Origin: a virus
DNA length: 64,000 nucleotides
Direction: 5' to 3' (one strand)
Virus record (IMG/VR): IMGVR_UViG_3300009158_000031
Location: 1-64,000 of that record
Part shown: positions 1 to 64,000 of the stretch, piece by piece
Layout: every line of letters begins with the position of its first letter
Numbering within the stretch: position 1 is the stretch's first letter
Program-made: the position numbers and the translations under genes
The notes under the pieces: model-generated
The model's input: only the letters and a program-made list of their open reading frames with translations
What the model was told of the DNA's origin: nothing
Databases searched by the model: none

Positions 1-213
1 CTTGAAAACCTAATCCACTTGGACCTTGAATACCTTGAAGACCAGTAGTTCCAATTGTACCTTGATATCCTTGAAAACCTAATCCACTTGGACCTTGAAT
101 ACCTTGAAGACCAGTAGTTCCAATTGTACCTTGATATCCTTGAGCGCCTAATCCACTCGGACCTTGAATACCCTGAGCACCAGTAGTTCCAGAAGCTCCA
201 GCACCTTGATATC
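1..213. repeat. 69-bp tandem repeats in collagen-like gene
   Basis: Positions 1-69 and 70-138 are identical. A third, diverged 75-bp copy covers 139-213, and a further copy starts at 214. Each encodes a 23-residue (25 in the diverged copy) Gly-X-Y module containing GIQGPSGLG. The array may continue beyond the window edge. Confidence 0.9.
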
Positions 214-676
214 CTTGAAAACCTAATCCACTCGGACCTTGAATACCTTGAATACCAGTAGTTCCGGAAGGTCCGGCAATACCATCTGGACCTTGACGTC
301 CTTGTCGACCTTGATTACCAGTTAAACCGATAGGTCCTTGTAAACCTTGAAGTCCAGTACCTACAGAACCTTGATATCCTTGATCTCCTTTAGCTCCTTG
401 AACACCAGATCCTTGATTACCTTGATAACCCTGATCACCTTTAGCACCTTGATAACCTTGATAACCCTGAGATCCTTTAGCTCCTTGTACACCTTGATAA
501 CCTTGAGATCCTATACCTGGACCTTGTACCCCTTGAAATCCAGTAGCTCCTTGAAAACCTAATCCACTTGGACCTTGCGATCCAGTTAAGCCTTCCGAAC
601 CAGTCGAACCTTGAAATCCTTGAAATCCAAGTTCAACAAGTAATCCATTTTGTGGGGATCTTGTACCTATTGCCAT
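1..676 (-). CDS. Collagen-like tail fibre protein (5' part; runs off the window)
   Basis: Read on the minus strand, ATG at 676 opens a frame that stays open to the window edge (225 codons seen, no stop). After about 17 residues (start MAIGTRSPQNG) it is almost wholly Gly-X-Y triplets rich in Gln (GFQGFQG, GAKGDQG, GIQGPSGLG), the pattern of bacterial and phage collagen-like fibres that form trimeric stalks. The part nearest the edge is made of 23-residue modules encoded by exact 69-bp DNA repeats. It is divergent from the gene at 863 and resembles the plus-strand collagen gene at 18653 in composition. The role as a tail or head fibre is inferred from such proteins in other phages. The C-terminal head domain, which would show receptor binding, lies outside the window. 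Confidence 0.85.
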   Translation of the reverse strand, partial: MAIGTRSPQNGLLVELGFQGFQGSTGSEGLTGSQGPSGLGFQGATGFQGVQGPGIGSQGYQGVQGAKGSQGYQGYQGAKGDQGYQGNQGSGVQGAKGDQGYQGSVGTGLQGLQGPIGLTGNQGRQGRQGPDGIAGPSGTTGIQGIQGPSGLGFQGYQGAGASGTTGAQGIQGPSGLGAQGYQGTIGTTGLQGIQGPSGLGFQGYQGTIGTTGLQGIQGPSGLGFQ

Positions 677-782
677 TGTTAATATACTTTGATATTTTAT
701 TATCTATCTCCGGATAAAGAGTTGTTTTTTCGTGGGATGAAAGAAATTTTTATTTGTTTTTATGTGAGAACTGGGTAATAAT

Positions 783-845
783 GTTAATAACTTTTTGTGC
801 TAAAATTTTTTTATACCAACCTTTTTTATTATATTTGTATATACA
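783..845 (+). promoter_or_regulatory. Bacteroidota-type promoter, repeated phage box (copy 1, diverged)
   Basis: A TAnnTTTG -7 element (TATATTTG) lies at 830-837, 25 nt before the ATG at 863. It ends a segment beginning GTTAATAACTTT at 783 that recurs before 3177 and 21563. This copy matches the others at its two ends but differs in the middle. No convincing TTTG -33 element is visible, so recognition may use the upstream conserved block. Confidence 0.65.
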
Positions 846-862
846 ATTTAAAACATATACAT

Positions 863-1393
863 ATGACACAATTACAATGTACAAGGTTTTCTTTAATAAA
901 GAATACCAAGCCATTAGGCACCGAAGATTTGCTAACAGTTTTAAACGAAATTGCATCTGACAAATACAAAGTTCAAATCGAAGAAATTCGTAAAGCCGAA
1001 AATCCTTCAAAATCTCCTTTGAAAGATAAACTTCCATTATTTACACCGACCGGTATCTTCTCTCATCGTTCAATGGCCGGACTAGAATCTTACAATGGTA
1101 TTATATGCCTCGATATTGATGGTGTATCAAATCCACAAGAACTAAAAGAAAAAGCAAAAACATTACATTGGGTATATGCTGCTTTTATTACTCCTTCTGG
1201 CCAAGGACTTAAAGTTCTAGTAAAAACTAATGCAACTTCCGAAACCTACAAACAAACCGAAATTCTGGTTGCCGAAGCATTTTTTAATATAACCGGTTCA
1301 TCTCGAGATAATCACTGCAAAGATATTGCAAGAATTCAATTCGTTTCACACGATCCAGATATTTACATTAACGAACATTCTGTAACATTTTAA
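863..1393 (+). CDS. BT4734/VirE N-terminal-domain-like protein
   Basis: The 176-aa product contains a core near residues 80-140 with GIICLDIDGV, then a helical stretch, then PSGQGLKVLVK. That combination is typical of the BT4734-like/VirE N-terminal domain found in Bacteroidota mobile elements beside primase or helicase domains. Only this domain is present; no helicase or DUF3987 part follows. The ATG at 863 is preferred over an in-frame ATG at 797, because 797 lies upstream of the promoter box at 830-837. This is the first gene of a plus-strand run. A role in replication priming is suggested by family context only. Confidence 0.6.
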   Translation: MTQLQCTRFSLIKNTKPLGTEDLLTVLNEIASDKYKVQIEEIRKAENPSKSPLKDKLPLFTPTGIFSHRSMAGLESYNGIICLDIDGVSNPQELKEKAKTLHWVYAAFITPSGQGLKVLVKTNATSETYKQTEILVAEAFFNITGSSRDNHCKDIARIQFVSHDPDIYINEHSVTF

Positions 1394-1436
1394 TTAATCA
1401 AATCAATAGAAAACATCATATAAAATAAAACACAAT

Positions 1437-1730
1437 ATGTATACCGAATCTACATTAGATCCTGCTGCTAAATCAGTATTGGAACACTTAAAATCAAATT
1501 GCGAAGAAGAAATTAAGATGATTGAAGATTGTATTAAGCTACGTCTTCATATGTCAAATGGTCTTACATCGAAAGAAAGAGAACAAAATCTTTTTGATCC
1601 ATTTCAACTACAACTAGTTATTCATGATACTTATGATTTAGAAATGCATGCATATGACGTTGGTGCATGGGAAACGCAAAAACAAACATTAGATACAATT
1701 AATCAATTATTAGAATATGAAGTCGAATAA
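1437..1730 (+). CDS. Hypothetical protein, acidic and helical
   Basis: This 97-aa acidic protein is predicted to be mostly helical (for example the EEEIKMIEDCIKLRL stretch near residues 24-38). I recognise no domain. It follows the VirE_N-like gene by 43 nt, and its last 14 nt overlap the guanylate kinase gene, so the two are probably translationally coupled. It has no signal peptide or membrane segment. It could be a small partner or regulator of a neighbour. Confidence 0.7.
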   Translation: MYTESTLDPAAKSVLEHLKSNCEEEIKMIEDCIKLRLHMSNGLTSKEREQNLFDPFQLQLVIHDTYDLEMHAYDVGAWETQKQTLDTINQLLEYEVE

Positions 1731-2208
1731 ATCAAGAATTATACTATGCGGTAAAGCTGCATCAGGAAAAGATCATCTTCGAAAAATCCTCGAAGGTCGC
1801 GGTTTTAAGTATGGTGTATCTTATACTACTCGTCCACCACGTCAAGGAGAAATTGATGGTAAAGATTATTTCTTTTTAGAAGAATCTGAATTTAACGATC
1901 TAATCGAACAAAATTTCTTCTATGAATATGTAACCTTTAATGGTTGGTTCTATGGAACATCAAAAGATCAATGGTATAACACCGATGATATATTCATTAT
2001 GACTCCTTCAGGTATTCGCAAGCTACATGCAGCCGATAGAAAATCTTCGTTTATCATTTGTATTGATATTCCTAGAGAAACCAGAAAAGCTAGATTAACT
2101 GAAAGAAATGATACGGCAGATTCTATTGATCGTCGATTAGATGCAGATGATCGAGATTTTGAAGGATTTAACGATTTTGATATCGTAATCAACAATGAAA
2201 ATTTTTAA
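1717..2208 (+). CDS. gmk: Guanylate kinase
   Basis: This 163-aa protein is predicted to phosphorylate GMP or dGMP to the diphosphate, feeding dGTP synthesis. The P-loop is GKAASGKD near residues 12-19. The GMP-binding signature YTTRPPRQGEIDGKDYFFL follows near residues 36-54, then FYEYVTFNGWFYGT. The Walker A motif ends in Asp instead of Ser/Thr, as in some phage nucleotide kinases. The protein is shorter than cellular enzymes (about 200 aa). It overlaps the genes on both sides by 14 nt. An alternative is a broader dNMP kinase, but the TTRPPRxGE motif favours guanylate kinase. Confidence 0.88.
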   Translation: MKSNKSRIILCGKAASGKDHLRKILEGRGFKYGVSYTTRPPRQGEIDGKDYFFLEESEFNDLIEQNFFYEYVTFNGWFYGTSKDQWYNTDDIFIMTPSGIRKLHAADRKSSFIICIDIPRETRKARLTERNDTADSIDRRLDADDRDFEGFNDFDIVINNENF

Positions 2209-2644
2209 ATATATGGAAAAGAAATCAAAAAAACCAAGTTGGAACGAAATTATACATCGTCCACAATTACCAGAAGGATGGAGTGTTATCGAACAACAAA
2301 CATCTCTTAAATGTTCAACCACCAATTTTGTTAGATGGGGAAAAACTCATCATAATGGACAACCTGAAAGAATTTGGGTAGTATTAGTGGAACATAATCC
2401 TGAATATTACGCTGTACCTTTCGTTGTTCGAGGAGGATTACATGCTAAAGGTCCTTCAGGATTAAGTTACTTTCAAGACATTAAATCAGCAACAGAATGC
2501 TTGGTTATTATTATGGAAGCTACTGATCGTTGGATTGAAGAAATCAACTCAGAGAAATATATCAAAGCTTACAATGATAAAATTGAAGCTGCGATTAAAG
2601 CTGACGAAAAACGAAGAAAGGATTCATCCGAACTTTATGCATAA
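2195..2644 (+). CDS. Hypothetical protein
   Basis: This 149-aa soluble protein has Trp-rich motifs (PSWNEIIHRPQLPEGWSVI near residues 14-32) and a charged C-terminal helix. I recognise no family. The start at 2195 overlaps gmk by 14 nt, like the preceding junction. A second in-frame ATG at 2213 (MEKKSKK) is also possible. Its 3' end overlaps the flavoprotein gene by 8 nt. Confidence 0.7.
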   Translation: MKIFKYMEKKSKKPSWNEIIHRPQLPEGWSVIEQQTSLKCSTTNFVRWGKTHHNGQPERIWVVLVEHNPEYYAVPFVVRGGLHAKGPSGLSYFQDIKSATECLVIIMEATDRWIEEINSEKYIKAYNDKIEAAIKADEKRRKDSSELYA

Positions 2645-3086
2645 TTATTTAGTAGTATCTCAGAGTGGAGATTTTGGCTTAAACAAGCAATTAGCTCTAA
2701 AGGTAATGAGTATATTGAAGATGGAACATGGAAAAGATTCTGTCTATATAAATGCATCTGGCTTTACTAAAGCGGATTATGCATTTAATAAGATTATATT
2801 CATTATTCCTGAATGGAATGGAACATATCCATATCTATTCAAACAAATCATCGATAATTCAGAATGGCCTTCTCTTTTAGATAAAAAGAAAGTTCTGCTT
2901 ATTGGTACATCAAATGGTAAATTTGGTAATGTTATGGGAGTCAATCACTTTGAGTATACTCTTAATTATGTCGGTTCTTCCGTCTTTACGAAGAAGGTTT
3001 ATGTACCTAAATTAACAGAAAATATAGAAAACGAAGAGTATATAGGTTATCTAAAAGATGTACTATTAGAGTTCCATTTAGCATAA
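2637..3086 (+). CDS. NADPH-dependent FMN reductase-like flavoprotein
   Basis: With the start at 2637 (MHNYLVVSQSGD) the product is 149 aa. It shows the flavodoxin-like layout of the FMN_red family: a first strand followed by a loop, then FIIPEWNGTYPYLFKQIID (the family's PEYNxSxPxxLKxxID motif), then KVLLIGTSNGKFGN. Such enzymes reduce FMN or quinones with NADPH, or act as flavodoxin-like electron carriers. In a phage it might supply reducing power, for instance to a ribonucleotide reductase coded elsewhere; that is speculation. A longer frame opening at 2535 lies inside the upstream gene and its Lys-rich extension does not look coding. The gene ends just before the promoter at 3091. Confidence 0.65.
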   Translation: MHNYLVVSQSGDFGLNKQLALKVMSILKMEHGKDSVYINASGFTKADYAFNKIIFIIPEWNGTYPYLFKQIIDNSEWPSLLDKKKVLLIGTSNGKFGNVMGVNHFEYTLNYVGSSVFTKKVYVPKLTENIENEEYIGYLKDVLLEFHLA

Positions 3087-3090
3087 AAAT

Positions 3091-3160
3091 GTTAATAACT
3101 TTCCGAAAATAAATGTCAAAAAAGTTTTTTATTCCACAAAAAAGTATTATATTTGTATAT
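3091..3160 (+). promoter_or_regulatory. Bacteroidota-type promoter, repeated phage box (copy 2)
   Basis: This segment runs from GTTAATAACTTTCC at 3091 through TTTTTTATTCCACAAAAAAG to a -7 box TATATTTG at 3148-3155. It is nearly identical over about 65 bp to 21475-21540. The expected transcription start near 3162 lies 15 nt before the ligase ATG at 3177. Confidence 0.75.
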
Positions 3161-3176
3161 ACAAAATAATCAAATA

Positions 3177-5075
3177 ATGAACATACGAGAAAAAGAAAAT
3201 TTATACCTTTTAGCCAAAACTAAATATTACGAAGGTGAACCTATTCTATCCGATTTCGAATTCGATAATCTCGAAGATGAATTAAAGCTAGAAAATTCTC
3301 AAGTAATTAAAATTGTAGGTTCTCAAGATCTAAAGGATATTAAGTTTAATCACGTATCTCCTATGCTTTCGTTAAACAAAATTCAAGTTCAACGAAACGA
3401 ATCAATCACTGTTGCTAATACTAAATATCTTACATGGTTAACTGCCAATCAAAGTAATACTTCCTTACAAATGGAAGCTACTCCTAAATTCGATGGTTCT
3501 TCTTGTAATTTGATTTACGAAAATGGTAAACTAACTCTCGCATTAACTCGTGGTGATGGTGCTAAAGGCCAAAATATTATTGAAAAAATGAAATTGATTG
3601 TACCTAATACAATCTCTTCAAAAGATAAAATCGAAATTCGAGGTGAAGTGGTTATTCCAGTAACTACGTTCGATTCTAAATATGCCGCAATATATAAAAA
3701 TCCACGAAACTTCGTTGCTGGTATTCTAGGTAGGGATATCGTCGATACCTCAATTATTTCAGATTTTCATTTTATAGCATTCGAATGCAGAATTCATACA
3801 AACACATCTCAACACCATTCAAACACTCTACAATTCTTAATCGATAATCAATTCAGAACTACACCAAAAATGATTATGTTCGATAAATTCGAATATGCTT
3901 ATAATGAAATACATAATTATCGAACAAACGGTTCACCTTACCAATTAGATGGTATGGTTATTAAATTCCCAGAAAATTTAAGAAATGTAATTGGCGAAAC
4001 CGATTATGCACCTAAATGGGCAGTAGCAATTAAATTTCCTCCAAAGGAATCTATTACCACAATCAAAAAAATTATATGGAACGTTGGTATATCTTCTGAA
4101 TTTACACCAGTTGCAGTACTCGATCCAATCGATTTAGATGGAACTATCGTTTCAAATGTTAATCTTCATAATTATGGTAATGTAATACGTCAAGGTTTAC
4201 TTCCAGGTGCTCAAGTAATTATCGTAAAATCTGGTGATATCATTCCTATCGTTCAAAAAGTTATTAAACCTTCTACTGAATCTATCGAAAAATATCTACC
4301 TTCTCCGTGTTCTTCTCAATGTAAAATTGAAGTACAAGGTAATATTCACTTAGTATGTACAAATCCTACATGTCCTAACAAATCAATTCTACAATTAATG
4401 CGAGGAATTGGTACCTTCGGTTTTCGAAATGTAGCCGGATCTACGATTAAGAAAATTCACAAAGCAGGTATACAATCAATACATGATATATTCGATAATT
4501 CTAAATTCAACGAACAAAAACTAATTGAAAGTGGCGAATTTAAAAAAGGAAGATCGCTAGAAATTCTTCTTAATTCTCGAAATAATCCAGAAAGAAAAAT
4601 AACGCTTCCCCTGGTTATTGCATCGTTATCCTTCGATAACGTTGGATTTTCTACTGCTACACAAATAGCTAAGTTATTCGAAAACAAAACACCTGATTGG
4701 ACCGGATTATCATCTGCATCTTATTTACCTTTCTTAAATAAACAATCTACTGAATATCTATCAGTTCTTCGCTTAATACAAACTCTAGAATCTAATGGAT
4801 TTGCAATACAAAGCGAAGAAGTTCGTACAATTTCAGTAAATTCAATTATCTTTGAAATGACCGGATCACCAAAACCTTATGGATTTAAAACCAAGGAAGA
4901 TTTCTTAAAGTTAATTACCAACAATGGTTATTCTCATGGTGATCTTAATGATAAATGCAAAATATTAATTACTGACGATATCAATTCAAATTCATCTAAA
5001 ATGACAAAAGCTAAAAAGTTAGGTGTTGAAATCATGACTTATGAAGATATTCTTAATAAAATCAAGAATATATAA
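3177..5075 (+). CDS. ligA: NAD-dependent DNA ligase (LigA-type)
   Basis: This 632-aa protein seals nicks in duplex DNA using NAD+. The adenylation motif KFDG has its catalytic Lys at residue 104. The upstream HxxPMLSL motif is near residues 59-66. EIRGEV and LDGMVIKF complete the nucleotidyltransferase core. An OB fold follows, then a Cys4 zinc finger (Cys378, 382, 394 and 399), helix-hairpin-helix segments (the MRGIGTFGFRN region onward) and a C-terminal BRCT-like domain of about 80 residues that looks degenerate. The domain set is complete and a little shorter than bacterial LigA (about 670 aa). The ATG at 3177 is chosen because an earlier in-frame ATG (3153) lies inside the promoter's -7 box. 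Confidence 0.93.
   Translation: MNIREKENLYLLAKTKYYEGEPILSDFEFDNLEDELKLENSQVIKIVGSQDLKDIKFNHVSPMLSLNKIQVQRNESITVANTKYLTWLTANQSNTSLQMEATPKFDGSSCNLIYENGKLTLALTRGDGAKGQNIIEKMKLIVPNTISSKDKIEIRGEVVIPVTTFDSKYAAIYKNPRNFVAGILGRDIVDTSIISDFHFIAFECRIHTNTSQHHSNTLQFLIDNQFRTTPKMIMFDKFEYAYNEIHNYRTNGSPYQLDGMVIKFPENLRNVIGETDYAPKWAVAIKFPPKESITTIKKIIWNVGISSEFTPVAVLDPIDLDGTIVSNVNLHNYGNVIRQGLLPGAQVIIVKSGDIIPIVQKVIKPSTESIEKYLPSPCSSQCKIEVQGNIHLVCTNPTCPNKSILQLMRGIGTFGFRNVAGSTIKKIHKAGIQSIHDIFDNSKFNEQKLIESGEFKKGRSLEILLNSRNNPERKITLPLVIASLSFDNVGFSTATQIAKLFENKTPDWTGLSSASYLPFLNKQSTEYLSVLRLIQTLESNGFAIQSEEVRTISVNSIIFEMTGSPKPYGFKTKEDFLKLITNNGYSHGDLNDKCKILITDDINSNSSKMTKAKKLGVEIMTYEDILNKIKNI
5066..5075 (+). promoter_or_regulatory. 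Candidate late-type promoter motif GAATATATAA
   Basis: GAATATATAA spans the end of ligA and its stop codon, 8 nt before the ATG at 5084. The same 10-mer recurs before 12539, 13124, 24604 and 62995. This copy is the weakest case because it is part of a coding sequence. Confidence 0.3.
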
Positions 5076-5083
5076 CTAACAAC

Positions 5084-5425
5084 ATGAACAAGCTACCTAC
5101 ATATCAAGAGTTCTTAAATGAATCATTAGTTATCCTTTCTTTGAAAGGTATAATGAAGAATGAATTTATGAACAATATAGAACTTAAGCAAGAGTTCGAA
5201 ACCGCTAGAAGATTATTCTTCGACAATGGTTCATGTTTATTCGATCACATTGAAGGCGATCGATTTACGCTAAGAACGCATTCTACATTCGAAACTTCGG
5301 ATATGGATGCACTCATTACAAAGATCAACGACGAAATTGAAAGGTTTTCTTTCAAGAGAGTCGGTCCGGCTAAAAAGAATATCATTAAAGAAAATCTTTG
5401 GTCTCTTAAAGCCAAACTTAATTGA
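5084..5425 (+). CDS. Hypothetical protein with capsid-targeting-like N-terminus
   Basis: This 113-aa protein begins MNKLPTYQEFLNES. The YQEFLNE|S stretch matches the ten-odd-residue capsid-targeting sequence of T4 internal head proteins, whose prohead protease cuts after a hydrophobic-X-Glu site. The remainder is charged and lacks a recognisable domain. At least five other proteins in the window start the same way (12539, 13664, 62319, 62995, 63300). By analogy it would be packaged in the head and delivered with the DNA; this is inference. Confidence 0.6.
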   Translation: MNKLPTYQEFLNESLVILSLKGIMKNEFMNNIELKQEFETARRLFFDNGSCLFDHIEGDRFTLRTHSTFETSDMDALITKINDEIERFSFKRVGPAKKNIIKENLWSLKAKLN

Positions 5426-5473
5426 TACTTTTTAATCATTTCATTCATTTAATTATTATTAATCCCACAAAAC

Positions 5474-6184
5474 ATGACAAAATACTTTAAGTATTCTGAC
5501 TTTGAGCAAGCGTTTCTTTGCATTAATGGCGAAATAATTACCAATCCTGAATATCGTTCAACTTCTCGATTAGGTGATATGTTAGAAATTCAAAGTCTTA
5601 CATATGAAGTTGCAGATCCAACAACATATAAATTCACAAACGAAAACATCGGCAGATTAAATTACGATTATGCAGATACATTTTATCAATGGATGATATC
5701 TGGATCTACTGATAATGAAGCACTTCTTAAAGATTATCCTAATGTTGCAAGATTCATGGAAAAACCTAAATCTCCTGATCTTCCAGCAAATTTCAATACA
5801 TTCTATGGTCCTCGTATTCTAGAACAACTACCTCACGTTATCAAAGAACTTAAAGATCATCCTGATACTCGTCGAGCAGTAATTTCTATCCTTGATAAAA
5901 GTGATGTACTTCTTCTCGATAAACCAAATGAAACTCTTGAATTTCCTTGTTGTGATTCTGCAACATTCTCTATTCGTGAAGGTAAGCTGAATATTCACTT
6001 ACATATGCGTTCACAAAATATAGGTCAAGTACTTAAGCTGGATATGTATCTATGGGGTAGATTTCAAACGCAAATTGCTGAAGAATTAGGTTTACCTGTT
6101 GGTAGATTCGTTTCAACTGTAGTTTCTGCTCATGTATTCGAAAAAGATATTGCTTACTTAAATGACTTAATTATTAATTCGTAA
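5474..6184 (+). CDS. Thymidylate synthase family enzyme, probable dCMP hydroxymethylase
   Basis: This 236-aa protein has the TS fold signatures: NTFYGPRI (substrate loop), DTRRAVISI with the phosphate-binding Arg133 and Arg134, and FPCCDSATFSIREGKL with catalytic Cys159, followed by HMRSQN. Thirty-one residues after the catalytic Cys, where thymidylate synthase has the dUMP-selecting Asn (E. coli Asn177), this protein has Asp190 in KLDMYLW. T4 dCMP hydroxymethylase (gp42) has Asp at the same spacing. It therefore probably makes 5-hydroxymethyl-dCMP, using methylene-tetrahydrofolate. The Asp of the usual RSxD motif is Asn here, so activity is not certain. Glycosyltransferases follow at once, as expected of a DNA-modification cluster. 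Confidence 0.75.
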   Translation: MTKYFKYSDFEQAFLCINGEIITNPEYRSTSRLGDMLEIQSLTYEVADPTTYKFTNENIGRLNYDYADTFYQWMISGSTDNEALLKDYPNVARFMEKPKSPDLPANFNTFYGPRILEQLPHVIKELKDHPDTRRAVISILDKSDVLLLDKPNETLEFPCCDSATFSIREGKLNIHLHMRSQNIGQVLKLDMYLWGRFQTQIAEELGLPVGRFVSTVVSAHVFEKDIAYLNDLIINS

Positions 6185-6194
6185 ATCCAAACAA

Positions 6195-7511
6195 ATGAAA
6201 GATAAAAAACTCCAAGTATTCTATGCAGTTCAAGTATCAAACTTTACATTAGTAAATGGCAAACCTAAATGGTTATTGCGAAATGATGCATGCACTAACA
6301 TTGCAATCGGAATCATCTCTACGGTTTTAAAGAGATATCCTGATCAATTCAAATTTTTAATTAAACTTCCTTCTGCTTATGATACAGTAGATGTGGTTCA
6401 ATTAGAAGATCTATTTAAACCAGAATTTCATAAAGATATCGAATTTCTTATTGATGATATCCCTCATTCTCCAGTAACTAGTCGCTATCATTTCGATATG
6501 CAACGATATCTCGTTCATCCTGAATATGCAAAAGCTTTCAGCGAAGTAGATCTTATGATTAATGATGAAAATACATTAACGAAGAATTGGCGAGTACTTT
6601 TCAATGAAATGAAATTAACCATCCCAATCATTTCTACGAATTATTTCCTCGATTCACCTATCGCAAATAAAGTTCCAGAAAAACTTCGTTATTATGAACG
6701 TCAAATGGAATCTTTTATTACATCGGATATTGCTGCATTTCAATGCGAAGCTGGCAGAGTCGAAGCTATGGAAGCTTATGATGTTTTATTTAAGACTCGT
6801 GAGATTCTAGCTCCTCAATCCGTATGGGGTGTTGGTGCACATTATGCCGAAATCGAAGAATATCATACAGATAAAAAATTCGAGATACCTACAATTTACT
6901 TTGGCAATCGTATTTCGGATACTGCAAATCGTTATACTAATTATGATACATTCGCCGAAGCAATTGGTATTCTATCGACTATCACCGATAAACCATTTCG
7001 AGCAGTAATGCTTAATCCAACTCGTAAAGTTACTGCCGATCAATTGAATTTAATTGCAGATCTATCTAAACATCAAGTTGAAGTAATGTCTAACGATGAA
7101 AAATTCACTCGTCAAGATTATCTAACATTCATCAACAAATCTCATATTGCTTGTAACCTATTCGTCACCGAAGTTCATGGTGGTGTTACTCATTGTGAAG
7201 CAATGATGGCTAAGAATATTTTGGTAATGCCTAAAGTAAATAATTACTGGCACAAAATGAAAAAGGCTGGTCATGAAGATTATCCTCTATTCACTGCACT
7301 CGATTCAACGAATTCTCATAAACCAGATGCTCGTGATGTAGCAGAAAAATTGAAGATTGCTCTTAATTATATAGATACTCCTATAGAAAATCAATTAAGA
7401 GAATTATGTCATAATGTCGGTTATAAATACGAATCTTACGAATCTGCTTGTGATCGTATCGTAAATGATATACGTTCGCTTGTTCTTCCTATCTTGAATA
7501 ATAAAAACTAA
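6195..7511 (+). CDS. Glycosyltransferase-like protein (GT-B fold)
   Basis: This 438-aa protein has two Rossmann-like halves. The C-terminal half carries TEVHGGVTHCEAMMAKNILVMP, which resembles the donor-sugar site of GT4-type enzymes (ExFG..xxEAMAxGxPVV). It starts 10 nt after the hydroxymethylase-like gene. The acceptor and donor are unknown. Given its neighbours it could transfer a sugar to modified DNA, or decorate a virion or host glycan. It has no membrane segment. A hairpin follows its stop. Confidence 0.6.
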   Translation: MKDKKLQVFYAVQVSNFTLVNGKPKWLLRNDACTNIAIGIISTVLKRYPDQFKFLIKLPSAYDTVDVVQLEDLFKPEFHKDIEFLIDDIPHSPVTSRYHFDMQRYLVHPEYAKAFSEVDLMINDENTLTKNWRVLFNEMKLTIPIISTNYFLDSPIANKVPEKLRYYERQMESFITSDIAAFQCEAGRVEAMEAYDVLFKTREILAPQSVWGVGAHYAEIEEYHTDKKFEIPTIYFGNRISDTANRYTNYDTFAEAIGILSTITDKPFRAVMLNPTRKVTADQLNLIADLSKHQVEVMSNDEKFTRQDYLTFINKSHIACNLFVTEVHGGVTHCEAMMAKNILVMPKVNNYWHKMKKAGHEDYPLFTALDSTNSHKPDARDVAEKLKIALNYIDTPIENQLRELCHNVGYKYESYESACDRIVNDIRSLVLPILNNKN

Positions 7512-7520
7512 TTAACAATT

Positions 7521-7554
7521 TGACGAGGAGTAATCATTTGGTTACTCCTTTGTC
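7521..7554 (+). terminator. Hairpin, possible terminator or processing site
   Basis: TGACGAGGAGTAA pairs with TTACTCCTTTGTCA across a loop of about 7 nt, with one bulge. It sits in the 60-nt gap between 7511 and 7572. Only a poor U-tract follows, so factor-independent termination would be weak. Confidence 0.5.
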
Positions 7555-7571
7555 ATATAATAATTAAACAT

Positions 7572-8126
7572 ATGGCAAACTTAATTCTACTTGAAGGCTT
7601 ATCCAGAACAGGCAAATCAACTATTTCAAAATCGATTGCTGATGAATTTGGATTTCGTAATTTCTCCATTAAGACTAAGATGCCGGATTATGTACAAAAT
7701 TTACCTGATTTTTATCATGGTATGCACGTTTTAGCAAATGAATTATTCAGATCTTTTCCCCATGAAACTTTCATCTTAGATAGATCTTTTTTATCTGAGA
7801 TGGTTTATTCTCAATTTTTTAACAGACATTCATATATAAATAACGATCAAGTCATTTGCGATTTACTTCTAGATAACAAGTTTATACTTGTACTTCTAGA
7901 TAACAATCATCAAAATTATTTAGATCGTGGACCAAAAGATAAAATCACTTATTCTGAACAAGAATTTATTAAACAGAAAGATCTTTTCCAATGGCACTTC
8001 CATAATTTCCGTGACAAATACGATCCACAATCATGGCGAGATAGATTTTTACACATTGATACATCAATCACAACTCTAGAAGATACAACAAAACAAATTA
8101 AAACAAAGATAAAACAAGTATTATGA
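7572..8126 (+). CDS. P-loop nucleotide kinase (thymidylate kinase/dNMP kinase-like)
   Basis: This 184-aa protein starts MANLILLEGLSRTGKST, with the P-loop GLSRTGKST at residues 9-17. FILDRSFLSEMVYSQ near residues 67-81 is the DR(S/Y)xxS motif of thymidylate kinase and deoxynucleoside kinase relatives. A lid-like segment follows near residues 118-130. It probably phosphorylates a dNMP or deoxynucleoside; the substrate cannot be read from the sequence. It overlaps the epimerase gene by 4 nt (ATGA). If the DNA contains hydroxymethylcytosine, a kinase accepting hm-dCMP would be needed, and this is a candidate. Confidence 0.7.
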   Translation: MANLILLEGLSRTGKSTISKSIADEFGFRNFSIKTKMPDYVQNLPDFYHGMHVLANELFRSFPHETFILDRSFLSEMVYSQFFNRHSYINNDQVICDLLLDNKFILVLLDNNHQNYLDRGPKDKITYSEQEFIKQKDLFQWHFHNFRDKYDPQSWRDRFLHIDTSITTLEDTTKQIKTKIKQVL

Positions 8127-9280
8127 AAAATAAAGCAGCGATAGTAACCGGTAGTTCAGGTCTTATTGGTTCGCAAACGGTTAAATCTCTTATTGAAAAG
8201 GGATATTATGTGATTGGCATTGATAATGATATGCGATCATATTTTTTCGGATCCGATGCATCTACTAAAGAATCTGAACAAAAAATGTTATCTGATTATG
8301 GTAGAGAAAAATTCAATCCTGTAAGTATCGATATTCGAGATTATGAAGGATTGGAATTCGTATTCAAATATCTAACAGAAAATATAACTACTCTTCTTGG
8401 AGAACCAGTTGAATTTGATTTTGATTTAGTTGTTCATACCGCAGCACAACCTTCACATGATTGGGCAGCTAAAGAACCTCTAACTGATTTTTCTGTTAAT
8501 GCAATCGGTACCATGAATTTACTAGAATTAACTCGACTATATGCACCAAAAGCAACCTTCATCTTTACTTCGACTAACAAAGTTTATGGTGATACTCCTA
8601 ATCGTTTGAATTTAGTTGAATTGGAAACTCGATATGAAGCAGTATCTAATCTTTCGAAAAATCTTATCGAGGTAGATGAATTTATGTCAATCGACCATAC
8701 TAAACATTCCATCTTCGGTGCATCTAAAGTTGCTGCTGATATTATGGTTCAAGAATATGGAAGATATTTTGGAATGAATACCGTAGTATTTCGAGGTGGT
8801 TGTTTAACTGGACCTAATCATGCAGGTGCTGAACTTCATGGATTCTTATCTTACTTAATCAAATGTATTGTTAATAACAAACCTTATACCATCTTTGGTT
8901 ATAAAGGAAAACAAGTTCGAGATAACATTCATTCATCAGATCTAGTAAATATGTTCTGGCATTATCATCAAAATCCTATTCCAGGTGCAGTGTATAATGC
9001 AGGTGGTGGTCGAGAAAACAGCACATCTATTCTTGAAGCTATCGCAACCACAAATACTATTCTTAAAGAAGAAAATCCTGAACATAAAGATTGGAAGAAT
9101 TTCAAAATCTCCAATGATGCTCGAATCGGTGACCATCAATGGTATATCTCAGATCTAACTAAATTTAAGACTGATTATCCACAATGGCCTGGAATTACAA
9201 TTTCATTAGATGAAACTATTCGTCAAATAATCAAATTTGAACAAACAAAAACAGCTGAAGTACTAAATGAAGCGAATTAA
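8123..9280 (+). CDS. NAD-dependent nucleotide-sugar epimerase (CDP-paratose 2-epimerase-like)
   Basis: This 385-aa extended short-chain dehydrogenase has the NAD-binding motif GSSGLIGS at residues 10-17 and an Asp-rich strand end (GIDND). A long conserved block FRGGCLTGPNHAGAELHGF, then GYKGKQVRDNIHSSDLV, is typical of the RfbE-like sugar epimerase subfamily. The usual YxxxK active site reads FGASK, so the catalytic Tyr is Phe here; I recall this substitution from relatives of this subfamily. It would interconvert an NDP-sugar used by the adjacent glycosyltransferases. It overlaps the next gene by 14 nt. Confidence 0.78.
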   Translation: MKNKAAIVTGSSGLIGSQTVKSLIEKGYYVIGIDNDMRSYFFGSDASTKESEQKMLSDYGREKFNPVSIDIRDYEGLEFVFKYLTENITTLLGEPVEFDFDLVVHTAAQPSHDWAAKEPLTDFSVNAIGTMNLLELTRLYAPKATFIFTSTNKVYGDTPNRLNLVELETRYEAVSNLSKNLIEVDEFMSIDHTKHSIFGASKVAADIMVQEYGRYFGMNTVVFRGGCLTGPNHAGAELHGFLSYLIKCIVNNKPYTIFGYKGKQVRDNIHSSDLVNMFWHYHQNPIPGAVYNAGGGRENSTSILEAIATTNTILKEENPEHKDWKNFKISNDARIGDHQWYISDLTKFKTDYPQWPGITISLDETIRQIIKFEQTKTAEVLNEAN

Positions 9281-10535
9281 CATTGGCGTAATCATTTATA
9301 CGAAGATTGGTACTAAAACTTCTATTCTTCTAGGAGAATTCGAGTTTTGGAACGATTTTCAACGAATGAACCCTGATTGTGACTTCTATTTTATATCAAT
9401 ATCGAAGAACACAACAAAGAGTATTATTGACCATCAACATCTACTTAACTTTCCAGTTAGGATGATACAGGTGTATGATGTGAAGGATCTTTCCAAGCTA
9501 AATAACCTTTCTGGGATATTTTCATATATGACTAGAAATACCTTCTTTGGAGGTCAAATGAATCCATCATGTGTTCATAATTACGTGATATCTGCTTACT
9601 GTAGCAATACGCTAAACCTTCCTTTATTTATTAGAACTCCTGATTCAGAATATCCCTATTTGGATTATAAGAAAATGGCGGATGTTCGAATTGAGAAAGC
9701 TACACCAAGTACACCTAAATTCATTAGAGAAAATAAACGTTTTCTAGATGTTATGACTGCAGATATCAAATATGAAAATGTTTATTTTGTAGCCAATGGA
9801 TCTCGTCATATGTGTGATTGGGTACAAGATATTGTATACCATGATATTCCAGATGTTATGAGAATAATGGAACCTAAAGAAATTTCTAGAAGAACTCTTT
9901 ATGTTTCGGATGATGTTCTATTCAATCTTCATATTAATAGAGAGCGTTATGCAAATCTAAATGTTGAAGTAAAGAATAATAAGCTTTTGTTTATTGGATT
10001 CCTTTCCGGATCAGTTGCAAAAAATCGTTTAGTTGCTTTAACTAAAATGTTGAAGGAAAAAACCGAAGAAATTCCTATGGATATTATTGGACCTGGAGCA
10101 GATTTGTTGATAGAAGATATTATTCGTGAGGATGTTACTCTTGAAAACCGTTCAGTTTTTGGTGATGAATTTTTCAAGCTACTTAATACATATTTAGCTT
10201 ATGTGTTTATTGGTAAAGGTAATGCGATAAACAAATATGTAAACAAAACAATTTACGATTGTATATCTGCAAAATGTCCTATTGTCGTTTACTCTGCATG
10301 TGATACTAATCAAGCTATTTTTAAGAGCAACGAATATTATTTCTCTAACGAATCCGAACTAAAAACAACCATGGATAAATTAAGAGATCCTGCAATTCGT
10401 AATCGTTGGATCGATGAACAGAAAGCTGATATTGAAGAAAAATTAACACATAACGAAGAGATATTTAAGTTCTCTCAATTCTGTAAGCCTAAAGATCAAG
10501 TTGTTAATAACATTAGAATCGAGCCATTATTCTAA
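9267..10535 (+). CDS. GT-B glycosyltransferase resembling T4 DNA beta-glucosyltransferase
   Basis: This 422-aa protein can be aligned by eye along much of the T4 beta-glucosyltransferase sequence as I recall it. TFFGGQMNP matches that enzyme's NFFGGKPN. LLFIGFLSGSVAKNR matches its central strand and loop, which carries a GGSFRSGQR-like motif. Near the C-terminus VFIGKGNAINKYVNKTIYD is followed by PIVVYSACD and YYFSNESEL. T4 BGT transfers glucose from UDP-glucose to 5-hydroxymethylcytosine in DNA. Together with the hydroxymethylase-like gene at 5474 this suggests glucosylated phage DNA. Identity is low, so another GT-B function remains possible. Confidence 0.55.
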   Translation: MKRINIGVIIYTKIGTKTSILLGEFEFWNDFQRMNPDCDFYFISISKNTTKSIIDHQHLLNFPVRMIQVYDVKDLSKLNNLSGIFSYMTRNTFFGGQMNPSCVHNYVISAYCSNTLNLPLFIRTPDSEYPYLDYKKMADVRIEKATPSTPKFIRENKRFLDVMTADIKYENVYFVANGSRHMCDWVQDIVYHDIPDVMRIMEPKEISRRTLYVSDDVLFNLHINRERYANLNVEVKNNKLLFIGFLSGSVAKNRLVALTKMLKEKTEEIPMDIIGPGADLLIEDIIREDVTLENRSVFGDEFFKLLNTYLAYVFIGKGNAINKYVNKTIYDCISAKCPIVVYSACDTNQAIFKSNEYYFSNESELKTTMDKLRDPAIRNRWIDEQKADIEEKLTHNEEIFKFSQFCKPKDQVVNNIRIEPLF

Positions 10536-10551
10536 TTCATAAAATAATAAA

Positions 10552-11166
10552 ATGAATATATTTGTACTAGATCAAGATCCGAGAATTGCTGCACAAATGC
10601 ATTGTGACAAACATGTTCCAAAAATGATTATCGAACATGCGCAAATGATGACGGCTGCATATTATTCTACTTTAGGTATTAGCCGAAAGAAAGAAATTCC
10701 GGATCAACAATTTGTAGTAAATGAAATGTTTCGCGGTTGGCCTAGAAGAAATGCCGATGGAAGTGAATGGCATTATGCAATATCACATGTCAATCATCCA
10801 TGCACAATTTGGACACGAGCTTCAATCGAGAATTTTAATTGGTTACTAGATTGTACTGAAGAACTTTGTTACGAATTCACTCGTCGTTGGGGTGGTAAAC
10901 ATTCAATCGAAAAGATCGTAGATTGGATGCGTCAAAATCCTCCTAAATTGCCTTCTTCTAAACAAACTCCTTTCGCAATGGCAATGCCGGATTGTTTTAG
11001 AACTACTAATCCGATTGAATCTTATCGTAGATACTATGGCATGAAAACAACTTACATGAAAGTAGCTTGGATTCGAGGAACTCAACCGGATTGGTGGTCA
11101 GATCAATTTGCCAAAGATTGCGTTAATCAATATTATATTGCAAACCCAGCCTTGTTGGTTGGATAA
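10552..11166 (+). CDS. Conserved phage protein of unknown function (HCDKHV family)
   Basis: This 204-aa protein starts MNIFVLDQDPRIAAQMHCDK, followed by HVPKMIIEHAQMM, and has a later HPCTIWTRASIENFNWLL segment. I know this architecture as a widespread conserved phage family without a clearly established function. Conserved His, Cys, Asp and Lys residues in HCDKHVPKM suggest metal binding or catalysis. Many Trp residues lie toward the C-terminus (DWWSDQF). It sits between the BGT-like gene and a group of possible head-packaged proteins. Confidence 0.7.
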   Translation: MNIFVLDQDPRIAAQMHCDKHVPKMIIEHAQMMTAAYYSTLGISRKKEIPDQQFVVNEMFRGWPRRNADGSEWHYAISHVNHPCTIWTRASIENFNWLLDCTEELCYEFTRRWGGKHSIEKIVDWMRQNPPKLPSSKQTPFAMAMPDCFRTTNPIESYRRYYGMKTTYMKVAWIRGTQPDWWSDQFAKDCVNQYYIANPALLVG

Positions 11167-11169
11167 ATA
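11162..11169 (+). promoter_or_regulatory. GATAAATA motif (T4-late-like)
   Basis: GATAAATA is one base from the T4 late promoter TATAAATA and lies 16 nt before the ATG at 11186, overlapping the previous stop codon. Copies also occur before 14277, 32671 and 47821. The promoter role is speculative. Confidence 0.25.
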
Positions 11170-11185
11170 AAAAAAACCGACACTA

Positions 11186-11791
11186 ATGCGTCTATTAACA
11201 AAAACCGAGTTTGATGCTCTTGTGCTTAATGAATCATATGATGATTACAAGAAAAGCATTAATGAAAATATCAAATATCACATAGAAAATGAGCTAACTA
11301 TATCTGAATCAATATTTAGAGTAGGATCTGAAGCTTATTTAGATTTCGTTAATGAAATGAGAGCACTTTGGAGAGATGGTAAAATATCAATATCCGAAGA
11401 CGATCAATTTATTTTAGAAAAATTATATACTGGCCAAAAAGGAACTTATACCGACCGAGATACTGATCGAAAGAAAACTGTTAATTTTGATGATCCTCAA
11501 TTATCTCCAAAGGAAATTGATACACTCTATTATGTTTATCGTCCATCTCCTTCAGGAGATAAAGATAAAGATACTGGTTTACCAAAAGCTATCATGATTG
11601 GATTTGGTGAAAAAACTGGTCCTGGTGAAGATGATGTTAGAGATAAACATCAGGATCCAGGTAAACGTGCTGGATTTCTAGCTAGACAAAATTGCAAAGA
11701 GAAGAAAGATGAATATGCTTCTGGTTGGTGGTCATGTAACATACATAAATTCTGGAAACAACTAGGACTTAAAACAAACGATCCATGGTAA
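11186..11791 (+). CDS. Hypothetical protein, weak capsid-targeting-like start
   Basis: This 201-aa protein begins MRLLTKTEFDALVLNESYDD. The LNE|S is like the putative prohead-protease site in other window proteins but four residues further in. The middle has YYVYRPSPSGDKDKDTGLPK, then AIMIGFGEKTGPGEDD. Near the C-terminus Cys and Trp residues cluster (SGWWSCNIHKFW). I recognise no family. It overlaps the next gene by 7 nt. Confidence 0.6.
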   Translation: MRLLTKTEFDALVLNESYDDYKKSINENIKYHIENELTISESIFRVGSEAYLDFVNEMRALWRDGKISISEDDQFILEKLYTGQKGTYTDRDTDRKKTVNFDDPQLSPKEIDTLYYVYRPSPSGDKDKDTGLPKAIMIGFGEKTGPGEDDVRDKHQDPGKRAGFLARQNCKEKKDEYASGWWSCNIHKFWKQLGLKTNDPW

Positions 11792-12114
11792 ATAAAGACT
11801 GTAATTGTAAGAATTGCGAATGCAAAGAAAGAGAATCTTTTTATCTAACATTCGAAGATTATAAACCTTTTACTGATAGTTATTTCAATGGATCTCTTGT
11901 TCGTAAATTTCCTAAAGAGACACCGGCTCATTTACTCAAATGGCATATAGACGATGAAGATCGTACAATATATCCGGTAGAAGAGAATGATTGGAAATTT
12001 CAATTTGATAATAAGTTACCTATCTCGTTTGATAGTAAAATTGAAATTCCTAAGGGAATTCAACATAGAATAATAAAAGGAACCACCGATCTAATCATCT
12101 TAATCGAAAAGTAA
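11785..12114 (+). CDS. Small protein with Cys-rich N-terminus and cupin-like core
   Basis: This 109-aa protein starts MVNKDCNCKNCECKERE, with four Cys in nine residues (a possible metal site). It continues with a beta-rich core containing LLKWHIDDEDR and ending IEIPKGIQHRIIKGTTDLIILIE. That end resembles the closing motif of cupin-fold proteins (G..H....G....l.v). The function is unknown. Its TAA overlaps the start of the glycosylase gene (TAATG), so the two are probably translationally coupled. Confidence 0.6.
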   Translation: MVNKDCNCKNCECKERESFYLTFEDYKPFTDSYFNGSLVRKFPKETPAHLLKWHIDDEDRTIYPVEENDWKFQFDNKLPISFDSKIEIPKGIQHRIIKGTTDLIILIEK

Positions 12115-12503
12115 TGGCTATTATACAACAAGAATTTCAACACGATCCATGGAAAATGCTTATAGGTTGCATCATGCTAAATCAAACTAGCAATAAAAAT
12201 GTACGCCAAGTAATATACGCATTCTTCGAGAAATGGCCAAATCCACTTTCCGTTTTACGAGCAAATCCAGATGATATTCGAGAACACATCAGACCTTTAG
12301 GATTCTATAATCGTAGAACTGCTACTATACAAAAATTCTCACAAGATTACATATCTAAATCTTTTAATCGAATAAGTGAACTTCATGGCATTGGCAAATA
12401 TGCCGAAGATTCATATGAAATCTTTATTCGCGGTAATGAAAATGTACAACCAACCGATAAGATATTGATTCGTTATCTTGCCGGTGAATTTATCGATCAA
12501 TAA
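12114..12503 (+). CDS. HhH-GPD DNA glycosylase, MBD4-like
   Basis: This 129-aa protein is a minimal helix-hairpin-helix base-excision glycosylase. It starts with DPWKMLIGCIMLNQTSNKNV, where the family usually has PW..LI..iLlqqT. The HhH is LHGIGKYAEDSYEIF at residues 90-104, and the catalytic Asp115 lies in VQPTDKIL. The GKYaeDSYeIF and P.D patterns are closest to the catalytic domain of the MBD4 thymine glycosylase, which removes T or U, and some oxidised pyrimidines, opposite G. It has no iron-sulfur Cys cluster, unlike Nth and MutY. It could repair deaminated (modified) cytosines in phage DNA or attack host DNA. Confidence 0.8.
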   Translation: MAIIQQEFQHDPWKMLIGCIMLNQTSNKNVRQVIYAFFEKWPNPLSVLRANPDDIREHIRPLGFYNRRTATIQKFSQDYISKSFNRISELHGIGKYAEDSYEIFIRGNENVQPTDKILIRYLAGEFIDQ

Positions 12504-12506
12504 CCG

Positions 12507-12516
12507 GAATATATAA
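12507..12516 (+). promoter_or_regulatory. Candidate late-type promoter motif GAATATATAA
   Basis: GAATATATAA lies in the 35-nt gap after the glycosylase gene, 22 nt before the ATG at 12539. The same 10-mer occurs at 13094, 24574 and 62962 with similar spacing to the next start. Confidence 0.4.
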
Positions 12517-12538
12517 CTAGAAATAAATTCTTTGAATA

Positions 12539-13090
12539 ATGAATAAACATATACCTTCCTTCAATTCTTTCATAAATGAAGGAAAAGAAATTCCTATTGA
12601 AGTGACTAAAGGTCAAGCTGCCTATTATAAAGGTCTTCCTAAATCTACTGCTCAAAAGAAGAAATCTCAAATCACCGCACAAGCAGAGAAACCTTCAGAT
12701 GATCCTTCAGCATATAAAGCTTTACCTGGAGATAAAAAAGCTCAATCTAAAGGAATAGTTAAAACTTCATCTCATGTGAAAAAATACAAAGAGATGTTTG
12801 GTGAATCTGTTATTAATGAAAAAGAAGAGGAACTTAAAAAAGGACCTATCGAAAACCCAGATATTGAAAAAGCTTTAAAGAATAAGGTAGAAGAAACCGG
12901 AGTAGATTTAGATATACTTCGAGTAGTTATGCGAAGAGGAATGGCTGCTTGGAAAGCTGGTCATCGTCCAGGAGCTACTCAAGAACAATGGGGTTATGCA
13001 AGAATTGCTTCTTTTGTTACTAAAGGACCTACTTACAAATCAACTGACTCAGATATGGCTAAAATCGCAAGAGATAGAGGTCAATTATAA
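12539..13090 (+). CDS. DUF5824-type phage protein with capsid-targeting-like N-terminus
   Basis: This 183-aa protein starts MNKHIPSFNSFINEGKE, with FINE|G matching a T4-type prohead protease site. A second site-like FGESVINE|K occurs near residue 90, after a basic, disordered stretch. The C-terminal part (about residues 125-180), MRRGMAAWKAGHRPGATQEQ then WGYARIASFVTKGPT, is the block I associate with DUF5824 of large phages. That family has no established biochemical role that I know of. The layout (targeting sequence, cleavable linker, small domain) fits a head-packaged protein. Confidence 0.7.
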   Translation: MNKHIPSFNSFINEGKEIPIEVTKGQAAYYKGLPKSTAQKKKSQITAQAEKPSDDPSAYKALPGDKKAQSKGIVKTSSHVKKYKEMFGESVINEKEEELKKGPIENPDIEKALKNKVEETGVDLDILRVVMRRGMAAWKAGHRPGATQEQWGYARIASFVTKGPTYKSTDSDMAKIARDRGQL

Positions 13091-13093
13091 CTC

Positions 13094-13103
13094 GAATATA
13101 TAA
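13094..13103 (+). promoter_or_regulatory. Candidate late-type promoter motif GAATATATAA
   Basis: This exact copy of the 10-mer is 20 nt before the ATG at 13124, in the short gap after the DUF5824-like gene. Confidence 0.4.
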
Positions 13104-13123
13104 AATAACAAAAAAATAGAACA

Positions 13124-13639
13124 ATGCAAAAATTCACCGAATTCGTAAAAGCCCGTGAAACTTCTATTGAAGAAAATGCTAAAGCAGAAATTGCCGCAAA
13201 ATTCAATGAATTATACGAAGCAAAATTAAAAGAAATGGGAGCTAAATCTCCTTTAGATCTTACTGAAGAAGATTCTCAAGTTTTCTTTGAATACCTTAAG
13301 AGCTTAAAAGAAGCTGAATTAACTAAAGCTGACGTTAAGAAAGCCGTTAAAGCCGAGACTAAAGGTCTTGAGAAAAAAGTTGATGCTGCTGAAAAGAAAG
13401 CTGAAGCTGCCGAAGATACTGCTAAAGATGCAGAAAAAGATGCAAAGAAAGCTGGTCAAGATGAAGTTACCGATGAAAAATCTTTCAGAGAGTATGCTAC
13501 TAACCTACTTAAAACTGCACATCCTGATGATTTCGATGAGAAAATTGCTAACAAAGTAATTGATGGTATCATCGCTAAAGTTGAAGATGATAATTGGGGT
13601 GAGGCTATTGGCCGTTTAACTTCTGGTCTGGGAGGATAA
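13124..13639 (+). CDS. Ala/Lys/Glu-rich coiled-coil protein
   Basis: This 171-aa protein begins MQKFTEFVKARETSIEE. Residues about 65-115 are a highly charged heptad-like helix (AVKAETKGLEKKVDAAEKKA and onward), ending in a Gly-rich tail (LTSGLGG). Composition and helical content recall phage scaffold or internal head proteins. The N-terminal FTEFVKARE is a looser version of the capsid-targeting motif in its neighbours. No enzyme domain is visible. Confidence 0.65.
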   Translation: MQKFTEFVKARETSIEENAKAEIAAKFNELYEAKLKEMGAKSPLDLTEEDSQVFFEYLKSLKEAELTKADVKKAVKAETKGLEKKVDAAEKKAEAAEDTAKDAEKDAKKAGQDEVTDEKSFREYATNLLKTAHPDDFDEKIANKVIDGIIAKVEDDNWGEAIGRLTSGLGG

Positions 13640-13663
13640 TCAATAATATAAAACAAACACAAT

Positions 13664-14170
13664 ATGAAACATATTAAAACATTTGAAATCTTCGTTAATG
13701 AAGCAGTTAAATTCAATCCAAGAAATCTAGATCAAGGAACTTTCTTTGATTTTATCGATAGTATGGATGCAGAAACTATTGAAGATTATGGAGTTGAAAT
13801 GGATAACATGACTAAAGGTTATGAAGCCGTTGCTAAAGAATTAGGTGGTAATTTAAAAAACGTTAGCTTTGGTGATTCAGAGAATAATGATTATGAATTT
13901 TTTAAATTCTTAATGAATGTTTCTTTAGGAAGCATGGCATTTGATAAAGGAGTTAAACTTCCTGAAGTAAAATCTTTAAAAACTTTTAATATTCCATCAG
14001 GTTGGAGAGACGGTGATAATCAAGCTACATTGGTAGAAATTCCAGGAGTAGCGAATTACGTTACTTGGTTAGATGGTGATGATTTTTCTAATTTTGATTA
14101 TTGTGCTTATAAATCTTCGGATCTTCCCAAGATTGCAAAATGGGCTCAAGAGAATTACGTAGAATCTTAA
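13664..14170 (+). CDS. Hypothetical protein with capsid-targeting-like N-terminus
   Basis: This 168-aa acidic protein begins MKHIKTFEIFVNEAVKFNPR. FEIFVNE|A fits the hydrophobic-X-Glu|Ala pattern of T4-type prohead cleavage. The rest is globular and acidic (EDYGVEMDNMTKGYEAVAKE, later YVTWLDGDDFSNFDYCAY) with no family I recognise. It ends the 12539-14170 group of possible packaged proteins and is followed by a hairpin. Confidence 0.65.
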   Translation: MKHIKTFEIFVNEAVKFNPRNLDQGTFFDFIDSMDAETIEDYGVEMDNMTKGYEAVAKELGGNLKNVSFGDSENNDYEFFKFLMNVSLGSMAFDKGVKLPEVKSLKTFNIPSGWRDGDNQATLVEIPGVANYVTWLDGDDFSNFDYCAYKSSDLPKIAKWAQENYVES

Positions 14171-14188
14171 TTCAATTATAACTTATTA

Positions 14189-14235
14189 ACAAAGAAGGAT
14201 TTGGACGCTATGCGACTGAATCCTTTTGTTTTTTG
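14189..14235 (+). terminator. Rho-independent terminator
   Basis: AAGGATT (14195-14201) pairs with AATCCTT (14219-14225). ACAA/TTGT extend the stem outward, an inner CGC/GCG pairing is possible, and a TTTTTT run ends at 14235. It follows the stop at 14170. Confidence 0.75.
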
Positions 14236-14253
14236 ATTTCATAATAATAATAC

Positions 14254-14261
14254 GATAAATA
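14254..14261 (+). promoter_or_regulatory. GATAAATA motif (T4-late-like)
   Basis: GATAAATA lies 15 nt before the ATG at 14277 and just after the terminator, so a promoter here is expected. No TAnnTTTG box is visible in the gap. Confidence 0.35.
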
Positions 14262-14276
14262 GAAATAAATTAGCAT

Positions 14277-14882
14277 ATGCCTAAAACATTCATGAAATAT
14301 CAGGATTTCGTTGATCCTAAAAGATCAGGGAAATATCAGAGCATCACGATATTTGATGTTGATGATACGTTAGTCGTAACTAAATCTCAAATTAAAGTAA
14401 TTGATACTAATACCAATAAGTCTTTTACTTTAACTCCGGCAGAATTTAATGAATTTGAAAAGAAATCTCATCATGAAATGGATTATTCAGATTTCAAAAA
14501 CCTAGATATTCTAAAGGCCGGTAAAATTATAGAAAATATCTTCTCTATCCTTAAGAAAGAAATGCGTAAAGGCGGAAGAGTTGGTATTATCACTGCCAGA
14601 GACGATCGAAATCTAATCTATCAATTTCTACTTCATCATGGAGTAGTGGTTAATCCAAATTACATATTTGCAGTTAATGATCCTGAACTTGAATTTACTG
14701 GAAGCGTAGCTGAAAAGAAAAAACAAGCCTTTATAGAATTAATAAAGATTGGATTTAGAGACTTTACATTTTATGACGATGATGCTGAAAATATACGAAT
14801 TGCTAAAGAGTTAGATGGTGAAATTGAAGGTATACATATTAAGACTAAACATGTAAAGGTAAGATGGAACAACAAAGACTGA
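14277..14882 (+). CDS. HAD-superfamily phosphatase
   Basis: This 201-aa protein has HAD motif I DVDDTL at residues 27-32 (nucleophile Asp27, general acid Asp29). Motif II is the Thr of GIITARD near residue 105, Lys residues for motif III lie near 145, and motif IV is FYDDDAEN near residue 163. A nucleotidase or polynucleotide 3'-phosphatase (as in T4 Pnk) is possible; no kinase domain is present. Its first residues MPKTFMKYQDFVDPK resemble the capsid-targeting N-termini nearby but lack the Glu cleavage site. It overlaps the deaminase gene by 19 nt. Confidence 0.78.
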   Translation: MPKTFMKYQDFVDPKRSGKYQSITIFDVDDTLVVTKSQIKVIDTNTNKSFTLTPAEFNEFEKKSHHEMDYSDFKNLDILKAGKIIENIFSILKKEMRKGGRVGIITARDDRNLIYQFLLHHGVVVNPNYIFAVNDPELEFTGSVAEKKKQAFIELIKIGFRDFTFYDDDAENIRIAKELDGEIEGIHIKTKHVKVRWNNKD

Positions 14883-15343
14883 TACACCGAAACGATCAAA
14901 AGATTGATACATTCGCAGAAATCGTTGAATCGATTGCTACTTTATCTGCCGCATCAACTAAGAAAGTTGCATGTATGGCTATTCACAAAAATTTTATTAA
15001 GATTGCATCCTTTGGATATAATGGATCTTATGCTGGTGCTCCCATCAACGAAACAACTGGAACCGAAGAAGATTCGCTAGAACCTGGTAATTCAGGATTT
15101 ATTCATGCAGAAGTTAACATGATTTCGAAATTTCGAGAACATGATCCTGAAAATTATATCGTTTTTCTTACGCTTTCTCCTTGCAAAATGTGCACTAAGA
15201 TTCTAGTTAATTCTGGATTTAAAATGGTGTATTGGTTAGAAGATTATCGAGAACAAGAACATCTCACTATTTTCGATGAATGTGGAATTCATTATGGTAA
15301 TATAAACAAACTCAAAAAAGATTATTTCAAATTAGTAAAATGA
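14864..15343 (+). CDS. Deoxycytidylate (dCMP) deaminase
   Basis: This 159-aa zinc deaminase has the HAE motif with His81 and proton-shuttle Glu83, and the zinc ligands Cys107 and Cys110 in SPCKMC. The substrate loop FGYNGSYAGAPIN at about residues 50-62 matches dCMP deaminases (GYNGxPxG). It would convert dCMP to dUMP, supplying dTTP synthesis. It overlaps the HAD gene before it by 19 nt and the NDP kinase gene after it by 4 nt. In a phage with modified cytosine it also diverts unmodified dCMP. Confidence 0.85.
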   Translation: MEQQRLIHRNDQKIDTFAEIVESIATLSAASTKKVACMAIHKNFIKIASFGYNGSYAGAPINETTGTEEDSLEPGNSGFIHAEVNMISKFREHDPENYIVFLTLSPCKMCTKILVNSGFKMVYWLEDYREQEHLTIFDECGIHYGNINKLKKDYFKLVK

Positions 15344-15762
15344 AATATACTCTAACAATTCTAAAACCAGATGCAATATCTCGTGGAATAGAATCTAAAA
15401 TCACCAAACACATAACCGATGCCGGTTTTCAAATTGCCGCTCGTAAAAGAATTCACCTAACAAATGAAGAGGCCTACGATTTCTATGAGGTACACAAAGA
15501 CAAACCTTTCTTTAGATCTCTTGTAGATTACATGACTTCTGGAGCTTGTGTATTTATGGTTCTTCGTAATGAGAATTCTCCTAATGCAATAGATCATTTT
15601 CGTAAGTTAATAGGATCTACCGATCCGGCTGAAGCAGAGGAAGGAACCATTCGTAAAATGTATGCAGAATCCCTAGAAAGAAACTCTATCCATGGATCTG
15701 ATTCACCGGAATCAGTTATTAAGGAGTGTGATCTTATGTTTCCGGAATTATCGTTCAATTAA
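15340..15762 (+). CDS. ndk: Nucleoside diphosphate kinase
   Basis: This 140-aa protein has the family's usual length and signatures. LTILKPDAISRG at the start contains the conserved Lys, and the catalytic His118 lies in NSIHGSDSPESV, with the terminal block ECDLMFPE. The enzyme transfers phosphate from ATP to any (d)NDP through a phospho-His intermediate. The region before the active site is slightly divergent (EEGTIRKMYAES rather than GtIRgdfa). It is coupled to the dCMP deaminase gene by an ATGA overlap, so both belong to the dNTP supply operon. Confidence 0.93.
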   Translation: MKYTLTILKPDAISRGIESKITKHITDAGFQIAARKRIHLTNEEAYDFYEVHKDKPFFRSLVDYMTSGACVFMVLRNENSPNAIDHFRKLIGSTDPAEAEEGTIRKMYAESLERNSIHGSDSPESVIKECDLMFPELSFN

Positions 15763-15774
15763 AATTAATAAATT

Positions 15775-16137
15775 ATGATAGGTGAAGAATTAGACAAATA
15801 TATCCAAAATCGAGTTAAAGAAGTTTTGGATAATTCAAAATTCCCTGAATATGATGACATTCATAGTGATTCATTTTCAGAGTTAATTGACAAATTAATA
15901 ATTGTACATATTAGATTATGGTACTTAGAAGATGTTATGAGTGTTGAAAAGGATGCTGATAAAATGATGATCCTTAAAAAGAAAGCCGATATAACTTTTA
16001 AAGAGAAACGTCCTATGTTAGTAAGATCAATCGATAAAATTATCAATAATATGTGTACTGGTAAATTTTCTCCTCCATCAGAAAGTCCAAAATTATATGT
16101 TGGATTTACGGATGACGATGAAAAAATTAATGCCTAA
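15775..16137 (+). CDS. Small acidic protein next to glycosyltransferases
   Basis: This 120-aa protein has a central IDKLIIVHIRLWYLEDVM helix and an acidic end (GFTDDDEK). I have seen similar IDKLS..h.R.WhLED helices in small proteins next to Bacteroidota glycosyltransferases, but no function is established that I know of. It overlaps the following gene by one base (TAATG). It may be an accessory subunit of the two glycosyltransferase-like proteins downstream. Confidence 0.6.
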   Translation: MIGEELDKYIQNRVKEVLDNSKFPEYDDIHSDSFSELIDKLIIVHIRLWYLEDVMSVEKDADKMMILKKKADITFKEKRPMLVRSIDKIINNMCTGKFSPPSESPKLYVGFTDDDEKINA

Positions 16138-17003
16138 TGAAATATATCATAACATCAAAAAATGTTCGTTCTGGTACTAGCGTAGATGATGCCGCTGATC
16201 CATTTCAAGTTACCGAAATAGCAACTGAATTAATAATAACTCGGTTGTATTTGATACATCTGTTAAATACCTCGATTATAGACATTGAAGATACTATCGT
16301 ATGTATAGGAGATAGACGATGTTTATATACAAACATTTTCAAAAATGTTATGTCATTCGAAGATTATACTAATTCTATTGACATCGATAAAAAAGATGTT
16401 ATAGATCTATTAGAATCCAGCAAATTTAATTCGCTTGCCTCTGGATTAGTAGACTCGAGAGAATTACCATATCTACCTTTTTATCGAAATTGGGATAGAG
16501 ATAAAAATCATATTTTAAACGTTGAAGATAGTGATCTATCAGATTATGATTTATCTTCACCGTTCTTGTGTTTAGTTATTCGAAAACGAAGTGCATGGTC
16601 AGAAAAAAACATGTCAAATGATTTTTGGAATGATGTTATATCTGAATTAGAAAATCGAGGAATTAAAATATTCGTATTTGGAAAAGAAACTGAGGGTTTT
16701 TGTACAGAAAAAACGAAGCAAATTAAAACATTTCGAGATTGGTGTTCTATTGTTAAACATGTTAATTGTAAACATGTTGCTAGTACAATGACTGGTGGAG
16801 TATATCCTCTTATCGTATTTGGAAATTCAAATTGTAAAATGACAATAATCGACAATACCAATCTTAAGAAAGCTCATGGACACGATCCATCGTTCTATAA
16901 CTCATGTATAAATTTCTCTAATATCGAAATGAAATTTATCGAAAATATACCAACAATAAAAGAATTTGCCGATGAATTATGTAGTAATTACATCAATAAA
17001 TAA
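16137..17003 (+). CDS. Putative GT-B glycosyltransferase-like protein
   Basis: This 288-aa protein has a C-terminal half with FLCLVIRKRSAWSEKNMSND, later VISELENRGIKIFVFGKETE, then MTGGVYPLIVFGNS. That arrangement is typical of a GT9-like nucleotide-sugar-binding Rossmann domain. The N-terminal half is diverged. It overlaps the STELLO-type glycosyltransferase by 32 nt, so they are probably co-produced. Donor and acceptor are unknown and the family assignment is tentative. Confidence 0.45.
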   Translation: MKYIITSKNVRSGTSVDDAADPFQVTEIATELIITRLYLIHLLNTSIIDIEDTIVCIGDRRCLYTNIFKNVMSFEDYTNSIDIDKKDVIDLLESSKFNSLASGLVDSRELPYLPFYRNWDRDKNHILNVEDSDLSDYDLSSPFLCLVIRKRSAWSEKNMSNDFWNDVISELENRGIKIFVFGKETEGFCTEKTKQIKTFRDWCSIVKHVNCKHVASTMTGGVYPLIVFGNSNCKMTIIDNTNLKKAHGHDPSFYNSCINFSNIEMKFIENIPTIKEFADELCSNYINK

Positions 17004-17955
17004 TTTAACCGAATCTATTCGAAAATTCTCGGCAATACCGGATTGGCATGTTATTGTTGTAGGCGATTTAAAGAGTAAAAGATATTCACATCCAAATGTG
17101 ACTTATCTAGGAGTAGAAGAACAAACGAAACTTAATTTATTTAGTGCATTAACAACTCCATACAATCATTATTCAAGAAAGAATTTAGGTTATTTGTACG
17201 CTATAAGTAAAGGAGCTAATCTAATTTTTGATACTGACGATGATACTATTCCGTATGATGATTGGTATCCAAGAGATTTTGTATGCGATAAATTGGTAGA
17301 TGGATCAACCGTTATCAATCCCTATACGCTATTCACTAAAGAAAAATGTTGGCCTAGAGGATTAGACCTATCTCATATAAATAAGCCAAATACTTACACG
17401 ATATCTAATAAAGGCTCAAAGATAGGTGTTTGGCAAGGAGTAATTGATGATGATTCAGATTTTGATGCAATATATCGATTAACCATAAATAAGCACATAA
17501 AATTTAATAAAGAAGATGATGTCGCAATAGGAACACGATGTTACACCCCTTTCAATACACAAAGTACTTTATGGAATACTAAATTTCATTCTTTGCTTTA
17601 TGTTCCCATCTCAGTAGATTTCAGATTTACGGATATTCTAAAAGGTTATATAGCTCAAAGAATTATGTGGGATTATGGATATCAGGTGGGTTTTCATTAT
17701 CCTAACACATATCAAGTTAGAAATGAGCACGACTTCTATAAAGATTTTCTAGACGAGATTTCCATGTACCGATCAATTCCTTCATTGATGAATACTCTAG
17801 AAAGTATAAAACTCAAAAATGAGTCTATTGAAAATGATCTATTTTCGGTTTATTCTGCTTTATTAGATATTGGCATCGTGAAAGAGGAAGAGATGATAAA
17901 CCTACAACATTGGATAGATGATATCTCTAAGTTATCTAAAAAGGATTTAAGGTAA
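16972..17955 (+). CDS. STELLO/DUF288-type glycosyltransferase-like protein
   Basis: With ATG at 16972 the product is 327 aa. It opens MNYVVITSINNLTESIRKF. WHVIVVGDLKSK is followed by VTYLGVEEQTKLNLFS, and YNHYSRKNLGYLYAISKGAN by the metal-binding-type LIFDTDDDTIP. These blocks match the STELLO (DUF288) family, reported as glycosyltransferases or partners of cellulose synthases in plants and found in some bacteria and viruses. The DTDDD motif would bind the divalent ion and NDP-sugar. It is the last gene before a structured intergenic region. Confidence 0.7.
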   Translation: MNYVVITSINNLTESIRKFSAIPDWHVIVVGDLKSKRYSHPNVTYLGVEEQTKLNLFSALTTPYNHYSRKNLGYLYAISKGANLIFDTDDDTIPYDDWYPRDFVCDKLVDGSTVINPYTLFTKEKCWPRGLDLSHINKPNTYTISNKGSKIGVWQGVIDDDSDFDAIYRLTINKHIKFNKEDDVAIGTRCYTPFNTQSTLWNTKFHSLLYVPISVDFRFTDILKGYIAQRIMWDYGYQVGFHYPNTYQVRNEHDFYKDFLDEISMYRSIPSLMNTLESIKLKNESIENDLFSVYSALLDIGIVKEEEMINLQHWIDDISKLSKKDLR

Positions 17956-17965
17956 TATCTATAAA

Positions 17966-18018
17966 GGAATATTCCGTTCAACTGAGGTCACGAGAGATAT
18001 CTAGAGAGATCCTTCAGT
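17966..18018 (+). other. Structured intergenic segment (palindrome plus imperfect hairpin)
   Basis: A perfect palindrome GGAATATTCC lies at 17966-17975. Then ACTGAGG (17981-17987) can pair with CCTTCAGT (18011-18018) with one bulge, enclosing a second short palindrome (AGATATCT). It sits in the 148-nt gap between the sugar/nucleotide genes and the fibre genes, and could be a terminator or RNA processing signal. Confidence 0.4.
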
Positions 18019-18103
18019 TTATCTACTATTAACTAAAACATTAAGAAAGATCCTAAAATATTTGGCTTTTCTTTTTTGATATATACTAAAAATACTCTGT
18101 CCA

Positions 18104-18640
18104 ATGAATGGAGAAATGCTCGTAGTAGCTAACCAATTTTTAGTAAGACTTAATAAAGTAGGATTCGTTTCTAGCGATATTCGAGTAAGATCTATTGCTC
18201 ATACTGGTAATTATACAACCAGAACGAACTTTGCGAATTATGAGCAATTCTCGACTACGTTTGGTCAAGTTTTCGATTCTAACAGCCCAACTGATTATAT
18301 TGGAGATTATCCTTTTATTGAATCAATAAATATCACATATCCAAGATTAGGATATACCAACCTATTTAGATGTTATGACATTCTCAATAAACGGAAAATT
18401 GTTCAGACGGTAGGTGTAACAAAGAATAGTCAATCTAACAATTCATTAAGAGAAAGAGATCAATCAGATATAGCTAAAGTGAGAGATTTGGAAAGAGCTC
18501 TATCAAATCTAAATAATGAATTTGATACATACAAAATATCAGCTAATTCCACATATGCGGCTATCATTCAATATTATGTTGATCGTAATTATGTTATTGA
18601 TGGTTATGTTGATACTAAATCCGATACACTTATAAAATAA
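18104..18640 (+). CDS. Hypothetical protein upstream of fibre genes
   Basis: This 178-aa protein has an aromatic, Asn-rich, probably beta-structured N-terminal part (IAHTGNYTTRTNFANYEQFS) and a short helical coiled coil near residues 115-145 (RERDQSDIAKVRDLERALSN). I recognise no family. Its position directly before the collagen-like fibre suggests a structural or fibre-attachment protein. Confidence 0.6.
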   Translation: MNGEMLVVANQFLVRLNKVGFVSSDIRVRSIAHTGNYTTRTNFANYEQFSTTFGQVFDSNSPTDYIGDYPFIESINITYPRLGYTNLFRCYDILNKRKIVQTVGVTKNSQSNNSLRERDQSDIAKVRDLERALSNLNNEFDTYKISANSTYAAIIQYYVDRNYVIDGYVDTKSDTLIK

Positions 18641-18652
18641 TTAATATAAATA

Positions 18653-19915
18653 ATGGCTACTGGACCATACACCAATTCGTTAAACTTTCGTTTAAACCGA
18701 ACAAAACCTCTAAATTATACAGATTTAGATAATAACTTTAGATATCCAAATCAATGGGGACTCGATCGATCATATCTGTCAGGTATGATGGTTGTTTCGT
18801 ATGATTTTGGTTATACTGCATCAGATTCAATATCTATGTATATTGCTTCTAGCGATCATACGAGTACTATGCTTAATGCTCCAGGATTAACTGGTGCTCA
18901 ATGGACTGCAATTGCAGTTCCTAGTGCTGGATATGTTGGTCCAACCGGACCTCAAGGTGGAATTGGTGCTCAAGGTGCTGGATCTCAAGGATCTCAAGGT
19001 CCTCAAGGTTATCAAGGTGTTACCGGTTTTCAAGGAGTTCAAGGATCTCAAGGAGCTACTGGTATTCAAGGACATACTGGATATCAAGGGGTTCAAGGTA
19101 CTAAAGGAGATCAAGGTTTTAAAGGAGATCAAGGATTCCAAGGAGCTCAAGGTTATACTGGTAATAAAGGAGATCAAGGTTTTCAAGGTATTCAAGGAAC
19201 TGTAGGTAATCAAGGATTCCAAGGAGCTCAAGGAGAACAAGGAGATCAAGGTAACTCTATTACTGGATCTCAAGGAGATCAAGGATTTCAGGGAGATCAA
19301 GGATTTCAGGGAGATCAAGGTACTAAAGGAGATCAAGGTATTCAAGGTATTACTGGGCCAGGAGTTGGGTCTCAAGGACCTACTGGTTTCCAAGGTATTC
19401 AAGGAGCTAAAGGAGATCAAGGATTTCAAGGTATTCAAGGATCTAAAGGAGATCAAGGATTTACTGGATTTCAGGGTAATCAAGGACCTACCGGTTTCCA
19501 AGGTAATCGAGGTAATCAAGGATATCAAGGAGATCAAGGTTATCAGGGATATCAAGGTTATCAGGGATATCAAGGAGATCAAGGATTTCAAGGATTCGAT
19601 ACAGCATATGCTGCTATAAATAATCAAGTTTCTAGTTACACATTAGTGTTAGCCGATGCTGGTAAATTAGTGGAAATAGATAATGCCGCATCTTCAATTC
19701 TTACGGTTCCTTTGAATGCATCGGTTGCTTTTCCTGTAGGTACTCAAATTATTATTGCTAGACTTGGTACTGGTGAGGTGAGCGTTGTTGGTACTGGTGG
19801 TGTAACGGTTGTTAGTGCAAATTCATTTACATTCTTAAATAATCGATACTCATCTGCATCTCTCATAAAAAGAGGTACCAATGCATGGTATCTATTTGGA
19901 GATCTTAAACCTTAA
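18653..19915 (+). CDS. Collagen-like tail fibre protein
   Basis: This 420-aa protein has three parts. Residues 1-92 form a globular N-terminus (NFRLNRTKPLNYTDLDNNFR) suited to virion attachment. About residues 93-317 are uninterrupted Gly-X-Y triplets rich in Gln, Asp and Lys (GDQGFQGDQG), predicted to form a trimeric collagen helix. The last 100 residues are beta-rich with small residues, ending in AWYLFGDL, a likely trimerisation or tip domain. Long antisense frames across the repeat are composition artefacts. It is followed by a candidate tip protein at 19931. Confidence 0.88.
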   Translation: MATGPYTNSLNFRLNRTKPLNYTDLDNNFRYPNQWGLDRSYLSGMMVVSYDFGYTASDSISMYIASSDHTSTMLNAPGLTGAQWTAIAVPSAGYVGPTGPQGGIGAQGAGSQGSQGPQGYQGVTGFQGVQGSQGATGIQGHTGYQGVQGTKGDQGFKGDQGFQGAQGYTGNKGDQGFQGIQGTVGNQGFQGAQGEQGDQGNSITGSQGDQGFQGDQGFQGDQGTKGDQGIQGITGPGVGSQGPTGFQGIQGAKGDQGFQGIQGSKGDQGFTGFQGNQGPTGFQGNRGNQGYQGDQGYQGYQGYQGYQGDQGFQGFDTAYAAINNQVSSYTLVLADAGKLVEIDNAASSILTVPLNASVAFPVGTQIIIARLGTGEVSVVGTGGVTVVSANSFTFLNNRYSSASLIKRGTNAWYLFGDLKP

Positions 19916-19930
19916 TAAATTTAAAACGAT

Positions 19931-20659
19931 ATGATAATTGGATCTATAGGAACTGTTAGTTCTACTTGGGAACCACCAATACCTATGAGTGGTTTAATGG
20001 AATGGTATGAACCTGGTAATACGGCCGGTATTATCATTGCCAATCCACCGACCACGCCTATGGATGAGATGATAAACCTTGCTAATCCAACAGGCTCACC
20101 AAAATATCAACAATTATTTGTTTCTGAATTTGGAAGTGATTTACTTGGAGCTACCACGATAACAACAAATGCAACTTCGAATAGTTGGAGTAATTCAACG
20201 GATTGGAGTTCTATGACTGCATATACAGTAATTATCATATCTAAATATAACGATCCATCAAATAATCTAGAAAATACTTTTACAAACTTAGGTGGACCAG
20301 TCACGTTTAACTTAGGTAATGGTAATAATGGTGGTCATGGAAAAATAAATTTATGTATAGTCAATGGAGATGTTTTATACGCAGGAGATGCCGCCGATAT
20401 ACTTTGGGGAATGTATACTTTATGCGGTAGCACAACCATTAAATTAAATTTTTATAGAAATGCGAATCCAACTTCAATTCTAAGTCCACCTGCTAATTTC
20501 CGACCTCTTCCCGGAGGAACCCTGATTTTTTCATTTGATCCACCTGAAACATCTTCGTCGGTTGGTGCGGTTTTGCTCTATAATAGAATAATAACCGATG
20601 ATGAAAGAAATTCGATATTTCAACATTATAAGAAACAATTTCCTTTATCTGATACTTAA
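19931..20659 (+). CDS. Putative fibre-tip/lectin-like protein
   Basis: This 242-aa protein begins with a short Pro-rich segment and then SGLMEWYEPGNTAGI. It ends SFDPPETSSSVGAVLLYNRI, then ITDDERNSIFQHYKKQF. The opening (GL..WyepGn) and ending (A.vllYNR.ltddEr..l..yy) match the frame of concanavalin/LamG-like phage adhesin domains, which bind surface glycans. It directly follows the collagen-like fibre, so it may form or cap that fibre's tip. The ligand is unknown. Confidence 0.6.
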   Translation: MIIGSIGTVSSTWEPPIPMSGLMEWYEPGNTAGIIIANPPTTPMDEMINLANPTGSPKYQQLFVSEFGSDLLGATTITTNATSNSWSNSTDWSSMTAYTVIIISKYNDPSNNLENTFTNLGGPVTFNLGNGNNGGHGKINLCIVNGDVLYAGDAADILWGMYTLCGSTTIKLNFYRNANPTSILSPPANFRPLPGGTLIFSFDPPETSSSVGAVLLYNRIITDDERNSIFQHYKKQFPLSDT

Positions 20660-20667
20660 CATACAAC

Positions 20668-20699
20668 AAAAGCTCTAGAAATTAATCTAGAGCTTTTTT
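20668..20699 (+). terminator. Rho-independent terminator (probably bidirectional)
   Basis: AAAAGCTCTAGA (20668-20679) and TCTAGAGCTTTT (20686-20697) form a perfect 12-bp stem with a 6-nt loop, followed by T's. It lies between the convergent fibre-tip gene and tmRNA and can serve both directions. Confidence 0.88.
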
Positions 20700-20713
20700 C
20701 ATTTAAGTGGAAG

Positions 20714-21149
20714 TGGAGCTGGAGGGAATCGAACCCTCGTCTTGTTCAGCTAATACTAAGAATTCATTTACAGGCTTAGTTTGGTTTATGACACCAACAA
20801 ACTTTTGTGCATTTCGTTTTTCTTGTTGACTTAATGCTCGGTCAAGTTTACTCTTCGGTATAAGCCGAATTTCACAGAACAATTAACAGCGATCTTAATG
20901 GGTTACTGATTGTTCTCGGATGGTACTACTAACCCTTTTTCCCGGTGTGCACATTTTTTTAATATCAGTAAGTGCGACTGATTGGTTAGGCAGCGATAGC
21001 TACTTCACCACCAACGAATGCCATAGCATCTTCGAAGGTAAAAGTTGACGTATTGTCAGTTATTGTTTTGATAGGTAATTTAAGTGTTTCCATCTAACAC
21101 TGCCTGCATTCAAAGAACTACGACTGCCAATCGATGCCTGGTCAGCCCC
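20714..21149 (-). ncRNA. ssrA: tmRNA (transfer-messenger RNA)
   Basis: Read on the minus strand, the 5' end GGGGCTGACC at 21149 pairs with the 3' end CAGCTCCA at 20714-20721 to form the acceptor stem. The T-arm GAGGGTTCGATTCCCTC lies at 20722-20738. CCA is not encoded. A 5' segment CAGGCATCGATTGG and a pseudoknot-like AGTGTT...AACACT precede the tag frame. The frame ends GGEVAIAA followed by TAA (stop at 20986-20988), similar in style to ALAA degradation tags. tmRNA with SmpB rescues stalled ribosomes and tags the unfinished protein for proteolysis. Phage-encoded tmRNA is uncommon. The resume codon cannot be fixed by eye; the frame is open for 35 codons, from an ATG at 21093. Confidence 0.93.
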
Positions 21150-21189
21150 ATATTAATTTGTGTATGTATTATATGTATACTACAGAAAC

Positions 21190-21218
21190 AAAAAAAGGAG
21201 AGTACGAATACTCTCCTT
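21190..21218 (-). terminator. Terminator of the small lipoprotein gene
   Basis: AAGGAGAGTA and TACTCTCCTT (21195-21218) form a stem with a CGAA loop. On the minus strand it is followed by a T-run (the complement of the A-run at 21190-21196). It ends transcription of the 21241-21408 gene before the tmRNA. Confidence 0.82.
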
Positions 21219-21240
21219 AATGCGATTGATGTTGGTACAA

Positions 21241-21408
21241 TTACTTAGTAGTAGCAGTATCAACACAAGTGGCTTTGCAAGTGGTATCAACCGAAGTTGA
21301 ATCTGTTGCAACCATCGTAGAATCAGTTGCTGTTGCAGTTGATTCAGGAGCATTTCCACAAGAAGCTAAAGCTACCGTTGCGATTAATGCGAAAATTACG
21401 TTTTTCAT
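21241..21408 (-). CDS. Small lipoprotein
   Basis: On the minus strand, ATG at 21408 opens a 55-aa frame: MKNVIFALIATVALASCGNA, then a Ser/Thr/Asp/Ala-rich tail with two Cys (CKATC) ending ATTK. The Lys, hydrophobic stretch and LASC lipobox (lipidated Cys17) form a clear signal-peptidase II signal in Bacteroidota style. The mature protein would be a 39-residue disordered lipopeptide. It has its own terminator and lies opposite to its neighbours, like a moron gene. It may alter the host envelope (for example superinfection exclusion) or aid lysis. The function is unknown. Confidence 0.8.
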   Translation of the reverse strand: MKNVIFALIATVALASCGNAPESTATATDSTMVATDSTSVDTTCKATCVDTATTK

Positions 21409-21474
21409 AAATTAATTATTTTAAATTGTTATAAGATAGTTATATGTAAGCCTAGGTTCGTTAGTTTTGGTATT

Positions 21475-21545
21475 GTTAACAAGTTTCCTAAAATAAATGT
21501 TAAAATATTTTTTTATTCCACAAAAAAGTATTATATTTGTTATAA
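21475..21545 (+). promoter_or_regulatory. Bacteroidota-type promoter, repeated phage box (copy 3)
   Basis: GTTAACAAGTTTCC at 21475 leads through TTTTTATTCCACAAAAAAG to the -7 box TATATTTG at 21532-21539, 23 nt before the ATG at 21563. It is almost identical to the ligase promoter at 3091-3155, including A-rich spacer bases, so it is a conserved phage promoter and not chance. Confidence 0.75.
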
Positions 21546-21562
21546 CCAATTAAATAAATTAT

Positions 21563-21763
21563 ATGAGCATCACAAAACAAATTGAAGAAAAAATCCAAAA
21601 TGATCCAATCTTTGCAGAATTATACGAACAACACGAATCTGCAAAATTCCATCGTTTACTCAATAAGACAATAAACATTCAAGAAGCACTATCTAACTTC
21701 TTTAATGAAACTCCCATGAACAAAAATGAAAATCCTTCATATAATAAATTACATAACATATAA
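21563..21763 (+). CDS. Hypothetical small protein
   Basis: This 66-aa charged, helical protein begins MSITKQIEEKIQNDPIFAEL. It is the first gene behind the repeated promoter and heads a run of eight small genes to 24558. I recognise no domain; it could be an early host-takeover protein. Confidence 0.6.
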   Translation: MSITKQIEEKIQNDPIFAELYEQHESAKFHRLLNKTINIQEALSNFFNETPMNKNENPSYNKLHNI

Positions 21764-21765
21764 AC

Positions 21766-22074
21766 ATGGGAAATAAACTTACAAAATCTGAATCTGAGCA
21801 GATAACTGCACTCGCTAAAGAGTTTGCTCAGTTTTGGGAAACCATCAATGAAAGAGAAAGAGAATTGAATAAAATTGATGAAAGAAAAACGGAAATACAA
21901 ACCGAACTTGGATATGTTCTTAATAGAATAAATGAAGTTCGTGTAGAAGAGAAAAAATTTACTGATAAATTAAAGAAAAAATATGGAAATTGTGAAATCA
22001 ATATGGAGACGTTTGAAGTCTATCCTATTGCCGAAGAATCGGCTAAATCAAAAAACAACGTACCTAATGTTTAA
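21766..22074 (+). CDS. Hypothetical coiled-coil protein
   Basis: This 102-aa protein is mostly one long charged helix (ETINERERELNKIDERKTEI, then RINEVRVEEKKFTDKLKKK), predicted to form a coiled coil. It starts 3 nt after the previous stop and overlaps the next gene by 8 nt. The function is unknown. Confidence 0.65.
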   Translation: MGNKLTKSESEQITALAKEFAQFWETINERERELNKIDERKTEIQTELGYVLNRINEVRVEEKKFTDKLKKKYGNCEINMETFEVYPIAEESAKSKNNVPNV

Positions 22075-22372
22075 CGTTTTTCGTTATCCCTATGGTAAAA
22101 TGTTATCTGCATCTAAATCAGGTTACCGAGAAAAAAATCCAGGAAACGAAGTATTCTTCAATGCAAATATCTTCACCGTGGAAGATGGCAAAATTTGGTA
22201 TGGTGATATCGACTATACTAAGGATCGAGAAACTTTAGAGAAGATCGCAACAAAATTGGAACGAAATCTATACATCCTAAAGGAGTTAGATGGTCGTTTC
22301 GAAAACGAAAAAATTGAAGCTAATCAAATTAAGAAAAAAGCTATTAAGCTTATTCAACCTACAAAATTCTAA
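22067..22372 (+). CDS. Hypothetical protein
   Basis: With the ATG at 22067 (MFNVFRYPYGKM) the product is 101 aa. It has a beta-rich N-terminal half (EVFFNANIFTVEDGKIWYGD) and a helical Lys-rich end. An earlier in-frame start at 21983 lies inside the preceding gene and is not favoured. I recognise no family. Confidence 0.6.
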   Translation: MFNVFRYPYGKMLSASKSGYREKNPGNEVFFNANIFTVEDGKIWYGDIDYTKDRETLEKIATKLERNLYILKELDGRFENEKIEANQIKKKAIKLIQPTKF

Positions 22373-22376
22373 TAAT

Positions 22377-22955
22377 ATGGAAGAGTTAGAAGTAAAGAAA
22401 AAATACCAATGGACTTCCGGTCCTAGATCCAATCAATTAGAAGTTTATCTTGCAGAAGACGAAACTCATATCTGGTTTGAAAGTGGTAGAAATGTACAAA
22501 AAGAAATGATGGATGTTCAACTTCGACAAATTGAAGATTCGATGTACAATTCATTAGTTGGTGCACAAACTGAACGTGAACGTATACAAGGTTTACTAGG
22601 AAATGATGCACCATTGACAATGTCAAATATCACTCCTGAGCAATTGGGATTAAATCAACCGGCACATATTGTTGAAGTCGCACCACCAGCACCTATCAAA
22701 GAAGAAAATCCAATTTCTCTTATTCTAGCCAAACAAAAAAAGCTGGAAGTAGTCGATATCAAAATGAATATGCCGGTAGAAATTCCTTCGGCTAAAGTTT
22801 TCGAATTTCTTACAATGATGTTCGATGAAGAAGAAGTACTTGATATTCTATCGGCTAAAATCACAGAGAAATTCTCTACCGAAGATATCCAAATCATTGT
22901 TAGAAATTCAATCATAAAATATTATACAGAAGAAAATAATTCAAAACCAGAATAA
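22377..22955 (+). CDS. Hypothetical acidic protein
   Basis: With the ATG at 22377 (MEELEVKKKYQW) the product is 192 aa. It has a first domain of about 60 residues with aromatic strands (VYLAEDETHIWFES), a Pro-rich linker near residue 100 (VEVAPPAPIKEENP) and an acidic helical C-terminus (FDEEEVLDILSAKITEKF). In-frame upstream starts fall within the previous gene. The function is unknown. Confidence 0.6.
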   Translation: MEELEVKKKYQWTSGPRSNQLEVYLAEDETHIWFESGRNVQKEMMDVQLRQIEDSMYNSLVGAQTERERIQGLLGNDAPLTMSNITPEQLGLNQPAHIVEVAPPAPIKEENPISLILAKQKKLEVVDIKMNMPVEIPSAKVFEFLTMMFDEEEVLDILSAKITEKFSTEDIQIIVRNSIIKYYTEENNSKPE

Positions 22956-22956
22956 T

Positions 22957-23295
22957 ATGAAAAAACCACAATCTCAAGCAAGAGCACAACGTCGTGCATA
23001 TGAATCTTTCCTAAAACAAACTAATCCACAAGCTTATAAGCAATGGAAAGCTGAATCTATCGAAAGAGGAAATCAAATACATGAATCTAATGTTGAGGCT
23101 GTTCGTAAAGCAGAGGAAGAACATTATGAAAAATTACAAACTTCAATTATTGAATCAATGAGAGCAGATGGAAAATCTGATTCTGAAATTGATGCATATG
23201 TTGCTGATTGGGTACAAACCATTAAAGTATGGGGTTCCGGAGAAAGACCTAAAAGAATTAGAGAAATTCACCGAGAAAAATTAAATAAAGCCTAA
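22957..23295 (+). CDS. Hypothetical basic helical protein
   Basis: This 112-aa protein is Arg/Lys/Gln-rich at the N-terminus (MKKPQSQARAQRRAYESFLK), which could bind nucleic acid, with an acidic helical middle. It starts one base after the previous stop, and its own stop overlaps the next start (TAATG). I recognise no domain. Confidence 0.6.
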   Translation: MKKPQSQARAQRRAYESFLKQTNPQAYKQWKAESIERGNQIHESNVEAVRKAEEEHYEKLQTSIIESMRADGKSDSEIDAYVADWVQTIKVWGSGERPKRIREIHREKLNKA

Positions 23296-23636
23296 TGGTT
23301 TCTATCGAATTAACTAATGCTTCGAATGGATTAATCAAAAAAATTACAGATACCAATTATAATGGTGCCGGTGAGCGCTTTGAGGAAGTTATCGTTTATC
23401 AGATAGATAATAAAGAACAACGCTTCGAAGTAATCACTGATTTTTTGTATGAGATATCTGCCGATTTAGGTTTAGATCTAGGAAGCGATTTTTCTTCGGC
23501 TCAATTAAAGATTAATGCGGATTGGGGCGAAAATTATAATCCATCTATAAAAGAGATCGATGATAAAATCAAAGAGTTACAAGAAGTAACTAAATTTCTT
23601 AAGTCTATTAGGAAATCAAAAGAAGGAAATATATAA
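23295..23636 (+). CDS. Hypothetical protein
   Basis: This 113-aa acidic protein has a mixed alpha/beta N-terminal part and a helical end (KIKELQEVTKFLKSIRKSKE). It is coupled to the gene before it by a one-base overlap. I recognise no domain. Confidence 0.6.
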   Translation: MVSIELTNASNGLIKKITDTNYNGAGERFEEVIVYQIDNKEQRFEVITDFLYEISADLGLDLGSDFSSAQLKINADWGENYNPSIKEIDDKIKELQEVTKFLKSIRKSKEGNI

Positions 23637-23639
23637 ACA

Positions 23640-24017
23640 ATGCCGATTCAATCAAAAAACGTTTTTCTTGTCAAATGCGAAATAGCTGTGTTTGAATCTC
23701 TATTCTCAAAAAAGAAGAATTTAGAGGTTATAAACCATCGAGAAATTCGTGAAAAGATGCAGAATTCGGACTATCAAAAATTTGAACCATCTGATGATGT
23801 GGTTCAACTTCAAATAATCAAGAAAATAAACACATTCAAGGATTGTAAGAGAACCGAAACTCTATACATTCATCGTGAAAAAGTTGACAAAGACTTTATC
23901 CAAAGAATTAAAGGACTTCTTAAATCCTCTCCGTTTATTATCGAATATCATCTATTACATGATGGTAAAATGGAAAGAGGGATAAAACGAGAATTCGATA
24001 CCATCAAAGAAATCTAA
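23640..24017 (+). CDS. Hypothetical protein
   Basis: This 125-aa basic protein has a likely ferredoxin-like alternation of strands and helices (VFLVKCEIAVFESLF, later LYIHREKVDKDFIQ). The start is 3 nt after the preceding stop. I recognise no family. Confidence 0.6.
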   Translation: MPIQSKNVFLVKCEIAVFESLFSKKKNLEVINHREIREKMQNSDYQKFEPSDDVVQLQIIKKINTFKDCKRTETLYIHREKVDKDFIQRIKGLLKSSPFIIEYHLLHDGKMERGIKREFDTIKEI

Positions 24018-24018
24018 A

Positions 24019-24558
24019 ATGATAACATCTAATATCCTAGATAAAAAATCAATTTGTCATGGATTTATTTCATCCACAAGTAAGCCAGATGTTTTGATTC
24101 CTTTTAAAGGAATTATAGAAGATATTCAATTTCATGAAAACTTTCCCAGATATTCTATTCGAATTATCAAGTTTTACGATAACATATACTTCTTAAAAGA
24201 ATTTTTGACTGATGGATTCTATCAACAAAAATTTGAAGGAAAACCAAAATCTGTTACAATTCCTGCTTCGATAAAAACCGTTCCTGATCTCGAATCTTGG
24301 ATAGTCTCTTGCCGATTTGTGGTTGAGAGTAACTTTGTCGTAAAGACTAAAAATGAAATGGTAGAGATATTCACAAAGCTTCAAGAGTATCTAATTGCAA
24401 AAGCCTATCGAGAGATTCAACAATTCTCGGTAAGATCTTTATTAGAATCTCCTCTTAAGCTAGAATCAAAAGTTGAACTTAAGGCTAGAATTAAGCGAAT
24501 GTACGGAGATAAGTTCAAATCGATCGAAGATCTCGATTCTTTCTTGGATTGCATATAG
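24019..24558 (+). CDS. Hypothetical protein, last of the small-gene cluster
   Basis: This 179-aa protein has a beta-rich first half (PFKGIIEDIQFHENFPRYSI) and a helical second half. The C-terminal ARIKRMYGDKFKSIEDLDSF resembles a short helical adaptor. It follows the previous gene by one base and precedes the baseplate module. The function is unknown. Confidence 0.6.
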   Translation: MITSNILDKKSICHGFISSTSKPDVLIPFKGIIEDIQFHENFPRYSIRIIKFYDNIYFLKEFLTDGFYQQKFEGKPKSVTIPASIKTVPDLESWIVSCRFVVESNFVVKTKNEMVEIFTKLQEYLIAKAYREIQQFSVRSLLESPLKLESKVELKARIKRMYGDKFKSIEDLDSFLDCI

Positions 24559-24573
24559 TCTAAGATGGAATGA

Positions 24574-24583
24574 GAATATATAA
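24574..24583 (+). promoter_or_regulatory. Candidate late-type promoter motif GAATATATAA
   Basis: This exact copy of the 10-mer is 20 nt before the first baseplate-module gene (ATG 24604). It lies where an early-to-late transcription boundary is expected. Confidence 0.45.
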
Positions 24584-24603
24584 TAAAATAGTATTCACAA
24601 ATT

Positions 24604-26349
24604 ATGGCAAATGGTAGTACCCCACAGAATATAAATGCAACCGAGTATTATGGTATTGTTGGTGCACCGGAAAATGGTGGAAAAGCAATAATCGGTTCTT
24701 TCTATGATGGAACCTATGATTGGCCAGCACCAAAACCGGTAAAGGCTCAAGGACAAGAAATTACATCTTCTCTTCAAGGCAGAAAAGCTCCAAGTTCAAT
24801 ATTCAATAGATATGCCATATTTTTCTATAATAATCGAGTTGGATCGGTTGGTACTACAACTGATCAATATCTAGATGATCCCAAATGGTATACTGATGCA
24901 GAAAAGAAGAGAGTTCAAAATCCTACGGCTGCACAAATTATTAAATGGTCAAGAGAAAGTAAACAGGCTAATCAAGCCGATTTTGCATGGGAAGATTTCC
25001 TTTGGTGTAAGAATTATGGAGTAGTTCCAAATAATTATATGATTACTTTACGTCGTTTTAAGATGCCAGTTAATGATGATCTTTTAGATGCTGGAAAAAA
25101 TCCTGCTCCGGATGTTGGTCGTATGATTGCTTGGGTTGATGGAGAAGCTAATACATGGGAAGCAGTTGGTTTGAAATGGACACAAAAATTAAAATGGAAG
25201 GATCTTGAATCGAAAGTTAGTGAGGTAACCTCTTCAAGTCAAGCTTCCGGTAATGAAGGTGCCGCTCTTTCGAAAAAGATGCCAATCCTCGGAGCTGTCG
25301 TACAACAAGGGTCATATTTGTCTCAAAAGGACAATGCACAATCATCTTTAGCCGGAAATAACAAAGGTCAATCATTTGACCCATATTCCGATCCATCTAA
25401 AATTTATGGAAATATTAATGTAATTGAAAAGATGATTATTAGAGATAGAGGTTTAGACTTTACTCAAGAGATGACTGTCAAATTTGAATTTGAATTGCGA
25501 TCTATCGATGGAATAAATCCTAGAATTGCAATGTTAGATTTACTATCAAATGTAATGGTATGCACTTATAATAAAGGTCAATGGTGGGGTGGAGAAATTC
25601 GTTTTACTGGAGGAGCAAATTCTCGTAACATTAAACCTTTAGGAAATCCTGCGCTATTAGCTTCTGGTGATTATGGTGGATATTTAAAATCATTAACCTC
25701 TGGAATATCTGAAAGAATTGGTTCATTAACCGGTGGTGCTGGACTTTCTCTTGAAGGTATTGGTAATGCCGCTAAAAATCTAGGAGGTAATTTGATGGCT
25801 AAAATTGCCGGAGGTGCTTTAGATGATATGGGTAGACCGGATCCATCAGCAATGAACGGTATTCAATCTCTTCTAAGCGGAGCTGATACTGGAGAATGGC
25901 ATCTTACAGTTGGAAATCCAATGAATCCTATTCTTATGGTAGGTAATCTTGTATTAGATAAAACTGATGTTAAAATACATGGTGCATTGGGATTAGATGA
26001 TTTTCCTACGAAACTAGAAGTTGTATGTACATTAAAACCTGCAAGATCTAGAGATTTAAACGATATTATGGGAATGTTTCATAGAGGAGGTAGAACTTAT
26101 TTAACAAATCCTCCAGCTGCACAAAAATTTGGAGATGGATCGAAACAATTAAATCCAGGAGTTACTCCAAAACATCCTAAGAAAAATAAAAAATCGCCAA
26201 AAGTTGGAAGTGGACAAGATGCACAGAAATTTTATTATGCCGATGCATCATTCTTTTCAAATGATGCTAGAGCTAAGGCTCGATTCCCTAATCAAACGGA
26301 TGAAGCTGCAAAAGCAATCCTTCAACAAGTGGCAGGAATGCTAGATTAA
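24604..26349 (+). CDS. Putative baseplate structural protein
   Basis: This 581-aa protein begins MANGSTPQNINATEYYGIVG and has Trp-rich middle blocks (FAWEDFLWCKNYGVVPNNYM). A small-residue stretch lies near residues 360-410. The conserved-looking end GEWHLTVGNPMNPILMVGNL leads into GLDDFPTKLEVVCTLKPARS and a His/Arg-containing DIMGMFHRGGRTYL. It opens the tail/baseplate operon and is followed by gp53- and gp27-like genes, so a baseplate or tail role is inferred from position. I recognise no T4 counterpart. Confidence 0.65.
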   Translation: MANGSTPQNINATEYYGIVGAPENGGKAIIGSFYDGTYDWPAPKPVKAQGQEITSSLQGRKAPSSIFNRYAIFFYNNRVGSVGTTTDQYLDDPKWYTDAEKKRVQNPTAAQIIKWSRESKQANQADFAWEDFLWCKNYGVVPNNYMITLRRFKMPVNDDLLDAGKNPAPDVGRMIAWVDGEANTWEAVGLKWTQKLKWKDLESKVSEVTSSSQASGNEGAALSKKMPILGAVVQQGSYLSQKDNAQSSLAGNNKGQSFDPYSDPSKIYGNINVIEKMIIRDRGLDFTQEMTVKFEFELRSIDGINPRIAMLDLLSNVMVCTYNKGQWWGGEIRFTGGANSRNIKPLGNPALLASGDYGGYLKSLTSGISERIGSLTGGAGLSLEGIGNAAKNLGGNLMAKIAGGALDDMGRPDPSAMNGIQSLLSGADTGEWHLTVGNPMNPILMVGNLVLDKTDVKIHGALGLDDFPTKLEVVCTLKPARSRDLNDIMGMFHRGGRTYLTNPPAAQKFGDGSKQLNPGVTPKHPKKNKKSPKVGSGQDAQKFYYADASFFSNDARAKARFPNQTDEAAKAILQQVAGMLD

Positions 26350-26350
26350 T

Positions 26351-26944
26351 ATGGTTATTAAATTACTCAATCTGAAAAATGAAATGATTCGTAATGGTGA
26401 AACCATGGTGGATTTTTTATCAAATAATTTCAAAGTAAATTACTTTGACCCTCAGTTAGAAATAGGTAAAATTATGCTAATTGAAGAACGTCACTTATGT
26501 AGGTTAGATTTAATCTCATATGAAGCATATGCATCTATTGATTTTGTTGATGTTATAATGAAATTTAATCAAATCACTAACCCATTCTCTATGCAGATAC
26601 ATGATTTAATTGTATGTCCTACAAGAGAATCCGCTTCAAGATTCTATCAACAAGAAGCATTACGTAATGATAAATTAATTCTAGACACTAAAGCATTATT
26701 TATAGATCCTAGTAGAGCTAGTCAAAAAGATAAAGCTCGATTAGAACAACTACAAAAAATCGCAGATAAGCGTAAAAATGGATCGAAAGAAATTAAACCT
26801 GCGAATTTACTTAAAGCCGGAGAAGTTCCTTTTATTGCCGATGGTACCGCATTGAGATTTTCACCATATAACTCTAAGGCTAGACCTTCATTAACGGATT
26901 CCACTTCACAGATACCAAAAACCAGTGATAATAGAAACATATGA
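26351..26944 (+). CDS. Baseplate wedge protein, gp53-like
   Basis: This 197-aa protein has the block LISYEAYASIDFVDVIMKFN, then QITNPFSMQIHDLIVCP near residues 55-90. It reads like the gp53/LysM-like module of contractile-tail baseplates (yg.p..yw.il..N.I.nPf.i..Gd.l.iP). The C-terminus is polar and disordered. It starts one base after the previous gene, and its last codons overlap the hub gene (ATGA). Assignment is from motif and neighbourhood. Confidence 0.6.
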   Translation: MVIKLLNLKNEMIRNGETMVDFLSNNFKVNYFDPQLEIGKIMLIEERHLCRLDLISYEAYASIDFVDVIMKFNQITNPFSMQIHDLIVCPTRESASRFYQQEALRNDKLILDTKALFIDPSRASQKDKARLEQLQKIADKRKNGSKEIKPANLLKAGEVPFIADGTALRFSPYNSKARPSLTDSTSQIPKTSDNRNI

Positions 26945-28482
26945 GTAATTTTGAAAGAAGTATTGTAACTCTTATAGAACCAACTATTAAAGTCGATGCT
27001 CTGTTTCTACAGGATTCAGAATCTAAAGAAGCGATTGATAAAAAAAGTTCTGCTGCACCTAGTGGTGATGATAAATTAAAACAATCAAATAGACAAGGTT
27101 TTACTTCTCCAGTTATCTTTATCAATACGACTAAATTTGAAGAGGCAGAAATAGATAGCTTTGAACTTGATATGTATGGTCCTGTACCAACAATAAGTTT
27201 TTCTATTACTGATGCAACTAGGAAAATGAATATTTCTGGTCCTTTAGATGGTGATGTAATTTCGTTGTATATGAAACCGCCGGATGATAAGAATCAAAGA
27301 CCCTTTAGAATGGATTTTGATATAACATCAATGGATCCTTCCGGAGATGCTAATTTTCGTTTTGAAGGATTGATGAAAATTCCAGGTTTATATGCCGAAA
27401 CAAACAAATCATTTCCAAAAGATACTTCATTTAATCATCTACAAGATGTTGCTGAATTTTTAAAAATTGGTTTTGCTTCCAATGAGACTCTTACTCAAGA
27501 TAAAATGATTAGACTTTGTCCTTATACAACTTTGAATGAGTTTTTAGATGAAACTGTTAATAGCTCTTATAAAGATGATGATTCTTTCTTTTGTTGGTTT
27601 ATCGATCCATATTACTATTTGAATTTCGTAAACCTAAATAAACAATTTTCATTAGATGATAAAACGGATCCAATCAATATAACCAATGGAAATATTGGTT
27701 TAGGTTGGGATCAAGGAGAAACAGAAAAATCCGTAAAAGGATCTTTAGTTTTATCGAATAAAAATGATAAAGTCGGAACTAACGTTTACATAAAAACTTT
27801 CTCGTTAGAGAATAATGCCGCGGCAATAGCATTAAGTGAAGGTTATAAAAGATATGCTCAATATTATAATGTAGGTGATGGTAAGGCTAAAGGCGAATAC
27901 GTTTCTAATTTTGTAGATCCTTTAACTACTAAAGGAGCAGAAGATAAGCTAATATTAGCTAAAGGAAGAAGAGACGAAGATCGATACAAGAAACAAGTTA
28001 AATATAAATGGTTAGGTAAACTTTCAGGAGATGTTGATGGAGGAAATATGCATGACAATTTTATATTCTCTGAAGTTCTCAATCATCAAAATAAGAAAGA
28101 AATAACCAAACAATCTTTAAAGATAGAAATGGAACAGGTGAATTTTTACATATATAAATATATGAGAATTCCAATTCTAATTTATCAAGGTGCAGAGAAT
28201 AAAAGTTCATTTAGTAGAGCAGATTCAAGAGATAAAGATTTAGGAGAAAACAAATCAGATGCTGATCCTAATGGTCGTAGTGATATTCAAGGAAATACTC
28301 AAACTGCTCCAGGAGGAAAAGTTGGAGATGACGAAAGAGACGCAATCAAAAACGAATTTTTGAGTGGGTATTATGTAGTTAGTGGAATGAAATATAAATG
28401 GACTTCTCCTGGACCAATAAGCATGGAAATGACTCTTCTTCGTAGAGAATGGCCAATACCAGCTAAGTTGAAAAATTATTAA
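26941..28482 (+). CDS. Baseplate hub protein (gp27/gpD-like)
   Basis: This 513-aa protein starts with a disordered segment. Strands FELDMYGPVPTISFSITDAT and MDFDITSMDPSGDANFRFEG follow, then LQDVAEFLKIGFASNETLTQ and later DDSFFCWFIDPYYYLNFVNL. That succession (duplicated tube-like barrels, then a helical insert) fits the hub proteins that join tail tube and spike (T4 gp27, gpD, VgrG N-terminus). The OB-fold spike gene at 30316 lies one gene further on, as expected. Its end (YYVVSGMKYKWTSPGPISME) is beta-rich. Confidence 0.65.
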   Translation: MSNFERSIVTLIEPTIKVDALFLQDSESKEAIDKKSSAAPSGDDKLKQSNRQGFTSPVIFINTTKFEEAEIDSFELDMYGPVPTISFSITDATRKMNISGPLDGDVISLYMKPPDDKNQRPFRMDFDITSMDPSGDANFRFEGLMKIPGLYAETNKSFPKDTSFNHLQDVAEFLKIGFASNETLTQDKMIRLCPYTTLNEFLDETVNSSYKDDDSFFCWFIDPYYYLNFVNLNKQFSLDDKTDPINITNGNIGLGWDQGETEKSVKGSLVLSNKNDKVGTNVYIKTFSLENNAAAIALSEGYKRYAQYYNVGDGKAKGEYVSNFVDPLTTKGAEDKLILAKGRRDEDRYKKQVKYKWLGKLSGDVDGGNMHDNFIFSEVLNHQNKKEITKQSLKIEMEQVNFYIYKYMRIPILIYQGAENKSSFSRADSRDKDLGENKSDADPNGRSDIQGNTQTAPGGKVGDDERDAIKNEFLSGYYVVSGMKYKWTSPGPISMEMTLLRREWPIPAKLKNY

Positions 28483-28496
28483 AATAAAAGAAAGAA

Positions 28497-30293
28497 ATGG
28501 CATTTTCAGCTAGATCCGCAAAATATAAAGATGGAGCACTTAATAGATTTGTAAAGACTAATTTATTTTTTGAAACAAATCCATATATTCTATTTCAGGA
28601 TCCTACATATCTAGGATTCAAACTATTCTTTTTGGTTAATCAACCGGATAGTAAGTTATTATCAGATGAGCCTTTGCCTAATACCGCAATGTCATACTTG
28701 TATAATATTGGAGATACCGCTAGAATGCATTATCTTCAAAAATTCGTACAACATTTAGTTGCTATTAATCAACAAACTCCTTGGTTCTTTCAATCAATTG
28801 AAGGTTTAGCAGAGGCATGGAAACATGGTTTTCAAGAAGCAGATTTTAAACCTAAATTAGGTGATGATAGAAAAATTTCTATTAAATGTTTGGAAAGTAT
28901 AGATCTTCGCATGACTGCATTAATAGATCTTTATCGTAAAGCATGTTTTGATTGGCCAAATAGAAGAGAAGTAGTTCCCAAGAATTTAAGACAATTTACG
29001 ATGTATATTTATTGTTATGAGAATCGTACTATAAATGTTAAAGGTCAACCTGGCTCTAATTCCCTATCATCTCTTAAAGAATATGCCGCATTGCCTGAGG
29101 TTAATCAAAGACAAATAGATCAAAATAAAATTTTATTAGGTTTACCATTAAGTAAAGGTGGTGGAGCAAAACCTATTCCATCTGCTACCGAAATTACAGC
29201 CGGTGTACAAAGTATTATTGGTATAGGAGGAGGAGAAGAGGATGATGGTTTTGATAATGATTCTCAGTTTGCAAATACCATCAATGATAATATTAATAGA
29301 GTAATGTTTAAATTTGATCTTTGTGAATGGTTACCTGACGAGAGCGGGGTTATTGGTGCTAAAATTAATAACATAACTGGTGAAGCGGCTGATCAAACTC
29401 TAGCATTCTCATATAAAACCGTATATGAAGAAAATGTTTATAATATGTTTTCCGGAATTAGTGTTACCGATCTAAATTATATTCTAGATCAATCATCATT
29501 AGATAATGCTGATAAAACATTAACCGGATTAAGATCTAAATTTACTGAAGGTGGTGGATTTGGTTTACAATCCATTACAAATGGAAATTTTAATGCACTT
29601 ACGCCTTTTGCATCTATGGCTGCTGATAGATTAACTGAAGCAATTTCTTCTAAAGCTAAAGGTCTTCTATTAGGTAATATATTTGGATTTTCTCCAGCAA
29701 ATGTTGCTGGTGCTGCACAATCAATACTTACTGGAGATCCATCCGCGATGGTTCAAGGAGTAACACAATTAGCTAATGCTGGTGGTGGTGCATCTATAAA
29801 AAATGCCACAAATAAAATTCAAGGAGCACCAAACGTATTCGATTCAATTACTGGAGCATTAGGCGGTATCGTCGATAATGGTGATCTAGGAAACATATTT
29901 AATGATAGATCTGCTTCATTGGCAAATGATAATGGACCAGATGCTAAATCTCAAGGAACGGGTAATCCTACGGCTTCATTGGCAAACGATAATGGACCGG
30001 ATGCTAAATCACAAGGAACGGGTAATTCAACAGCCTCTTTAACAAATAATAATAGTTCTGGTGCTAAATCACAGGGAAAAGGCAATGATCAATCTTCTTT
30101 ATCGAATGATAATGGTTCAGATGCTAAATCCCAAGGAACAGGTAATTCAACTGCATCATTATCTAACAATCCTAGCTCTGGTGCTAAAACTCAAGGTTCA
30201 GGTAATCCAACTGCTTCTTTAGCAAATGATAATGGACCAGATGCTAAATCACAAGGAACAGGTAATGATCGAGCTTCATTGTCTAATGGATAA
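28497..30293 (+). CDS. Baseplate-region structural protein with C-terminal 20-residue repeats
   Basis: This 598-aa protein has an N-terminal region (about residues 1-190) rich in aromatic helices (YLGFKLFFLVNQPDSKLLSD). A Gly/acidic linker lies near residues 240-255, followed by a second domain and an Ala/Gly-rich stretch. From residue 473, six 20-residue repeats of the form ASLANDNGPDAKSQGTGNPT run to the end (with a partial seventh). The repeat is Asn/Gly/Ser-rich and probably disordered. It lies between hub and spike genes, so a baseplate location is inferred. Confidence 0.7.
   Translation: MAFSARSAKYKDGALNRFVKTNLFFETNPYILFQDPTYLGFKLFFLVNQPDSKLLSDEPLPNTAMSYLYNIGDTARMHYLQKFVQHLVAINQQTPWFFQSIEGLAEAWKHGFQEADFKPKLGDDRKISIKCLESIDLRMTALIDLYRKACFDWPNRREVVPKNLRQFTMYIYCYENRTINVKGQPGSNSLSSLKEYAALPEVNQRQIDQNKILLGLPLSKGGGAKPIPSATEITAGVQSIIGIGGGEEDDGFDNDSQFANTINDNINRVMFKFDLCEWLPDESGVIGAKINNITGEAADQTLAFSYKTVYEENVYNMFSGISVTDLNYILDQSSLDNADKTLTGLRSKFTEGGGFGLQSITNGNFNALTPFASMAADRLTEAISSKAKGLLLGNIFGFSPANVAGAAQSILTGDPSAMVQGVTQLANAGGGASIKNATNKIQGAPNVFDSITGALGGIVDNGDLGNIFNDRSASLANDNGPDAKSQGTGNPTASLANDNGPDAKSQGTGNSTASLTNNNSSGAKSQGKGNDQSSLSNDNGSDAKSQGTGNSTASLSNNPSSGAKTQGSGNPTASLANDNGPDAKSQGTGNDRASLSNG
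29913..30293 (+). repeat. 60-bp in-frame tandem repeats (six copies plus partial)
   Basis: Each copy encodes a 20-residue unit built on ASLxNDNGxDAKSQGTGN. Copies 1, 2 and 6 are closest; copies 3 and 5 share SSGAK. The divergence between copies suggests an old array, unlike the fresh 69-bp repeats at 1-213. Confidence 0.88.
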
Positions 30294-30315
30294 CCAAATC
30301 ATATAATAGTATACG

Positions 30316-30993
30316 ATGGCAATAAGAGACTTTTCAAAAGACGATTTACGAAACACCTCATGGTTAGGTGAAGTGGTAGATATTGCTGATCCTCAAAAAA
30401 TTGGTCGCATCAAAGTTAAAGTATTTGGTAAATTCGACGAATTAACTAATGATGCTATTCCATGGGCTTATCCAGGAAATAATATTTCTGCCGGAAGTGC
30501 GGATGGTGGATCTTTCTTTTCGGTTCCTAAAATGGGATCTATAGTTTCTATTAAATTTGATAATGGAAATATCTATTACCCTGAATATTTTTTCAATCAG
30601 CATTTATCACAAGATGCACGTAAAGAAATTGAGAATTCTTATGAAAACGCTCATATAATAGTTTATGATACTGTTACTGATGGAAAACTTAAAATCTTCT
30701 TTACTCAAGAAAAGGGACTTATGCTAGATTATAAAGAGACTCAAATTAACATCAAACCAGACAAATCTATTGTGATAAAAGCGGAGAATGTTATAATCGA
30801 TCAAGCAAAATCAATTGAATTAGGAAAAGGTGCAACGGATCCAGTAATTTTAGGAAATGCTTTCTTGACTCTTTTTAATGCACATACTCATTTAGGTAAT
30901 CTAGGAGCTCCTACATCACCACCGACCTCACCAATGACTCCGGCTGCTCATCTTAGTGGTAAAGGATCTACTCCACAAACTACCGTAAAATAA
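30316..30993 (+). CDS. Baseplate spike protein with gp5-type OB fold
   Basis: This 225-aa protein has the gp5/gpV OB-fold entry WLGEVVDIADPQKIGRIKVK, then AIPWAYP and KMGSIVSIKFDNGNIYYPEY. A short beta-structured middle follows (LKIFFTQEKGLMLDYKETQI), then AENVIIDQAKSIELGKGATD. The end is His-containing (NAHTHLGNLGAPTSPP). In T4, gp5 caps the tube and carries lysozyme; here no lysozyme domain is present, as in P2 gpV or Mu gp45. The C-terminus probably forms the spike beta-helix; NAHTH recurs in spike tips. Confidence 0.83.
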   Translation: MAIRDFSKDDLRNTSWLGEVVDIADPQKIGRIKVKVFGKFDELTNDAIPWAYPGNNISAGSADGGSFFSVPKMGSIVSIKFDNGNIYYPEYFFNQHLSQDARKEIENSYENAHIIVYDTVTDGKLKIFFTQEKGLMLDYKETQINIKPDKSIVIKAENVIIDQAKSIELGKGATDPVILGNAFLTLFNAHTHLGNLGAPTSPPTSPMTPAAHLSGKGSTPQTTVK

Positions 30994-31003
30994 TAAAAAG
31001 AAT

Positions 31004-31399
31004 ATGCCTTTAATCCCAATTGCAATAGAAACTCCTCTAGATACTGCGTTTAAAGCATCTAGAAATAAATTCAAAATATCTTCTAGAAAAGCCTTTCTTG
31101 ATGCAATGACAAAATTTAAAACAGAATCTGCAGCAGCAGCTGCAGAGAAAACAATTAATAAAGATGGAATTTTTGATACTGCAGTAGCAGCTGCATCTGA
31201 TGTTTTTATGAATGAGATGGATAACGCCTATGGCGATACATTTGAAGGTCTAGGTAAAATTATCGCTGCACAAGTAGACGCTTACATCAGAACAATGACT
31301 ATCATTGTTCCTCCAGGACAAGTTGTTCTTACTCCTTTTGCTCCATCCCCACTTCCTGGATCAACAACCGCACCTTCACCTCCAGCAATAATCTCATAG
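31004..31399 (+). CDS. Small structural protein of the baseplate operon
   Basis: This 131-aa protein is helical and Ala-rich in the middle (ESAAAAAEKTINKDGIFDTA) and has a Pro-rich C-terminal tail (PFAPSPLPGSTTAPSPPAII). It lies directly after the spike gene, 10 nt downstream. The Pro/Ser/Ala tail resembles the tips or linkers of spike-associated proteins, but I recognise no family. Confidence 0.6.
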   Translation: MPLIPIAIETPLDTAFKASRNKFKISSRKAFLDAMTKFKTESAAAAAEKTINKDGIFDTAVAAASDVFMNEMDNAYGDTFEGLGKIIAAQVDAYIRTMTIIVPPGQVVLTPFAPSPLPGSTTAPSPPAIIS

Positions 31400-31462
31400 A
31401 AACGAGAGATATATAATCTAATAATACAATAATCTATTTATATTCACTTAACAAACAAAAAA

Positions 31463-32632
31463 ATGACAGAACAAATCGAATCTTTAATGACTAAAAAAGT
31501 ATGGACCGACACAGATTGGGAAAACTATGAGTCAGAATCCTTTGGGAAACGAAGAATCAACAAAAAAATTAAACACACTCTAGGTGACACCTCAAAAGTC
31601 TTTTACAATGGGCCAGACGCTCAAAAGATTTATGATTTGTATATGGGATCTCTTTCAAATTTAAAAGAACCTAAAACTGGAGATGTTGTCCTTGCAACCG
31701 TTTTATCGGTTAATCAAGAAAAAAATCATGCTATTCTCTATGTAGGCTGGAGAGAAGATGCTATCCTAGATCTTAAAAAAGAATTAGCCGAGTACATTCC
31801 TAACATTAAAGTAGGAAATCAAATTGAGGTTATCATTGAGACTAAAGGTCAAAATGTGCCTATTACCGCATCTTATTCTAAAAACATTCAAGCCCTTAAG
31901 CGTAACGAAGTATTCGATGCTATTGGCAAAAATGTTGCTTATGCCGCTAAAGTTGAAGAACTTATTCATGGTGGTTACTTCTTAAACATTGATGGAGTTC
32001 GTTGTTTCATGCCAGGATCTCTTGGTGGAATGAACAAATTAGTTAACTTCGAATCTTTAATTGGCCAAACTATTTATGTAGTTCCCATCAATTACTCAAA
32101 AGAGAAAGATTATATCGTGGTTTCTCATCGCGAATATCTTAAAGCTCTGGTTCCTCAAGAAATTGAAAAACTTATCATTAGTCAAAAATACAATGGTTTC
32201 GTTACTGGAACTAGCCGACATGGAATATTCGTTGAATTTAATGGTTGCTTAACTGGATTAATTACCAAATCAGATATCGATGATATGAACCTGGTAAATT
32301 ACAACGAAGGTCGTATTAAACCAGGTGATCCAATTGAATTCTATTTAAAAGAAGTTCTCGATGATACAAAAATCATCCTTTCTTGTAAACCGGAAACTAT
32401 TATTAATGAATGGGACGGAATCGAAGATAAATACAAAGTGCCATCGATGGTAACTGGTAAAGTGAAGAGAATCGTGAAATACGGAATATTCGTTGAACTA
32501 GAACCTAAAATCGTAGGCTTATTACATAAATCACATCTTAATGAAGATATGCAATTTGAAGTTGGTCAAGATATCGATGTTAAAATCGTAAAGATCGACA
32601 AAGAATCCAAGAAAGTAGACTTTACTGTATAA
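31463..32632 (+). CDS. Ribosomal protein S1-like protein with four S1 domains
   Basis: This 389-aa protein has a 60-residue N-terminal extension and four S1-type OB folds, at about residues 70-135, 155-220, 238-310 and 325-389. Typical S1 signatures are GFVTGTSRHGIFVEFNGCLT with GLITKSDI in the third and VTGKVKRIVKYGIFVELEPK with IVGLLHKSHL in the fourth. Cellular S1 binds A/U-rich leaders and brings mRNA to the 30S ribosome, which matters in Bacteroidota, where Shine-Dalgarno sites are rare. A phage copy could bias initiation to phage mRNA. It stands alone among structural genes, after a 63-nt gap. Confidence 0.88.
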   Translation: MTEQIESLMTKKVWTDTDWENYESESFGKRRINKKIKHTLGDTSKVFYNGPDAQKIYDLYMGSLSNLKEPKTGDVVLATVLSVNQEKNHAILYVGWREDAILDLKKELAEYIPNIKVGNQIEVIIETKGQNVPITASYSKNIQALKRNEVFDAIGKNVAYAAKVEELIHGGYFLNIDGVRCFMPGSLGGMNKLVNFESLIGQTIYVVPINYSKEKDYIVVSHREYLKALVPQEIEKLIISQKYNGFVTGTSRHGIFVEFNGCLTGLITKSDIDDMNLVNYNEGRIKPGDPIEFYLKEVLDDTKIILSCKPETIINEWDGIEDKYKVPSMVTGKVKRIVKYGIFVELEPKIVGLLHKSHLNEDMQFEVGQDIDVKIVKIDKESKKVDFTV

Positions 32633-32641
32633 TTTCTTTAA

Positions 32642-32649
32642 GATAAATA
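32642..32649 (+). promoter_or_regulatory. GATAAATA motif (T4-late-like)
   Basis: GATAAATA sits in the 38-nt gap after the S1-like gene, 21 nt before the ATG at 32671. An AGGAAATGGTAAGGAA stretch between motif and start includes a purine-rich Shine-Dalgarno-like AAGGA, unusual here. Confidence 0.35.
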
Positions 32650-32670
32650 ATAAAAGGAAATGGTAAGGAA

Positions 32671-34029
32671 ATGGATTATAACTCACTTAATTTTACACCT
32701 CTATTCGAAAAGAGCTTAGTAAGGGTTACTGCTGAATTTCACAGTGACAAGAGTAATAGTGCAGCACTTGAAACATTATCGAAGGATCTGAAGCGTAAGG
32801 TAACTCCTTCAGATCCTTCTTCTATGTCTTTCCAGTTGAAAAGAGATGAATCCGGAAAATTCACATTTTCTACTGGATTCTTGTTGTACCGAGATGCTCG
32901 GCTTACGTTAATAGATCTATTCAAATGGATGGAACGTAATTCAAAAACCGAAAGAACGGATAATCTTTATCTAGATCTTAAGTTTATTGATGTAATTTCA
33001 GGACCTTTCAAAGGAACTTTGTTTAATACATCTACAAAAATTGATTCAATTGATAAAATCAAATTCGCTTTAGGATTTGATGAAGATGCCGTGTATAAAG
33101 TTTTCCCATCTAGAAAGAATGGATTTAATTCTCAAACTATTCGAAATTTCGCACCTCAACAAAAGTTTTTAGTGAAAACTAAATACATAGATCCTACATC
33201 ATATGATATTCCAAACACTCTTAATAGTGGAGTAAACTTCGAAACTTTAACTGATGGATATGTTAGATTACAATATATTGGTGGAACTAAATATGAAGAA
33301 AAATCTAGTGAAATTCTTACAATCCTTAATCAATTCACGATCACTGCTTGGGATTCGGTTATTAATAAAACTTACACCAAAGACAATTTAGATAAATTTG
33401 TATCTATGTTATCAAGAACAAAAGGTGCAAGAGAAGCCTATTTAGATTATGATTTATTTCTTAAGAATTTTCCAAAAGTTAAATTTACGGTAGATCTATT
33501 AGGTGATAAGAAAATTCTTGAATCTTATTATGGAATTTTAAAAGATCGAGTATATGAGATATTCAGTAATATTACAATTGAAGGTGATTGCGATCTTAAT
33601 TATGATACTCTTCTTTGTACGTTTCAAATACGTTCAGCTAAATTTAGAGCTAACAAACTAGTTAAAATAGACTTTATTGATTGTGAAATTGCGAGTGGAT
33701 CTTTTGAAATGTGTGATTTTTATGATTGTCGATTAATTGATTCATCTTTAAATTATTGCAATTTATTTCTACATTCTATTGTTGATAGATCTAATATATT
33801 AGATTCCTTTGCAAATAGAACGGTTCAACTTAAAAATTGTGAAATTGATGGTATGAATACCGTTATTAATTGCGATGTTATTGGAGGACTAATTAAAAAA
33901 TGTAAAGTCGGTGAACATGCTAGCATTGCAAAAGATGTCGTTGTTATCGAATATTCACCAATCAAATCAGGGTATTTTGTTGCTGGTGATAGAGTAATTA
34001 TACCTACAAAAAAATTTAATACACTGTGA
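32671..34029 (+). CDS. Structural-module protein with pentapeptide-like C-terminal half
   Basis: This 452-aa protein has a mixed alpha/beta N-terminal region (SLVRVTAEFHSDKSNSAALE onward). From about residue 315 there are near-regular five-residue steps (CTFQIRSAKFRANKL, then IDFIDCEIASGSFEMCDFYD, then CRLIDSSLNYCNLF), consistent with a right-handed beta-helix of pentapeptide type. I recognise no known tail protein. It sits among baseplate genes, and its TGA overlaps the GTG start of the next gene. Confidence 0.6.
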   Translation: MDYNSLNFTPLFEKSLVRVTAEFHSDKSNSAALETLSKDLKRKVTPSDPSSMSFQLKRDESGKFTFSTGFLLYRDARLTLIDLFKWMERNSKTERTDNLYLDLKFIDVISGPFKGTLFNTSTKIDSIDKIKFALGFDEDAVYKVFPSRKNGFNSQTIRNFAPQQKFLVKTKYIDPTSYDIPNTLNSGVNFETLTDGYVRLQYIGGTKYEEKSSEILTILNQFTITAWDSVINKTYTKDNLDKFVSMLSRTKGAREAYLDYDLFLKNFPKVKFTVDLLGDKKILESYYGILKDRVYEIFSNITIEGDCDLNYDTLLCTFQIRSAKFRANKLVKIDFIDCEIASGSFEMCDFYDCRLIDSSLNYCNLFLHSIVDRSNILDSFANRTVQLKNCEIDGMNTVINCDVIGGLIKKCKVGEHASIAKDVVVIEYSPIKSGYFVAGDRVIIPTKKFNTL

Positions 34030-34811
34030 TAGACAATTGTAACGATCCAAATTCTCCGGCTGCAATAGCTTACGATCAATTCATATCGGATGTTCAACAA
34101 GAATTAAGTGTTGCTTGTGCTTTACCGTTCACAACACCAAGACCAGAAATTGAACGTATTATTAAGTATTCTGCTGATTGGTTCTATAAAAAATACGAAG
34201 ATGCGGTTGAGGAAAAATACTACATTATTCCTGTAACCTGGTTTAGTTTACCTCAATTTAAAAGAGAAAGATCTATAACTCTTCCTGATTGTGTTTTTTC
34301 CGTTTTCTCTGTTAAAAAGCTAAGAGAAGATTTTGGACGTAATATGACATTTGATGGTACTGCCGATTTTGGTATTGAACGTTTGTTCTTATCAGATTCT
34401 GTTTCATTAGGTCAAGGAACGGAAAACTTAATGTATTACACATTGAACATGTATTGGTTAGACGTTGCATCGCATATAATCAATCACACCATCAGTTTTA
34501 ATTATAACCGTAATACTCATAAATTATTCTTTCCTGGACAAACTCCGGATAGAGATTGTGTGTTACATACATATACTAAGCTACCAATTGATATGTTAAT
34601 GAGAGATGAATTATTCTTTCGTTATGTAGTAGCTAAATGTAAAATGCAATTATCTAGAGTAATTGGAACATTTGACTTTAATCTTCCTGGAGGAATAAAA
34701 ATTAATTTCGATTTGATTCGAGGTGAAGGTGAAAGTGCTCTAGAAAAGATTGAAGAAGAAATCAAATCCGAAGAAGGAATGGATTTTTTCTTTACATCTG
34801 GAGGATCTTAA
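34026..34811 (+). CDS. Putative virion structural protein
   Basis: The start is GTG at 34026, overlapping the previous stop (GTGA); no ATG fits for a long way. This 261-aa protein has an N-terminal helix pair (IERIIKYSADWFYKKYEDAV), an aromatic beta-rich middle (YYTLNMYWLDVASHIINHTI), then a helical acidic end. Its place just before gp25- and gp6-like genes suggests a baseplate or neck role. I recognise no specific family. Confidence 0.6.
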   Translation: MIDNCNDPNSPAAIAYDQFISDVQQELSVACALPFTTPRPEIERIIKYSADWFYKKYEDAVEEKYYIIPVTWFSLPQFKRERSITLPDCVFSVFSVKKLREDFGRNMTFDGTADFGIERLFLSDSVSLGQGTENLMYYTLNMYWLDVASHIINHTISFNYNRNTHKLFFPGQTPDRDCVLHTYTKLPIDMLMRDELFFRYVVAKCKMQLSRVIGTFDFNLPGGIKINFDLIRGEGESALEKIEEEIKSEEGMDFFFTSGGS

Positions 34812-34878
34812 TATACATCGAGACGATCATACCGGATCATCTAATGAAACGAAAATAAACCTAAAAGAATTAATATTA

Positions 34879-35247
34879 ATGGCAATTGACATATACTTAA
34901 GGATCCCTACCGATCCTAATTATGACCCAACGCAAATTGATGGCGATGACGAATTTCAACAATTTTTACAATTGATAGAAATGCTATTGACTACAAAAAG
35001 AGGTGAAGTTTTAGGTAATCCTGGTTTAGGTTGTAATTTAGAGCAATTTCTTTGGAATGAACAAATAACGTCTAGTGCAGTTAAGACTGAGATAATGACG
35101 CAAATTTTAGATTTTGGAAGTGATTATGGTACTAGAATTTCGTATGATATTGATGTCAATTTCATTGCAGGACCTATTACCGATAGTATTTTAGTAGATG
35201 TTTATATTGAAGATCAAAAAGTCTTAGGTATTGCAGCAACCCCTTAA
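34879..35247 (+). CDS. Baseplate wedge protein, gp25/GPW-like
   Basis: With ATG at 34879 (MAIDIYLRIPTD) the product is 122 aa, the usual length for T4 gp25. Typical features are LRIPTDPNYDPTQIDGDDEF, then LLTTKRGEVLGNPGLGCNLE (the family's l.t..GErv..P.fGs.l), then FLWNE. It ends with strands that include IDVNFIAGPITDSILVDVYI. gp25 nucleates sheath assembly on the baseplate. An earlier in-frame start at 34750 falls inside the upstream gene. It precedes a gp6-like gene, the standard order. Confidence 0.83.
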   Translation: MAIDIYLRIPTDPNYDPTQIDGDDEFQQFLQLIEMLLTTKRGEVLGNPGLGCNLEQFLWNEQITSSAVKTEIMTQILDFGSDYGTRISYDIDVNFIAGPITDSILVDVYIEDQKVLGIAATP

Positions 35248-35267
35248 TAACATGAATAGATATAATA

Positions 35268-37043
35268 ATGGCAAAGCTTAACAAGATATTCACACCCAAT
35301 AGGATTGGATACCAACAACTTATTAATGATACATACCTTTACCTGATAGATACTTACTCTCAGGCACAAACTGTATTTTCTAAGGCTTCGCCTTATGGAC
35401 AATTACTTGATGTAATTAATAACTTCTCTCAGCTATTCTTCTTATATTTAGAAGATGCGATAGTGGAAAATAACATATTAACTGCACAGAAACAAAAATC
35501 TATTTATGGATTATCCCGATTAGTTGGGCACAATCCAACTAGAGCACTTTCTGCACAAGGAACTATTCGAGTTAAAATGAAACCTGGTGCTCAATCTGAT
35601 GTTAATGCGTCTTACCTTTTATTTCTTAATAAGAGTAAATTAAATTGCATAAATAATGGATTAGATTATTTTGTCCAAATGGGTAATGCTCTAGGTAATA
35701 CTAAAATAGATTCAAACAATATTGGATTTACTAGTTTTAAATTAATTCAAGGTATATTAGATACGCAAACCGCTATATCTAATGGAGATCCTCTACAAAC
35801 TTATAATTTCCAAACCGATAGACCTATAGAAAACGATATGGTTTATGTTTTTGTTAATGGAGAACCTTTTGATATTAAAGACTCTCTATACGATATGACT
35901 AGAGATCAAAAGCAATGTATGGTTAAAACTGGTGTTGCCGGTGGTATTGACGTTATTTTTGGAAATGAAGATTATGGATACATTCCTCCTTTTGGTAATA
36001 AAATTATGGTTGAATATGTAAAAACTGATGGTTTTCAAGGAAATATTTTTGGAAAAGGTAATTCAATACAATTCAAATGGGCAGATCCTGCATATACTAA
36101 TACCGGAGAAGAAATTGATATTAATGAATTTTTTATAACAGAAATAGAAAAACCTCTTATTTTAGGTGCAGATGAAGAACCGGTAGAATTAACAAAACTA
36201 ATTGCTCCTAAAACTTCTAGATCTTTTGTCCTAGCAAATCCAGACAATTACGTTAATTTACTTTCAAGATTTAATTATTCATATGTGGATGCATATACTA
36301 CAAAAGATGATGGATTCGTTGCAGATGACAATGTGATTTATTTATTTTTGCTACCAGATATTTCTAGAAGATTATCCAAAAATGCAGATTATTTTACAAC
36401 AGATATCAAAAACTTCTATTTAGATACAGATGAAAAAGATGCAATTATTTCATATATTAATCAAAGTGGAAGACAGATAATTTCAACAGAATTAAGTGTT
36501 GTTGATCCGGTTATTAAAAAATATGCGGTAAATGTTTTTCTTAGAGTATTTGATACGGTAGATACAACAACGATTAAAAATGACGTTATCAATCAAATAA
36601 CAAATTACTTAATTAATGTTACTCGAAGAGACAGAGTTCCTAAATCGGATTTGGTTGCTATTATTGAGGCAATTAACGGAGTAGATTCAGTAGATGTAAC
36701 TTTCGTTTCTCAAGAAAATGAAGATGCAATTATTGATGGATTTTATTATAGAGTAGAAAAGACCTCTTCTATAGTTAGATCATTAACAACCGAGACTTTA
36801 AAGAAAATAACGGTTGCACCTGGTCAAAATCCCAATTTAGGATTAGACGAATTTGGTGATATTGTTATCGAACAAAATGAAGTACCTATTATTAGAGGTG
36901 GATGGTATGATCGAAATAATAATTTCTATGAAGAAGGATTAAGTGAAAGAGATTTCTCTTCGGTTAACGTCATCATAAAAAGTGTAATTCCGGAAACTCT
37001 ATCTACTAGAATAACCATGAAAAATAAAGATGCCATTAAATAA
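35268..37043 (+). CDS. Baseplate wedge protein, gp6/baseplate J-like
   Basis: This 591-aa protein begins with helical IGYQQLINDTYLYLIDTYSQ and LYLEDAIVENNILTAQKQKS, then IYGLSRLVGHNPTRALSAQG and TIRVKMKPG. That opening is characteristic of gp6/gpJ wedge proteins. The C-terminal third (VINQITNYLINVTRRDRVPK, then SDLVAIIEAINGVDSVDV) matches the domain that dimerises round the hub. It lies directly after the gp25-like gene, as in T4-like and P2-like phages, and is part of the inner baseplate ring. Confidence 0.82.
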   Translation: MAKLNKIFTPNRIGYQQLINDTYLYLIDTYSQAQTVFSKASPYGQLLDVINNFSQLFFLYLEDAIVENNILTAQKQKSIYGLSRLVGHNPTRALSAQGTIRVKMKPGAQSDVNASYLLFLNKSKLNCINNGLDYFVQMGNALGNTKIDSNNIGFTSFKLIQGILDTQTAISNGDPLQTYNFQTDRPIENDMVYVFVNGEPFDIKDSLYDMTRDQKQCMVKTGVAGGIDVIFGNEDYGYIPPFGNKIMVEYVKTDGFQGNIFGKGNSIQFKWADPAYTNTGEEIDINEFFITEIEKPLILGADEEPVELTKLIAPKTSRSFVLANPDNYVNLLSRFNYSYVDAYTTKDDGFVADDNVIYLFLLPDISRRLSKNADYFTTDIKNFYLDTDEKDAIISYINQSGRQIISTELSVVDPVIKKYAVNVFLRVFDTVDTTTIKNDVINQITNYLINVTRRDRVPKSDLVAIIEAINGVDSVDVTFVSQENEDAIIDGFYYRVEKTSSIVRSLTTETLKKITVAPGQNPNLGLDEFGDIVIEQNEVPIIRGGWYDRNNNFYEEGLSERDFSSVNVIIKSVIPETLSTRITMKNKDAIK

Positions 37044-37291
37044 TGTATAAAGACAGTATCTATACGAAGATGTTAAATGAATCTTCTAATTTAAAATATA
37101 AAGGATTTGAGTATCAGAATACAAATATAATGGAAAAATTTGTTTCTAACCGAATGACCGGAAATCCAATAATGGCTGGATTTCTTAAATTACTTAGTCC
37201 AATTTTTATAAATTGGCTAGAATCTGTTAAAAGAGTTCAATTCTTTTACAACTACATAATTGATAAAAACGATAATAGTATAAACCGATAA
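37043..37291 (+). CDS. Small baseplate-operon protein
   Basis: This 82-aa basic protein starts at an ATG that overlaps the gp6-like stop (TAATG), and its own stop overlaps the next start. It has an amphipathic C-terminal part (GFLKLLSPIFINWLESVKRV). Its MLNES near residue 10 resembles the LNE|S site of the packaged proteins, but the surrounding aromatic motif is missing. The function is unknown. Confidence 0.6.
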   Translation: MYKDSIYTKMLNESSNLKYKGFEYQNTNIMEKFVSNRMTGNPIMAGFLKLLSPIFINWLESVKRVQFFYNYIIDKNDNSINR

Positions 37292-40200
37292 TGTTCAAAT
37301 ATCTTAATTTTTTTAGTAAAGATGGTGAATATCTTTCATTTGATTACGACGAGACTACTGATTTTTGGTCTGGTCGAATTGACATGAATACGGTTTCTCA
37401 AGGACTAATAGAAGACTACCAAATTTATATAATGGAAGAGGTTTGGAATCCAAACCCTGGCCAAATCGAATATAGCTGGCCAAGATTGTCTACGATCGAT
37501 GGTGTTCGAGCTTACTTCAATGCCGATGGTATAGCAAAACCTCTATCGGATTATTCACCAGAATCATATGATGTTACTCAGATATTTATGTATGATCCAA
37601 TATCATCTACTCCGGCAGATGGTTTGAATCAAGTTCCAGAACCTTATGTAAAATCTGATTATGAATTAGGTGGTACTCCAGGAGCAACAGGAACTTATAT
37701 AATTAATCAAATATATGGTAATCCTTATTCATCTGGATCTACTGCAGTCGGTCAACAACCAATAACTATAGGTGCAACTATTGGATATGGATATAGCAAT
37801 ATAGGAGATTATCAACATGGATCTACCGGAGATTATCCATACATATCATATACAAATAATCCTTATAATAGAGCAATGCAAATCAATCTGGCTTTTAGAC
37901 CAGATGATGAAGATGCCTATAAAACATACTTATTTCTTGAAACTTTAGGAGGAACCGCTTTCGCTAAAATTGAAATATATGGTGAAGGTCTAAATGAAGA
38001 TGAACGTCTTCGTGCATTATTAGAAACTTTAGGTTATGATATTCTACCGAGTGATTCTATAATATTTGATTCATCAGATGTTAATGAACCAAACCCGGAT
38101 TGGAATTTGATTAACCGAAAGAGAAAAGAACTCATAAATGAACATTCGAATATCTTTCCTTTCTTAGGTTCCTATAAAGCCCTGATTAATATTATTAAGT
38201 TTTATGGATATCAAAATGTAAGAGTTAAAGAATATTGGAAGAATGTAGATTTACAATCTAAGAATTATGGAAAGGTTCGCCAAACAAATATTATTGATAT
38301 ATTTTCACCAGCTGCTAATTTCAATGATGCTAGAACTTTACCTAGTAAAATATACAAGAAGACTAATCAATTCGGTTTATTCTATGACATAACTGAGGCA
38401 ACTAATGAATTTGATGATGATGGATTGCCTATCGTAAAGGAATCCTTTACTTTTACTATTCAAGAAGTTTTAATTAAGCTATTTGCTTTAAAGAAAAAGC
38501 TAGAACAATTCTTTCTTCCACTCAATACCAGAATTATTGATATTGTTGGCGAAGCTATTTACTTTGCTAAATATGATATTAATGTTTGGAATGACCAATC
38601 AAGAATTGAAGCTGTTAGTTTAGGAATCAATCCAACAATAAGTATTATTCCTGGAATAACTGGTCAAATAGAAGATCTTCGTCCTCTATATTTCTATGGA
38701 GCGGCAGTTGGTCCAGATCTTACTGTAGGCGGAACTTCTAATTATTACTCATGGAATATTCAAGTAGGAAATACGGCTAGTACTGTAGGTCCTTTGAGTT
38801 CTATACAAACCTATTATTTGGATCTAGTTCCTGCCGGATCTACAACATATTATCGAGTTGCTACTACTGTTAAGACTGATGATGATAATGGAAAACAAAT
38901 TTATCCGGCAAATGTTATTGTTGATAAAATGATAACCGATTGGAAAGGTGCTACTGAATCAGTATTCCGTAATTATAACATTTTTCAAGAAGGAGGAACT
39001 AGTGGAGTAATGCGAATCGTATCTACAATCGAAGGTGCTAGTGGAACAGTATTTGCTGGATGGTATTCTAATACAACTACCGCAATTCCTTCAGGAACTT
39101 ACCTATCACCTGGACTTACTGGTGGTACTGCAACATATATTGATATTTCCCCAAACGGAACATTCGGTCCAACCGGTGCATCTATTGGATATTATGGAAG
39201 TGCATTCATTGGATATTTCGATGGATTAAACCGAACAGTATACGAACTTAATGATGAACCTGATATTCCGGTTGGATATTCAATAGTTCTTCAAAATGAT
39301 ACATTTGATTTAACATGGGATGAAGCTGAAGTATCATATAATCAATTAGATATCGTTGGATCAACCGGTCCAAGTGCTGGATCTGGATATACTTTATTCT
39401 CATCATTTGATAATAGCTATGAAGTTACTGGATGGACATCGGTGAGTGGTGGACCTACTGGAGCTTATCCTATAGGTGCAACCTACATTAGTATACCGGT
39501 AGTTCAAGGTGCCACAGATTTTCCAACATCCCTTTATCCATACACAAATCAATATTCTTGGTATAATGTCGGTGATAGAGGATTCGTTGAATTAGAATGG
39601 AAAATTGAAATGGTTCCTGGAGCCGGTGCTACATTTACTCATACGTCACCAAGATTATCTGCAAGAGATGGATATCAATATCCTATAATCCTACCTTATG
39701 TTGGTAAATATCGAGTTACCCTTAAGATGTGGGATCTTTGGAATAATATGTCAATTAGAGTGAATGATGATTTCATTACGGTTAACGAAAGTGGAGCATC
39801 TGACTTTATTGGATGGTATCAGCAATTACAGAAATCCTACAATTGGAATGATGCTGATAGAAGATATCCAGTACAAAGTGATTATTCAATATTATCAGAA
39901 GAATGGAAAGATTCACATAAACCAGTTTTACGATGGAAAGATTATAATTCTACATGGGCATTACCTTTCCATCCTAATGAAGAGATTGGTATGTGTGACC
40001 TTACATATGACACATTAGACACAATCGAATTTTATCAATCTAAAACTAATACTAATTACGTCGATAATTACATTGACAAATTTCCTTACACATGGGATCT
40101 AGTAGGTGATTGGATGTCATGGTTCGATGGTTATCATTTATGGTGGGATGGAACTGGACCCAAGTTCAGTCAAGCTATTGTAAATTCTTTAGGTTATCAA

Positions 40201-41376
40201 ACTGGATCTACTGGATCTACTGCATATATGTATGTGTCTAGAGGAAACAGTACATTAAATATAAATGAAGGAACTCAAATACTTTGGACTGATGGTCCAA
40301 CAGGATTTAGTGGTCCAACCGGTGCTAGTGCTGCTCCATCTGGAGGAACTGGATCTATCATTTATTCTGCATCTAATGCTAGGGTTTATGTTTGGAATGG
40401 AACCGAATGGAAATATAGTAATGAGGATCTAGATGGTATTGCGATTCCTAATGTAACTTCCGGTTCAACTTCAGGATATATTGAAGCCATTAAGAAGATA
40501 AATGGTATTGGAGAAACTAATCCACATAACGTATTCCCTGATCTAATTGGATATTACGATGAGGTTTATGATACAAGCTACATACCTCAACCTAGAATTA
40601 CTTTAGTATCGAGAGATTATAGTCATAAAGGTCAATATAAATTCAATTATGGATTTAATTATGCTATACCGGCTGGAGGAACTATGATCGCTGGTACCGG
40701 TACAGTAACTTCATTTGAAACTCCGTTCTTTGGATATGCTGGAGATATGCCCGCCACATTTGAAATTTATGAAATCAACGGATATTCTTCTATTTTAATA
40801 GGACCAACCACTTCAACCGGAATGATAGATCCATTTGTTACTGGAGCAACTAATTTAATAGATCTAGCTAAGTACTTAAATGAGGCATCTGATTTAGGTT
40901 ATCCTGGTTTGATGGAGTATACATATAATACTGTATATTCAGCACCTGGATGGACCGGTGGAGCAGGACCTACTTCGTCAATACCTGTAAAAATACAGGC
41001 AATTGCCAAAGCCTTTACTTCCCCATTTCATGTAGATGTTGAATATACTGGTAACATTGTAGGTACAACTTATGGAAGACCATCAATACAAAATATTGAT
41101 TGGGATGCTATTAGAATACTTAAATATCGTGAAATTCTACCAAGAATGACACTTTTGAGCTTCTGTTATGATAATTCAAAAATGAAAGGAAAGAAAAATC
41201 CTGTATGGATTATCACAAGAGAAGGAAGTAATTCTACTGAGAATATATACTATAATAATCAGTACTTTTCGTACTTATTTAGAGATTCAGGAGATTATAC
41301 AATATCTCTTCAACTTGAAGATACTAACGGAAACATAAGTAAAATAGATAAAAAACAAATAATAAAAATTGTATAA
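37291..41376 (+). CDS. Large tail/baseplate structural protein with PKD/Ig-like domains
   Basis: This 1361-aa protein has an N-terminal third with aromatic, Gly/Ser-rich beta structure and a helical KRKELINEHSNIFPFLGSYK region near residue 285. Much of the middle is Thr/Gly/Ser/Pro-rich, as in fibres. Two segments look like PKD or Ig-like folds: ILPYVGKYRVTLKMWDLWNN near residue 805, and the C-terminal YLFRDSGDYTISLQLEDTNG. It follows wedge genes and probably forms the outer baseplate or a tail fibre. The T4 counterpart is unclear. Confidence 0.65.
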   Translation: MFKYLNFFSKDGEYLSFDYDETTDFWSGRIDMNTVSQGLIEDYQIYIMEEVWNPNPGQIEYSWPRLSTIDGVRAYFNADGIAKPLSDYSPESYDVTQIFMYDPISSTPADGLNQVPEPYVKSDYELGGTPGATGTYIINQIYGNPYSSGSTAVGQQPITIGATIGYGYSNIGDYQHGSTGDYPYISYTNNPYNRAMQINLAFRPDDEDAYKTYLFLETLGGTAFAKIEIYGEGLNEDERLRALLETLGYDILPSDSIIFDSSDVNEPNPDWNLINRKRKELINEHSNIFPFLGSYKALINIIKFYGYQNVRVKEYWKNVDLQSKNYGKVRQTNIIDIFSPAANFNDARTLPSKIYKKTNQFGLFYDITEATNEFDDDGLPIVKESFTFTIQEVLIKLFALKKKLEQFFLPLNTRIIDIVGEAIYFAKYDINVWNDQSRIEAVSLGINPTISIIPGITGQIEDLRPLYFYGAAVGPDLTVGGTSNYYSWNIQVGNTASTVGPLSSIQTYYLDLVPAGSTTYYRVATTVKTDDDNGKQIYPANVIVDKMITDWKGATESVFRNYNIFQEGGTSGVMRIVSTIEGASGTVFAGWYSNTTTAIPSGTYLSPGLTGGTATYIDISPNGTFGPTGASIGYYGSAFIGYFDGLNRTVYELNDEPDIPVGYSIVLQNDTFDLTWDEAEVSYNQLDIVGSTGPSAGSGYTLFSSFDNSYEVTGWTSVSGGPTGAYPIGATYISIPVVQGATDFPTSLYPYTNQYSWYNVGDRGFVELEWKIEMVPGAGATFTHTSPRLSARDGYQYPIILPYVGKYRVTLKMWDLWNNMSIRVNDDFITVNESGASDFIGWYQQLQKSYNWNDADRRYPVQSDYSILSEEWKDSHKPVLRWKDYNSTWALPFHPNEEIGMCDLTYDTLDTIEFYQSKTNTNYVDNYIDKFPYTWDLVGDWMSWFDGYHLWWDGTGPKFSQAIVNSLGYQTGSTGSTAYMYVSRGNSTLNINEGTQILWTDGPTGFSGPTGASAAPSGGTGSIIYSASNARVYVWNGTEWKYSNEDLDGIAIPNVTSGSTSGYIEAIKKINGIGETNPHNVFPDLIGYYDEVYDTSYIPQPRITLVSRDYSHKGQYKFNYGFNYAIPAGGTMIAGTGTVTSFETPFFGYAGDMPATFEIYEINGYSSILIGPTTSTGMIDPFVTGATNLIDLAKYLNEASDLGYPGLMEYTYNTVYSAPGWTGGAGPTSSIPVKIQAIAKAFTSPFHVDVEYTGNIVGTTYGRPSIQNIDWDAIRILKYREILPRMTLLSFCYDNSKMKGKKNPVWIITREGSNSTENIYYNNQYFSYLFRDSGDYTISLQLEDTNGNISKIDKKQIIKIV

Positions 41377-41379
41377 AAA

Positions 41380-41952
41380 ATGAGTATTTCAATAACCTCG
41401 CTTAACGGAACTGATGCACTATCATCATCTAGAATAACCATTAACGACAACTTTGCAACAATTAGTGATGCATTAAATTCAGTACTCGCTATCATTGATA
41501 TTTCAACCGGTAAGATTAATAATTCTGCCTATGGAAGTGATAACGATATTGAAACCGAAGATCTAATTGTTAGAGGATCAACTGGTGGTGGTATTACAGT
41601 TATTACCGGAAGTGTTACAGTCAATAATGGAAATGTAATTTCTGGTGGATATGTTGAATTAGGTTCTGGATCAAATGTTAGATTTGAAAAAATTAACAGA
41701 GTATTTAACAGTTCTCCATCATCTACTATTCCGATAATTAATTTCTCGGGAACTGCTGGAACTGGTGGTGTTGGACCTGTTGGTGCAATGATTCTTCCTC
41801 GTTTAGCACTTGCTGATATTATAGACATTCGTTACCCACAAATTGGTGCGGTTGTTAATGTTGTTACTGGTGCTAGTTGCTATCCAGTAATATGTACACA
41901 ATCTGGAACTACTGGAACTTGGAAACCGCTTACCTTAGGTACAGCAATATAA
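41380..41952 (+). CDS. Small fibre/structural protein
   Basis: This 190-aa protein begins MSISITSLNGTDALSSSRIT, then INDNFATISDALN, a short helical start common in phage fibre N-termini. It continues as a Gly/Thr/Ser/Val-rich beta region and ends with VNVVTGASCYPVICTQSGTT. It probably forms part of a trimeric fibre or whisker. It has no enzymatic motif. Confidence 0.6.
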   Translation: MSISITSLNGTDALSSSRITINDNFATISDALNSVLAIIDISTGKINNSAYGSDNDIETEDLIVRGSTGGGITVITGSVTVNNGNVISGGYVELGSGSNVRFEKINRVFNSSPSSTIPIINFSGTAGTGGVGPVGAMILPRLALADIIDIRYPQIGAVVNVVTGASCYPVICTQSGTTGTWKPLTLGTAI

Positions 41953-41967
41953 TAAAATTAATAATTA

Positions 41968-44013
41968 ATGGCTACACCTTTATTAAGTCCACTAAGGGTA
42001 CAAGGAGGAACATTTTATACTTTCACGTCTTCAGCTGAAGACATTTCGAAAACGTTTACTGACGATGATACTCGATTCGTCTTTTCGAAGTATGCTCTCC
42101 TTGATATCCCAGATGTAAGAACTCCATCTAATAATCGAGAAAATTATCTTGTATGGGAAGGGATTGGATCCGTTGCAGCTGGTGGAACTTCATCCGTAGC
42201 CACTTTATCAATAGATGATAATATTAATGCGGCAGAATCTCTTCAAAATTATTTACTTAATTTTGAACAATTAATCCTAGAAGGAAGTAATACTTTAGCT
42301 AGAGGATATAATCAATCTGAACTATACACAGTTTCTGAACGTTTGTTTTGGCGATGGTTAGCTCAAGTAAATGCCATTCGTTTTAAAAATGCCACTGCAT
42401 CTGAAAGTGCAGCCGGTACAAGATATACTGAAGAAGATTCTTCATCAGTTTATAATAAAGTTGTTAAATATCTAGGCGATATTGACATTATCAATAATGT
42501 ATCTAGAGACGGTCATTCATATTCAGAAATTTATTTGAATGTGCCTACTCAACATGGAAATACTCCATTTGCTCTATTCAAAACTTACCAAGATTATAAT
42601 TACTTCCCTGGAGGAATTTGGTCTAATGGAAACACTTATATTGATGGTCGTGATTCTGGATCTACTTCACCAAGTGGTTTAGATTTAAGAGCTTATTATG
42701 ATAGTGATTTAACTGATTATTACTCTACCGGTGCCACATTTGGTATGGTAACTAACAATTCAGGTTTTGCTAAAATTTCAGGAGGTAGTGCTAAACCAGT
42801 ACTCATATCTAATATGGATGGTGCTATCCTGGATTTTGAAGCCGCTTCATATCGTCCTATCGTTGATGATCCAGGTATTAATATCATTCCTGAATGGAAT
42901 GCCAGTGGTGCTGCTGGAGACTTCTCATTTAATGCAGTTCTAGTTTATTATGATGTTTATCAATCATCCAATCCTACAGTAAGAGCAAGAAACCTTTATG
43001 GTATTCTATTCCTAGATGATTATACTAACGCTTCATCTAGTTTCTCATATCTAAAAAGATTCGATAAATACAAACCAAATGCCATTACCAAACTAAATGG
43101 TAATTCATATGGATTGAAGCTAAATCTAAAATTTGATACATCTGCTGATAATGTTGGAGTTGAAACTGTAATCAATGATTACAATACATTTTCTATGGAT
43201 TTATTCATTGATGCTTCTGTTAGATTACAAGAAGCCGGTGAAATGTTTTTGCGACAAAGAAATGACGTTTCAGAAATCCGTCAAGAAATTTTAAATTTAA
43301 AAAATGTTGCATATTCTCAAGGCGGTTTAGATCTTTTAGCTCAAAGACTTTCTCTTCTGGAAAAACAATTAAATAATGCTAGATTAGCATTCTCTAGTGA
43401 AACTTCGTTATTAGATCTAATTGATAAAAATTCAGAGGATATTAGTAATATTCTTTCTGGAAGAACTAGTATTAGTTTAACCTATGATCTTGGTACTTTT
43501 ATGCCAGGTCCTGGAATTCTAATAGACAAATCAATACCTAATCAAATAAAGATTATCAATCGTAAACAAAATTACGATAATTTCGTTATTTGTAAGAATA
43601 CATCCGGACAATTGCTTACCGATGTAAATAATGGTCGAGTGGTTACTTCAACTACAAACGGAAACGTTTTAACTTTAGGTACATTTACCAATTACTTTAA
43701 ACAAAAAAATACAAATGCTGATCCTGATACTGGTATTGAAACTTTACAAGATTCTTTGTATATAAATATAGACGATACAAACGTTAAGTGGAAAAAAGGT
43801 CAAACTTTTAGATTAGTATTTAATGACCCTATAGCAACCGATGGCTACAACATGGTTTTCCGAACAGACGCTGCTAATACTTTAGGCGGTGGTGCCTATG
43901 GAAAAATAATTTATACCGTACTTACATCAGAATTATTATCATCAAAACCTATAATTGAAATTACTTGTACTGATGATAGTGGTTTCAATTTCGAATTAGA
44001 CATATTAAGATAA
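41968..44013 (+). CDS. Virion structural protein
   Basis: This 681-aa protein has an N-terminus MATPLLSPLRVQGGTFYTFT. An aromatic LFWRWLAQVNAIRFK helix lies near residue 128 and a helical coiled-coil-like stretch near residues 430-480 (LNLKNVAYSQGGLDLLAQRL). A beta-rich C-terminus follows. It starts 15 nt after the fibre-like gene and ends one base before the next structural gene. I recognise no family; the structural role is from context and composition. Confidence 0.65.
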   Translation: MATPLLSPLRVQGGTFYTFTSSAEDISKTFTDDDTRFVFSKYALLDIPDVRTPSNNRENYLVWEGIGSVAAGGTSSVATLSIDDNINAAESLQNYLLNFEQLILEGSNTLARGYNQSELYTVSERLFWRWLAQVNAIRFKNATASESAAGTRYTEEDSSSVYNKVVKYLGDIDIINNVSRDGHSYSEIYLNVPTQHGNTPFALFKTYQDYNYFPGGIWSNGNTYIDGRDSGSTSPSGLDLRAYYDSDLTDYYSTGATFGMVTNNSGFAKISGGSAKPVLISNMDGAILDFEAASYRPIVDDPGINIIPEWNASGAAGDFSFNAVLVYYDVYQSSNPTVRARNLYGILFLDDYTNASSSFSYLKRFDKYKPNAITKLNGNSYGLKLNLKFDTSADNVGVETVINDYNTFSMDLFIDASVRLQEAGEMFLRQRNDVSEIRQEILNLKNVAYSQGGLDLLAQRLSLLEKQLNNARLAFSSETSLLDLIDKNSEDISNILSGRTSISLTYDLGTFMPGPGILIDKSIPNQIKIINRKQNYDNFVICKNTSGQLLTDVNNGRVVTSTTNGNVLTLGTFTNYFKQKNTNADPDTGIETLQDSLYINIDDTNVKWKKGQTFRLVFNDPIATDGYNMVFRTDAANTLGGGAYGKIIYTVLTSELLSSKPIIEITCTDDSGFNFELDILR

Positions 44014-44014
44014 A

Positions 44015-47000
44015 ATGAGCGAAACTAAATATACATTAACTACCCTTCTTAGTGACCTACTGGCATTACAGAATAATGGTTACGAGATTATGAGTAAACT
44101 ATCTGAGGTAGTTTCTTCTAAATCAGATACCGTTGAAATACTTGTACTAGATCCTAGTGATCGTAGTAAAATGATGACTGTTAAAGTTCCATCATTCGGT
44201 GCAATGAAAGAGCAAATCTCTGCATTATCGAAAAATGTAGAAGCCCTTTCAGGTGTAGGAGAATCCGCATCTAATGTTCAATTATCTGATGGTTCATTTA
44301 GAAAAATTTTAGTTAGCGAACTTAAAAAAGAGGCTGCTAATATTCAAAAAGTTGCAAATCCAACTACTTTTAATACACGAGAAAATTGGTTCTTTGAATC
44401 TTTTCTTAATCCTTTAATGTATGTTTCATACGATCTAACTGATCAAGTTAAATTCAATACTGAAAATGTAGATGTTGCTCGTTACATCCTTAGTTTAGAT
44501 ACTTTTGAAAAAACTCAAGTATTCGAGCAAAGACTTAAAGGTAGATCAGATATTAGTTATGATGATTTTGTAAAGATTTTAATTGATTATAATATTGCCT
44601 ATTTCCTAGATAAAGACGTTATCACTGTTCCTCCTAGAGCAGTTAGATTCTATGGAGATTTTTCAGTTCTTAATGTTGAAGATTCTACAATATCTAATGT
44701 TGTAGATGGAGTAACTATACAAAACCGTCAAATCATTGTTCAACTAGATAATCTTTTCTATAATGATTCTAATTCTCCTTATTTAGCTACTCAATCTCTT
44801 AAATTAGGAGATTATCTAATAATCAAAGGTGGAAGAGGAAATACTCGATATGAAATTACATCAATCGATGGAGGTCAACGTAAAGTTGCTCTTAAATTAA
44901 TTGAAGGATTCGATCCAGTTTCAATTGGAGCTGGAGTTTTATCTTTTTATACAGAAGATGTTTCGACGATCAGCATTAATATTAATGTAGGATTCAATGA
45001 AAACTGTGTGGTATTCATTAAACCAATTGATCCAGAATCTAAATTAGAAGCTATCAAATGGTCTCCAGGATCTTCTTTCTATACAAATGAATTAACTATC
45101 GTAGATCAAGCTACAGGAAACTTAATATTCTTATCGGATTATTATAAGAATTCCGTAATTGACTTTGGTGCTTTTCTTTATTCAATGTCTAAAGAGAAAG
45201 TTCCACCTGCTATTTTCGGATTAGTTCCTGATGCTCCAAAACTTAATGCCGGAGATTTTAAAGTGGTACAAATCAATAATCATTTAACAGATACTTCACC
45301 GGCTGCTAAATTGAAAGGTCTTCAAGCAGATAAAATTCGTATTTCCGCTGATATATCTTCATTGGATGCATCTATTAATCAATTGAGATCCAAGATACAA
45401 ACCGTTAAATATACAACTACTCGTTTAAGAGATGTAGATGAGAATAAACTTAATGCGCTAATAACACAAAAAGATGCAGCAACTCAGCTATATGGTACTA
45501 CGGTTAATGAGATCGTTAAAATTGGAACAGATCCAAACTCTGATATTGTTCCTAAATACCGACTTAGAGGTTTCTTTCCAATACCACAACCTAAATTATC
45601 AGATAGAACAAACCCTCAACAAGTTGTTCAATTCAATATTCAATACCGATACTTACAGAAAAATGGAAGTGCTAATTCACCGCAACAAATTCCTTTTACT
45701 GATAACAACGGTCAACCTAGAACAGGAACTTTTTCTACATGGACAGAATACAAATCCGAAGTAAGAAAGAGAGCAGTGGATCCTACAAGCGGTTCTCAGA
45801 AATGGGTGGTTGAAGATGTTGAAAATCCTGATTATGTAAATATCAATCAAATAGATATTGCTATTCAAGCCGGAGAAGCCGTTGAATTTAAAGTTCAATC
45901 TTTATCTGAAGCTGGATGGCCAATATCGCCTTCAACTTCCGTTTATAGCGAAACTATTAAAGTTGATTTTCCTTCAGATTTAGAAGTAGATCAAGGATTA
46001 ACGAAGATAATCGAACAAGCAAAACAAGATAAAGTTAGAGTAGATCTAGAACTTGCTCTTATTCAAGATGGAGTTCCTCAACATATATCTACATCATTTA
46101 CTCAAGGAGAAAATTATTGGGCACATAACGCATTCGATATTGCTTCCGGATTCTTAACACCTGAAAATAATATTCTCTCATTATTTGATAAAATAAATGA
46201 TTTACAAACGCAAATACAAAATCTTGCTGCACTTATTACGGTTGCAAAAGGTGTATTAGTAGTTAAAGTTATTGAGGATGGTGGTACTGAATATAGTGTT
46301 GAAGCTAATAAAACGCTTAAGATTTTTGCTGGAAACTATAAAGATGAAGTTGCCGGATTAAACGTTAAGAAAGGCGTTATTATGACTAAGAATTATTATG
46401 TTCAAATTCAAAATGCCGATACATCTCCATTAGAAATGTATGCAAGAATTTGGGGTTCTAAATATCAAATTGCAAATGCATCTTATTCAGAAGGTTTTGG
46501 ATATTCTACAACGGATTCAGATTATAATACCGTTAGACGCTATGATTATGTTCCTTTAGGACTTTCAAATCCTGCAACCCTAGATGTTAATAGATATGGA
46601 ATTATCAATCGTCAACCAGAACAAAGTGCTCAAGTTAGAGGTCAATTTATTAATTCTCGTTTCCTAGCAATCGATGGAATTTCTAAATTATTTTCTAATG
46701 TTGGTGGTGCTACTTATGGAGTTGAACGTACTGACTTATTCTTACAATATGGAACTGGTGGTCTTCCATCAGCTACTACACAAGCAAATGCTCAATATGC
46801 CACTTCGTTAGATCAAATGGAATATTTTGCTGGAACTACCGCATTAAGTGCAATAACATCTTTAGCAAATGGACAGGCTGCCTCAGATTTTATTTGGAAA
46901 CCTACACCTACGGTAAATTCTAAATTTGTGGTTGGATCTACTTCATCTATTATTAATACATTCTATGATAGTGATATTCTAATTCACATTGACCATCCAT

Positions 47001-47743
47001 CAATTATTGATTGGCAAACTGCATGTGCTGGATCTACTGCAAATCTACTTAATATAACTAAAGGTACAATAAGAAATTCTCGTTTTGCTCCTGTTCAAGT
47101 TCCTAATTATGGATATGGAAGACAAAGTGCTCTTTATTTTAATGGTGCTTCTGCCGGTGCAATTGGTGCAACATATTCTAAGGTTGCCTTTGTTGAATAC
47201 GATCAATATTTATTAGGTCCTAAATCATGTGGATCTTATCTATTCCTTAATCCAAATACTCATGGAGATGTAGTGGTTGATGGTAGCGGATTCGATGCAG
47301 TTAAGACTGTGCAATTTGGTGGAGCTAATGCTATTAATATTCCCATCACTTTTCAATATCGAATGACTGATTATTTTGGATTTGGAACTTCCGGATTAGG
47401 AAAAATTGGAGGAAATCTAAATGCATCTCCGAATGCAAATGTTGAATATTCAAAAACGATTGGTATAGACATTTACACAAATCCCAAGGAAACTCAAAGG
47501 TTCTCATTTGATATTGAAATTACCGCTAGATATCGTTCTAATTCTATCGTAGGTTCTCTTTTACCAGTAACTACATTCGAATCCCAAATTAATACATTAA
47601 CTAATGTGGTTAAGAACATTAATCCTACAGTTACTCAAATTAAAGGAACTGGTATTAGTCAAGTATCGTCGGCTCCAGCTCCAAAGACTAAAGCTGGAAT
47701 TTCGTCTCTTAAGAATCTGATCAAATCTGCTAAAGGTGGTTAA
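44015..47743 (+). CDS. Large virion structural protein with coiled coil and fibronectin-like segment
   Basis: This 1242-aa protein has a helical N-terminal region (LLSDLLALQNNGYEIMSKLS). A coiled coil of about 70 residues lies near residues 432-500 (ISADISSLDASINQLRSKIQ). Next comes an Fn3-like stretch near residues 530-650 (VVQFNIQYRYLQKNGSANSP, later AGEAVEFKVQSLSEAGWPIS). The C-terminal part is Gly/Thr/Asn-rich and ends in a basic KAGISSLKNLIKSAKGG. It probably belongs to the outer baseplate or a fibre. An AT-rich gap of 77 nt follows. Confidence 0.65.
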   Translation: MSETKYTLTTLLSDLLALQNNGYEIMSKLSEVVSSKSDTVEILVLDPSDRSKMMTVKVPSFGAMKEQISALSKNVEALSGVGESASNVQLSDGSFRKILVSELKKEAANIQKVANPTTFNTRENWFFESFLNPLMYVSYDLTDQVKFNTENVDVARYILSLDTFEKTQVFEQRLKGRSDISYDDFVKILIDYNIAYFLDKDVITVPPRAVRFYGDFSVLNVEDSTISNVVDGVTIQNRQIIVQLDNLFYNDSNSPYLATQSLKLGDYLIIKGGRGNTRYEITSIDGGQRKVALKLIEGFDPVSIGAGVLSFYTEDVSTISININVGFNENCVVFIKPIDPESKLEAIKWSPGSSFYTNELTIVDQATGNLIFLSDYYKNSVIDFGAFLYSMSKEKVPPAIFGLVPDAPKLNAGDFKVVQINNHLTDTSPAAKLKGLQADKIRISADISSLDASINQLRSKIQTVKYTTTRLRDVDENKLNALITQKDAATQLYGTTVNEIVKIGTDPNSDIVPKYRLRGFFPIPQPKLSDRTNPQQVVQFNIQYRYLQKNGSANSPQQIPFTDNNGQPRTGTFSTWTEYKSEVRKRAVDPTSGSQKWVVEDVENPDYVNINQIDIAIQAGEAVEFKVQSLSEAGWPISPSTSVYSETIKVDFPSDLEVDQGLTKIIEQAKQDKVRVDLELALIQDGVPQHISTSFTQGENYWAHNAFDIASGFLTPENNILSLFDKINDLQTQIQNLAALITVAKGVLVVKVIEDGGTEYSVEANKTLKIFAGNYKDEVAGLNVKKGVIMTKNYYVQIQNADTSPLEMYARIWGSKYQIANASYSEGFGYSTTDSDYNTVRRYDYVPLGLSNPATLDVNRYGIINRQPEQSAQVRGQFINSRFLAIDGISKLFSNVGGATYGVERTDLFLQYGTGGLPSATTQANAQYATSLDQMEYFAGTTALSAITSLANGQAASDFIWKPTPTVNSKFVVGSTSSIINTFYDSDILIHIDHPSIIDWQTACAGSTANLLNITKGTIRNSRFAPVQVPNYGYGRQSALYFNGASAGAIGATYSKVAFVEYDQYLLGPKSCGSYLFLNPNTHGDVVVDGSGFDAVKTVQFGGANAINIPITFQYRMTDYFGFGTSGLGKIGGNLNASPNANVEYSKTIGIDIYTNPKETQRFSFDIEITARYRSNSIVGSLLPVTTFESQINTLTNVVKNINPTVTQIKGTGISQVSSAPAPKTKAGISSLKNLIKSAKGG

Positions 47744-47806
47744 TAAGATCTTATAGGTGATATATCATCTAATATCATAGAGTAGATCTATGAACTAAAC
47801 TAATTG

Positions 47807-47814
47807 GATAAATA
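47807..47814 (+). promoter_or_regulatory. GATAAATA motif (T4-late-like)
   Basis: GATAAATA lies 6 nt before the ATG at 47821, in a 77-nt gap that also holds the palindrome TGATATATCA near 47759-47768 and two AGATCT sites. If it were a -10 element the mRNA would be almost leaderless, so this copy is doubtful. Confidence 0.25.
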
Positions 47815-47820
47815 TATTGT

Positions 47821-50800
47821 ATGGCAAATAAGATACTAAAGAGAACCTCATTCGGTCTCATAAGAACTAATCCTAGATTATCAACTAACGTAAAAATAGT
47901 TGCAAGCTCTTCAGATGAACTTTTTCTGGAGAGTATAGACTCGAATCCAATTTTAAGTAGCTCTTTATATAAAGGGTATGGAGTACAAGGTTACTATTCA
48001 CAAGATCTTTTTAATTTTTTCAATCAAGGAAATGCAATTCCTAAAAATCTTCTTTACGAAGTATACGAAGAAGATGGAGCTATTTCAGTAAAAGATCGTT
48101 ATAAATTTCAAAGAGATTTCACATATGCTTTAGGATCTTATCCTAAAAATTCAAAGTTATATACCGAAGAATTTGCTGCATTTGCTCCTCTTTGGTTAGA
48201 ACGAGACAATATTCCTGACTATTTTATCATATTTAGAATGGATGGTCCAGTTACCAAGAATATCAATACTGCTGAATATTCTGGAATTGATAAAGATACT
48301 GATCCTATATTGGATAAACTTATTAAAAGTCCAGATCTATTTTTCTCTAATTATATTCAAAAGGCTAAAATCATTGCTCAATTTGATCTGACTGGTAACA
48401 CAAACGTTGGATCATATATTCGTCGACATGTCAATGATCCTAATTTCCCAGAAGCTCCTCTATACTTTTCGCCAGAAGAAGGAGATTTAACTTATTGGCA
48501 AGGAATATCTCTAGATGAAGGCGGATTCACTAGAAAATCAGAGCCAATTAATACTGAATATGTTTTACCAGACAAGACTATAATTGAATCTGAAGATTTT
48601 ATCACGTTTGGTTTTTCTAGAAATTCTATTGTTTGTGCAAATCTATTAAACATGGAATTTTTATTCGATGATACCGAGCAAGAAGATTACAAATTCTATC
48701 GTTACTTTGGTATGTACGTTAGTGAACAGGAATTAGGACAATTCACGATTGATCCAGATAGGCTATATGCCGATAGATTTGTTGAAAATACTCAATCACC
48801 AATTCCTATTCTTCCTAATGTAGGAGATCCAACATTAGCGGAAAATCAAATACAAACAAATCCAAAAGGTCTTAAAGTTTATCCTAGAATTATTACAGGT
48901 TCTACCGGAATTTATTCAGGTAGATTACTTACATGGGAAGAAACTCAAAAACCGAGGTTTGGTTATTTAAAAGATACCCTTGGTAATGTTTATTCAATAG
49001 ACAATAATTATAAATGGGATAGCGAATATCAAAATCCAGGAACAACGGCTAAAGGAGATACATATACCGATAGTTCATTCTTAAGAGTAAAAGATACTAC
49101 CGTCAATTGGGCAGCATTTGGCGGATTCCAAGAGCCTTTTAAGTATATTACCACTCAACAAAATGGATTGAATGGAAGTGCTAATTTTGCATTTGATGTA
49201 CTAAAAAAACCAAAAGGAAAGGATCAGATTAGAATTAAATATATCAATCCTACTAATTCAAAGGCATCTACTAAAATTACAACCGGTAATACCTTTAAAG
49301 CTTTAATAGATCAATATACAATTAGAGGAAATTCCAGTCTATCTGCCGGAACTAATGATGGAAATGAATATAGTACTTTAGGTACAACCGATCAAGTTGC
49401 TAGTTCAATAGCATTAGCTATTAATAACATAACATCATTAATTACAAGAGATCCTAGTAATTTCGGTGAAGAAATTTTATTTGAAGCGGTTTCGCAAAAA
49501 TCGACAGTAGTTGTTTATTATAAAAATACATCTGAAATTTTTAACAATATAGAATTTAGTATATTTGCTGACGTTCTTTATGCTGAAGATATACCTTATT
49601 CCAGTCCTTCCTCTTTATCTGAATGGAATCAAGAACAATATTTAGCATCTCCAATTTTTACATCAACCGGTGCCACTTATAATGCATCTCAAATGGGATT
49701 TGTTTATAAATATAAATTTGTAGGAGGAAATACGAAACCAGGTACTAGATTTATAATTGAAAAAGATTTTGTTGATAATTTCCTAGATCAAACCGATAAA
49801 ACTTATGTTAAAACCGATAAAGGATATTCTACAATAGTTCATGAATACTCGAATTATCTAGATTCTCCTCTTTATGAAGGAGCTAATATTGTTGGATTTA
49901 CCGGACTTGATAAATATTATGTTCTATCGATAACCGAGAAAACTCATTCATTAGAAATAGGAAGTGAAGGAAAGATACCTTTAAGAAAGCTAATAAAAAA
50001 TTCAGTTGGTTATCTTTCATTAATGCCTATTAGAGATTTTGATTTTGACTTCTTCAATACAGATTACAATAAAGATGGAGATGCTTCATTAGACAATCTA
50101 TTTGAATGGGAATTAGGTGAAGGAGTTTTAGGAGATGGTTATGTTGCCGGTTCTTATGCCGGAGCCACTTCGCTTTTAGTTACCACTAAAAATGCCTTCA
50201 CTAATCAAACTTTATATCCTATTCCAGTTGGTGCAAATTCACCTTCATTAAGAGTGGTATTCGCAAAAAGTCCTACTGGAGAAAAAGGTATGACCGGAGC
50301 TCTGCTTAATTTGCATGAAATATACACAACGGTAGATGGCGGAGATACTTGGAACATTTATCAATCTCTACCCGCTTTTGATTATATCGATTTAGATTGG
50401 GCAGAAAACGATATTTTTATGTCATCTTCATCGGAAGAATATCCTACTATTAGAAAATTTAGCGTTACTTCGACCGGTGCAAGTCAACTAGCAATTATAA
50501 AATTAATGGATTATCCAAATTTTGGAATGCGAACTTTATCGGCTATCAACGAAGATGAGGTTGTTTTTGCTGGAACTAGAACATATCCTGAACCAGCCGA
50601 ATATCCTGAATATTTTCCATATCAAAATCAGAATGAATTGTTCTTCTATAACAGACCTTATGGTAGATGGACTACGATAGGTGCAACCGCAATAGCTCCA
50701 ATAACCCGAGCAGATTTAGGTGCTGAAGGTATTCAAGGAGGAATTGGTCAATTTGCAAGCGGAGATCCACAAGCAACATCTTATCAATCTGCGTATATTG

Positions 50801-53800
50801 GCTCAAATTTTGGATTTAAACTTCAGGCAAATTTAGTCAATCCTTTTAATTTTTGTCAATTCGGAATACCGGGTAATACAGGAGGTGGAACTGCTGGAGA
50901 TATGCCACTTTGGAGTTGTGGTGACGGAAGATTTAAAGTTGGTCCAGATATCGTCGCATACAATGGATTAGGTGCATTACTTACTGCTCAAGATATGTCT
51001 GGTGGAGGTGCATCTGCTGAATGGGTATTTCAAAATATTTCGACTGGAGCTACTACTGTAGCAGCGTTTGGTATTACTGGATCTTATTCAGATCATTATA
51101 ATGTTATGGACGGAAAACCAGTAGGTGCCTTATCTTTCTTTAGTGTTGGAGGAGCTGGATCTAGCGCATCCGTATATTTGGGAAAAGACATGGTGCTCAG
51201 TAATTATTTAGTAAGTAATTATAATACAACTAGAAAATATGTTATCGGAAGAAATATGTGGAATCAAAATGATTTTGCTACTCAATTCGGTAATTCATTA
51301 AATTTAGTATCTGCAACCTTTCCAGAATTCGGAGGAATATTTACTGCAACTTGGAATCAGGGAGATGATCCTATCTATAATGCCTCATTTGATATGCCAG
51401 GACACTCAATTTACATACCTGAGCAAACTGGATGTGTTGCTGCAATTCCAACCGGTACAAACACCGATTCATCAATATGGGGCAAAGCGACGAATTTAGA
51501 TACTGGTTTAATTGGACCGGCAAATCTAACATTCGATTATCGACAAATGTATTGGGATACGATTCCAGCAAGTGCTCCAACTGCCGGATATGGTTATGGT
51601 TTACCTAAATTTGATGGAATTGATGGTGAATTATACCTTCAAACTGGATATGCCATAGATGCTATTCAATCGAATAATTTTACTTTTCGATCAATATATC
51701 ATGTATGGAAGTGGAGTGCTAGTCTAAGTCAATGGCGATGGGAAGATCGTACTCTTTATGATAATGAAATAGCGGTTAAAACGGTTACATTTGAAGATAA
51801 ACCTATTTGGTTTGGTGTAGCTCCTCTAGGAGGAATTGAGGCAGTAGAAGCTAGTGGCACTGGAAACTTAAATACTGGAGGAACTATTTTCTCATGGGAT
51901 GAAGATAGAGGAATTCAAGTTCTTTATTATTTTGGTGGAACTGCTACAGTTCAACCAAGAGGTTCTTTGATTGACGATCCAACAAACTCGGGTTTTCATC
52001 GACTTTTCGGTTGCGCAAGTGGAGGACCTTTTAGTCTTGATCTAGATGCCCTTTATTCAACTGCTCTTCCGGCAAATTTTATGTTTCCTAAAGATAATAC
52101 TGGACAATTCCAAGCTAACAACGGTTCGATGTTTACCACAACATCCACTTTTGGAAGTGGTATTTTAGGAGGAATTTCGATTGGATCTTCGGCAAATCCT
52201 CATAGATTACATGGAGTATCATCCGCTGGAGGAATTGGCGGACAAGGAGTTGTATGGAGCTATGATGCTAATTTACCAATTAATGTTAGTACTTCATATC
52301 AAGTAGAAGCTAATTTTAAAGGAGCTACAAATGGAGCTAATCCTCTTTATGCTCCATTCCAAGGTCCTGAAGGATTCGTTTATGGAGATGTTTATAGCGG
52401 ATCCGATTTTGGATTAGGAGCTCTTTATAAAATTGCTCCGATTGCTCCTACTGGACAGGTTTGGTATGGAAATTTTGACACTAATTATATTTCCGGTTTA
52501 ACTGGATCCGGTACTATATTTGAAGATTATGATGGAGAATCCGAATTCGTTTCGATATCTGCTACTAAATCTGCGCAATTCCATACTGTTGGTAATACGG
52601 TAGTTGCACTATCGAATTATTCAACTGGCCTTATAGGATCTGTAGGAGCTAGTGCTGGTCCCTGGATTTATGGAACTAAATTTATAGGTTCCACTTCGTT
52701 ATCCAATCAATATCAACCAATGGGACCTACTGGAGCCAGTGTTGGAGGTACTTCTGGTGGATACTTCTATTCATTTAATCGAGTAAAGAATTTCCCTTGG
52801 TTAGGATCCACTGCAAATCCGGATTATTATGTTGTAAGTGGACAATCCACATTCGCTAATACTTCTGGAGCAACTTCAATTGTAATATCTAGAGGAATTA
52901 CTGGATTCTCACCTATAACAGATTACGGTATAATTAAACCGATACCTACTAGTCTTAATTTAGGTTCTGGTCCAGCATACTCAACATCGGCACATGAAAA
53001 TGATTTTGGATTATTATCTTTATGGACCTTAACTCAAGGAGGAAATCTTCTAAATTCAGTTATCGGAACAACTTCAGTCAATGTGGCATGGGGAAGTATC
53101 ACTTTACCAGGAGCTACTAATACAAGTCCTTCATTTGGAGAAGATCTAGAAATATTCCCAGTAGATATTCCTGATGAAAATCCATTTGTTCAATGGTGGG
53201 CGCTTACCGAGGAATCTAGAAACAATGTTACCGAAGCCGTTGGTGCTGAATCTCCTTTTACCATCACTGGAGGATTCCAAAAACTTATTGGTTTATACAA
53301 TGAATATGATGATACGGCAGATGACATAACAAATGAATATGATCGTCTAAAAGAAAATGACAATCCTACACTTTCAGTTTATTCTAGAGTAGTTCCATTT
53401 ATAAACAAATGGGTTTATGATAATGAATCAACTGACGTTAGAGAAAATGGATATCGTCTAAATGTCGATCAAGCATTCGGTATGTTCAATTTTACGCCTT
53501 CATTTGATGAATATAATAGAAATCCCAAGCTATTTACTCATGAATGGTATTATCTACAAGAATATCCCAAGTATATGACATTCGATGAAAAGCGAAATTC
53601 ATTTTCATATTTCGATTCAGCAATTATTAATCCTACTGGACCTACTGGTGATTATGCTTCTTATACAGGAATAACCGGATCTTCCGGTGGTGGTTTATAT
53701 AGTATAGTCGATGATTATTTCGTTGATTATTTCACTAGAGAAACGGTGGATGGAAATCCAGTGCCTAGAGATTTTAGATATTCAATATTCAATGGTGGAA

Positions 53801-55788
53801 ACGATTTTGCCTTTGCCGAAGCTTTATTTAGAGGAGCTAAGGTTGCAATTAAAGACCGAAGTGGTACATCTAATATTGATTATAATGTTGAGGAAATTAA
53901 AACAGTTCCTAGCGCAATATATGATGATTATAAATTCTCAGCAATATTAACTTATGGAGAATCTACTGCAATCAAAGCTATCAAAAATGATAAATGGAAA
54001 ACTTTAACGGTTTTAATCGAAGCTGATATGAATGATCCGCTTTTAACAAATTATGTTGGAGATCGTTGGATTGATCGTGCTTACTTATACTCGGCAAACG
54101 ACAAATATAGCTATGTTGGATATGGTGGTGCTTTTCAATATGCCGATATTGTAATTAAAGGATCTATTAATGGTTGGGTAGATACTGGAGAATATTTTGA
54201 AATTTATAGCGGAACGGATATTAATGGAGAACAACCGGATTTTAGAAATGATTTAACTCTTAATCAAGAAGGTGGATTCAATTCCGTATACCTAGCTAAT
54301 ACGGTAGGTGTAACTACATACATATATAAATTTGGAGGAATATTTGATATTTCTACTAGATCATTTAAATGTACAACGATTGAAGGTCTTCCACTCAATC
54401 CAACTTTAACGCCTAATGGTTATAATTCATATGTGAATATTCGAAATGCTTGGCCGGGTTCAGTGAGAGCAGATTATACAAAACCATTTCAACCAGGAAT
54501 TGGATCTCGGATATATTATGAATTCGGTGGATATAACGCATATTCTAATATCTTAACCGGTATTAGCTTTGCTTCTATTGCCGATGCATTTAATAGTGGA
54601 GATCCACATGTTCAATATATTCAAGTAAACGATGATGGTACTGTAGAATTTAATACATTTATGCTTTCAGTATTACCACCGGATGATCTTGTTAAAGCCA
54701 GTTATTTAGACATTGCTACATCTCAAGATAAACCTTCTGGTCTACAATCATCAGTTGATATTGGATTCGAATTAATAGGTGCACCAAGAGTAGAATTATC
54801 TAGAATGAACAGATATCGTGGAGAATATGTTCCCAGATGGTATGATGTTATTAAATTTGTAGATGAAACGGATCTTAAAGAAGAAGGTCTTCAATATCTT
54901 AATATTAATATATGGGATGTTCAACGTGGAGGAAGTGGAAGTACGGCTTCGCCATATTACTATTGGAAAGATGAATCGTTAGGAATTATCCCGAATCTTT
55001 ATGTTTATAAAGTTAATGTTGAAAATCCAAATATAGTTGGTGGACAAAATATAACTGGCTCAACTCGTTCAATATATCCAGCAATAGGAGAGATTTCTAT
55101 TGACCATAAAGACTTCTTTGTATTTCGTTCTAATTGGGATCCGTATTATTATTGGAAATATATACGACGTAATATATCTCAAGCGGTTATAGGTACAAGA
55201 GAACCTAAAGAAGAAAAAGCTTTTTTTGGATCTAAGGTTATTGCTATTCCGGATTCTCCAATTATTGAAAAATTTGATGGAGGAGCTATTGATAGAAACG
55301 ATTTTGGTCGAAGATCTACTAGGGCTAAAATCAAAACAATAACTCAAGATATTGTATTTGAAATAACTAATACTACTGCCATACAAAAAGAGTTAACCTT
55401 AGATGTTTATGTTACATCAGCATTAAGTAAATGGTTAATCTCCGAAGGATTTGGTGCTGAATTTACTAAATATATGGATCCTGATTATTCATTTGATCAG
55501 CGAACAATAGACGACGATATCACTAAATACATCGAAGAAAATATCTTTGATCGGTATGAGGTATCGAACATAACATTCTGGGAAAAGACTTATCAACCAA
55601 ATATTGTTGAACCTTTGATTCGATTAGATTATACAGATGCTCAAAAGAAAGATAATGGTTATGTGGTTTCGACTAATTTCCAAACCGTTCCTTTGGGAAA
55701 TAACCCATTGAATTTTAGCTTGATATATAAACTACCAACAGACAAGCAAGTGTCTATTTCTTGCACAGTCACATTAAATAAAAAATAA
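47821..55788 (+). CDS. Giant (2655 aa) tail/baseplate structural protein with an Asp-box
   Basis: This is the largest gene in the window. The N-terminal 600 residues are typical of a structural tail protein (FAPLWLERDNIPDYFIIFRM near residue 120). An Asp-box/BNR motif YTTVDGGDTWNIY near residues 835-847 is followed by WD-like repeated strands (DYIDLDWAENDIFMSSSSEE; LSAINEDEVVFAGTR), suggesting a beta-propeller. Residues about 1000-1800 are Gly/Ser/Thr/Asn-rich. The C-terminus is again globular. It may be a baseplate arm or long fibre with a carbohydrate-binding propeller. No catalytic sialidase residues can be assigned. Confidence 0.7.
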   Translation: MANKILKRTSFGLIRTNPRLSTNVKIVASSSDELFLESIDSNPILSSSLYKGYGVQGYYSQDLFNFFNQGNAIPKNLLYEVYEEDGAISVKDRYKFQRDFTYALGSYPKNSKLYTEEFAAFAPLWLERDNIPDYFIIFRMDGPVTKNINTAEYSGIDKDTDPILDKLIKSPDLFFSNYIQKAKIIAQFDLTGNTNVGSYIRRHVNDPNFPEAPLYFSPEEGDLTYWQGISLDEGGFTRKSEPINTEYVLPDKTIIESEDFITFGFSRNSIVCANLLNMEFLFDDTEQEDYKFYRYFGMYVSEQELGQFTIDPDRLYADRFVENTQSPIPILPNVGDPTLAENQIQTNPKGLKVYPRIITGSTGIYSGRLLTWEETQKPRFGYLKDTLGNVYSIDNNYKWDSEYQNPGTTAKGDTYTDSSFLRVKDTTVNWAAFGGFQEPFKYITTQQNGLNGSANFAFDVLKKPKGKDQIRIKYINPTNSKASTKITTGNTFKALIDQYTIRGNSSLSAGTNDGNEYSTLGTTDQVASSIALAINNITSLITRDPSNFGEEILFEAVSQKSTVVVYYKNTSEIFNNIEFSIFADVLYAEDIPYSSPSSLSEWNQEQYLASPIFTSTGATYNASQMGFVYKYKFVGGNTKPGTRFIIEKDFVDNFLDQTDKTYVKTDKGYSTIVHEYSNYLDSPLYEGANIVGFTGLDKYYVLSITEKTHSLEIGSEGKIPLRKLIKNSVGYLSLMPIRDFDFDFFNTDYNKDGDASLDNLFEWELGEGVLGDGYVAGSYAGATSLLVTTKNAFTNQTLYPIPVGANSPSLRVVFAKSPTGEKGMTGALLNLHEIYTTVDGGDTWNIYQSLPAFDYIDLDWAENDIFMSSSSEEYPTIRKFSVTSTGASQLAIIKLMDYPNFGMRTLSAINEDEVVFAGTRTYPEPAEYPEYFPYQNQNELFFYNRPYGRWTTIGATAIAPITRADLGAEGIQGGIGQFASGDPQATSYQSAYIGSNFGFKLQANLVNPFNFCQFGIPGNTGGGTAGDMPLWSCGDGRFKVGPDIVAYNGLGALLTAQDMSGGGASAEWVFQNISTGATTVAAFGITGSYSDHYNVMDGKPVGALSFFSVGGAGSSASVYLGKDMVLSNYLVSNYNTTRKYVIGRNMWNQNDFATQFGNSLNLVSATFPEFGGIFTATWNQGDDPIYNASFDMPGHSIYIPEQTGCVAAIPTGTNTDSSIWGKATNLDTGLIGPANLTFDYRQMYWDTIPASAPTAGYGYGLPKFDGIDGELYLQTGYAIDAIQSNNFTFRSIYHVWKWSASLSQWRWEDRTLYDNEIAVKTVTFEDKPIWFGVAPLGGIEAVEASGTGNLNTGGTIFSWDEDRGIQVLYYFGGTATVQPRGSLIDDPTNSGFHRLFGCASGGPFSLDLDALYSTALPANFMFPKDNTGQFQANNGSMFTTTSTFGSGILGGISIGSSANPHRLHGVSSAGGIGGQGVVWSYDANLPINVSTSYQVEANFKGATNGANPLYAPFQGPEGFVYGDVYSGSDFGLGALYKIAPIAPTGQVWYGNFDTNYISGLTGSGTIFEDYDGESEFVSISATKSAQFHTVGNTVVALSNYSTGLIGSVGASAGPWIYGTKFIGSTSLSNQYQPMGPTGASVGGTSGGYFYSFNRVKNFPWLGSTANPDYYVVSGQSTFANTSGATSIVISRGITGFSPITDYGIIKPIPTSLNLGSGPAYSTSAHENDFGLLSLWTLTQGGNLLNSVIGTTSVNVAWGSITLPGATNTSPSFGEDLEIFPVDIPDENPFVQWWALTEESRNNVTEAVGAESPFTITGGFQKLIGLYNEYDDTADDITNEYDRLKENDNPTLSVYSRVVPFINKWVYDNESTDVRENGYRLNVDQAFGMFNFTPSFDEYNRNPKLFTHEWYYLQEYPKYMTFDEKRNSFSYFDSAIINPTGPTGDYASYTGITGSSGGGLYSIVDDYFVDYFTRETVDGNPVPRDFRYSIFNGGNDFAFAEALFRGAKVAIKDRSGTSNIDYNVEEIKTVPSAIYDDYKFSAILTYGESTAIKAIKNDKWKTLTVLIEADMNDPLLTNYVGDRWIDRAYLYSANDKYSYVGYGGAFQYADIVIKGSINGWVDTGEYFEIYSGTDINGEQPDFRNDLTLNQEGGFNSVYLANTVGVTTYIYKFGGIFDISTRSFKCTTIEGLPLNPTLTPNGYNSYVNIRNAWPGSVRADYTKPFQPGIGSRIYYEFGGYNAYSNILTGISFASIADAFNSGDPHVQYIQVNDDGTVEFNTFMLSVLPPDDLVKASYLDIATSQDKPSGLQSSVDIGFELIGAPRVELSRMNRYRGEYVPRWYDVIKFVDETDLKEEGLQYLNINIWDVQRGGSGSTASPYYYWKDESLGIIPNLYVYKVNVENPNIVGGQNITGSTRSIYPAIGEISIDHKDFFVFRSNWDPYYYWKYIRRNISQAVIGTREPKEEKAFFGSKVIAIPDSPIIEKFDGGAIDRNDFGRRSTRAKIKTITQDIVFEITNTTAIQKELTLDVYVTSALSKWLISEGFGAEFTKYMDPDYSFDQRTIDDDITKYIEENIFDRYEVSNITFWEKTYQPNIVEPLIRLDYTDAQKKDNGYVVSTNFQTVPLGNNPLNFSLIYKLPTDKQVSISCTVTLNKK

Positions 55789-55792
55789 GTAA

Positions 55793-58345
55793 ATGGCTAA
55801 CATTTCAATAAAAGAACTTTTTCCAGCGGATTCGCTAATAAATGCCGTTGAAAAAATAAATTTTAACTTCGATCAAGTAATTCTTGGTGGCGGTGGCCCT
55901 CAAGGAGATACTGGTGTTACTGGTCCTGCTGGTGGACAAGGTCCAGTAGGAGATCGAGGAAATTATTGGTTTGCTGGAACTACTTATGGAGGAGTTACTG
56001 GTGATGCCTATGGTAATCCATTAGAATTAGGTGATGGATTTGTAAGTAGTGGAGGAACTGTCTACATATACTCTTTTACTGGAGGTTCAACCGGATGGTA
56101 CAATACCGGAATTAGTCTTGTTGGTCCTAGTGGTCCTCAAGGAGTTACTGGTGGATCATTCGAATGGCAATATTTTAGAGGAGCTACCGACATTGGTGTT
56201 AACTCATGGATTGCTGCTACTGCATATGGTGCAACTACGACGGTTAGTTCAAATCGAGATATTATTTCGTATGTTGGTGCCGAGAAGAATATTGTATTTA
56301 TGGGATCTACTGGTTGGGCAATTGACCAACTTTCGGATTTTGGTTACTTCCCGACTGGATCTAATTTACAAAAACAGCTACCTACATTAACAGTAATTCA
56401 AAGATATATTGATGGAGATAGTGTTAGTGGAATTGCATTTGGTGCAGTAGGTTTAACTTCTGGTACTGCTGGAACACTTCCTACTTCAGGAGATCTTAAT
56501 GAACCGGTATCTGCTCTAGATTTTACATATTATGGATTTGAAACTACAACAACGGATCCTTGGTATAACGGAACTCTTATACAAAGAGCGGTTATTCACT
56601 CACCTAAAATGCCTATGGCAATTAAGATTGGTGGAACCACTCCTCTAGAAACACCGGCTAACCTTTATATAGAATCTCAATTCTTAAAATTTAACGATTA
56701 TCTAAGTGAAAAATCTTGGTTAACCGGAAACGATTCAACCGGATCTACTCCATTAGGTTTTCATCATATATTTTCAAAATCCGTTGGATTAAATCCTCTT
56801 TCAACCGGAGTTGGTAAACAAGGTGCTGTGGTACTTCAAGGAATTGATGGAACTTATTCGATAGGATCTTATCAACATCGATTGGGAAATACCATTATTG
56901 GTACTACTGCCGGTTTAGCTGGTAATATTGTTGCTGGATTAATTATATCAAGAGGAAATACCGGTGGAATTAGTGCATCAAATAATTACGATTCTCATAT
57001 ATCATTACATGCCGATAACACATCAAATGCAGTTGCAAAAATTATTGCTTCAACTGATGCGAATGGAATTCCTAGAACTCAATTTGCTTCGAGTCGTTTA
57101 GGTATTATTGGTGCTACTCCAGGAGCTACTGGATCTGCCGGATTTTTAAAAGGCGCTTGGAATTCAGAAAATTATACGCCTAAGGTTCCCTTTCACATCA
57201 TTCAAGATAGTGGAAATCTAAATACAATTAATGGATCAGGTGCTGGTATATCCAGTTTAACTCTTCCTGCAAATTTATCTGGTTTAAGAGTTTTATCAAT
57301 GACTGATGTTATTGATGCTCGAGGTGGTGGTCTTATTCATGGACTTACTCCAGCTTATAATATTACATCTTTATCAGGTCCAATGGGAGCTACTGTAATT
57401 TATTCATGGGATGATATTGTTCTAAGAACATTTGCTAGAGGAGCAACAAATATGTCTCCTAACATTTGGGTTAATCCTGGAGGAAGTGCAAATGGTGGAT
57501 CTTTAATAGTAGGTTTAAGTTTTCCAACTACTTCGTCTAATCTTTTAGGAGGAACCGGTCAATATATTAGATCTAAACTTGCCATTGGTGGATCAATAAC
57601 TGTAGGAGAGATTGCATGGCATAGAGATTATCAACCACCAACAAATGGTATTAGACTTCAAGGTTCTATATACCAAGGGGTAACCGCAAATAATCCAGGA
57701 GCTTCTGCATCATTTGATGGTTATGGATATTATGGAGGAACCGGAGGAATTGGATCTGAATCATTTTTAGCGATTGGTGATTCTACATTTACTGCTAGAG
57801 CATTAGGTGGATATAAATATTACCAATCACAAGTTGGAAATGGAGGAATTCCATCAATATTTGCTGGAGCATTCCAAGGACCTATAATTATTGAAGGATC
57901 TAATAAAACAACGGATGGAGCAAATGGTCAATTACAAGATATTCGTATAGTTAACTCAAGTATGTTTAATCATGCGGCTGCCTTAATTGGAGGAAAAGTT
58001 ATTATTGGAGGATCTGCATATTCTCAATCATGGTACACAAAAGACCCGTATTATACCGGTGGTTTAGTTGCTAATGTAGTTGTAGTTGGAGATCCAATAA
58101 CCGGAGCTACTGTATCAGGACATGGTTTAGGTTATCCTGAAACTGCTGCTCTATCAGTTAACTCAACAACTAAAGGTTTTGCACCACCGAGAATGAGCCA
58201 GACACAAAGAGTTGCAATGGGATCCGTCGCCCAAGGTCTTATGGTTTATCAAGTAACTGGAACTCCCGGTGCTCCTGGTCCTACTGGAGAAGGTTTATAT
58301 ATGTACACTAGTGCTGGATGGACTGGTCCAATGAGATTCTCGTAA
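55793..58345 (+). CDS. Tail fibre protein with short collagen-like segment
   Basis: This 850-aa protein begins MANISIKELFPADSLINAVE, then KINFNFDQV, a short helical attachment motif. A brief Gly-X-Y run follows at residues 32-60 (GPQGDTGVTGPAGGQGPVGD), then long Gly/Ser/Thr-rich beta repeats. The end SVNSTTKGFAPPRMSQTQRV, then AMGSVAQGLMVYQVTG, is the STTKGFlpPRMt..QR..i..pa.Glmvy motif common at the C-terminus of Bacteroidota phage and prophage fibres. It probably forms a receptor-binding fibre. It starts 4 nt after the giant gene. Confidence 0.75.
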   Translation: MANISIKELFPADSLINAVEKINFNFDQVILGGGGPQGDTGVTGPAGGQGPVGDRGNYWFAGTTYGGVTGDAYGNPLELGDGFVSSGGTVYIYSFTGGSTGWYNTGISLVGPSGPQGVTGGSFEWQYFRGATDIGVNSWIAATAYGATTTVSSNRDIISYVGAEKNIVFMGSTGWAIDQLSDFGYFPTGSNLQKQLPTLTVIQRYIDGDSVSGIAFGAVGLTSGTAGTLPTSGDLNEPVSALDFTYYGFETTTTDPWYNGTLIQRAVIHSPKMPMAIKIGGTTPLETPANLYIESQFLKFNDYLSEKSWLTGNDSTGSTPLGFHHIFSKSVGLNPLSTGVGKQGAVVLQGIDGTYSIGSYQHRLGNTIIGTTAGLAGNIVAGLIISRGNTGGISASNNYDSHISLHADNTSNAVAKIIASTDANGIPRTQFASSRLGIIGATPGATGSAGFLKGAWNSENYTPKVPFHIIQDSGNLNTINGSGAGISSLTLPANLSGLRVLSMTDVIDARGGGLIHGLTPAYNITSLSGPMGATVIYSWDDIVLRTFARGATNMSPNIWVNPGGSANGGSLIVGLSFPTTSSNLLGGTGQYIRSKLAIGGSITVGEIAWHRDYQPPTNGIRLQGSIYQGVTANNPGASASFDGYGYYGGTGGIGSESFLAIGDSTFTARALGGYKYYQSQVGNGGIPSIFAGAFQGPIIIEGSNKTTDGANGQLQDIRIVNSSMFNHAAALIGGKVIIGGSAYSQSWYTKDPYYTGGLVANVVVVGDPITGATVSGHGLGYPETAALSVNSTTKGFAPPRMSQTQRVAMGSVAQGLMVYQVTGTPGAPGPTGEGLYMYTSAGWTGPMRFS

Positions 58346-58362
58346 TAAAAAATTAAAAAATT

Positions 58363-59142
58363 ATGAAATTTGACTATAAAAAATTGAAGCTTAATCAAAT
58401 CTTAATGATTGGATTTGTGATTGTGCTGCTTCTATTTCTTAGACAATGTTCAGTTACGGATGGTCTTAAAGATGAATTGATGGTAGCCGGACAAAATGAA
58501 AAAGCACTTAACGACTCAGTTAGAGAAACAACTAATAAGCTAGGCGAACAAGTTTTTCTAAAGAACACCTTCATTGCAGACGGTAAGAAACTTAAAGAAC
58601 TTAATGCGGAACTTTATAGAGAAGTTAAAAATCTAAAGGGTGACGTTAAGATGATTACTACCGCCAATGCCGGAATCAAATCGGATCCAATTTATCTGAC
58701 AAATACCATCACTAAATATGCCGATGGAATTGTAGATATTGGTTGGAAATATGATTCCATCTTTTCGAAAGGTAATTACAGAAAGTTGGCAGGGATATCT
58801 AAGATTCAATACGATTCAGCGAATGTTCTAGATAAAGGAACCACTATAACACAAGATGAAATCGGTATCTCGGTGACCACAGGTTTGGTTAAACTTGATG
58901 GATCTTATCAAATATTTGTAAAATCTAATTATCCTGGAATGACAATTTCTGATATACAAGGATCTATTCTTGACAAGAACATGATTCAATCTGATGAATC
59001 TTCTTGGGTATTTGGACCTTATGTAGGTGTTGGTGTTGGTGTTGATCCCATGAATAAAACTATTGGACCTAATGTATCTTTTGGATTGGGAATTACATAT
59101 AACTTGAATAAGAAGATTAAAAGGCTCTTTAAGCCCTTCTAA
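58363..59142 (+). CDS. Membrane-anchored protein, spanin-like
   Basis: This 259-aa protein has an inner-membrane anchor at residues 13-27 (ILMIGFVIVLLLFLR). A charged coiled coil lies near residues 30-95 (LKDELMVAGQNEKALNDSVR, later KKLKELNAELYREVKNLKGD). The C-terminal region is beta-rich and Gly-rich (WVFGPYVGVGVGVDPMNKTI, GPNVSFGLGITYNL) and looks like part of an outer-membrane barrel. The layout (N-in anchor, periplasmic coiled coil, C-terminal outer-membrane contact) fits a spanin or another envelope-bridging protein. No holin or endolysin is recognisable next to it. A virion role is the alternative. Confidence 0.55.
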   Translation: MKFDYKKLKLNQILMIGFVIVLLLFLRQCSVTDGLKDELMVAGQNEKALNDSVRETTNKLGEQVFLKNTFIADGKKLKELNAELYREVKNLKGDVKMITTANAGIKSDPIYLTNTITKYADGIVDIGWKYDSIFSKGNYRKLAGISKIQYDSANVLDKGTTITQDEIGISVTTGLVKLDGSYQIFVKSNYPGMTISDIQGSILDKNMIQSDESSWVFGPYVGVGVGVDPMNKTIGPNVSFGLGITYNLNKKIKRLFKPF

Positions 59143-59155
59143 ATAATAAACGTAA

Positions 59156-61750
59156 ATGGCTACATCTTCAAAATTTATTTTACTTAATGATGCGGTATTG
59201 ATGGAATACATCTATGCGGATCAGGCTCAAATAAATGTACCAGGGAACGAATTCCGTATCCCTACTACAACTGCACCGTTATGGAAGACTCAAAATCTAC
59301 ATACCGGAGAATATCAAATTCTTAATGATGATGCTTGTGGAATAATTCAGGATGGTCTTCCAGTAGGAACGGCTAATATCCGAAATCATTCATATGCTCA
59401 AATCTCAAGATCTAAAGTTGCAGAATTAGATATTGATCGTATTGTATTCTATAATGATTTCGATACAGATCTTACTTCGTCTGCTAGTTTACCTATCAGT
59501 TTCAACACAGGAAAATCTCCGGTATATGATACTGTCAAATTTCATCTTGTACAAGGATTTAATTTTCAAGGTAATGAAGCTTTTGCGGCATCAATAAAAG
59601 CCAAGAAGAGAAATGGAACTAATCTAATTTTAGCCAATATACTTTATTCTAAATCAGATGCATGGGAAACTCTTAATCCATCATCATTCTTATTTGGTGG
59701 TAGAGTTTATGATTCATATGTAGAAGTAAGAGTTCTTTCTCTTTACAATCTAGTATATGATTATTGGTATACTACACTTAATGGAGATTCAGTTGCTGAA
59801 AAAATTACGGATGGATCCGGTTTTGAACCTTCTCAAAATATACAAATAGATTTTAGATTTTTGAATAATCCAACTTTTGTTGATGGACAAAATTATCTAA
59901 CTTTTTACGAAGGAGTTCAAGCAGAAATACCTACTAAAGATCAATTCGAATCTATTAGTGCTTATATTGCAGAATCTAATGATGGTGATTATATAGAATT
60001 TTATGGAAAATTCAATGGTGATATTATCGAGAATTTTATTCTAGATATTAATGCATCTGGTTATGATTACATGTTACTTCACGATTTAGTCGTTTCTGAA
60101 TATGTTTACGATCAAACTAGTGCAACTTATGCGTGGGTACAAACTGCCGATGTTCAACTTTCACAAGTTGACAATTATGATTTACCCAATACATTTCGTC
60201 CAGTAATTAAGAACACGAATGCAATATCTTTTAAAATAGATTATGTACTTCGACTATATAATAGATCAGATAATTCACAAATTTGGAAAGCCTCATCTAT
60301 GATTTCTAGTAAGGTTAATAAATATGGAAGAGTTCTTAAGGCTATTAATTTAGGTTCAAATCCTATTCAACTTAAAGTATACAATCAATTAGTATCTAAA
60401 GAAATAAATTTACAAAGGGCTTTAGATCCAGTCATTAGCAATGTAAGATATTTGACATCGTTCACCGACAATAACGCTATTTCTATCGCATGGGATAATA
60501 TTACTACTGGTGGAACTGCCACTCAAGGAACTATTCAAAATGTGTTACAAAACGGAACTAATCTGAGAATATATCCTCAAAGTTTAGGAAGAATAATGGT
60601 ATCTAAAGGAACCTCGTATGTACGTTTTACTTTATATCAGACTAAAAATAATGCTAATACAATTCTAGATCTTTCTGGTCTAGGTGATGTTATTTTAGAA
60701 TTTGGATCTAATACTGATGAATCTATTACATTTGATGAATTTCCAACAACGGCAGCCGATAAAGCAAGAGGTCAAGTTGTATTTCGTTTAAATGAAACTC
60801 AATCAACTAATATTCTAGGTTTAAAAAATCGAGAATTTAATCTTTACATACGAAATGAAAAGGGAACTACTGCCGGTTTAACCGGAGTAACTTCTATGGA
60901 AATAACCAATACAGCAGCAGCTAATGATGCATCCTCTAGAGGAGAAAAACAACAACTCTATACTGGTAAATTCTATTCATCTAGCGAATATGCTAAATTA
61001 AAAGAAATTGATAAAATTGAAGATCTTCTAATAACCATTAACGAAAAAAATGGTCAAATCAGTAGACAAGAAACGATTATCGTTGAAAGAAATTCTACCG
61101 TTGTTAACAAAGATAATCAAATTTCATCTCTTAATTCTCAATTAACTAAATCTAATTCAGATTTATCTCAGGCTTTAACAAATAACGCTGCATTAGTAGC
61201 AGCAGATAATATAGAAGACGCTGAATTCAATGCAACAATTGCTTCATTATCAAAACAATTATCTACAATTCAATCCGTAGTAGGACAACAAACTACATTT
61301 ATACAAAATATAAGTAATGAAAAGACTACATTGACTAACGAGAATAATCGTTTGCTAGCTTTAATAAGTACTCTTAATGCAACAATCTCTGCTTTACGAG
61401 CAGTTCCAGTTCAACAACCGATTCAGACTTTTACTCCTATAGAAGTTAGAAACTTTGGAACTTCTAGTAGTATTTCTGCGAATACCAATTTGATAAGCTC
61501 TCCTACTGCAATAACTAGAAATGAAGTAGCAGTATTACCTCCTTCTTCTTCAGTTATATCTAGTCCTGTTCCTAGTTTTGCAGTTACTCCAGTATCAGCT
61601 CCTAGAGTGGTAACGGTTTCTCCGAATGTAATTGCCGCTCCATCGGTAACAATTTCAGTTCCTGCACCTTTCCAAACTGCAATTAAAGGAACTAATGTTA
61701 AAGGAACTAATGTTAAAGGAACTTCATCTAAAGGAACAAATCAACAATAA
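59156..61750 (+). CDS. Large virion structural protein with C-terminal coiled coil and KGTN repeats
   Basis: This 864-aa protein is beta-rich up to about residue 600. A coiled coil follows at about 620-745 (IDKIEDLLITINEKNGQISR; NQISSLNSQLTKSNSDLSQA). The end is a Pro/Ser/Val-rich low-complexity tail closing with KGTNVKGTNVKGTSSKGTNQ. Tail or whisker function is inferred from its position between fibre and tube-like genes. The basic, Gly/Thr-rich repeats at the end might bind nucleic acid or another virion protein. Confidence 0.65.
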   Translation: MATSSKFILLNDAVLMEYIYADQAQINVPGNEFRIPTTTAPLWKTQNLHTGEYQILNDDACGIIQDGLPVGTANIRNHSYAQISRSKVAELDIDRIVFYNDFDTDLTSSASLPISFNTGKSPVYDTVKFHLVQGFNFQGNEAFAASIKAKKRNGTNLILANILYSKSDAWETLNPSSFLFGGRVYDSYVEVRVLSLYNLVYDYWYTTLNGDSVAEKITDGSGFEPSQNIQIDFRFLNNPTFVDGQNYLTFYEGVQAEIPTKDQFESISAYIAESNDGDYIEFYGKFNGDIIENFILDINASGYDYMLLHDLVVSEYVYDQTSATYAWVQTADVQLSQVDNYDLPNTFRPVIKNTNAISFKIDYVLRLYNRSDNSQIWKASSMISSKVNKYGRVLKAINLGSNPIQLKVYNQLVSKEINLQRALDPVISNVRYLTSFTDNNAISIAWDNITTGGTATQGTIQNVLQNGTNLRIYPQSLGRIMVSKGTSYVRFTLYQTKNNANTILDLSGLGDVILEFGSNTDESITFDEFPTTAADKARGQVVFRLNETQSTNILGLKNREFNLYIRNEKGTTAGLTGVTSMEITNTAAANDASSRGEKQQLYTGKFYSSSEYAKLKEIDKIEDLLITINEKNGQISRQETIIVERNSTVVNKDNQISSLNSQLTKSNSDLSQALTNNAALVAADNIEDAEFNATIASLSKQLSTIQSVVGQQTTFIQNISNEKTTLTNENNRLLALISTLNATISALRAVPVQQPIQTFTPIEVRNFGTSSSISANTNLISSPTAITRNEVAVLPPSSSVISSPVPSFAVTPVSAPRVVTVSPNVIAAPSVTISVPAPFQTAIKGTNVKGTNVKGTSSKGTNQQ
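61684..61740 (+). repeat. Short KGTN/KGTS tandem repeats
   Basis: Four copies of a 12-15 nt unit (AAAGGAACTAATGTT and variants) encode KGTNV, KGTNV, KGTSS and KGTNQ at the extreme C-terminus of the 59156 gene product. Confidence 0.75.
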
Positions 61751-62317
61751 ATGATACTTCAAAATAGAAATGATCTTTTTAAAGTTGAGTTACCTAGAAT
61801 ATTCGTACCTCAAGAAATAAAAGATCGATACGCACCATACCTCTTTAGGATGCCAACTCCAGTAACGGATGTGGCCGATATTGTGAATTATTCTATTCAA
61901 TCAATAACTATTCCTAATTTTAATTTTCAACCAATTGAACAGGTTAAGCCTGGTTATTATGCAGAAGCTAAAGGTACTACAAGAAGATTTCGTCAAGCTC
62001 TATCACCAGAGATGTTAATTGATAGAAACTTCACCGTCACATTTCAGCTGTTAGACGGAAATGTTAATTATTGGATATTATTAGAAACATTCTTTCATTA
62101 TTATAGCTTTGATAATCGTAATCCATATACATTTGATGTTCCTATTGGTATATTTGATGCTGAAGGAAATAAGATGTACTCATCAATATTCAAAGATTGT
62201 TTGTTTACCGGAATGAATCAATTCACACTTTCTTATTCAGAATTAACTCCTGAATTTAGAACCTTCGAAGCTACATTTGCATTTAATGAGATAAAATTAG
62301 AATTTGAAACTCAATAA
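61751..62317 (+). CDS. Putative tail tube/tube-cap-like protein
   Basis: This 188-aa protein has VADIVNYSIQSITIPNFNFQ, then GTTRRFRQALSPEMLIDRNF, TVTFQLLDGNVNYWILLETF, and an end with YSELTPEFRTFEATFAFNEI. Alternating strands with a conserved mid helix are the layout of gp19/Hcp-type tail-tube folds. The order of elements (IP strands, TFxLLDG, NYW helix, closing strands) agrees with such proteins in other contractile-tailed phages. It starts directly after the previous stop. A baseplate tube-cap protein is the alternative. Confidence 0.5.
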   Translation: MILQNRNDLFKVELPRIFVPQEIKDRYAPYLFRMPTPVTDVADIVNYSIQSITIPNFNFQPIEQVKPGYYAEAKGTTRRFRQALSPEMLIDRNFTVTFQLLDGNVNYWILLETFFHYYSFDNRNPYTFDVPIGIFDAEGNKMYSSIFKDCLFTGMNQFTLSYSELTPEFRTFEATFAFNEIKLEFETQ

Positions 62318-62318
62318 A

Positions 62319-62957
62319 ATGAAATTTTACAAATATCATGAATTTCTAAATGAGGCATCTATTGCATCGGTGATTGATAGAATAGGAAATGAAGAGAATA
62401 TTCAAATTGAAAATATGGATGATTATGTTAATCATTTCATAAATATAGGCGCAAAAAGGATTGCCGGCGGTTCATCTGCTGAAATACTCGAATACCAAGG
62501 TGGAGTTATCAAGATATATGCTCCTATCAATGATCCAGGAATGACTAGATATTTAGCATTTTGTTTATCTAATAAAACGAATTCATATACTCCTAAAATA
62601 GAAAAAATTCTAAAGGTTTGGGCCAATGAAGAAAGATGGATATTTGCAGTATTCATGGAAAATCTAGAAAAACCAAGTGGAGATTTTACCAATGAATTAA
62701 ACATGTATTTAGAAACTCAATTAAAGGGATATCGTTTCGGTAATAATAAAGAGGATACCAACTTTTTTGAAGGTTTAAAATCTATTATAATTAAATATTC
62801 AAAAGATTCAGATAAAAAATCTTTAAACGATATAATTGCATTCCTTAATGGATCAATTGACAAATATCGATATCAGGTAGATTTTGGTCCTCAGAATTGG
62901 ATGATGCGAAGAGGTCAATTAGTTTTAATTGATCCATTTTGGCCAAGTATGGAATAG
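62319..62957 (+). CDS. Capsid-targeted protein with kinase-like fold
   Basis: With ATG at 62319 the product is 212 aa. The start MKFYKYHEFLNE|A is the best match in the window to a T4-type capsid-targeting sequence with its protease site. The body looks like a small protein/aminoglycoside-kinase fold: GGSSAEILEYQGGVIKIYA (a glycine loop and a VIK-type Lys), a hinge-like WIFAVFMENLE, and VDFGPQNWMMRRGQLVLIDP near the end. The last resembles the catalytic loop D..PxNxMxR.G.lVliDP. Typical catalytic His and Asp order is modified, so it may be a pseudokinase. The predicted role is an injected effector, by analogy with T4 Alt. Confidence 0.55.
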   Translation: MKFYKYHEFLNEASIASVIDRIGNEENIQIENMDDYVNHFINIGAKRIAGGSSAEILEYQGGVIKIYAPINDPGMTRYLAFCLSNKTNSYTPKIEKILKVWANEERWIFAVFMENLEKPSGDFTNELNMYLETQLKGYRFGNNKEDTNFFEGLKSIIIKYSKDSDKKSLNDIIAFLNGSIDKYRYQVDFGPQNWMMRRGQLVLIDPFWPSME

Positions 62958-62961
62958 GATT

Positions 62962-62971
62962 GAATATATAA
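62962..62971 (+). promoter_or_regulatory. Candidate late-type promoter motif GAATATATAA
   Basis: This exact copy of the 10-mer is 23 nt before the ATG at 62995 in a 37-nt gap; it overlaps no gene. Confidence 0.4.
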
Positions 62972-62994
62972 ATTAATATAAAAACAACAAACTA

Positions 62995-63300
62995 ATGAAT
63001 ATCATTCCAACATTTGATGGATTTATTAACGAAGGAAAGATTTCCATCGGAAAAATGAATTTTTTTGTACGAGTTTTTAACGATGCAAAAGGACTATACG
63101 TACAATTTATACCGGATGGCAAGACTTTAGATAAATTTTCTAAGAATGACATGGTAGAAAATATAAAAGATAAACTAGATTCAGCAATGCCTCAATTTGC
63201 AAGTGCTCTTTGGTTCGCAATTGACAATCAAGCCACAGGAGTAATTTTCAGATTAGACCCATATAAATTAGAAGAAATAATTACAAAAGCTATTAAATAA
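62995..63300 (+). CDS. Small protein with capsid-targeting-like N-terminus
   Basis: This 101-aa protein begins MNIIPTFDGFINE|GKISIG, very close to the start of the 12539 protein (PSFNSFINEGK). Removal of the first 13 residues would leave a compact alpha/beta domain (NFFVRVFNDAKGLYVQFIPD; MPQFASALWFAIDNQATGVI). It has no known family. Its stop overlaps the start of the next gene (TAATG). Confidence 0.65.
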   Translation: MNIIPTFDGFINEGKISIGKMNFFVRVFNDAKGLYVQFIPDGKTLDKFSKNDMVENIKDKLDSAMPQFASALWFAIDNQATGVIFRLDPYKLEEIITKAIK

Positions 63301-63665
63301 TGAAAACATTCAAAGAATATCTTATTGAAAGTAATACTTTCTCTGAAGAAGAAATCAAAGCACTTAATGAAAATCTTAAGTCTGAATTAACTGAAGCTGA
63401 AGAAGCTAAAATCGATAAAGCTATCAAAGAATTTTGTAGTCAATATCTTGATAAAAACAAGAATATAAAAGAATTTAATGAAGAGCTTACAAATGAAGGT
63501 TTTCTAGGATCTATCCTAGGAGGTCTTACCGGTTTTGCTCTAGGATCTTCGATCGGTAAAATTATTGCAAATGTACTAGGTATTGAGAGAGGCGTAATTT
63601 ACGATTTACTAACAAGTAGACTTGTTGGAGCTGCATTAGGTGCTGCATTAGGAAAACGTGTATGA
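63300..63665 (+). CDS. Capsid-targeted protein with glycine-zipper membrane segment
   Basis: This 121-aa protein begins MKTFKEYLIE|SNTFSEEE, again a hydrophobic-X-Glu site after an aromatic/basic leader. A second possible site (ELTNE|G) precedes the C-terminal half. That half, from about residue 67, is hydrophobic and Gly-rich (GFLGSILGGLTGFALGSSIG, later LVGAALGAALGKRV), a glycine-zipper pattern of membrane-inserting helices. A head-packaged protein that enters the host membrane during DNA delivery would fit. It overlaps the next gene by 4 nt (ATGA). Confidence 0.6.
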   Translation: MKTFKEYLIESNTFSEEEIKALNENLKSELTEAEEAKIDKAIKEFCSQYLDKNKNIKEFNEELTNEGFLGSILGGLTGFALGSSIGKIIANVLGIERGVIYDLLTSRLVGAALGAALGKRV

Positions 63666-64000
63666 TAATAGGAATTGATTTCTCAATTAACAGTACAGCC
63701 GTATCTATAAACGAAGGAGGTAACCTCACTCTATTTTCATTCGTTCCAAATTTTCAATCAGGTAAAGCCGCATTCAGAACACATGATGCAATACGAGAAA
63801 TTGTCACGGTTGTTAGCTATAATAAAGAACCTAATACTAAAGATAGTTTAGAAGATCAAAGAATTAAGATTCGTAATGCTAACGAATTATCCGATCAAAT
63901 AATATCTCACATTAGACCTTATTTAGAAGAAGCAGAATTTATCAATATAGAAGGTTTCTCATTTGGATCTAAAGGAAATTCTTTCATCGATCTAATATCA
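63662..64000 (+). CDS. RuvC-like/RNase H-fold nuclease (5' part; runs off the window)
   Basis: 113 codons are visible from ATG at 63662. MIIGIDFSINSTAVSI is the first RNase H-fold strand with its catalytic Asp6. INIEGFSFGSKGNSFIDL near residues 95-112 supplies the second acidic position (Glu98), as in RuvC-type Holliday junction resolvases. Such an enzyme would resolve branched replicative DNA before packaging. The remaining acidic residues lie outside the window, so the assignment rests on the N-terminal half. Confidence 0.72.
   Translation, partial: MIIGIDFSINSTAVSINEGGNLTLFSFVPNFQSGKAAFRTHDAIREIVTVVSYNKEPNTKDSLEDQRIKIRNANELSDQIISHIRPYLEEAEFINIEGFSFGSKGNSFIDLIS

Follow-up and report, generated by a model that had tools for sequence, protein, structure and literature searches.

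A gene cluster in a 64,000-nucleotide stretch of viral DNA (positions 1 to 64,000 of the 254 kb record IMGVR_UViG_3300009158_000031; hereafter the window) places a thymidylate synthase (TS)-family gene among glycosyltransferase and kinase genes, and raises the question of which modified base it serves to make. The initial annotation read the cluster as a cytosine-hypermodification cassette that joins a dCMP hydroxymethylase-like enzyme to a relative of T4 DNA beta-glucosyltransferase (BGT), with glucosylated (or otherwise glycosylated) hydroxymethylcytosine as the possible product. Our analysis supports a cytosine-hypermodification cassette with a BGT-like glycosyltransferase, but not glucosylated hydroxymethylcytosine, given the clade of the synthase and the replacement of its folate-binding Asp by Asn. 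The genes are probably a DNA-cytosine hypermodification set of a Bacteroidota jumbo (giant) phage, and the product is likely glycosylated 5-hydroxycytosine, which may carry a second sugar.

Chemical precedents for such a base come from two phage groups. In Mosigvirus DNA, HPLC-MS places arabinose directly on the C5 oxygen of cytosine, the earlier hydroxymethyl assignment having been an error, and the precursor of this 5-arabinosyl-dC is made by a TS-family 5-hydroxy-dCMP synthase via 5-hydroxy-dCMP (5-hodCMP) (PMC13390438). Shewanella phage Thanatos, which has a TS-family gene of 237 amino acids, carries a deoxypentose O-linked to C5 of dC (PMC12838424). The chemistry of these phages makes 5-hydroxylation, rather than hydroxymethylation, the best-supported first step for the present cassette.

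The TS-family gene (5474..6184, + strand) encodes a predicted 5-hodCMP synthase of 236 amino acids (Pfam PF00303, 4.3e-13; phrog_160, 1e-35) with PDB relatives 9iqu, 9iqc and 9ir2. As had been claimed, its nucleophile Cys159 and its cytosine-reading Asp190 lie 31 residues apart, in ungapped register with Cys148 and Asp179 of T4 gp42. Asp190 indicates a preference for cytosine, but it does not separate 5-hydroxy from 5-hydroxymethyl chemistry. The folate-binding Asp of gp42 (D171) is not present, its equivalent being Asn182. The counterpart of the gp42 catalytic Glu60 is Phe70 when the protein is aligned to gp42, or Asp68 when it is aligned to dUMP hydroxymethylases, and Glu occupies neither position. 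Both the folate Asp and Glu60 are important for the function of gp42 and TS.

The synthase is 52.8% identical to RB69 ORF048 and 24% identical to T4 gp42 by direct comparison. Its best matches among 50,697 phage records are from RB69-like and allied phages of Escherichia, Klebsiella, Acinetobacter, Proteus and Yersinia (50-54%), after which identity in the phage database drops from about 50% to 35% and below. A maximum-likelihood tree places it in a subclade of enzymes from uncultivated phages (support 98/98) within an RB69-type clade that stands apart from gp42, td and dUMP hydroxymethylases, with the joining of gp42 and td a possible long-branch effect. All 27 members of the RB69-type clade keep the cytosine-reading Asp and carry Asn at the folate-binding position, where each of eight outgroup enzymes (TS, gp42 and dUMP hydroxymethylases) has Asp. 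No acidic residue is conserved within the clade in either the Phe70 or the Asp68 column. The nearest relatives, from contigs L023 (66%) and L026 (59%), are set within full RB69-type arabinose cassettes, which ties the clade to the 5-hydroxycytosine (5-hodC) pathway. By sequence, then, the enzyme is a member of the RB69-type 5-hydroxy-dCMP synthase clade and not of the gp42 clade, and its hydroxymethylase label is probably wrong. Its 5-hydroxylating activity we infer from clade membership, carrying it over from one clade in the literature.

These data bear directly on a T4-like pathway, in which a dCMP hydroxymethylase would make hmdCMP and the BGT-like enzyme would glucosylate hmC in DNA. Although the TS fold, Asp190 and the true BGT-family kinship of the second protein (see below) are all compatible with it, such a pathway is unlikely given that the synthase belongs to the 5-hodCMP clade (53% versus 24% identity), that Asn replaces its folate-binding Asp, and that three of five contigs with the same synthase cassette lack a 9267-type gene. 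Glucosylated hmC was rejected as the best reading on the basis of clade and residues.

The family databases give the synthase a plainer name. Pfam and NCBIfam call it only "thymidylate synthase", with scores below the NCBIfam cut-offs, which would suit an ordinary thymidylate or uridylate enzyme, or a redundant one, in a phage with unmodified DNA. We consider this very improbable, since Asp190 replaces the Asn that reads dUMP, since genes of this type are in conserved linkage with glycosyltransferases, and since the record holds a separate, strong thymidylate synthase at 204810-205871 (1.1e-97), which leaves the window's enzyme free for another task.

A protein family that hydroxylates pyrimidines in RNA also occurs near some of these synthases. 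RlhA and TrhP, of the peptidase-U32 family, depend on prephenate to make 5-hydroxycytidine and 5-hydroxyuridine in RNA (PMC6599085). The RB69 "peptidase" ORF050 (L015:26492-27661), which adjoins the 5-hodCMP synthase, belongs to the same family (PF01136). Other U32-family proteins are found at L095:8296-10130 and L090:6114-7184, and downstream of the L095 homologue (55%) lies a shikimate-pathway DAHP synthase. Together, the family and its DAHP synthase neighbour suggest a prephenate-dependent route to 5-hydroxylation in some 5-hodC phages. An obligatory U32 hydroxylase was rejected: the protein is found in RB69, phiP4-3, L090 and L095 but was undetected in PhT2, phiM9, L023 and the present phage, whose 254 kb record is linear and possibly incomplete, and it appears not to be a required part.

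The gene directly downstream of the synthase (6195..7511, + strand) encodes a GT-B glycosyltransferase that we predict to be the first to act on 5-hydroxycytosine in DNA. Its AF2 model (pLDDT 81, pTM 0.84) has a GT-B fold with GT-B matches in both the PDB and BFVD, the best PDB matches being GT4-like retaining enzymes at TM of about 0.5-0.6. This bears out the expectation of a further glycosyltransferase nearby, and it is this gene, not the BGT-like one, that proves to be the conserved glycosyltransferase of the cassette. In all five close contigs it directly follows the synthase and adjoins the dNMP kinase gene, the slot held by phrog_3891 in RB69-type phages. The phrog_3891 family includes RB69 ORF046/047, presumed to be the DNA arabinosyltransferase. 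Its HMM finds no match in the 254 kb record, and among the 19 records searched the two families never co-occur: nine RB69-type records contain phrog_3891, and every record with the 6195-type enzyme lacks it. Nevertheless, an alignment of the two families scores 34.6, whereas 200 shuffles reach no more than 27.8 and nine other families no more than 22.8, and both contain an FxxRISD-like block (hhalign probability 22%, P 0.001). These values suggest that the families are distant homologues, related by deep homology. We also tried the 6195 enzyme as a homologue of ORF003c and found no signal. RB69 ORF046 and ORF047 (L015 24597-25497) together span the full length of one phrog_3891 protein, which is encoded as a single chain in other phages; the ORF046 frame contains one TAG stop.

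The position of this gene is also pertinent to the possibility that the synthase modifies dC while the glycosyltransferases and the epimerase build glycans for virion proteins or the host surface, leaving 5-hydroxycytosine bare or glycosylated by the host. Relatives of the epimerase do reside in large phage glycan clusters, and further glycosyltransferase clusters lie at 171-176 kb and 242-247 kb of the record. Such a division of labour seems rather unlikely, however, since in each of the five close contigs the 6195-type gene lies immediately after the synthase and adjoins the dNMP kinase, where it takes the slot of the presumed RB69 DNA-sugar transferase. Moreover, bare 5-hydroxycytosine is mutagenic.

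The second glycosyltransferase (9267..10535, + strand) is a 422-amino-acid protein that contains the FFGG and NKTIYD blocks. A single-sequence search yields only a weak match, to phrog_7922 (E 0.025). When the protein and its sole other homologue (39% identity, in L092) are compared by hhalign to a profile of seven T4-type BGTs, the match reaches E 3.9e-8, with a probability of 95% and a score of 64. Shuffling the columns 200 times never gave a score above 24, and none of nine unrelated families exceeded 18. The alignment is collinear over most of the length. The likeness to T4 BGT, as initially proposed, is thus real beyond chance. By profile comparison the protein is a remote, GT63-like relative of T4 beta-glucosyltransferase encoded by an accessory gene, and a candidate second sugar transferase. 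It could transfer glucose from host UDP-glucose. Its AF2 model, made without an alignment, has a pLDDT of 31.5 and was not used.

Enzymes for the nucleotide pool are close by: the kinases (at 1717 and 7572) and the dCMP deaminase that the initial annotation had noted, and a nucleoside diphosphate kinase (NDK). The gene at 7572..8126 (+ strand) encodes a P-loop deoxynucleoside monophosphate kinase, a predicted 5-hodCMP kinase, of family phrog_761 (1.6e-16). This is the family of RB69 ORF045 (1.6e-45), which lies beside the RB69 synthase, and the kinase is kept in relatives of the present phage. The dCMP deaminase (14864..15343, + strand; PF00383 5.8e-14, phrog_174 3.5e-25) is followed by the NDK (15340..15762, + strand; PF00334 3.7e-46), which could carry 5-hodCDP to 5-hodCTP. 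The recommended search of the rest of the genome for a dCTPase revealed no T4 gp56-type enzyme in the linear, possibly incomplete 254 kb record. This absence, which weighs against the proposed cassette, is tentative, the Pfam model having matched in RB69, PhT2 and T4 but not in phiP4-3 in a control. The record does encode a MazG-domain protein, at 196.6 kb.

Other neighbours include a phrog_624 protein with weak Pyr_excise likeness (10552..11166, + strand; phrog_624 3.1e-49), which follows the cassette in related phages too (57-64% identity in L025, L057/L059 and L089), and an HhH-GPD base-excision glycosylase (12114..12503, + strand; PF00730 2.3e-12), which probably does likewise. The C-terminal part of the protein at 16966-17955 matches the STELLO glycosyltransferase family (PF03385, 6.5e-11).

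Sugar supply is represented by an NAD-dependent nucleotide-sugar epimerase of the CDP-tyvelose 2-epimerase type (8123..9280, + strand; PDB 9rl0/1orr, E about 1e-31), which is 65-82% identical to its counterparts in cassette relatives. The catalytic Tyr of the SDR YxxxK motif is Phe (HSxFGxSK) in this protein and in all 11 homologues examined (12 of 12), including those of huge-phage glycan clusters. The family also occurs in large phage glycan clusters without a 5474-type synthase, and some of the cassette genes could therefore act on other glycans. Neither the RB69 arabinose-supply genes (arabinose-5-P isomerase and bifunctional NTP-transferase) nor ORF003c has a BLAST match among the ORFs of the genome. 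Together with the affinity of the epimerase to CDP-tyvelose 2-epimerases, this indicates that the sugar is probably not arabinose.

Related uncultivated phages share a conserved unit of synthase, 6195-type glycosyltransferase, dNMP kinase and sugar epimerase, found in L025 (294 kb), L089 (246 kb), L057/L059 and L092. Around this unit the sugar genes vary: L057 adds another glycosyltransferase and extra genes of the SDR and GDP-mannose-dehydratase types, L089 has an SDR and a glycosyltransferase, L092 has the 9267-type glycosyltransferase with an aminotransferase fragment and a NeuD-type acyltransferase, and L025 has none. The L023 and L026 synthases are instead accompanied by the RB69-type set of an ORF047-like protein, arabinose-5-P isomerase and bifunctional NTP-transferase. 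The cassette genes are under purifying selection, with dN/dS of about 0.14-0.29 at saturated dS.

The homologies, the place of the synthase in the tree, its diagnostic residues, the conserved order of the genes and the GT-B fold lead us to think it probable that the phage replaces cytosine with glycosylated 5-hydroxycytosine through the combined action of the 5-hodCMP synthase, the kinases, the 6195 glycosyltransferase, the epimerase and the BGT-like enzyme. Cys159 of the synthase would activate C5 of dCMP and Asp190 would select cytosine, with a hydroxyl rather than a hydroxymethyl group placed on C5. The 7572 kinase and the 15340 NDK would raise 5-hodCMP to 5-hodCTP for insertion by the polymerase. 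After replication, the 6195 GT-B enzyme would link a sugar, provided with the help of the epimerase, to the 5-OH, and the BGT-like enzyme may add a second or alternative sugar. The 5-hydroxylation (from clade membership), the identity of the sugar and the order of transfer are predictions of this model, as is a protective role for the base.

Known systems resemble this arrangement in part. The RB69/Mosigvirus 5-arabinosyl-dC pathway (ORF048, ORF045, ORF046/047 and ORF003c) has the same synthase clade, the same kinase family and the same TS-glycosyltransferase-kinase order (TS-phrog_3891-phrog_761 versus TS-6195-phrog_761). The present Bacteroidota jumbo phage differs in having another glycosyltransferase family in the slot, plus the epimerase and the BGT-like enzyme, whereas homologues of arabinose-5-P isomerase, NTP-transferase, the U32 protein and ORF003c were undetected in it. 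T4 likewise combines a TS-fold cytosine enzyme with a BGT-family glycosyltransferase (gp42 and b-gt), but the present synthase is of another clade and without the folate Asp, and its BGT-like gene is accessory, highly diverged and longer (422 versus 351 amino acids). Thanatos also has a TS-family gene and its sugar is directly on the C5 oxygen (PMC12838424), but it uses an RB69-type ORF052_053c homologue, undetected in the present phage, and a UDP-xylose pyrophosphorylase. The cultured Maribacter phage Molly_1, a Bacteroidota phage, similarly groups sugar genes with a TS-family gene (L020:1267-6026): a UDP-glucose dehydrogenase, an epimerase and an annotated beta-glucosyltransferase adjoin a TS-family gene with Asn at the 190 position, of the uracil type. 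This cluster is possibly one for thymine hypermodification. Its "beta glucosyl transferase", tried as a relative of the 9267 protein, gives no match.

The assignment to Bacteroidota phages, already made initially, is supported by the large structural protein at 24604, whose closest relatives are from Tenacibaculum phages PTm1, PTm5 and pT24, Chryseobacterium, Flavobacterium and Prevotella Lak phages, and Sphingomonas phage PAU, the hosts being mostly Bacteroidota. Two scans of 84,980 bacterial and archaeal genomes with short peptide patterns found no match to the synthase and the 6195 glycosyltransferase. About 30 ORFs of the 254 kb record, encoding small to mid-size proteins (for example at 5084, 13664, 133186-137603 and 217410-224666), begin with a common N-terminal tag, roughly M-K-x-I-x-T-[FY]-x-x-F-[LV]-N-E, which is present too in L025, L057, L089 and L026.

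Glycosylated 5-hydroxycytosine, recognised in 2025-2026 in T4-related phages, would thus extend to Bacteroidota jumbo phages with other sugar enzymes. A 2025 study reportedly found the base in diverse viruses, and lineages like the present phage may already be among them. We suggest, tentatively, that the base here is an undescribed one: a non-arabinose sugar on 5-hydroxycytosine, possibly a disaccharide, attached by the 6195 enzyme as the representative of a new GT-B family and then lengthened by an enzyme of the BGT superfamily that acts on 5-hydroxy- rather than 5-hydroxymethylcytosine, with relatives swapping sugar genes around a constant synthase-glycosyltransferase-kinase-epimerase core. 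Asp190 together with Asn at the folate Asp position offers a sequence signature that separates 5-hydroxy- from 5-hydroxymethylcytosine phages, whose enzymes currently receive the same names, "thymidylate synthase" or "dCMP hydroxymethylase", from annotation pipelines. Sugar-coated 5-hydroxycytosine would shield the phage genome from bacterial DNA-cutting defences, and we predict that such phages escape Bacteroidota restriction and CRISPR systems that read plain cytosine while facing modification-dependent (type IV) ones.
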